A stretch of 32,904 nucleotides of DNA from Candidatus Alkanophaga volatiphilum (GTDB lineage: Archaea > Halobacteriota > Syntropharchaeia > Alkanophagales > B39-G2). The stretch lies in the NCBI GenBank assembly GCA_029259545.1, contig JAPHEE010000021.1, positions 1-32,904 of the forward strand, read 5' to 3'. A program made the translations under genes and the position numbers. The notes beneath the pieces were generated by a model. That model made no database searches, was not told the DNA's origin, and saw only the letters and a program-made list of their open reading frames with translations. Shown piece after piece: positions 1-32,904 of the stretch (the first letter of the stretch is position 1; each line of letters opens with the position of its first letter).

Positions 1-140
1 TTCTCTACTATATCCCTAGGTAATACTACCATCGTTGCACCTGTATCAATAACCGCCTCCACTTCTAACGACTTCTCTGGTTCAAACAGGCTTGTGAGTT
101 TTACCTTCTCTACTACCTTCCCCATCCCCGTCCCCTCCAT
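1..140 (-). CDS. Retropepsin-like (clan AA) aspartic protease, copy A, 3' part beyond window edge
   Basis: Reverse translation from ATG at 140: MEGTGMGKVVEKVKLTSLFEPEKSLEVEAVIDTGATMVVLPRDIVE; DTGAT catalytic motif; near-identical to copy B. Confidence 0.7.
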   Translation of the reverse strand, partial: MEGTGMGKVVEKVKLTSLFEPEKSLEVEAVIDTGATMVVLPRDIVE

Positions 141-663
141 TCAACTTGCATAAATACCTTTCAGTTTTGCGTGGCGTGTAGCGTTTTGCGAACATGCGAA
201 TTCGGCTTTGCCGAATTTGGGTGGAGCGAAGCGTAGCCGTATGTCCGCTGTTATGTGGCGTTGCCATGAGAATCTCTGTCATAGGCATATCTGGGGACCT
301 TGGATTGGGTATGACTGTTTTCGTGATGGGGTCGACTATAAGGTCTAAAGCTTCTAAGACTATTTGTCCAACGAGGGGTTCTGAGCCCTCAACTTCACCC
401 AACACATCAAATATTCCATCCCTCCCTTTTAGTTCGAGGATTACTCCTCTGTAAACAGATTTTATTTGAATTTGATTGTTCGCATATCTCACTCTCCTCT
501 CCCCTATCTTCCTCAAACCGAGCTCTTCTATTACATCCTGAGGTAAAACTAACATCGTCGCGCCTGTATCAATAATTGCATCTACTTCCACAGACTTCTC
601 TGGTTCAAACAGGCTTGTGAGTTTTACCTTCTCTACTACCTTCCCCATCCTCATTCTTTCCAT
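82..663 (-). CDS. Retropepsin-like (clan AA) aspartic protease, copy B; C-terminal ~60 aa reads through an intergenic repeat
   Basis: ORF with MGKVVEKVKLTSLFEPEKSVEVDAIIDTGATMLVLPQDVIEELGL; DTGAT motif; conserved domain appears to end near NPRSPDMPMTEIL (~pos 270). Confidence 0.7.
   Translation of the reverse strand: MERMRMGKVVEKVKLTSLFEPEKSVEVDAIIDTGATMLVLPQDVIEELGLRKIGERRVRYANNQIQIKSVYRGVILELKGRDGIFDVLGEVEGSEPLVGQIVLEALDLIVDPITKTVIPNPRSPDMPMTEILMATPHNSGHTATLRSTQIRQSRIRMFAKRYTPRKTERYLCKLNGGDGDGEGSREGKTHKPV
186..249. repeat. Palindrome-containing intergenic repeat, copy 1 (upstream of retropepsin copy A)
   Basis: TTGCGAACATGCGAATTCGGCTTTGCCGAAT...GGAGCGAAGCGTAGCCGTATGTCC, matching 704-758; core hairpin ATTCGGC-TTT-GCCGAAT. 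Confidence 0.8.
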
Positions 664-703
664 TCAATTTGCATAAATGCCTTTCGGTTTGCGTGGCTTA
701 TAT

Positions 704-758
704 TTGCGAACATGCGAATTCGGCTTTGCCGAATGGAGCGAGGCGCAGCCGTATGTCC
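704..758. repeat. Palindrome-containing intergenic repeat, copy 2 (upstream of retropepsin copy B)
   Basis: TTGCGAACATGCGAATTCGGCTTTGCCGAATGGAGCGAGGCGCAGCCGTATGTCC, near identical to 186-249. Confidence 0.8.
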
Positions 759-784
759 ACTCTTATACGCAGCTAACAACTTTC

Positions 785-1200
785 CAAGTTACTTTATTCG
801 TTCTCCAAGTTTTTAGCAGCGTTAATAGCCTTATCTTTTATTATTCCTCCCTCTTCAAAGGCTATCCCACAAACACCTCTGTTTGCTACGATCATCTCAT
901 GTTAAGGAAAGATGCATTAATAGCAGTAATAGCACTTTCTATACCGCATCTTCGACCAACAACAATTGCTCCACCAGTTTTGTTTCTAAGTCGTCCTCTA
1001 ATACACCATGTGCGGTCTATGAAGGCTTTAGTTTGGACGGTACACTGTTGAAATAAACTGGACTGCCCATAACAATAGCATCGGCTTTTAATAATTTTTA
1101 CGATAATATTACACATATCGTCATCAATTACACACTTACCTAACTTTTGACAGGCTCTAGATTTGCATGGCTCTATCCGATAATCTGCAAGTTTTATAAA
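785..1200 (-). pseudogene. Decayed iron-sulfur flavoprotein / NADPH-dependent FMN reductase family protein
   Basis: Frame-shifted pieces on the minus strand: EPCKSRACQKLGKCVIDDDMCNIIVKIIK / ADAIVMGSPVYFNSVPSKLK / KAFIDRTWCIRGRLRNKTGGAIVVGRRCGIESAITAIN / MIVANRGVCGIAFEEGGIIKDKAINAAKNLEN. Confidence 0.7.
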
Positions 1201-1272
1201 TTGTCCGCCAGCTACAGATAATGTGATTTTTAAAAGGTAATCCGTGTGGGACTTCTTTGCCTTTATAGGGAA

Positions 1273-1571
1273 TCAAGGTCTTTTTATCTCTATACTGATC
1301 TTATTTACCCTGCAAATGGTGGTATAGTCAGGCACATCAAAGCTGATAAGCCTGGATAACCCTCTAAATCCCTCAATCCCTCTGTAATCTATGTTCAGCA
1401 GCACATGTAAGCAAAAATAAAGGGAGCTTAGATATCTGAACGGTGCATCAACCTTTTCCTGTTCAACTTCCTTAAATCCTTATCCCACGTTTCGAGGAAA
1501 TCCAGAGATATATACGCTTCTCCTCGGACAACGAGCTTTTCAACATTCTTTCCAGTTCCGCTTATCTTCAT
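1273..1571 (-). pseudogene. N-terminal fragment of an IS5-like DDE transposase, frameshifted
   Basis: Minus-strand pieces MKISGTGKNVEKLVVRGEAYISLDFLETWDKDLRKLNRKR then FRYLSSLYFCLHVLLNIDYRGIEGFRGLSRLISFDVPDYTTICRVNKISIEIKR; W-D-L-N-R and DYRG-EGF-LS-PDYTTI-RRVN pattern typical of these transposases. Confidence 0.6.
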
Positions 1572-1833
1572 ATTTTTACCCCAGCGTTTTCTTTTCATGA
1601 AAAGACAACAAAGCAGATACGCCCAGAAGGCTCACTTTGGCTTTGGGTGTTAAAGGAGCATGCTGTGCCCGTGTGAAAGGGTATGGAGAAGGTGAGCTCA
1701 TTTAGATCGTGGCGAAGAAGGAGGTTCATGGTTGCACGAACGCAGTGTCATCCGAATCCAGATGGGACTCCTTAGATTAGGGAGTGATCGCAGCTGCTCC
1801 CGCCTTTTCGGGGATGGAGTTCGGTGGGCTAAG

Positions 1834-1845
1834 GTATATATATTT
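1834..1845 (+). promoter_or_regulatory. TATA box-like element upstream of alba
   Basis: gTATATATATTT about 150 nt upstream of the alba start codon. Confidence 0.5.
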
Positions 1846-1922
1846 GCGACGAGATCATTATTGTAGGGTGCGGAACGGGCTGAAGTGATGCTCTAGACAT
1901 CAAAGAACATGAGAGCCGATGA

Positions 1923-1952
1923 CCCACGAAGTGGCTTTGCCATTTCGGTGGG
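1923..1952 (+). other. Strong hairpin in the alba leader
   Basis: CCCAC-GAAGTGGC-TTT-GCCATTTC-G-GTGGG; about 13 bp stem with one bulged G and a G-U pair. Confidence 0.6.
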
Positions 1953-1991
1953 AAGGACGTCCGAAGGTAGAAACAAAGGGGGTGTGCGGGA

Positions 1992-2270
1992 ATGGCTGAA
2001 GAGGGAGAAAATGTCGTCTATGTTGGTAATAAACCCGTATTGAGTTACGTGCTAGCGGTGATCACGCAGTTCAACAACGGCAGCGAGGAAGTGGTACTAA
2101 AAGCTAGGGGAAGAGCGATTTCGAGAGCTGTAGACGTTGCAGAGGTCGTGCGTAACAAGTTCTTGCCGAACGTCACAGTTGCGGGCATAAAGACCGGCGT
2201 GGAAACCGTAGAAAGTCCTGATGGTAGAATGCGCAACGTCTCCACCATAGAGATACGGCTAAAGCTGTAA
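1992..2270 (+). CDS. albA: DNA/RNA-binding protein Alba
   Basis: [21 protein letters not shown]...[26 protein letters not shown]; Alba family signature. Confidence 0.95.
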
Positions 2271-2282
2271 AGGCTCTGCAAG

Positions 2283-3071
2283 CTAGGTCGGCTTCAGCCC
2301 TCTTAGAACCTTATCCCTTATCTCTTTTGCACTTTCCACGCACATTTTCACCGCATCTTTGGTTTTTTCCGGAGATAGTCCTCCGATGCCGCCTTTCTGC
2401 ATTGCAGAAATCGAGCCGTCGGCATTTGAAATCACAGTAAGCCTGCAGGATGCTGCGCTCTCCTCGTACAAATTCGGATCTATCAATATTTCGCCTGCAA
2501 TGTCCACCGCAGTCACTGAAACCGGCGAATCTCGCACGGGAAGCGGCTCGTCATCCCCCAAGCCATATCTTTCACACGGTATCTTTGCGGTCATGAGGGA
2601 GGCAATGGCACCGAGCGCCGACGCATCCATAAGGTTTCCATCATGATTTAGTACATGCACGTCTATGAAGATTATCCAGACCTTCTCGCCTTCCTCTATA
2701 CAAAGTTTTTCTAAATCTATCGCTCCTGACTCCCTGATACCACGATCCACTACTCTTGCGAGCTCGATGCCATTCTCATCCGGCGGCCCGGGTTCAAACG
2801 TCGGCGAGGCTAGTGGTACGAGTTCTGCATTCGTTATCATCACTCCTTTGTCGGGCGTATCCGGGTACGGCTCGCCGGGCTGCAGCTTCACCCCAACTAA
2901 CACTTCTGTCTGCCCCAATTCAACCCAAGCCGAACCTTCAGCCTTGGATATGACGTTAGTCTTCACTCGTAGTTCCCTGAAGTCTTTAAAGGCTCTGCCA
3001 TCTATTCTCCTGCCCTTCCTGACCAGGTTAAAGAGGTAATCTTTCCTTATCTCGTCTAAAACCTCGCTCAT
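2283..3071 (-). CDS. rrp42: Archaeal exosome complex subunit Rrp42
   Basis: RNase PH fold protein ([43 protein letters not shown]), adjacent to rrp41. Confidence 0.95.
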
Positions 3072-3802
3072 GGTATCTCCTCTGTTCTACTTTCACTATA
3101 TTTCTCTATCAGAGCTTTACGCTGCAGCTCGTAAATGCGGCGGCAACCGGCAACTGCGAGGTCTAAAGCTTTCTCAAACTCCTCCATCGTAACACGTCCG
3201 TCCATCTGTAGCAGCGTTATAGTGTTCGTCCGCGTGACCATCGCAACAGGCATGTCCATCTCTCCATGCTGGTCTTCTTCACTTGTCAGGTCGAGGACGA
3301 TCTGCCCGTCGATCTTGCCGACCGCCACGGCGGAGACGAGCCCTTTCATCGGAATGCCGGCGTCAGCTAGGGCGACGGACGCCGCGTTTATGCCGGCGGT
3401 CCGCGTGCCAGCGTCCGATTCCAAAACTTCCACGAAAATGTCGATCGCCGCCCTCGGATAATACTCCGTGATGATCACCGGTTCGAGTGCCTCTCGGCTC
3501 ACCTTTGAGATCTCGACGCTCCGCCTGTCGGGACCGGGGCGTCGGCGCTCCTCGACGGAGAACGGCGCCATGTTGTAGCGGAAGCGCACGACCGCCCTCC
3601 TCGCATCCTGCGCGTGCCGGGGGTGCAGCTCCCTCGGACCGTAAACCGCTGCTATCACCTTGTTCTTCCCGAGCTCGAAGTAGCAGGAGCCATCCGCTCG
3701 CTTCAACACGCCAACTTCTATCTTTATAGGGCGCAGCTCATCGGGAAGCCGCCCGTCGAGCCGCCGCCCGTCCTCCCTAATGAGCTTTATTTCTGACGAC
3801 AT
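3068..3802 (-). CDS. rrp41: Archaeal exosome complex catalytic subunit Rrp41
   Basis: [58 protein letters not shown]. Confidence 0.95.
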
Positions 3803-4496
3803 TCTTACCTCCTCTCGCAGCTCGTAAATACTGCGTGACCCTATCAGTCAGTCCCGAAGTGTGTGCCTTCTCTGCTATTTTCATGATGATCTCAGCAACA
3901 AGGTCCACGTTCCGCTCGTTTCCTCTTATCCAGATCCTCCCGTTCTTCGCCACGAATATGAAGCAGCGCCCCTCCTCCTTCAGTATTTTTATCATCGAGC
4001 CATTCCTGCCTATGATCCTTGGAATTTTCGTGTGCGGGACCTCAATGAGGCGTCCGCCGTGGAGCGGCGGGCGGAACTCCTCCACGAGCTTGAGTTCGAC
4101 CCGCATCATTGGGTCCACGTTCACAACCTTCACGATCGCAAGGTCGTCGATTCGCAAAAATCTATCCATCGTCCCGTATTCGACCTTCGCCGGGAATTCC
4201 GAGACGTGCAGCAGCCCCTTGTACGGCGACGCTATATCGAAGACCCAATAAGGGTACATAATGTCCTCGACCCTCCCGATGACCACGTCGCCCCTCTTCG
4301 GTATGTACCTGCCTGAAAGCGGGACTACCCTTATCTCGTCTTTGTCGTCCAAAATGCCATACCTCAACGCATATACTTTCCCGTTTTCAACATAGGTCCC
4401 TTCTCCTGCCCTTCTTATGTCCGTAGAAAGAAAATCCCCCGGAACCACTATCTTATACATTACAACCCACCTCAGCCTCACCATAGCAAAGATCAC
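3777..4496 (-). CDS. rrp4: Exosome RNA-binding protein Rrp4 (S1/KH); true start may be internal ([11 protein letters not shown])
   Basis: [10 protein letters not shown]...[17 protein letters not shown]...[15 protein letters not shown]...[13 protein letters not shown]. Confidence 0.93.
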
Positions 4497-5185
4497 TTCA
4501 AAATTCTCGTCTCAGCCTCCCCATGCGTTATTTTGCCCAGAAATTCAAAAAACTCGTCCTTTATGCCAGCTGGAACCTTGAAGATGGCAATATAGGAACC
4601 ATCTGGCTGCCATTCTTCTCTGACAACGGTGTAGCGTCGTTGCAGCTCATATACCCTGCCCGTGTAGGTGCTCGGTATTTTCACCGCTATCTCGCTTTCT
4701 TCGATCCTTATTGGCAGTATTGGGCGTATTGCCTTTATCGTTTCGCTTACCAGCTCCTCGACGCTCTTCGTGGGATCTATATGCACCTTAGCTTCCTTCA
4801 TCGCAAGCTCGATGCGGAGCGGCGGGTGCGGCGTGCCCGTTCGGGGGTCTATCGCATTACGGGCGATGGCGTCTATCACGAGTCGTCTCTTCTCCTCGAC
4901 CATCTTGCGCCGCTGCTCCGTCGTTAGTTGAATCTCGCCCTCTCTGATTATCCGCTTCGCAACCTCGAAGACGTCGGCAGTTGCGAACGTTCTCAGTATG
5001 TCCTCTTCAGAAGCTCTTGCTCCCTTAGAAGCATCTTCAAAGATCTCTTCGACAGCAAGCACGTCGTTCATATCGACTTCTTTCCCTTCCCTGATAAGAT
5101 ACGCTTTTTCAGGATCAACAAGGACTTCAAAAGTCTTCTTCCTGAGCTTGAGCCTCGCTACTACCGCCTTATCTAAGCTGACCAT
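4493..5185 (-). CDS. Ribosome assembly factor SBDS
   Basis: [34 protein letters not shown]...[45 protein letters not shown]. Confidence 0.95.
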
Positions 5186-5187
5186 AG

Positions 5188-5913
5188 CTACGCGTGGCTG
5201 CTTAAGGTCTTTTCTATATATCTCTTCATCTCCTCAGCCTCTAGCATCCGGAATTTCCCCTTCTCCGTCTCAACGACGCCGATGTCTATGGTGGAGACAT
5301 CCATCCTGCCTTCGGTGACCCTGTAGAGCGCCTCAAGCCCGAGCAAAATGACGTCTTCGAGCGTCATGTTTTCGTCATATTTCTCTTCGAAAATTTCGAT
5401 GACCGTGTTGCGACCTGAGCCGATAGCCGTCGCCTTGTATTCGAGGAGCGCACCACTCGGGTCTGTTTCGAAAAGGTAGTTCTTGCCGTTGTAAACGCCT
5501 GCGATTAAAAGAGCAGTGCCAAAGGGTCTAACACCACCGAATTGCGTGTAGGTTTGTTTGAAGTCACAAATACGCTTCGCGAGGGTCTCAACACTTATCG
5601 GCTCATCGTAAACGATCCTGTTTATCTGCGCTTCGACTCTGCCTCTGTCTATGAGCACACGGGCGTCGGCGACGAGCCCTGACGTTGCTGCTCCTATGTG
5701 ATCGTCGATTTTGAAGATCTTCTCTATTGAAGATGCTTCGAGCAACCTTGAAGTTACTCTCTTGTCTACGAGGAGGGCGACGCCGTCCTTTGCTTTTATG
5801 CCAATAGCGGTCGTACCTCGCTTTACCGCCTCCCTTGCGTACTCCACCTGAAAAAGTCTCCCATCCGGGCTAAAAACGGTGATAGCCCTATCGTAGCCAA
5901 TTTGTGGCATCAT
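5188..5913 (-). CDS. psmA: Proteasome alpha subunit
   Basis: [42 protein letters not shown]. Confidence 0.96.
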
Positions 5914-5937
5914 ATGGCATCTACGTCTCCTAATAAA

Positions 5938-6009
5938 TGGACTCGAGGGGGTTCGAACCCCTGGCCTCCGCCTCGCGAAGGCGGCGCTCTACCTCTGAGC
6001 TACGAGCCC
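5938..6009 (-). tRNA. tRNA-Ala (anticodon CGC)
   Basis: Reverse complement folds as GGGCTCG TA GCTC AGAGGTA GAGC G CCGCC TTCGCGA GGCGG AGGCC AGGGG TTCGAAC CCCCT CGAGTCC A (72 nt). Confidence 0.93.
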
Positions 6010-6111
6010 ACGCTTTTGTGCTCGATGGGAATATCGAGCGGAAGGGTATAAAAGCTTGACGGTGATATATCAGAGCGTTACTCCTGAGTAGCAAGTTGCT
6101 ATCGAGAGGAG

Positions 6112-7500
6112 GTGAGAAGGGCGAATACCCTTTCGCCCGCCGCTATGGACAGAAAAGATGCCGTCCAAAGGATTTTCAAGGCTATGTTCGCCCTTGAGGA
6201 GGCGAGGCAGATCCTAAGGGAGACCGTAGCCGAGGAGCTTGACGACGAACTTAGAGGGAAGCTCGAGGAAATTTTCGACGGCGTTTGCGAGATTTTAAAA
6301 GGCGTCAGAAGGGAACATCTGAAATACGTCGTCGACAGAATAGAACTAAGGACGAGGGAAGAAGAGTTTATAAATATAGATCCCATACAGGCTGGCGGAC
6401 GGCTCACGCCCGAAGCCCGTAAGGTTTTGATCGCCTACGGCGATGGTTATTCCATCTGCGATTATTGTTTGGCGCCGCACCGCCTAGACTACATAAAAAG
6501 GCCGCCGGTCGCCGAGTTTCTCGAGGAGCTTGCGGAGTTTTTGAACATGGACGTCGTTCGTGTCGTTCGTGGTGCGAGGGACGGCTTCAGGATTGTGACA
6601 AACGCCCTTTTGGAAAAAGGTGATGTCGTGCTTGTTTCGGCGCTCGCACATTATTCGCTGTGCTTAGCTATCGAGGCGGCGGGCGGCGTTTGGCGTGAGG
6701 TACCGCTCACCGACGGGAAGATCACGGGCGAGGCGGTCGCCTCGAAGATCGAGGAGGTTAAGAAAGAAACAGGACGCCTGCCGAAGCTCGTTGCGATCGA
6801 GCACTTCGATTATGTCTTCGGGAACGAGCACGACGTTAAGGGCGTCGCTAAGGTCTGCCGGGAGTACGGGATTCCCTTCCTCTACAACGGCGCGTACTCG
6901 GTGGGCGTGATGCCGGTGGACGGCAAAGACATCGGGGCGGACTTCGTCGTCGGCTCCGGGCACAAGAGCATGGCGGCGCCGGCGCCGACCGGCGTCTTGG
7001 CGACGACTGAAGAGTGGGCGTCCGTAATTTTTAAAACGGCGGAGGGGAGAGGCGATGTCACCGGTCGGGGTTTTGGGGCGAAGGAGTCGTACCTTTTGGG
7101 GTGCACGGTCATGGGCGCGCCGCTCGTCGCGATGATGGCGTCGTTCCCGCACGTCAGAGAACGCGTCAAAAAATGGAACGAGGAAGTACAGAAATCTAAC
7201 TTCTTCGTTTCCGAACTTTTGAAGATCGAGGGGACGGAAGTTTTGAGCGAGCTGCCGAGGCGGCACACGCTTTCAGCATTCAACACCGAACGATCGTTCG
7301 ATGTCGTTGCGAGAACGCACAAGCGGAGGGGCTTTTTCCTGCACGACGAGCTGCGGCGCCGCAAAATCACAGGGCTGACGCCTGGGATGACCAAGGAGTT
7401 AAAGCTGAACGTCTACGGACTCACGTGGGAGCAGGTGAAGTACGTGGCGGAGGCGTTCAAGGAAATCGCAGAGCGGTACGGGCTGAGCGTTTCAGATTGA
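6112..7500 (+). CDS. pscS: O-phospho-L-seryl-tRNA:Cys-tRNA synthase (SepCysS); start probably near MDRKDAVQ
   Basis: INIDPIQAGGRLTPEARKVLIAYGDGYSICDYC...PPVAEFLEELAEFLNMDVVRVVRGARDGFRI; PLP-binding region SGHKSMAAPAPTGVLA. Confidence 0.9.
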   Translation: MRRANTLSPAAMDRKDAVQRIFKAMFALEEARQILRETVAEELDDELRGKLEEIFDGVCEILKGVRREHLKYVVDRIELRTREEEFINIDPIQAGGRLTPEARKVLIAYGDGYSICDYCLAPHRLDYIKRPPVAEFLEELAEFLNMDVVRVVRGARDGFRIVTNALLEKGDVVLVSALAHYSLCLAIEAAGGVWREVPLTDGKITGEAVASKIEEVKKETGRLPKLVAIEHFDYVFGNEHDVKGVAKVCREYGIPFLYNGAYSVGVMPVDGKDIGADFVVGSGHKSMAAPAPTGVLATTEEWASVIFKTAEGRGDVTGRGFGAKESYLLGCTVMGAPLVAMMASFPHVRERVKKWNEEVQKSNFFVSELLKIEGTEVLSELPRRHTLSAFNTERSFDVVARTHKRRGFFLHDELRRRKITGLTPGMTKELKLNVYGLTWEQVKYVAEAFKEIAERYGLSVSD

Positions 7501-7648
7501 ACGGCGGATTCCGTGCGCGCCTACACCGAAGCCATATTGTTGCGGCGGGCGTGTCCCAGCCCGACGAAGAGCGTGCCATGCCACGTGACGCCCTGCGAAG
7601 GCGGACAACAGTTTACAAAAGGAAGACCTACATTTTAGGGGTGGTCTG

Positions 7649-8545
7649 ATGATCGAGGACACGTTTTGTGAAGCTTTTGACGGGCTTTTCGTGCGGCTGT
7701 GCGTGACCGCCGACGACGAGGAGCTTCTGAGGAGGGCGGCGTTCGGCGCGACGGCGCTGCCATGCACCGTTTTCGGCGAGTCCGAGGGAGGCGTTGAGTG
7801 CTTTCTGAGCGAGTCCGAGACGCCTGATGGGCGTAAGGGTGCTATTATCCAGATATGGACAAGTTACGACCCGAAGGACGTGCGGAGCTCCGTAGCTAAG
7901 TTGGAGTTCGAGCTTTCGAAGCGGGTGCGGCAGGGCATCTTGGTGGTGCCGACGACTGCGGTCTTTGATGCTCCGTTCGAGGGCGTGGAAGCGAAGGGGA
8001 AAATAGACACGATGCGACGCATCGGGCACTGCGGCGACGGCTACGAGACCATTGAGGAGCGACACGGACGTGAGGTCATCGTCGTCCCGATAATGATGGG
8101 CGAGTTCGTCATTGAGAGGCAGCTGAGTTATGGCGTCGGCGTGATGGGTGGGAACGTATGGTTCTTCTGCGATTCCATGCGTTCGGCTTTGGAGGCAGGA
8201 AGGCGTGCGGTCGCCGCCGTCGGCGGCGTTAAAGGCGCAGTAACTCCGTTCGATATCTGCTCCGCTGGCTCGAAGCCCGAAACGAAGTTCCCCGAAATCG
8301 GACCGACGACGAATCACCCGTTCTGCCCGACGCTCCGCAACCGCATCCCCGACTCCAAAGTGCCGGAGGGCGTTGCATCAATCCCGGAAATCGTGATAAA
8401 CGGCGTCTCGTTAGATGTCGTCAAGGAGGCAATGCGAGCTGCGATCAAGAGCGTCGAGGGCATGTCGGGCGTTCTCAAAATATCAGCGGGCAACTATGGC
8501 GGAAAGCTTGGGAAGCATAAGATTTACTTGAAGGAGCTTATTTGA
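7649..8545 (+). CDS. ftr: Formylmethanofuran:tetrahydromethanopterin formyltransferase
   Basis: [52 protein letters not shown]...[17 protein letters not shown]. Confidence 0.95.
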
Positions 8546-8571
8546 TGTGAGGCAAGAAACGGTACTACAAA

Positions 8572-9105
8572 ATGTTCGAAGTCGAAGTCAAAGCCAGAAT
8601 AGGCGAGGAGACGAGGAGGCTTGTCAGGGCACGTTGCAGGTTTTTGAGGGAGGAGCGGCACGTCGATATTTATTTTGATGCGCCGCACCGGCGGCTTGCG
8701 GATAGTGGGGAGGTTCTGCGGCTTCGCCAGATTGATGGGCGAGCGGTGTTGACTTATAAAAAGAAGAGGGTGAACGCTGACGTGCGAGTACGTGAAGAGA
8801 TCGAAGTCCATGTGGGGAATGGCGATGCCACCGCTGAAATCCTGAAAAGGCTGGGATTCAGAGTGTTGGCTGAAATAAGGAAGCGGCGGGAGATCTTTGA
8901 GCTTGGCGACTGTCAGATCTCACTCGACGACGTTGAAGGTCTCGGCGAATTCTTAGAGGTGGAACTGAAGTCCGAAAATGTTTCAGATGCCAAAAGCCGA
9001 ATACTTGCACTTCTAAGAGAACTCGGCATTAGTGACGACGCTGTGGAAAAACGCCCCTACATCCAACTTTATTTGGAAAAGTTCCCCAATGCTGATCGCT
9101 CGTAA
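8572..9105 (+). CDS. CYTH-domain protein (class IV adenylate cyclase / CyaB-like)
   Basis: MFEVEVKARI...HVDIYFDAPHRRLADSGEVLRLRQIDGRAVLTYKKKR...REEIEVHV. Confidence 0.88.
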   Translation: MFEVEVKARIGEETRRLVRARCRFLREERHVDIYFDAPHRRLADSGEVLRLRQIDGRAVLTYKKKRVNADVRVREEIEVHVGNGDATAEILKRLGFRVLAEIRKRREIFELGDCQISLDDVEGLGEFLEVELKSENVSDAKSRILALLRELGISDDAVEKRPYIQLYLEKFPNADRS

Positions 9106-9113
9106 GTCGCAAG

Positions 9114-9701
9114 CTAATGCCGTAAATCGGACTTGTTCAACGCTTCAAGCCTGTGTGACCAGTCCAACCTACCTGGTTTATACTTTTTTCGCACTTCGTC
9201 CAACTTCCCGCTTTTAACTGCTTCAACAATTTCCCTGATGCAAGCTGCCACCTCCTCTACGCTTTTTCTGCTAGTGTCCACTTCGAAGACACGGTCGTCG
9301 CCACAAGCTTCCAAGGCTTCGACGAGAATAACGTCCAAGGCTTCAGCTTCAGCGTTCTCTCTAATTTTCCTTTCAGGGAAGCCCTCATTTCTGAGGCGCT
9401 CCACGAGCACGAGAGGGTCCGCCCTCAGAACAATGACGTAATCGGGAGCAACCAAGTGCGCAAGATGACTTTCTAGGAGCACATCCTCATTCATCGCCTC
9501 GACGAAATTACGCAGCTTATTCAGATCTGCAATGTAGCAGCCACGCTCCTCGTCGAAACCCTCGTAAAGCCGCTGCTCCTCCACTACTCTGTTAAGCTCG
9601 ACGAGTTTCAGCCTTAGAGTATCGCCATAGGTTCGCACGAATGCTCTGCATGCGCTGGTCTTCCCAGTACCCGGCGTCCCCGTCACTGCGATCTTCATCA
9701 C
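9114..9701 (-). CDS. Adenylate kinase family protein (Fap7/AK6-like)
   Basis: MKIAVTGTPGTGKTSACRAF Walker A; DYVIVLRADPLVLVERLRNEGFPERKIRENAEAEALDVILVEA. Confidence 0.9.
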   Translation of the reverse strand: MMKIAVTGTPGTGKTSACRAFVRTYGDTLRLKLVELNRVVEEQRLYEGFDEERGCYIADLNKLRNFVEAMNEDVLLESHLAHLVAPDYVIVLRADPLVLVERLRNEGFPERKIRENAEAEALDVILVEALEACGDDRVFEVDTSRKSVEEVAACIREIVEAVKSGKLDEVRKKYKPGRLDWSHRLEALNKSDLRH

Positions 9702-10077
9702 TACTTCTAATAGACATGTAAGAAGTAAAACTGCCCTGCCGTAGCTGGAACTTGCTCATGGCGTATATTTCGCTGAAACCGCAGAAAGCATTGAAATTGC
9801 AAGTCTGAGCGTCGAGAAGCAATCTCATATCGTCCCTCCGTTTAATAAGTCCTTTATACGGTGCTTTCATTCAATCCCGAACCGGATCGAGGGAATGAAA
9901 GAAGAGAAAAAGCCATTGCAATCAGTGAATGTATTGGCATTGACCCGATGAGAAATTCGATACAAAGCTGATCGCGCAGAGTGCTTGATTTCCACTCAAA
10001 AGCGTTGTGGAGGGCGAAATAGAGAAGTTAAAGAAGTGACTCGAGCTTTCGGTGATGCAAAAGTTGGAAGGGGGTTA

Positions 10078-10262
10078 TGTCAGCTTCTCCCGTCTGAAGA
10101 GGGAGCTTGCCTCGCAAGGGTGCCGACCCGGTCATCGAGCCGATCAGGACGGCTGACCCCGCCCCTCATCGGGCTGGAAATCTGGCAAAGCCGCTCCAGC
10201 CCACGAGAACATACACCAAACACATATAAAAACTTCCGCCCTCCCCTGACAGGGGCTCCCCC
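10078..10262 (-). other. Candidate IS200/605-type non-coding element or tnpB 3'-end relic (minus orientation)
   Basis: Minus strand: hairpin GCCCCTGTCAGGGG, TATA-like TTTTTATATG, GC-rich segment, then CAAG-CTCCCTCTTCAGACGGGAG-hairpin; same order of parts as 22888-23135 but no identical ends. Confidence 0.35.
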
Positions 10263-10409
10263 GGCGGCAGGAGTGTGAAACATGGTAGTGACAACAGACG
10301 AGTTGTTGAAGAGCGGGAAAGCGGAAGAACCAGCTGATAATTAGACTGTAAGCAGCATTAAAAGTGCTCTTGACATGACTGAATACAAGTTTAGTCGATT
10401 GCTGTATCA

Positions 10410-11111
10410 TCAAAGGTTTATGACTGCAAGTTCTTCGCACTCTTTTGCTTCGTACATAAGTCCTTGGGGAGTGATCACAGCACTCTTGCTCACCACCTTC
10501 TTTCCCTTAAAGGTCCCGACCCTTGATACCTTTACCACCACAACTCCGAACTCTCGCGCTATTTTCTCGGATAGGGGGTGCCCTTCGACTTTCGGGTGCG
10601 TCGGGTCGGTGAGCGAGATCGGGAGGAAGACTATGTCGGAGCGGGCGGCGACTTCGCTTCTCGTCCTCTCGTAGATAACATCGGCGCAGATTAAGATGCC
10701 TGCTGTTCCGAATTCAGTATTAAAAGTGACAATTTCATCCCCTCCTTTTATTCCTAAAGCTCTCTCCTCGGGGGTTGGGTGGCGTTTTCGATATTTTGCA
10801 ACGAGCTGCCCTTTGCGGAACACGAAGCACGTATTGTAGAAGTGCGAGATGTCCTTTTCGATCACACTCCCCCCGATCAAGTATCCGGGGAAGTGGACGC
10901 TTGCCCTCCGGAGCATGCGGATTGCTGGTTTCCCAGCTTCCCTGTAAGCGTCTTCGACGCTCCAGTCCTTCTTAAAGTCACCACCCGGCATCGCAAAGAA
11001 CTCAGGGAGGACGAAGAAGTCAGCATCCGCCTTAACTACCGCTTCGTATGCCCACTTGATATTCTCATGCGGGTCTCCACGGTCTTCCATTTGGTATATT
11101 GCCACCCTCAT
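10410..11111 (-). CDS. Carbon-nitrogen hydrolase (nitrilase superfamily)
   Basis: MRVAIYQMEDRG...ADFFVLPEFFAMPGG...KYRKRHPTPEERALGIKGGDE...GILICADVIYER. Confidence 0.9.
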   Translation of the reverse strand: MRVAIYQMEDRGDPHENIKWAYEAVVKADADFFVLPEFFAMPGGDFKKDWSVEDAYREAGKPAIRMLRRASVHFPGYLIGGSVIEKDISHFYNTCFVFRKGQLVAKYRKRHPTPEERALGIKGGDEIVTFNTEFGTAGILICADVIYERTRSEVAARSDIVFLPISLTDPTHPKVEGHPLSEKIAREFGVVVVKVSRVGTFKGKKVVSKSAVITPQGLMYEAKECEELAVINL

Positions 11112-11120
11112 CTTTTCGTC

Positions 11121-11888
11121 TCATGCGTCGAGTGGCGAGCCGCAGATCCGCCTGTAAACGTCCAAGTAAACGCTCGACAGGTCCCCTTTGTCCTCTCTGA
11201 AAACGTCCTTGTCTAAGCTCACGATTTCGCCGCGCTCATAGGCGGCGGCGTCCCAGAAGCGGCAAACGTCTGGCGTTCCCACCTCATCGGCGAGTAAGAT
11301 CTCCCCGCCTCGGCTCCTTCCGAACTCCAACTTAAAGTCCGCAAGAATTATACCTCGCTCGCGTAGAAACTCGCTCATCACATCATTCACCCGCAGCGTA
11401 GTCTTCTTCACGAATTCGAGCTCATCGTCGGCGAGCCACCCCCGCTCTAAAATCTCTGCTTCGCTTATCGGGCGATCTACTTCTTCAAACTTCGTCGTGA
11501 ACTCGACAAACGGTCTCTTCAACGGCTCGCCCTTGCGCAAGCGTCGCTGCTCATCAAGCCTCAACTCGCCCCGCTCGTAGCGCCGCCACAGCGACCCATA
11601 GAGATAATTCCGGCAGAGCACCTCCACTGGAATTATTTCGAGACGCTCCGCCACTAGGCAGTTCGGTGGCGCAAAACGCTTGAAGTGCGTTCTCACGCCT
11701 GCTGCCTCCAACCGCTTGAACCAGAAGCAAGAAAGGCGGCAGCAGACCTCCCCTTTTTTCGGGAACTCCCCGCTCTTCTGCCCATCAAATGCCGTCACTC
11801 TATCGGTGAACACGAAGACGATGTTGCCCTCGTCATCCAGATAAATGTCTTTTGCCTTCCCTGCTCGCAGGAACTTCATTTCTCGCAC
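11121..11888 (-). CDS. purC: Phosphoribosylaminoimidazole-succinocarboxamide synthase
   Basis: GKAKDIYLDDEGNIVFVFTDRVTAFDGQKSGEFPKKGEVCCRLSCFWFKRLE...LADFKLEFGR...LADEVGTPDVCRFWD. Confidence 0.94.
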   Translation of the reverse strand: MREMKFLRAGKAKDIYLDDEGNIVFVFTDRVTAFDGQKSGEFPKKGEVCCRLSCFWFKRLEAAGVRTHFKRFAPPNCLVAERLEIIPVEVLCRNYLYGSLWRRYERGELRLDEQRRLRKGEPLKRPFVEFTTKFEEVDRPISEAEILERGWLADDELEFVKKTTLRVNDVMSEFLRERGIILADFKLEFGRSRGGEILLADEVGTPDVCRFWDAAAYERGEIVSLDKDVFREDKGDLSSVYLDVYRRICGSPLDA

Positions 11889-11981
11889 CCTGACCCATGA
11901 ACAATGTTCCTCAACTCATGTTATAATGTCATTATTGTCACGGCGCGCATGGAAACTTTTTTATCCTGCCATATCAATTGA

Positions 11982-13265
11982 GTGGGGTGGTTAAAAGGAT
12001 GTCGGCGGGCAGGGGTCAAAATGTTTAGGCGATACGAGGACATGCCGAAGATAAAATTACCGGAGGGCCACGAGGTTTTCATCAGCGATTCCACGATCCG
12101 CGAGGGTGCGCAGATGCCTGGCATCGTCATGAAAAAAGAGCATAAGGTCAAGATTTACGAGTTCTTGCATGAAATCGGCATAGAGAAGACAGAAACTTTC
12201 CTTTACAACGAAAGCGACCGGCAGGCTGTGAAGGAGATGCTGGACCTCGGTTACAAAAAGCCAGAAGTCACAGGCTGGGCACGGGCGAATCCCGGCGACA
12301 TAGATTTGGTGCTCCGCATGGACCTTCCAGAGACCGGAATTTTGATGTCAGTTTCTGATGCCCACATCTTTGACAAAATAGGCTTTAAGAGGCGGGAGGA
12401 GGCTGCGGAACGCTACCTGAAAGCGTTGGACTATGCACTGGCACATGGGCTGCGGGTGCGCTGCCACCTCGAAGACATAACAAGGGCGGACATCGAGGGC
12501 TTCGTGTTACCATTTGTCAAGGAAATCCTTGAGCGAGACAAAAACGTCATCCTTCGCATCTGCGACACGCTCAACTACGGCATCCCGTTCATGGCGGAGT
12601 TCCCCTACAGCATCCCAAAGATTATAGTCACGTTCAAGGAGATGGGCGCCAAGAACATCGAGCTGCACATCCACGACGACTTCGGCATGGGCACGACAAT
12701 ATCGCTCGCCGGGCTCTGGTACGGCGCAAACTGGTGCAACGCCACGTTCCTCGGGATGGGCGAGCGGGCGGGCGTCGCCGAGCTCGAAAAAATCTTGGCA
12801 TTCCTCGAATTCCGAGTCGAGGGCTTCCACAAGTACAACTTGGGGTGCCTGTCGAGGTTCGCCGAGTACATGGAGCAGGAGGTCGGCATCAGAATCCCGA
12901 AGAACAAGGCGGTCGTCGGCGAGAACGTCTTCGCCCACGAGAGCGGCATCCACACCGACGGCGTCCTCAAAAACCCGTTCACTTACGAGCCGTTCCCGCC
13001 GGAGCTCGTCGGCGCAAAACGCCACTTCATCATCGGCCCCACCTCCGGCACGAGCGTCATCAAGCATAAAGTCGAGCAGATACTCGGTGAGCTCCTCGGC
13101 ACGAACCTCACCCTTGATAAAAGCGACGCACGGCTAAAAGCGCTCCAAGACTTCATCAAAAGCTCGTACGAAGGCGGCAGAAGCTCCTGTTTCTCCGATA
13201 GTGAGCTCGAAACGCTCGTGCGTCATTTCTTCGCAGACCTGCTTCAAGGTGACTCAGGCGTATGA
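11982..13265 (+). CDS. Homocitrate/isopropylmalate synthase-family protein, (Re)-citrate-synthase-like
   Basis: STIREGAQMPGIVMKKEHKVKIYEFLHEIGIEKTETF...GYKKPEVTGWARANPGDIDLVLRMDLPETGILMSVSDAHIFDKIG...ELHIHDDFGMG...GERAGVAELE; resembles Re-type citrate synthases of Clostridium/Dehalococcoides. Confidence 0.8.
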   Translation: MGWLKGCRRAGVKMFRRYEDMPKIKLPEGHEVFISDSTIREGAQMPGIVMKKEHKVKIYEFLHEIGIEKTETFLYNESDRQAVKEMLDLGYKKPEVTGWARANPGDIDLVLRMDLPETGILMSVSDAHIFDKIGFKRREEAAERYLKALDYALAHGLRVRCHLEDITRADIEGFVLPFVKEILERDKNVILRICDTLNYGIPFMAEFPYSIPKIIVTFKEMGAKNIELHIHDDFGMGTTISLAGLWYGANWCNATFLGMGERAGVAELEKILAFLEFRVEGFHKYNLGCLSRFAEYMEQEVGIRIPKNKAVVGENVFAHESGIHTDGVLKNPFTYEPFPPELVGAKRHFIIGPTSGTSVIKHKVEQILGELLGTNLTLDKSDARLKALQDFIKSSYEGGRSSCFSDSELETLVRHFFADLLQGDSGV

Positions 13266-13384
13266 GACCCCCTATTTCTTACTTTCAGCTTGATTGCCTT
13301 TGTTCAAGGACTTCGGTCAGTGAGAGGGTTAAAAAGCTTTTGAGCCTTTTGAGGAGCGAAAATATTTTAAGACCCGTAACATGA

Positions 13385-14890
13385 TTGTTAGAGAGAGCCT
13401 CTGGGAGGAGGTGTGTTACGGTCGGCGAGGGGGAGCTGGCAAGCGAGAGTGAGCGGGAGCGAAGTAAGTGCTTAATATTAGGGTGTGGAAGCTTAGGGTT
13501 CGCGGTCGCTCGTGAATTGAAAGATCGGGGCTTTGACGTGCATGTCGTGGACATAGATGAGACGAGGCTAGAGTTTCTAAAGCAAGAGGGATTTAATACG
13601 CTCGTCTGTGACATAAGAGAAGAAAACACCGCTAAGGAGCTGATGAAGCAAAACTGCGATTTCGACGTGATTTTCATCTTGAGCAACAATGTCGAGACGA
13701 ACAGGCTGGCGCTCCTGAACATAAAAAAGGAATTCCCCGAGGCTTATGTCATCGTCCGAGCAACTGACTCCAAAGAGAAGGATGAGCTGGAAAGGCTTGG
13801 CGCCGACATCGTCCTCTTCCCGCTGGATGTCATCACGGAGGCGGCAGTACGGCAAGTCGAACGCCTCAAAACCGAAAAGTTGCTGAAAAAGCTCATACGC
13901 ACGATAAAGAGCGTAGGGGATGCAGAAAAGTTCGGAATAGTCGTACATGACAACCCTGACCCGGATGCGATAGCGTCCGCTCTTGCGCTCAGGCACATAA
14001 TGAAGGAGAAAGGGGTCTGCGCAGACATACTTTATGGTGGCATCATCGGGCATCAAGTGAACAGGGCGTTCGTGAACCTACTAGGCATAGAAATGCGAAG
14101 GATTGAGGACGGCGTTCTGAGTGAGTATTCGAAGTTTGCGCTCGTTGATACGGCGGTGCCCGGCTCTAACAACTCGTTGCCAGCGGACACGAAAGTGAGT
14201 ATAATCATAGACCATCACCCCGCAGGTAATGGCGTCGATGCGGAGTTTTGCGACATAAGGGAAGAGTTGGGCGCGACTTCCACGATATTAGCCAAATACT
14301 TGCGGTGGCTGAACATTCCAGTGGATAAAGTTCTTGCAACTGCCCTCCTGTATGGCATAAAGACCGACACTAATGGGTTCAAGCGCAATGCGCACCCTGA
14401 GGACTTTATCGCCGCGGCTTTCCTTTACCCAAAGGTTGATAGGGAGCTGCTCGACCAAATAGAGACGCCGCCGGTTTCAGCAGAGACGATAAACATCATA
14501 GGGAAGGCTATCCAAAACAGGAAGATAAAACACAGCTACTTGATTTCGAACGTTGGGTACATAGCCAACCGGGATGCGTTAGCGCAAGCTGCTGACTACT
14601 TGCTGAACCTCGAAGGTGTCACCGTCGCTATCGTGATAGGGATGAACGATGAGAACATTTATGTTTCGGGGCGAAGTAAGGACATCCGAGTGAACCTCGG
14701 TGAGGCTTTCAGGCAAGCTTTCAGCAAGATAGGGTCGGCGGGCGGACATTCGACGACGGCGGCGGCGCAAATACCCCTCGGGCTGTTCAGCGGCGTCAAA
14801 GAGAAGGACACTCTAATAAAGCTTGCAGAGGACGCCATAACCAAAAGGTTCCTTACAGTAATCGGTGTGGAGAACGATAGCAAAAGTTGA
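13385..14890 (+). CDS. RCK_N (TrkA-N) domain fused to DHH/DHHA1 phosphoesterase
   Basis: CLILGCGSLGFAVARELKDRGFDVHVVDID (RCK_N) then HDNPDPDAIASALAL, IIDHHPAGNG (DHH), GSAGGHSTTAAAQIPLG (DHHA1). Confidence 0.9.
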   Translation: MLERASGRRCVTVGEGELASESERERSKCLILGCGSLGFAVARELKDRGFDVHVVDIDETRLEFLKQEGFNTLVCDIREENTAKELMKQNCDFDVIFILSNNVETNRLALLNIKKEFPEAYVIVRATDSKEKDELERLGADIVLFPLDVITEAAVRQVERLKTEKLLKKLIRTIKSVGDAEKFGIVVHDNPDPDAIASALALRHIMKEKGVCADILYGGIIGHQVNRAFVNLLGIEMRRIEDGVLSEYSKFALVDTAVPGSNNSLPADTKVSIIIDHHPAGNGVDAEFCDIREELGATSTILAKYLRWLNIPVDKVLATALLYGIKTDTNGFKRNAHPEDFIAAAFLYPKVDRELLDQIETPPVSAETINIIGKAIQNRKIKHSYLISNVGYIANRDALAQAADYLLNLEGVTVAIVIGMNDENIYVSGRSKDIRVNLGEAFRQAFSKIGSAGGHSTTAAAQIPLGLFSGVKEKDTLIKLAEDAITKRFLTVIGVENDSKS

Positions 14891-15001
14891 TTTCGCTGCT
14901 GCCCTGAGCCGAATCTTTTACCTGTGTTGCACAGCTTTAGTTAAGATAATTAATTTCCTCAAAGCTACTATGAAGCGTCGCTTGTCGGTGGGTGAGGAAG
15001 C

Positions 15002-15238
15002 ATGAGGGACGAGAAGAGGAGCTGCCTGAAGTGCAAGCATTACGTCATGTCTTGCGAGGTCGAGGAGAGAGGGCGGACATGCTTTGACTTCTGCGAAGTG
15101 CGTGGACCCCTGCCAACTGCCGCGTTTTCATTTCACGATATCTGCTGCGCGCCGGACACCACATTCTGCATGCAAGCCTTTACATGTCTTGAGGAAATTG
15201 CTGAGAGTTGCGAATATTACGAGGAGAGGGAGGAGTGA
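15002..15238 (+). CDS. Small cysteine-rich protein
   Basis: MRDEKRSCLKCKHYVMSCEVEERGRTCFDFCEVRG...; 10 Cys in 78 aa; between DHH protein and adkA. Confidence 0.6.
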   Translation: MRDEKRSCLKCKHYVMSCEVEERGRTCFDFCEVRGPLPTAAFSFHDICCAPDTTFCMQAFTCLEEIAESCEYYEEREE

Positions 15239-15240
15239 GG

Positions 15241-15819
15241 ATGGCAGTGGTTATTGTCACAGGAATTCCAGGCGTTGGCTCTTCGACCGTGTTGAGAGAG
15301 GCGTTTAAGCTGGATGAGTCGCTCTCTAAGGAGTTCGTGGTTGTAAACTACGGAGACGTAATGCTCGAAGTCGCTCGCGGTAAGAACCTCGTGGAGCACC
15401 GGGATCAGTTGAGGAAGCTGCCCGACGAGACGCAGCGTGAGATCCAGAAGCTCGCATGCGAGAAAATCGCAACGCTCGGCAAGAATGTAATCGTAGACAC
15501 GCACTGCACGATAAAAACGCCGGCGGGCTACCTCCCCGGGCTTCCGGAGTGGGTTTTGAAATCGCTAAAGCCTAAACAGCTTGTCATCGTCGAGGCGAGC
15601 CCCGAAGAAATAATGAGGCGCCGAGCCACCGACGAGACGCGACAGCGGGACGTCGAGAGGGAAAGGGAAATAGAGGAGCATCAGAACATGAACAGGGCGG
15701 CGGCGATGGCTTACGCCGCACTTACAGGCGCATGCGTAAAGATCATTGAAAATCACGACGGCGCCGTCGAGGAGGCTGCTAAAGAGTTTTTGGAGCTGCT
15801 TAGGCTCGTTAAGGATTGA
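15241..15819 (+). CDS. adkA: Archaeal adenylate kinase (longer ORF from 15208 in the track)
   Basis: MAVVIVTGIPGVGSSTVLREAFK...EFVVVNYGDVMLEVA...VIVDTHCTIKTPAGYLPGLPEWVL. Confidence 0.93.
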   Translation: MAVVIVTGIPGVGSSTVLREAFKLDESLSKEFVVVNYGDVMLEVARGKNLVEHRDQLRKLPDETQREIQKLACEKIATLGKNVIVDTHCTIKTPAGYLPGLPEWVLKSLKPKQLVIVEASPEEIMRRRATDETRQRDVEREREIEEHQNMNRAAAMAYAALTGACVKIIENHDGAVEEAAKEFLELLRLVKD

Positions 15820-15886
15820 TGTAGCTTGTTGAGGGAGATAGTTAGGAGCGAACGCACGCAGCACATTAATAATCACGCTCACTTAC

Positions 15887-16068
15887 AAAATGTCGCTAAG
15901 AAAGCCCTAAGGGATGAATTGGGGAGGCGGGTGGGGAAATTTATACTTTGAAGCCGATTTTATCGAGACGGGGCTGGGGCTGGCTCCGGTCAGGCTGCGT
16001 GAGCCGCCCTGAACACGCCGTGAAGCTCGGCTCCGAGCGGGGCTATAAGGCGGAGTGGAGAGGCTCAC
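15887..16068 (+). mobile_element. Short non-autonomous IS200/IS605-like element, copy 1 (182 bp)
   Basis: Flanked on the left by TTAC (15883-15886), starts AAAATGTCGCTAAGAAAGCCC (identical to copy 2), ends GAAG-hairpin-AGGC-TCAC (16065-16068); excision restores an ORF. Confidence 0.8.
15938..15946 (+). promoter_or_regulatory. TATA box-like element inside mobile element copy 1
   Basis: AATTTATAC followed by GC-rich sequence without a convincing CDS. Confidence 0.4.
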
Positions 16069-16681
16069 AAGGTACAATCAGTATATGCTCAATGTTTCCT
16101 GCAAAATTGGAAGCCTATGCACCTCAGATTCCTCTCTCAGACCGGTAAGGCGGGGAATATGGAGTAAAAAACATCGTCACCTCCGAACGCTTCGCAATAA
16201 GCGACGAACTAACTCCTACGAGGAGCTTTGAGTCCCCAAGTCACGACACACTCGACACCAACTGGAAACCGACTTGATAAAACGGACATGCTTTTCAAAG
16301 AAACGGAGCCGCTACTGCCTATATGGAGCTAGTACGCAGTCTAGTAAAAGGATGACTTGATGTCCACTCTTGGTACGGTGGTACCGCACGAAGTTGCTAA
16401 AAATGAGATCTGGCGAGACGATCCGAAGACTCACACGTCTACGGAGAGCACAGCATACGCCATACCAGATGTCAGTCGGATTTCACCGGCGGGACGCTGC
16501 TCATGCTTATGAACATCTTGCTGCAAAATACGGCTGTAACCCATACGAGTCTGACGGTTTTTAGCTCTCCTAAAGTAATAAAGGAGCGTCACAAGCTGAG
16601 AGAGCTGGAAATGGTGTGAAAACAAGCTTTAGAGATTGCTCTACAGACCAAGTCATGCACCTTAGAAAAGCTGACTCTCCT

Positions 16682-18595
16682 TCAGCACGTTGTAGTCACT
16701 TCATAAATCCTCACACCCCTGTCGTAAATGAGTCTGAGGAAGGGAGCGTTATCGAAGAGCGACTGCGACGCCAGCTTCCGCTCCTCAGGACCGACGTAGA
16801 CGTAAGAGACGTTGTATTTCTCGATAACCTCCCTCAAGCCATCAACGCTTGAGAACGCTCTTTCGACGTCGTCCAGCCGCTCCCAAACGTCTAAGCCGTG
16901 CCCGTAGGGCCAATTCACGTAGCTTAGTACCCTTAACCTCCCTCCGATCATCGTCGGCGGGCAGTGAATTGAGGGAGCTGTAAGGAAAACGGAACACTGT
17001 GGTGTGCTCTCTCTAACCCAGAGCCCAGCTTTAAGCTCCTCCAAGCTCGCGCAAGGGAATTCCGTCGAGACGTTCCAGAGGACGACGAGCGCAGAGGTTA
17101 GAAGGGAAGCGATGAGGAGCGGAATAACTACTCCCTTTGGGAGCTTTCTGAGCGTTAACGCCGCCGAGACCGAAATCGGAACCCAAGCGTAGTGGAAGAA
17201 CTTAAACATGTCCCAAGCGTTCGGCGTGAAAGAAGGCAAGTGCGGTAGCGCAAAAATTACGGAAAACCACACTAAAAGTCTCTTCTCATTGAGAAGGGCG
17301 GGAAGGGCAAGAAAGAGAGGGATGCCTAGGTTCGCAGCGTAGAACACCACAGGATTTCCTTCGAGGAAGACCGATGCCCAAGATCGCCCGAAGTTGACTT
17401 CCCCGACAGAGAAGTAAAGCAAGAAGGGGATCGCGAGCGGCAGAGGGATGAGAAACCAAAGCTTCTCTCGCTTCAGGAAGGCAAGGAAGGCGAGGAGGCA
17501 GGCAAGGAAAGAAATGGCGTGAAATGGGAGGAGGAGGGCGGTGAGGGCGCCAGCGAGGAGAGTCTCTTTCTTTCCGTCGCTATGAAGCAGCAAGATGACG
17601 GCGGTCAGCGTTGGGAGTCCAACGAGTTGCGGTCTCTGCTGGAGGAGATTATCTAAGATGGGAGGGATTGTGAAGAAGCCATCGTACACAAAGGCGTAAT
17701 TTTTAGAGGGCGAGAAGCCGCCGGTGAGAGCGTCGGAAGCTGCATTGACGAAAGCGAGTCCCCAGCCCAGAGTGCCGAGGAGTGCGGCGTAAATGCCCAC
17801 CTCCTTATCGCCGAATGCGGAGCCTAGACAGTAAAGGGCGAGTGCAAAAATTCCAGCAAAGACAGCGTTTAACGGAACGATGAGCTTAGGGAGGAAGCCG
17901 CCGTGCATCTTCTCAAAGATTGCGGTGTGGAAGTCCATGAAGAAGTGATATCTCAACTTTTCACCTGCGAAGAACGGAGCTTGAGGCGGAAAGTTCCCTT
18001 GGTTGATGCTTTCAATGATTTCGAAGTGCATGGGCGTGTCCTGCCAGTTCGAGCCTGCGAGGACGACGTATCCATCCTTCACGACCCAAACGCTGTCCCA
18101 GAGCGTGAGGAGGCAGATGAGAAAGATAGCGAGTGGGACAAGTGCGGAGAATCCGAGTTTTGGGAGTTTTAAGTCTGGAGCGAGCAGGATGGAAAGAGCG
18201 AGTTCTACGAAGAAGGTGAGGAAAATAGCCTGTTTTGAATAACCGATGAGGAGTGAGAAGGCGAAGACGAGGTGCGTCGAAACGAGAACGCTAAGTAGGA
18301 CGCCGAGGAGAAGAGTATCTTCAGCGTTAAAATCGAAGAACCTTTGGACGAGCGGGAAGCCAGGGAGGAGGAATGTGAAAATGGTGGCGGTGAGGAGTCC
18401 CGCCACCGGCAGGAAGAGAGCGAGGAGAAGGAGTAAAGATGCGAGGACGTAGATGCGAAAGCGGCTCATAAACTTCATAAAATGTAAATCTTCGACTCGT
18501 AACATGCCCCAAATGTTTCTTATCTTGGAGAAAAATAGATAAAAGGAGGGTGAGCTTTTTGATTCCGGAGGAGGTAGCAGCTCTTTTTGAGCCAA
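16682..18595 (-). CDS. Polytopic membrane protein, GT-C fold glycosyltransferase-like; start probably MKFMSRF or later
   Basis: Many TM segments; first-loop motif NWQDTPMHFEIIESINQGNFPPQAPFFAGEKLRYHFFMDF characteristic of archaeal GT-C-like proteins. Confidence 0.65.
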   Translation of the reverse strand: MAQKELLPPPESKSSPSFYLFFSKIRNIWGMLRVEDLHFMKFMSRFRIYVLASLLLLLALFLPVAGLLTATIFTFLLPGFPLVQRFFDFNAEDTLLLGVLLSVLVSTHLVFAFSLLIGYSKQAIFLTFFVELALSILLAPDLKLPKLGFSALVPLAIFLICLLTLWDSVWVVKDGYVVLAGSNWQDTPMHFEIIESINQGNFPPQAPFFAGEKLRYHFFMDFHTAIFEKMHGGFLPKLIVPLNAVFAGIFALALYCLGSAFGDKEVGIYAALLGTLGWGLAFVNAASDALTGGFSPSKNYAFVYDGFFTIPPILDNLLQQRPQLVGLPTLTAVILLLHSDGKKETLLAGALTALLLPFHAISFLACLLAFLAFLKREKLWFLIPLPLAIPFLLYFSVGEVNFGRSWASVFLEGNPVVFYAANLGIPLFLALPALLNEKRLLVWFSVIFALPHLPSFTPNAWDMFKFFHYAWVPISVSAALTLRKLPKGVVIPLLIASLLTSALVVLWNVSTEFPCASLEELKAGLWVRESTPQCSVFLTAPSIHCPPTMIGGRLRVLSYVNWPYGHGLDVWERLDDVERAFSSVDGLREVIEKYNVSYVYVGPEERKLASQSLFDNAPFLRLIYDRGVRIYEVTTTC

Positions 18596-20571
18596 TAAAA
18601 ATAGGGGATGTCGAGCTGCGGAGCCGGATCGTCATGGCGCCCATGGGGACGGGCTTCGCCACGAGGGACGGCTTCGTCACCGACCGCATGATTGCGTATT
18701 ACGCCGAGCGAGCGAAAGGCGGCGCCGGGATGATCACCGTCGAGGCTTCCTGCGTGGACTCGCCCGTCGGGCGACTCGGACCGCACGACATCCTCGTGGA
18801 CGACGACAAGTTCATCCCAGGGCTAAGCAAACTGGCAGAAGCCATAAAGAAAGAGGGAGCCGTTGCGTCACTACAGCTCGCGCACGGCGGTCGCTACTCC
18901 CGCTCCTACATCACCGGAACGCAGCCTGTTGCGCCGTCGCCCATACCATCGAGATACACGAAGGAGACGCCCCGTGAGCTGACGACTGAGGAAGTGGAGG
19001 CTATCATTGATAAATTTGCGGATGCTGCCCTCCGTGCGAAGCGCGCGGGCTTCGATGCGGTCGAGCTCATGGGCAGCACCGGCTACCTCATCAGCCAGTT
19101 TCTCTCGTCGCTCACGAACAAGCGCACGGACCGCTTCGGCGGTGACGCCGCCGCCCGCGCGACGTTTGCCGTGGAAATCATCCAGCGGATAAGGGAGAAG
19201 GTTGGCAGCCAGTTCCCGATTTCCTTCAAGTTCAGCGTCAACGAGTACCTGCCGGGTGGGAATACCATCGAGGATTCGAAGATAATAGCGAGGCGTGTGG
19301 AGGAAGCGGGCGCCTCCATAATACATGCGTGGGCGGGCTGGCACGAGTCGCCGGTCCCGATGCTGCCGATGTCCGTGGAGCGTGGCGCCTTCGTGCACCT
19401 CGCAGAGGCGATGAAGGAGGTTGTGAGCATACCCGTGATCGCGGTCGGACGCATTAACGACGTGAAACTCGCCGCCCGCATAATTAGGGAGAAGCGGGCG
19501 GACCTCGTTGCGATGGGCAGGGCGTTCCTCGCCGACCCTCACTTCCCAAACAAAGCGAAAGAGGGGCGCTTCGACGAGATAAGGATGTGCATAGGCTGCT
19601 GCCGCTGCTTCGACAACGTCATGCGCGCCCTTGCGGATCCGCGTTCGGAAGCCACGATCACGTGCTCGTTAAACGCTGAGGTCGGGCGGGAGTTCGAGCT
19701 TGCCGAGAAGCTGAAGAGGGCGGAGAAGCCGAAGAAGGTTCTGATAGTCGGCGGCGGACCTGCGGGCATGGAGACAGCCCGCGTTTTAAAGCTGCGAGGA
19801 CATGAAGTTAAAATACTGGAAGAGGACGAAAAGCTCGGCGGCAACTTGCTTCTGGCAGCGGTCCCCCCTTACAAGTCCGAGATAAACAACATCATCCAGT
19901 ACTTAACGACGCAGATGCGAAAGCTGGGCGTTGCCGTCGAAACCTCACGCAAGGTGACCGCAGACGAAGTTCTGAGGCTGATGAAGGAGGACGGCTACGA
20001 CGAGCTCGTGATTGCGGTCGGCGCCTCGCCTATCATCCCAGAGGTGAGCGGCGTCGCAGAACGCCTTGGTAAGAGCGTTTTCACCGCCGTTGACGTCCTT
20101 GCGGGACGAGTCCCTGAGGACAAGATCGGGGAGGGCGTCGTAGTCGTGGGCGGCGGGATGATCGGCTGCGAAACCGCTGAGTTCCTCGCTGCTAAGGGTA
20201 GAAACGTCACGATTGTGGAGATGAAGAGGCGTATTGCGGAGGACATCGGACCGACGACGCGCTGGGTGGTTGTGAAACGACTCAGGGAGACGCCAAACAT
20301 ACAAATCATGACATCCACAAGGCTCGAAGGCGTGACCGACCGAGGCGTCATCGTCGAGGTCGAAGCCGGGGCGGAAGCCGGCAGCGGCAGCAGGGAACGC
20401 CGTGAGATAGAAGCGGCGACCGTCGTCCTTGCGGTGGGGATGCGGCGCAACGAAGAGCTTCAAAACGCATTACGTGACAAAGTGAAGTTCGTGGAAATCG
20501 GGGACTGCGTCGAGCCCCGCAAGATACTCGAAGCGATCCACGACGGCTGGCGGGTCGGCTGCGAGCTCTGA
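18550..20571 (+). CDS. Old-yellow-enzyme family NADH:flavin oxidoreductase (2,4-dienoyl-CoA reductase-like), FMN/4Fe-4S/FAD
   Basis: LFEPIKIGDVELRSRIVMAPMGTGFA...MGRAFLADPHFPNKA...CIGCCRCFDN...VLIVGGGPAGMETARVLKLRGHEVKILEE...VVVVGGGMIGCETAEFLA. Confidence 0.92.
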   Translation: MSFLIPEEVAALFEPIKIGDVELRSRIVMAPMGTGFATRDGFVTDRMIAYYAERAKGGAGMITVEASCVDSPVGRLGPHDILVDDDKFIPGLSKLAEAIKKEGAVASLQLAHGGRYSRSYITGTQPVAPSPIPSRYTKETPRELTTEEVEAIIDKFADAALRAKRAGFDAVELMGSTGYLISQFLSSLTNKRTDRFGGDAAARATFAVEIIQRIREKVGSQFPISFKFSVNEYLPGGNTIEDSKIIARRVEEAGASIIHAWAGWHESPVPMLPMSVERGAFVHLAEAMKEVVSIPVIAVGRINDVKLAARIIREKRADLVAMGRAFLADPHFPNKAKEGRFDEIRMCIGCCRCFDNVMRALADPRSEATITCSLNAEVGREFELAEKLKRAEKPKKVLIVGGGPAGMETARVLKLRGHEVKILEEDEKLGGNLLLAAVPPYKSEINNIIQYLTTQMRKLGVAVETSRKVTADEVLRLMKEDGYDELVIAVGASPIIPEVSGVAERLGKSVFTAVDVLAGRVPEDKIGEGVVVVGGGMIGCETAEFLAAKGRNVTIVEMKRRIAEDIGPTTRWVVVKRLRETPNIQIMTSTRLEGVTDRGVIVEVEAGAEAGSGSRERREIEAATVVLAVGMRRNEELQNALRDKVKFVEIGDCVEPRKILEAIHDGWRVGCEL

Positions 20572-20980
20572 CCGCTTTGGGCTCCGCTACCGGAATCGCA
20601 ACCCGAATCTCTAAAGCAGGGTCGGCGACGGGCGGCAGTGCAAAGCGTGTCGCCGGGAGCGTGCGCACCACCGGCAAGCCGGGGTGTTTGCCGGAGTCAT
20701 CCGGGAGTGAGGCTCGTGACGCTTAACTTAACCGACAGCAATCCAATGGCAGCGTGCACGTCTAGCCCCGAATCCATGGGGCATCCGAGCAATAGGCTGC
20801 CGTGGGAAGGCGATGCTGCAAGCAATGCCCGGAGCAGCTATGCCGCATGTATATCTCGCCGGTTCCTCGCCGCTGCATATGAGCTTAGCCCGACGGGGGC
20901 TTGGCGTATGCGGCGAACGCAGATTCATACGAAAGACTCAAGCCGCCATAAATCGGCGGCGACGCCATGCTTGGATCGGG

Positions 20981-21787
20981 GTGAGGACGGTGGAGGATGA
21001 AGACTACGAATATCAACGAGCCCTCCAGTTCGACCGGCGCATCTCACGGATGCCCGTTTTGCAGCACCTCACTCAGATCCTTATCGACGAATTGGAGGCT
21101 GGCGCACGGGATAAAATACTCGACGTGGGGACGGGCACGGGGCGTTTGGGCATCGCTCTTTCGAGCGTCGTCAGCGGGGGCGTGATCGTCGGGATAGATC
21201 CCGACCGTGGAATGCTCAGAGTGGCGAGAGAGAAGATTTCAGAGCGCAAGCTGCAAAACTTTTCCGTTGTTCAGGGGGTGGCGGAGAGCCTGCCGTTTCC
21301 ATCTGAGGTTTTCGATGCGGCGTGCCTCCTCCTGAGCTTCCATCATTTCTCCGTGCACGAGAGGGCGGTGGCGGAGATATGCCGGGTGCTGCGTGCCGGC
21401 GGGCAGGTGCTCTCCGTGGATCCCATACTGGAGAAGCCTGCGGACGAGGCTGAAGAAAGGCTGAACCGGCTGATCGAGAAAGCCTTCAAGTTTGCGCACG
21501 GTCCCACGTTCAGGTTTTTCACGGAAGCCGAGCTGCGGGGGCTGTACGAGGGGGCTGGCTTCGCCGTCGAGAGGTGTCAAGTTCTCAGCTTCCCGTTCAG
21601 GTGGCGGAAAATAGAGGAGGTGCCGATGGGAGCGCACTGGCTCCAAGCTTATGAGCTTCTCCTCGAAGACGCCCCGTCCTTGGTCGAGCTGTTCGAGCGG
21701 AAATATTTCACCTTCCGAGAGAGATTCGGGGAGCTGGTGGTGCACGGGGAGATGAAATGGGTTTTGGTAAAGGCTGTTAAAACGTGA
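20981..21787 (+). CDS. Class I SAM-dependent methyltransferase (UbiE-like); GTG start at 20981 likely
   Basis: ILDVGTGTGRLGIALSSVVSGGVIVGIDPDRGML...LLLSFHHFSVHERAVAEICRVLRAGGQVLSVDP. Confidence 0.88.
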   Translation: MRTVEDEDYEYQRALQFDRRISRMPVLQHLTQILIDELEAGARDKILDVGTGTGRLGIALSSVVSGGVIVGIDPDRGMLRVAREKISERKLQNFSVVQGVAESLPFPSEVFDAACLLLSFHHFSVHERAVAEICRVLRAGGQVLSVDPILEKPADEAEERLNRLIEKAFKFAHGPTFRFFTEAELRGLYEGAGFAVERCQVLSFPFRWRKIEEVPMGAHWLQAYELLLEDAPSLVELFERKYFTFRERFGELVVHGEMKWVLVKAVKT

Positions 21788-21864
21788 GCGGCTACTGCGC
21801 CGTGTTGATTTTGAATGCCCCTTCCTCCTCGCCCCTCGCCCCTCGTTTCGTTTCACAGCTCAGA

Positions 21865-22602
21865 TCAGAGCCGCTTGGGTAGCGCCCTTTTGTGCAGTTT
21901 CGTTGCGATGAGCAGGAAGAGGGCGGTGCATGCGAACAACACCAGAAAATCCAAGTAAACCGGATAGAAGGCGTAGCCCTGAATCGAGAGCCTTGCCAAG
22001 TCCGTGAAATACGTCAGAGGGGATAAGGAAGCTACGACGACGCCCCAGTGCGGCAGATTCTCCACGGGAATGAATATTCCGCTGATGAAGACGATGGGGA
22101 ACTTCACGAGCGTGGAGAGCATCATGACGTTCGACGGCAGGTTCGTGGGGTATGCGGAGAAGAGCAAACCGAAGCAGGAGAAGCAGAGGGCGCCGAGGAG
22201 CGTGGCGACCGTCAGAATGACGGGCTTCTTCACGCCGACGCCCGCAAAAACGCCAACAACGACCGGGACTGCGGAGAGGCAGACGCAAAATATGAATGAG
22301 GCTAGGACATCTCCCAGAATCATCATCTCCACCGAGATGGGGCACGACAAGAGCCTTTCGAGCGTTTTCGTCTGCCCCTCCCAAGGGGCGATTACTGGGG
22401 GGACGGAGGTGGCTGTGAAGAACAGCGTCATCGACAGCAATCCCGGGATGAGAAACGACGCGGGCAGCTCCCTGCCGACGTAAAATGCGAGAAACAGAAA
22501 AACTGGGAACAAAACGCCGAAGATCACCACGGGTCCCTTGGAATAATACATGAGTATGTCCTTTTCAGTTATCGCCCAGACTTTGCTCCAGAACTTACTC
22601 AC
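21865..22602 (-). CDS. ABC-2 type transporter permease
   Basis: VWAITEKDILMYYSKGPVVIFGVLFPVFLFLAFYVG...TPHWGVVVASLSPLTYFTDLAR; GTG start overlaps ATPase stop. Confidence 0.88.
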   Translation of the reverse strand: MSKFWSKVWAITEKDILMYYSKGPVVIFGVLFPVFLFLAFYVGRELPASFLIPGLLSMTLFFTATSVPPVIAPWEGQTKTLERLLSCPISVEMMILGDVLASFIFCVCLSAVPVVVGVFAGVGVKKPVILTVATLLGALCFSCFGLLFSAYPTNLPSNVMMLSTLVKFPIVFISGIFIPVENLPHWGVVVASLSPLTYFTDLARLSIQGYAFYPVYLDFLVLFACTALFLLIATKLHKRALPKRL

Positions 22603-22887
22603 TCGAACCCCCAGTCAATCGCACGAACACGTCCTCCAAAGGCGGGGAGCAGACGGTCAAACTTGTTATCTCCAGTCCTTTCTGCTTTGCGAAGTCGACG
22701 ATTGCGCATATTACGGTATGGGGCTTTGTCGTGTAAATCTTAAGGCTTTTCCGGCACGTTCAACATCCAGCTCCGACAGGTTCGAAGTCTTGAGTTCCGC
22801 CTCGCCGGGAAGTTTGTCGAAACTCACTTCCACGACGAGAGTGCCTCCTATTCTCCGCCTCAAGTTCTCAGGCGTGTCAACCGTTAC

Positions 22888-23135
22888 AAAATGTCGCTAA
22901 GAAAGCCCCTCGTTTCAACGAGGGGATGAATTAGGGGAAGGGGGTGGTCGGCGGCGCTATATTTTTATACGTGGAGGGTTTCAAGTACATGCTGGAACGA
23001 GCCGTGGGCTACATGCTCGCGGTAGGGGCCGCCGTGACCCGGCCCGAAGGGGAGCGGCTTGCCCTCTGGCAAACCACACTCCCCAACCTCCCCAGCTTCC
23101 CGGTGGGAAGCCCCCTAGTCGGGGGAGGAGGTCAC
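22888..23135 (+). mobile_element. Short non-autonomous IS200/IS605-like element, copy 2 (248 bp)
   Basis: Left flank TTAC (22884-22887); AAAATGTCGCTAAG-AAAG-CCCCTCGTTTCAACGAGGGG hairpin; right end GAAG-CCCCCTAGTCGGGGG-AGGAGG-TCAC (23132-23135); excision restores ABC ATPase frame. Confidence 0.87.
22958..22969 (+). promoter_or_regulatory. TATA box-like element inside mobile element copy 2
   Basis: TATATTTTTATA upstream of a GC-rich ~160 nt segment ending at the right-end hairpin. Confidence 0.45.
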
Positions 23136-23859
23136 AATCCTACCCCTGTTTATTATTCCAATGCGGTCACAGAGCATATCCACCTCCTGCATGTTATGGG
23201 AGGTGAGAAAAACCGTTTTCCCCTCCTTCTGAAGCTCCAAAATCTTCTGTCTTATCATTCTGGCGCTCTGCACGTCCAAGCCGCTCGTCGGCTCGTCCAG
23301 GAAGAGGATTTCGGGATCGCTCACGAGAGCGATGCAAAGCATTAACCTCTGCTTCATACCCTTGGAGAAGGTTTTAACCTTGCTCTTCCGCCGCTCGTAG
23401 ATTCCAAACTCTTTGAGGAGGGCTTTTGCTCTCCGCTCCGCCTCCTTTCGTGGAACGCCGTGAAGAGAGGCGGCGAGCATGACGTTCCTCCAAGCGGAGA
23501 GGTCCGGATACGGGTTTGCGACCTCCGGCAGCACGCCTATCCGCTCCTTTACCCTCAGAGGCTCTTCCACGTCCACGACATCGTAGCCCAACACCGTCGC
23601 CCTTCCCGCATCCGGCTTGATGATGCCGGTGAGCATCCTCACGGTTGTCGTCTTTCCTGCGCCGTTGGGACCGAGGAAGCCGAAAATCTCGCCACGACGC
23701 ACGTCGAACGAGATGCGGTCAACCGCTCGAAGCCCCCCGAAGCTCTTGCTCAAATCCTCGACGACGATGGCTTCCATCCCAGCCCTCCGGTAAGCGGAGT
23801 GGCGTGAAGTGGGCTTTGCGGGCTTCCACGTTTCCATGTTGGCTGCTTGGCGGGAGTTA

Positions 23860-24759
23860 CTAAGGCAGGGGCGGGACGAGCCCCTGAAGCTGGTAGATGC
23901 CCCTGAGGATGAGGCGGATGCCGATGTAGACGTACAGGATTGCGAGCAGGATCTTGAATCTCTGAGGCGATGTTTTATGGGCGAGTCTCGGACCGAGCTG
24001 GGCGAAGAGGATGCTGGTGACGCCGATGAAGGCGAAGGCGATGAGGTTGAACCAGCCGAAGCTCAGCGGCGGGTACATCGTCGGGTTTCTGAGCTGGTCC
24101 AGATGTCCGAGGGATGCGAAGGAGAGGGCTCCGACGGAGGAGCCGATGCACATCGACGCCAATGAGATCGGGACGGCGAGGTGCACCGGAACGCCGAGGA
24201 ACGAGTTGAGCACCGGCATGTAAACGATTCCGCCGCCGATGCCGATGAAGTGCGCCACGATTGCCGAAAGCAGCCCTGCAACCGCATATTTTACGGTTGA
24301 AGGCGGCTTCAGCTCCTCAATCGGCAGTGGCTTTGCCACCATGAAGCGATAGGCGCCGAAGAGGCAGAAGACGCCGAAGATGGTCTTCAGGACTATGCCC
24401 GCCGACTTCGGGTAGGCTTCGTAGAACGAGAATGCGATGATAGCGCCGATGAGGCTGCCCACGCCGACGGGTATGCCGAAGCGGACGTAATGGGCGGTGG
24501 GGAAGCTGAAACCTTTCGTTCTAAGCTCCTTTCTGTGCCTGAGGGCGCCGCTCAGCGCCGTCGGGACGACGACCGCCATGTTCGTTCCGAACGCTATCAG
24601 GGCGGAAAGGCTCGGATTCACCGCAAAGAACTTCTCGAAGCAATAAATCATCACGGGAACCATGATGAAGCAGGCGCCGACGCCGAAGAATGAGCTGATC
24701 AAGCCGACGAAGGCGCCTGCGATCACCATGAAAGTCACCATTTCGGCACTTATCAGCAT
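23860..24759 (-). CDS. Sulfite exporter TauE/SafE family permease
   Basis: GAFVGLISSFFGVGACFIMVPVMIYCF...GIGGGIVYMPVLNSFLGVPVHLAVPISLASM. Confidence 0.9.
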   Translation of the reverse strand: MLISAEMVTFMVIAGAFVGLISSFFGVGACFIMVPVMIYCFEKFFAVNPSLSALIAFGTNMAVVVPTALSGALRHRKELRTKGFSFPTAHYVRFGIPVGVGSLIGAIIAFSFYEAYPKSAGIVLKTIFGVFCLFGAYRFMVAKPLPIEELKPPSTVKYAVAGLLSAIVAHFIGIGGGIVYMPVLNSFLGVPVHLAVPISLASMCIGSSVGALSFASLGHLDQLRNPTMYPPLSFGWFNLIAFAFIGVTSILFAQLGPRLAHKTSPQRFKILLAILYVYIGIRLILRGIYQLQGLVPPLP

Positions 24760-25425
24760 TTATTCATCACCCCCTTCCGCTCTACCCCGCCGCATCTTCA
24801 CGTAACCTATTCTCGGCAGGTTTTCGAGCACCGCTCCGAGCATCTCTGCGGGTAGACCAACGATGACCGCCTCGTCGAGGTATTCGCAACCGGGCGGACG
24901 GTGGCGAGGCGCAAACCTGCCTCGGCACCGAAATCCAGCTCTCGATACGCCCGCCGACGTCGTAAACGGCGGCATGTAGAAGCTCGAAGGCTCTTCTCGG
25001 CAGGAGCTCGAAGAGCACGACGTCGGGCTCGGTCGGCGCGCCTCAGCCAGAGGGGCGAGGAGCGTCGCATACACGCTCTCCGGTCGCAGCTTCGGGGACG
25101 CCTCCACGAACCCGAGGTTGCCGCATGACGCCTTTTTCAGGTAGAACTCGCCGGTCTCTTCCTCCCTCGGCGTCTCGCAAAGCCCGAGGGCGGAGGCGGC
25201 GCCCCGCTCGCACCCGTGCTTTGCCGCACGTGCGTAGAAGACGTTGCCAAGCATCGCATACTTGACCATCGCACAGTAGAACGTCGGCGTCTCAAGCTCT
25301 GCAACGCCGTGCGGCACCCACCCTTCATGCCTGAGCAGCTTCACCGCCACGGGCGGCATTTCCAAGATTTTCATGAGCTCCTCCTGCGCCTGAGGAAGTA
25401 AATTCGCCATTTTCATCGCTGGCAA
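24760..25425 (-). pseudogene. DUF169-family protein with apparent internal frameshifts
   Basis: N-term MPPVAVKLL...CAMVKYAMLGNVFYARAAKHGCERGAASALGL; middle PTEPDVVLFELLPRRAFELLHAAVYDVGGRIESW in another frame; C-term GCEYLDEAVIVGLPAEMLGAVLENL back in the first frame. Confidence 0.7.
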
Positions 25426-25539
25426 GTTTCAATCCATCATTTAAAAATTTTTCGAAATATGGTTTGAGGTGCAGGTCCGCTTCCGTGAATGTCTAGAAAT
25501 TCGCTCAACCGCAAGACAGGCGTTAAGTGCCCCAGGGAA

Positions 25540-26060
25540 GATGCGAGCACCGCAGCGTCGCGCGAAGGTTTATTTTGAGCCTATTCGAAATAAATTGCCT
25601 CTGGAACTTCGTTTTTAAATCCAAACTCCCTATGCTTTACATCTTCCAACAATTCGGAGATTTCCGCAAGTGCGTTTGACATTTCTCATTATCATTTCTA
25701 CAGGAAAAATTGCCCTATTTGTGTAGTGTTGTCCTTGACGTTTTCATGTCTGTAGTTGGTGTCGATAGTTTTTAGCTCTAAAGTAATGTCGGTTCTGTTC
25801 CTCTCTGGAGCAATTATTGGAAAATATCTTGATAAACTTTCGCGCAATTCCACCTTGATTCAGCCTTCAAATTTTGCCCTTTCTTTAGCAAATATTGCTA
25901 TCCCGATGTTATTTTCCAATTTCGGTGTTATTTCAAAATGATTTCGGCTAGTTCTTCAAATGTTGCTGAAGGCGAGCTGCACGCTCTTATTGTCTTGATA
26001 AATGCACTTCCCTGTCGCCCACAATTTACGCCCTAAAATGCTGCTTCTTCGACTAGAGCC
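25540..26060 (-). pseudogene. Decayed restriction-endonuclease-like gene
   Basis: Minus-strand pieces AFIKTIRACSSPSATFEELAEIILK*, VELRESLSRYFPIIAPERNRTDITLELKTIDTNYRHENVKDNTTQIGQF, MSNALAEISELLEDVKHREFGFKNEVPEAIYFE in different frames; ELKT resembles a PD-(D/E)XK motif. Confidence 0.4.
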
Positions 26061-26183
26061 TTCAAGTAAAATTGTTGGAAATTTTGGTTCTGCCGCCTGC
26101 CGCTGTTGCTGCAACCGTCTTTGGTCTCTCATTTTCGCAACAGCGGAAGGCTCGTGCTGTTCCTACGGCACGCCGCTCAGCCG

Positions 26184-27794
26184 TCACGACGTCAGTATCG
26201 CCTCGAACAGCTCCGTCTCGATTTCGTGCAGCATTGGGATTCCGGTGACTTCGGATGCGAGCTTGGTCAGGGCGGCGATGTCGCTCCTGTCTATCAAATC
26301 CAGCCGGAACTTGCGGGCGCCTGCGAGCAGCTGCTTCAAGCCGACTCCTATCCTCTCGCTGAGATACGTGTAAACGCCGACCGCAGACCACGGTATCTCC
26401 CTCCCGACCTTGTCCCCGTACTCCTTTTTCAGCTCGTCGGCGGCGATGAAGAACGTTTCAGGGCTAGCACCGTACTTCTCTGCGAAATCCCTCGGCAGCC
26501 TGCCCTTCTCCGCAAGCTCGCAGAAGTAGAGGGCTTTCATCGCTGCGGTCAGAGGCGCCCTCCCCATCGTTATTGCCTTCACGAACGGACCCTTACCGTC
26601 GCCGAAGTTGCTCATCGCTATCGCCTTGAAGATCTGCGTCTCGTTGACGAACCCGCCCGCCATGCTTATGTCGGGCACGTACTTCCCTGCCTTCTCCAGT
26701 ATCCTCGCACACTTCAATATCTGCGCCTCCAGATACACGGTGGGCGTGCCCATCTCGTTCATCATCGGCACCGGGCTCATGCCCGTGCCGCCGCCGGCGC
26801 CGTCGAACGTCACGTAATCCACCTTGGCTTCGGACGCCACCTTCATCGTCCACGCAACGTCCACAGGACGATAGGCGCCCGTTTTTATCGTCACGTGCTT
26901 CGCCCCTATGCTGCGGAGCCACTCGACATCTTCCACAAAACTGCGCTCCTCCGGGAATCCGACGCGGCTGTGCCGCTCGAACGTCTTGAACAAGCCGTCC
27001 CTGAACGCCTCCTGAACCACGGGGTCCTCAGGGTCCGGCAGCACGAGATACCCTCTTTTCTTCAGCTCCAACGCCCTTTCGAGCGAGGACACACGTATCT
27101 CTCCGCCTATCGCCTTCGCCCCCTGCCCCCACTTCCTCTCTATTATGTTCACCTCCAGCTTGGACACCACGTACTCGTCCACGCCGAACCGCTGGTCCTC
27201 AACATTTGTCTGCACCGCCACATCCCCGTACTTGCCGTCCCAGTACTCCTTGAAAAGTTTCACCCTCCGCTCCATCTCCGGCGACCTCGTCACCTTCCCG
27301 TTCGTGAACTCTGACTCCTTATCGACGCCGCAGACGTTCTCCCCGATGATCACAATCACCCCTGAGAGCGCAGCGCCGATGGCGAGAGCGTCCCAGTTGT
27401 TTTTCGCAACGTCCGTGGAGCCGTAGGCGCCGATCGCCACCGGTATTTTCAGCGGAATGCCCCCGAGCTTCGCCTCTATGTTCACGTTGTGGAACAGAGC
27501 GACGTCCGGGCTCGGCTCGATGCCTTCTGCGCCTCGCAGCCGTGAGAGGATGTTGAAGTCGGACCAGTCGAGCCCGTAGTCCTTGTTCGACGCCGCCGTG
27601 CTCCACCCGAACTGCTCAGGCTCCGGATACAGCACCTCTCGTCCTCTGAATGCGCTCTTCCCGATCTCGCAGAGCACCGTGCACTCCTTCACGCATATCG
27701 GGCACATCCCGCTCAGTGTATTCACGTCTCTCCTCCTCACGGACGTTCCCGTGGTGGACCTCGCATTCGCATACACGTCCGCCATTTCAATCAC
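26184..27794 (-). CDS. FMN-binding glutamate synthase-family protein (GltB domain 2-like)
   Basis: LSGMCPICVKECTVLCEIGKSAFRGREVLYPEPEQFG...VDYVTFDGAGGGTGMSPVPMMNEMGTP...DISMAGGFVNETQIFKAIAM. Confidence 0.9.
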   Translation of the reverse strand: MIEMADVYANARSTTGTSVRRRDVNTLSGMCPICVKECTVLCEIGKSAFRGREVLYPEPEQFGWSTAASNKDYGLDWSDFNILSRLRGAEGIEPSPDVALFHNVNIEAKLGGIPLKIPVAIGAYGSTDVAKNNWDALAIGAALSGVIVIIGENVCGVDKESEFTNGKVTRSPEMERRVKLFKEYWDGKYGDVAVQTNVEDQRFGVDEYVVSKLEVNIIERKWGQGAKAIGGEIRVSSLERALELKKRGYLVLPDPEDPVVQEAFRDGLFKTFERHSRVGFPEERSFVEDVEWLRSIGAKHVTIKTGAYRPVDVAWTMKVASEAKVDYVTFDGAGGGTGMSPVPMMNEMGTPTVYLEAQILKCARILEKAGKYVPDISMAGGFVNETQIFKAIAMSNFGDGKGPFVKAITMGRAPLTAAMKALYFCELAEKGRLPRDFAEKYGASPETFFIAADELKKEYGDKVGREIPWSAVGVYTYLSERIGVGLKQLLAGARKFRLDLIDRSDIAALTKLASEVTGIPMLHEIETELFEAILTS

Positions 27795-28881
27795 CCGCCT
27801 GCAACGTGAAGAAATACGGATTGGTCAAACACGCCGAACAAATCCCCATCTGGTCCATCATCATGCCGTAGTTCCTCATCTTCTTGTTGAAAGCAAGCCT
27901 CTCTATCCTTTTTATCCCCACATCGTCCAGCTTTTCCGTTTCTATCGCTCCTCTCGAAACGCTTACGAACTCCTCTCCCGCTTTCGTTCGGATTATCAAC
28001 GACGTGCATCCGTCCGGCGAGCCGGACGAGCCTGCGGAGACGTCGGCGAGCCGTGCGGCGAAATCATCGCATATCTTGCAGGTGTCCCGCACGCAAGGTT
28101 CCAGTTCCTTGGCTGGAATGCTGTACTCTCCGTCTTTTGTGACCGCCGTGAATTTGCCCTTTGCGACATAAAACCTCCGCACCTCCTTGACATCTATTCC
28201 CCGTTCGGCGAGGAACGCCACCAGGTCACGGTGCCGGAAAGCTTCGGTGCAGAAAAGTCCGATTAAGACCTTCACCCTGTCAAGCTCCAGAGCAGGGTCG
28301 TGCAACGCTTGAAGTCTTCTCACCGCCTCCACACTGCAGCCCGTGCCGACCATTGCGATATTTTCGTAGCCGCGGTCTATCGCCTCCCACACGCCGAGGA
28401 CGGAGGGGCATGCGGTGTATTTAGAGCCTGCGCCACGCAAAACTTCCTCCGGCGTGGTGGCGACGAAAGGCTCCGCCTTCCAGTCTTCGGTCCGCACAGC
28501 CACGACCGCAGCATCTATAAACCCCTTTTCCAGCGCCTCACAAAGCATCGCAGTTACGGCTCCGCCGTCCTGCCCCGCCCCTCTTACGCTTTCTTCCCTC
28601 GCCCTTGCGCTTATTATCTCCTTGTAGTGCCCCAAAATTCGCCTCTCAAGGCTGGACGCACGAGGGCTGAAGTCGCACACCTCCATCTTCGGGCAGTCCC
28701 CCTCGCATAAACGGCAAGCTGCGAACGAGCGTGGGCAGAAGCTGAAACAGAAGCCCTTTGACGCCGTCCCGCCGCAGCCCTTGTCGAACACCACCTCTTC
28801 CTCTCTGTACTTCTCGAAGGGTATGAACGCCGCACACGCACCGCAGTAGCAACACACCGGAAAGCTTCTAACGCCCGTCAT
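27787..28881 (-). CDS. Coenzyme F420 hydrogenase/dehydrogenase beta-subunit (FrhB) family protein
   Basis: CCYCGACAAFIP...GAGQDGGAVTAMLCEALEKGFIDAAVVA...GTGCSVEAVRRLQ...VLIGLFCTEAF...CVRDTCKICDDFAARLADVSAGSSGSPDG. Confidence 0.92.
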   Translation of the reverse strand: MTGVRSFPVCCYCGACAAFIPFEKYREEEVVFDKGCGGTASKGFCFSFCPRSFAACRLCEGDCPKMEVCDFSPRASSLERRILGHYKEIISARAREESVRGAGQDGGAVTAMLCEALEKGFIDAAVVAVRTEDWKAEPFVATTPEEVLRGAGSKYTACPSVLGVWEAIDRGYENIAMVGTGCSVEAVRRLQALHDPALELDRVKVLIGLFCTEAFRHRDLVAFLAERGIDVKEVRRFYVAKGKFTAVTKDGEYSIPAKELEPCVRDTCKICDDFAARLADVSAGSSGSPDGCTSLIIRTKAGEEFVSVSRGAIETEKLDDVGIKRIERLAFNKKMRNYGMMMDQMGICSACLTNPYFFTLQAGD

Positions 28882-28925
28882 CGGCTCCTTCCCCTCTTCA
28901 GGGGAAATTCCCCTCCCTTATAAGC

Positions 28926-29178
28926 TTAACGGTTTACCTCCGTCTTGCCGTCTATGCTTTTTGTACCTCCTGCAGCTTTGAATGTTGGAGCAAGATGGGC
29001 GGCACGTCCTCCAAACGACGCCTTATGAATTGTTTGAATATTCGTCCGACGTTCCGGGGAGGGCGAGACGCGAGCGAGCCACATACCGCCTGTTAAGTGA
29101 CCGAGCGGAGCGGGGCAAGGCACAAAGCACCGCAGGGCGCCCACGCCCGCCTAAAGTATTCCCTTGGGTTTTTATACA
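28926..29178 (-). other. Intergenic segment with TATA-like box and GC-rich tail; possible ncRNA or decayed element
   Basis: Minus strand: TTGTATAAAAACCC then GGCGGGCGTGGGCGCCCTGCGG...; weak 72-aa ORF only. Confidence 0.25.
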
Positions 29179-30950
29179 ACGCCCCATATTTTTAGAAACA
29201 TATCCGTAAATTCTTTCGTCCTATTCTCTATCTTTTCTTCATTCCATGTTTTATCTCCCTGATCAAATCTCTCTACAATGTCTTTAGTAATTAGTAAATC
29301 CGCATAATGTCTTATTCCTCTTTTTCTTCCATCACCGTTTATTTTACGCTCAAAATCATAATTGCGAAGAGACGCATTAAGCCTGCTTCTTAATAGAGTC
29401 ATATTGCCTAGCCAAAACACTTTTTCGTCTCTGTCATTTTCTTTCTCTATCTCACTTAAATTGTTATTCGGATGTGGTACTCTATCAAAATTCCAATATT
29501 CTCTCCACTTAACTGGCATAATATGTTCAAGACTGTATGTATATTTCAATTCTAATATATCGCTTCTTTTCTCTTTATGACGACGATATAGCTCTATCCA
29601 GAACAGAATTAAGGAAGCCAACTTATTAGGAACTCTTTTAAGACCAGTTTCAATATCTTCTTTAGTTATTTTCTTTACTTCTTTTTTCAGATTTGTGGGA
29701 TCTTTTATGAATTGCTTGACAAGTTTGTTATAGTTTTTAATTGGAATTTTTCTGGCAACAGCATTACAAATAACAAAGTTCTCAAGGGATTTGAGATATT
29801 CTTTCTGTTCGGTTTCATCTTTACTTTTTATGATGTAAAGAATGAACGGATGAAAAGTTGATATGTCTAAGATGTTTAAGATGTGAAGTAATCGTTTTTT
29901 AATACCCTCAAGCTCATTACTGAAAGAAAAAAGCTCAGATTTGTCAAAGTCATAGATGTTATCTTTATATATTTCAGCATACTTAATTATTTTGGTAATA
30001 AAATTCTTAAGTTCTTCTGGCGTCCTGAATTCTTCTATTTTTTTCTTATACAGTTTTGACAGATCTGACAAAGTATGCTTATCAGGATCATAGAATCCTT
30101 CTATAACTGCGACTGAGTGTAAAAGGATCTCAATATTTTGTCTTTTTAATCTACCCGTTGTTAACTCTTTCTCCCAATATGTCAAAGTATCTTCATCTCT
30201 CATGAAAAATTTTTCCCAAGTTTCCTTATATGTTTTAATTGCTTCTTGTTTCCCAGACAACTCAATTAACCTTTTAAATAAAGCATTTTTAACTATTTCA
30301 GCAGAAGTAAGCCTAACACCAGCGGTATTCAAAGTATCAAAAATTGATTGCTCATCATCTCTTTCTTCTAAATCTATTACAACCAACATTTTGTTGTCTG
30401 GATCAAGTATTTTATTCAGAAGTTTTCTCTTTTCCTCCACACTCATATTTTCAAATATTTCCCTAAAAAATTTATAGCATCTCAATATCCTATGGCTTTT
30501 TTCATTAATTTGATCTAAGTTAATAGTTTCAGGTTCTTTTATAACTTTTCTGTAACTTTCAGAGTCCACAAGAGAGTGCTCTATTCTTATTTCATCATAA
30601 TCCGGAGAGGTGTAATCTTTTTTAAAGAATAGAATTTGGAATATCGTGTCTCTCACATTTTGTTTTATATCTTCAGGAAAAGAATCGTAGAGAGCCCTCA
30701 AAAGTATCGAGATTGTAGTCAATCTTTGCTGTCCATCTATGACTTCAAGTTCCTTAGGTTTCCCACTTACTGGTGGAAGTTGTTTAAGTATGATAGCACC
30801 TAAAAAGTTGTTTGTTTTCTCCTCATCAAGGAATTCTTCAATTAAATCTTCCCAATTATCTTCATCCCATACATAAGTTCTTTGGAAAAACGGAATTTTA
30901 ACCTTCCCCTCCATTGTTAAAAATCTTAAAGCTTTTTCTTCAGCTTTCAT
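29172..30950 (-). CDS. GmrSD-like restriction/defence protein (DUF262 N-terminus, DUF1524/HNH-like C-terminus)
   Basis: IPFFQRTYVWDEDNWEDLIEEFLDE...FLGAIILKQL...ELEVIDGQQRLTTISILLRAL; C-term YSLEHIMPVKWREYWN...WLGNMTLLRSRLNASLRNYDFERK; ribosome-binding-like GGAGGTGG before ATG at 30950. Confidence 0.88.
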   Translation of the reverse strand: MKAEEKALRFLTMEGKVKIPFFQRTYVWDEDNWEDLIEEFLDEEKTNNFLGAIILKQLPPVSGKPKELEVIDGQQRLTTISILLRALYDSFPEDIKQNVRDTIFQILFFKKDYTSPDYDEIRIEHSLVDSESYRKVIKEPETINLDQINEKSHRILRCYKFFREIFENMSVEEKRKLLNKILDPDNKMLVVIDLEERDDEQSIFDTLNTAGVRLTSAEIVKNALFKRLIELSGKQEAIKTYKETWEKFFMRDEDTLTYWEKELTTGRLKRQNIEILLHSVAVIEGFYDPDKHTLSDLSKLYKKKIEEFRTPEELKNFITKIIKYAEIYKDNIYDFDKSELFSFSNELEGIKKRLLHILNILDISTFHPFILYIIKSKDETEQKEYLKSLENFVICNAVARKIPIKNYNKLVKQFIKDPTNLKKEVKKITKEDIETGLKRVPNKLASLILFWIELYRRHKEKRSDILELKYTYSLEHIMPVKWREYWNFDRVPHPNNNLSEIEKENDRDEKVFWLGNMTLLRSRLNASLRNYDFERKINGDGRKRGIRHYADLLITKDIVERFDQGDKTWNEEKIENRTKEFTDMFLKIWGVV

Positions 30951-31020
30951 TTTCCCACCTCCATTTGATTCCAAATTTTTCCTCGGGCGGGCTTGGGCAT
31001 TTCACTTAACTTCATATATC

Positions 31021-31069
31021 CGAACTTCGCATTTTGTCCTGATGTGAGAGAATGTACGAACTTCGCATT
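31021..31069. repeat. Pair of 13-bp direct repeats upstream of the DUF262 gene
   Basis: CGAACTTCGCATT at 31021-31033 and 31057-31069 (36-bp period). Confidence 0.75.
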
Positions 31070-31597
31070 ATCTCCAGTTTCGGAAGTATATAATTGTCCA
31101 CCTTCCCCATCACCCCTAGCACTTCAGTAGCATATCCACCACGTTACCCTTAAATCTTACGGTCGCCCCGATCCTCATCTCGCAACCAACGTCATCGCAC
31201 CTCCCCCAACAGTCCCCTGCCCGTTGCCAATATTCGATCTTAGCAGCTCCCGTTGTCGGATGCCGACGATGAAGCACGAGAGCATTCCGGTGCGTCCTGA
31301 GCGAGCTGCGTCCCCCGGCTGATGCTTTCGTTGTCGCCCTTGCTCGCCTTTACAAGCTCCTAACCGTTAAGATCAGACTTCCTCGAAAAACCGCACGAGC
31401 GGGGCGCAACTCCTTTGACGAACTAGGCTGCGAGCCGTGACGTTCTGAACAATAATAAATCACACGGCGCTCCTTTGGACGTAATTAACAAACACATCGA
31501 GTACTAAGCAACACCGTCTTCTTTACGTTTTCTTGGGCGGTACTACTTAGAACTCACAAGGAGGAAAAATGGATAAAAAGGGAATGTCTTATCTCCC

Positions 31598-31870
31598 TCA
31601 CGCCTGCCCCGCCGTTCCTGAGCGAGCCGCCGCCCCTAACGCCTCTCTCAGCTCCTTCTCGGTCGGCACGCCCCCTTGCTTCACGAGCTTCCCGTCGATG
31701 ACGGCGGCGGGCGGCATCATGATGCCGAGCCGCTCCGCCTCCTCTGAAAACACGCTCACTTTCTCGACTTCCGCATCGAGCCCCAGCTCCTTAACGAGCT
31801 TCCTGACCAGCCTCTCCGTCGCCTTGCACCTCGCACACGGCGGCTCCGTCCCGAAAACCTGCACCTTCAC
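31598..31870 (-). CDS. Thioredoxin-like small protein
   Basis: MKVQVFGTEPPCARCKATERLVRKLVKELGLDAEVEKVSVFSEEAERLGIMMPPAAVIDGKLVKQGGVPTEKEL; CxxC and cis-Pro context. Confidence 0.9.
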   Translation of the reverse strand: MKVQVFGTEPPCARCKATERLVRKLVKELGLDAEVEKVSVFSEEAERLGIMMPPAAVIDGKLVKQGGVPTEKELREALGAAARSGTAGQA

Positions 31871-32023
31871 TTCCTATCACCCCCCCAATTCATTTTTCAC
31901 TTCCCAGGTTTTCGACGCAGGGAGCTTCCATGGAGATCCAAATTCCAACTAAGCATCGCCTCAAAACTTTAATTTTTCAACTTCCTCCTCTGCTCATCGT
32001 TCCTCACTCCTCTCATGTTCCCA

Positions 32024-32904
32024 TCATCCCACGACAACGCCCCAAACCAGCCCGAGGAGCGTCGAGAGCACGACTACGAGCGCTACGTAGGCGGCAGCTC
32101 TCCTCGCCCCTATCGTCCGCCAGATGACGATCATGTTCGGGAGGCTCAGCGACGGTCCCGCCAGCAGGAGGGCGAGCGCCGGACCCGGTGCCATCATGCC
32201 TTGGAGGTAGCCGAAGAAGTCGCCGACGATCGGAACTTCGAGCAGCGTCGGCATGTAGAGCAGAGCTCCAATGACGGAGGCGACGAGGCACGAGAGCATT
32301 GTCGTCGCCCCGAAAACCCTCTGCGTGAGCCTCCCGATCGCCACTTCGTATTCCTTGAAAGTTTTGCCGCCGACAACGACCGGCGCAAGCGGGTCCGCGC
32401 CCTGAGCCACGGCAGCAACGCCCCCGATGATGCCGATGACGAACGTCCCTAAGAGCAAAACCGGAAAGATCATCCTGAAGAACCACCAAGTCTCGTAGAG
32501 CCACTCTCTGACCTCATCGCATGTGTAGTAAAGCTTGAGGAGAGCCGCAAGCCCGCCGATCAGTGGTGAGACGGCGGCGAGCTTCACCGTCCAGCGGATC
32601 ATAGCGGAAGCCCCGACGAGCAGGATGGCGACGAGGATTGCGAAGAAGGTGAGCGTCACCCATGCCGGCTTGCTTTTGTCCTCCGCCCGCCGCCACCCCG
32701 CCGCAGCAGGTAAGCTTGTTCGAGCGCTGCCGGCGGCGGCGCCGACGCCACGCTCGAAGATTGCCGCCATCGCAAGCCCGACGACGATCGAGGTGGCGAC
32801 CGCGAAGAACGCTCTTGCCGCCCGCAAGACCGAGAACCCTCGCCGTCAGGACGATCGCAAGTACGTTGATAGCAGGTCCGGAGTAGAGGAAGGCGGTCGC
32901 GGGT
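32024..32904 (-). CDS. DUF318/UPF0718 (ArsP-like) permease, N-terminus beyond window; apparent frameshift near 32824
   Basis: PATAFLYSGPAINVLAIVLTARVLGL in one frame continues as RAARAFFAVATSIVVGLAMAAIFERG in the ORF 32024-32827. Confidence 0.8.

Follow-up and report, generated by a model that had tools for sequence, protein, structure and literature searches.

A transposase-free IS200/IS605-type element of Candidatus Alkanophaga volatiphilum with a predicted TnpB guide RNA

An ABC-transporter ATPase gene of Candidatus Alkanophaga volatiphilum is interrupted by a 248 bp element that is probably a minimal transposon with a guide RNA of its own, relying in trans on TnpA for movement and on TnpB for retention. 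The element occupies positions 22888-23135 of the window (by which we mean the whole stretch analysed, 32,904 nucleotides of contig JAPHEE010000021.1), and is confirmed as a transposase-free element of the IS200/IS605 type (a PATE). Judged by its fold and covariation, the right 140 bp encodes a structured guide RNA of the TnpB type (omegaRNA), for which TnpB binding and guided cleavage are predicted. This omegaRNA content is the main part that a preliminary description of the element had overlooked, and with it the element amounts to more than a pair of transposon ends.

An insertion in an ABC-transporter ATPase gene

The element lies immediately 3' of TTAC (22884-22887) and ends in TCAC, with no target duplication; the sequence reads exactly as the preliminary description had it. 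The interrupted ATPase gene adjoins an ABC-2 permease gene. Virtual excision of the 248 bp joins ...INRGRIV to TVDTPENLRRRIGG in the ATPase frame, and about 40 orthologous loci in Methanophagales (ANME-1), Archaeoglobales and Methanosarcinales are uninterrupted across the junction, with the insert absent from all of those compared. These loci supply the empty-site homologues that the preliminary description had proposed as a check. At G028 the two ATPase flanks are about 9 bp apart, versus about 257 bp at the interrupted locus; the ATPase region was not found in the same-genus genome G001, which has copies of the element itself, leaving no same-genus empty site for comparison. The best orthologues place the genome of this uncultured archaeon near ANME-1, a group of methane oxidisers, and with one other genome it appears to make up a small family within that order. 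The proposal that excision restores the ATPase frame stands at the junction itself, where the frame rejoins in agreement with the orthologues, but not along the whole gene, as the rejoined frame stops after residue 292 (...LRFTRQSPIP*) where relatives continue. The stop results from an apparent one-base frameshift near 22740 (minus strand), downstream of the insertion, which points either to further damage in the gene or to a mistake in the assembly. The features of the locus are as follows.

22600-23837, minus strand: host ABC-transporter ATPase gene, interrupted (Pfam PF00005; orthologues)
22884-22887, plus strand: TTAC, target and left cleavage site (CL), probably the TAM (45 of 58 minimal copies share its spacing from the left-end core)
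22888-23135, plus strand: whole tnpB-less IS200/IS605-type element (uninterrupted orthologues; full-length and partial genome copies)
22893-22905, plus strand: left-end core GTCGCTAAG with left guide AAAG at 22902-22905 (64 exact genome motif matches; guide counts)
22906-22925, plus strand: left-end hairpin CCCCTCGT-TTCA-ACGAGGGG (DNA fold)
22962-22969, plus strand: TTTTTATA box, 26 nt before the start of the omegaRNA model, proposed promoter (box counts in copies)
22980-23120, plus strand: former 3' coding end of tnpB (FKYMLERAVGYMLAVGAAVTRPEG...), which no longer codes (comparison of intact TnpB C-termini)
22996-23135, plus strand: predicted omegaRNA scaffold gene (covariation; covariance model R1, 134.4 bits, E 1e-30, this copy being itself among the 24 training rows)
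23024-23144, plus strand: match to Rfam HgcC (RF00062) at 34.8 bits and E 1.1e-6, below the gathering score of 50
23107-23125, plus strand: right guide GAAG (23107-23110) and right-end hairpin CCCCC-TAGTC-GGGGG (23111-23125) (sequence, fold, guide counts)
23132-23135, plus strand: TCAC, right cleavage site and scaffold end (terminal in 88 of 107 aligned copies)
23136-23155, plus strand: right flank, predicted guide segment of the RNA (flanks vary among copies; analogy with the ISDra2 reRNA, PMC8612924)
15887-16068, plus strand: second, decayed copy of 182 bp, TTAC (15883-15886) followed by AAAATGTCGCTAAGAAAG...GGCTCAC (motif and pattern search)

DNA folding places subterminal hairpins at both the left and right ends, and the exact IS200/IS605-type ends of the preliminary description (TTAC, guides, hairpins and TCAC) are all present. 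No transposase gene lies within 22888-23135, where only the tnpB 3' remnant was found, and the element is non-autonomous, as had been proposed. For TTAC combined with the left-end pattern, chance would provide 0.09 matches in the window, and two perfect ones are observed. The decayed copy at 15887-16068 gave no match to the R1 model at E<=10.

Copies of the element and the guide code of their ends

A DNA search with the element gave 48 full-length and partial matches in the genome, and the R1 covariance model of the right-end RNA gave 96 at E <= 0.01. The model also matched 32 times in the one same-genus genome, six and four times in two further genomes, and hardly at all elsewhere in the order. 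Allowing one mismatch, the left-end motif GTYGCTAAGAANGC matches the genome 91 times (64 times exactly), compared with two for a backwards control. When ends are paired, 58 left-right distances fall between 142 and 260 bp, which we refer to as minimal copies, and a few of about 1.2 kb correspond to tnpB-bearing copies; the 58 minimal copies used below for box, covariation, tree and guide counts include a few from related genomes. TTAC stands at a fixed offset before the left core (5 nt, or 4 nt in two cases) in 45 of the minimal copies, TCAC ends 88 of the 107 aligned right ends, and the flanks beyond this constant TCAC differ from copy to copy. Exact ends are common to dozens of copies at unrelated sites, and the search for further copies with the same ends that the preliminary description had suggested is answered amply by the left-end matches and minimal pairs. 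Decay is evident in many copies, among them the one at 15887-16068. No match was found in the plasmid collection searched.

Copies are often clustered or adjacent, for example at C40:47-272 and 787-1030 and at C18:1161-1306 and 1322-1475, and close-lying copies also occur at L006, L003, L137 and G000:C3:49500-52800. The exact TTAC-N5-left-end pattern is present in three IMG/VR contigs (L242, L243 and L244). The left-end motif is also located near TnpB genes that have no R1-type RNA (G000:C6:61628, C6:64751 and C11:28149), and one left end may be common to several TnpB subfamilies.

In IS608, the left guide AAAG reads TTAC and the right guide GAAT reads TCAA, with guide bases 1 and 2 pairing with positions -3 and -4 (PMC5934647). 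The left guides counted here are AAAG (26), AAGG (18), AGGG (8), AATG (2) and three others, and the right guides are GAAG (50), GATG (16), GACG (8) and GGAG (4), counts that on the right exclude ends off the pattern and on the left come from a motif search favouring AANG. The first guide base is thus invariant and the fourth almost so; the second is A or, less often, G, and the third varies freely. Base 4 of the IS608 guide pairs with position -1. From these counts the IS608 code appears to fit both ends of the family, and a free base 3 is as the code predicts. The reading of the right-end pair TCAC/GAAG as a compensatory last-position change relative to TCAA/GAAT, also made in the preliminary description, is upheld.

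A Y1 tnpA gene at C6:11362-11712 has the left end TTAC|AAAACGTCGCTACGAAAGG, which is the left-end type of the minimal family. Its product scores 143.7 bits against Y1_Tnp (Pfam), matches solved TnpA structures and has the HUH and tyrosine motifs; within this tnpA-tnpB element the TnpA frame is uninterrupted and the element's own tnpB is split into two frames. The element (L208, G000:C6:10000-12300) combines a left TTAC/AAAG with a right GAAT-hairpin-TCAA, the exact IS608 code, and is the sole tnpA element with a matching left end, although its TCAA/GAAT right end differs from that of the minimal family. The preliminary description had suggested looking for a Y1 tnpA with TTAC/TCAC ends, and the C6 element answers to this in its TTAC and left-end type, but not in its right end. 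We consider this TnpA a candidate for mobilising the minimal copies in trans. The tnpA genes on C28 and C29 are less likely helpers, as their left ends are of another type (TTTAAC before GTTGCTGCTAAG), and the stretches on C30 and C17 have no matching left end.

A predicted omegaRNA and its TATA-like box

Pairing in the right-end RNA was counted on a hand-set structure of seven helices, as the RNAalifold consensus mixed the GUGACC/GGUCAC end pairing with the stems. In 24 copies, 94.0% of the cells are paired and 20 of the 41 pairs have changes on both sides, giving 111 double-change cells versus 36.5 after shuffling (none of 500 shuffles was as high), whereas slid versions of the same structure are only 38-57% paired. 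With tnpB-less copies alone, 92.7% of cells are paired and there are 188 double-change cells versus 54 shuffled (maximum 67), and 41 minimal copies from outside the model building gave 132 versus 38; these double-change counts ignore relatedness, and the alignment is fitted to the model. A possible pseudoknot, GUGACC/GGUCAC, is almost invariant and therefore beyond the reach of covariation. In the tnpB-bearing copies, the homologous segment comes immediately after the zinc-finger domain of TnpB and partly coincides with the 3' end of tnpB, and the reRNA of ISDra2 is likewise made from the tnpB 3' end and the right end (PMC8612924).

Counting as a box any octamer with at least six of eight positions matching TTTTTATA, we find a TATA-like box in 47 of the 58 minimal copies, where it precedes the RNA start by 10-26 nt (by 20-26 nt in 40 of them), versus none of the 20 tnpB-bearing copies within 60 nt of the RNA start. 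The stretch between box and RNA varies: in the window copy and L140 it is about 14-17 nt of tnpB, and in others it is less or another sequence. As these stretches differ, more than one deletion set a promoter at archaeal spacing. We propose that the octamer is the promoter of the solo omegaRNA, from which transcription would start, although the box might in part be no more than a leftover from the left end.

A P1 stem of the type GGGTA..CC is found in 35 of the 58 minimal copies and in none of the 20 tnpB-bearing ones, and on a tree of the RNA the minimal copies cluster (19 changes versus 35.6 in shuffled data, 0/500 as low), the tree being poorly resolved with 60 of 104 inner branches under 80. 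The confinement of this P1 type together with the clustering indicates that minimal copies also descend from minimal copies, and the RNA fold is kept among copies of such minimal-only descent.

These patterns bear on the simplest alternative, that the element is an ordinary PATE or deletion derivative in which the DNA ends alone serve mobility and the omegaRNA and TATA box are passive relics. We regard this as unlikely but worth serious consideration, since PATEs retaining the tnpB 3' end and the right end are known (PMC3119063, PMC7290912) and many copies here have decayed. However, helices P1-P5, which TnpA does not need, pair with compensatory changes in tnpB-less copies, including those of the minimal-only lineage, and the TATA-to-RNA spacing is narrow despite differing junctions.

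Movement and retention in trans, and relation to known systems

Our preferred reading, a minimal transposon with its own guide RNA, can be set out as a series of steps. The minimal element would have arisen by deletion of the middle of a tnpB-bearing IS200/IS605 element; what remained would be the left end, TATA box included, and a right end carrying the complete omegaRNA. A Y1 TnpA acting in trans, with that of C6 as a candidate, would cut 3' of TTAC and 3' of TCAC, directed by the guides AAAG and GAAG beside the hairpins, and would move the single strand by peel-and-paste. The retained promoter would transcribe the omegaRNA with a guide taken from the right flank, and TnpB from tnpB-bearing relatives would load the solo RNA and cut the empty TTAC|flank site after excision. 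Repair of the cut donor site would then restore the copy, as in the published homing model (PMC8612924).

The genome also encodes TnpBs of this family in unbroken frames of about 360 aa. They have IAIG[ND]L in place of ..EDL, and because the canonical RuvC-II glutamate is missing their nuclease activity is not certain. A glutamate before TSxxC (VPE/VNE..TSxxC) accompanies the change, both features being seen in L004, L009, L021, L022, L025, L027, L054, L176, L196, L200 and others, and four canonical TnpBs of the genome (L112, L033, L126 and L118) have the opposite pattern. From their sequences the in-family proteins resemble the RII-r clades; RuvC-II rearranged clades are known, and RII-r5 includes an active nuclease (PMC10278001). 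The altered RuvC-II motif could also be taken to suggest that the solo RNAs were co-opted as a regulator of host or element, as in TldR systems, with targets beyond the empty donor site, and T. kodakarensis expresses HgcC RNAs that have no neighbouring transposase gene (PMC4247193). We consider such a role improbable, because the alternative glutamate accompanies the motif change, the RII-r5 class includes an active nuclease, and the high copy number, varied right flanks and TTAC beside nearly all copies suit a mobile family. The assembly is fragmented (89 contigs), but the notion of an immobile sequence, either a conserved gene part or an assembly artefact, is ruled out by the uninterrupted orthologues and by the genome copies with their exact ends.

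Transposase-free elements of this general kind are already known. The PATEs of Haloquadratum walsbyi (PMC3119063) likewise lack a transposase and a target duplication, have subterminal palindromes and IS605-related ends, and reach high copy number as here, and a PATE-like element of Halanaerobium, 271 nt in length, includes the right end together with the final 58 nt of tnpB (PMC7290912). In the parts of the two reports consulted, the retained segment is not treated as a guide RNA, and neither covariation nor a fused promoter appears. The new points here are the minimal-only lineage, the link to HgcC, and a quantitative argument that the retained segment is a guide RNA under selection and preceded by a promoter of its own. 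The element shares with IS608 of Helicobacter pylori the TTAC kept on the left, the left guide AAAG, hairpin ends and a right guide of the form GA-N-N, and differs from it in having TCAC/GAAG rather than TCAA/GAAT, no tnpA or tnpB, an archaeal host and a variable guide base 3. The predicted omegaRNA is similar to the ISDra2 reRNA (PMC8612924) in its length of about 140-150 nt, its composition from the tnpB 3' end and right end, its flank-derived guide and its neighbouring target motif, but the reRNA comes with tnpB, whereas the RNA gene here stands alone behind a TATA-like box.

Cas12 descends from TnpB nucleases. If such a nuclease can use guides from elements that do not encode it, the benefit would be shared among elements, and omegaRNA-only copies would be expected to spread as parasites of parasites. 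Dozens of solo guides occur naturally in this genome and their target sites (TTAC plus flank) are known, which opens trans action of TnpB to direct testing.

The only Rfam match to the window RNA is a full-length one to HgcC (RF00062), and while the window copy does not reach the gathering cut-off of 50 bits, a family copy on C27 does, with 51.4. The likeness includes the same 3' GGAGGAGGTCA, and the P1 stem of the window RNA is outside the HgcC model. In T. kodakarensis, HgcC RNAs are expressed and either begin within transposase genes or lie away from them (PMC4247193). Among HgcC-like loci of other archaea, a strict motif placed TnpB directly upstream of some only and a looser motif added cases; the strongest loci (L212 and L213) have no TnpB and have TTTTTATT-like boxes instead. 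HgcC is therefore likely to be a TnpB omegaRNA family, which would give this archaeal RNA family a likely function as TnpB guide RNA; a partial literature search found neither a published HgcC function nor an HgcC-omegaRNA link. A broader proposal, on which we are evenly divided, is that guide-RNA-only transposons form a self-propagating lineage that borrows TnpA and TnpB and whose promoter-driven omegaRNA is under selection, with the expressed solo archaeal HgcC RNAs being of the same kind. An RNA of HgcC type with a TnpB C-terminus directly upstream is located at L239, and solo HgcC-type RNAs with a CCGAAACATTTTTATT promoter-like box are located at L212, L213 and L215.
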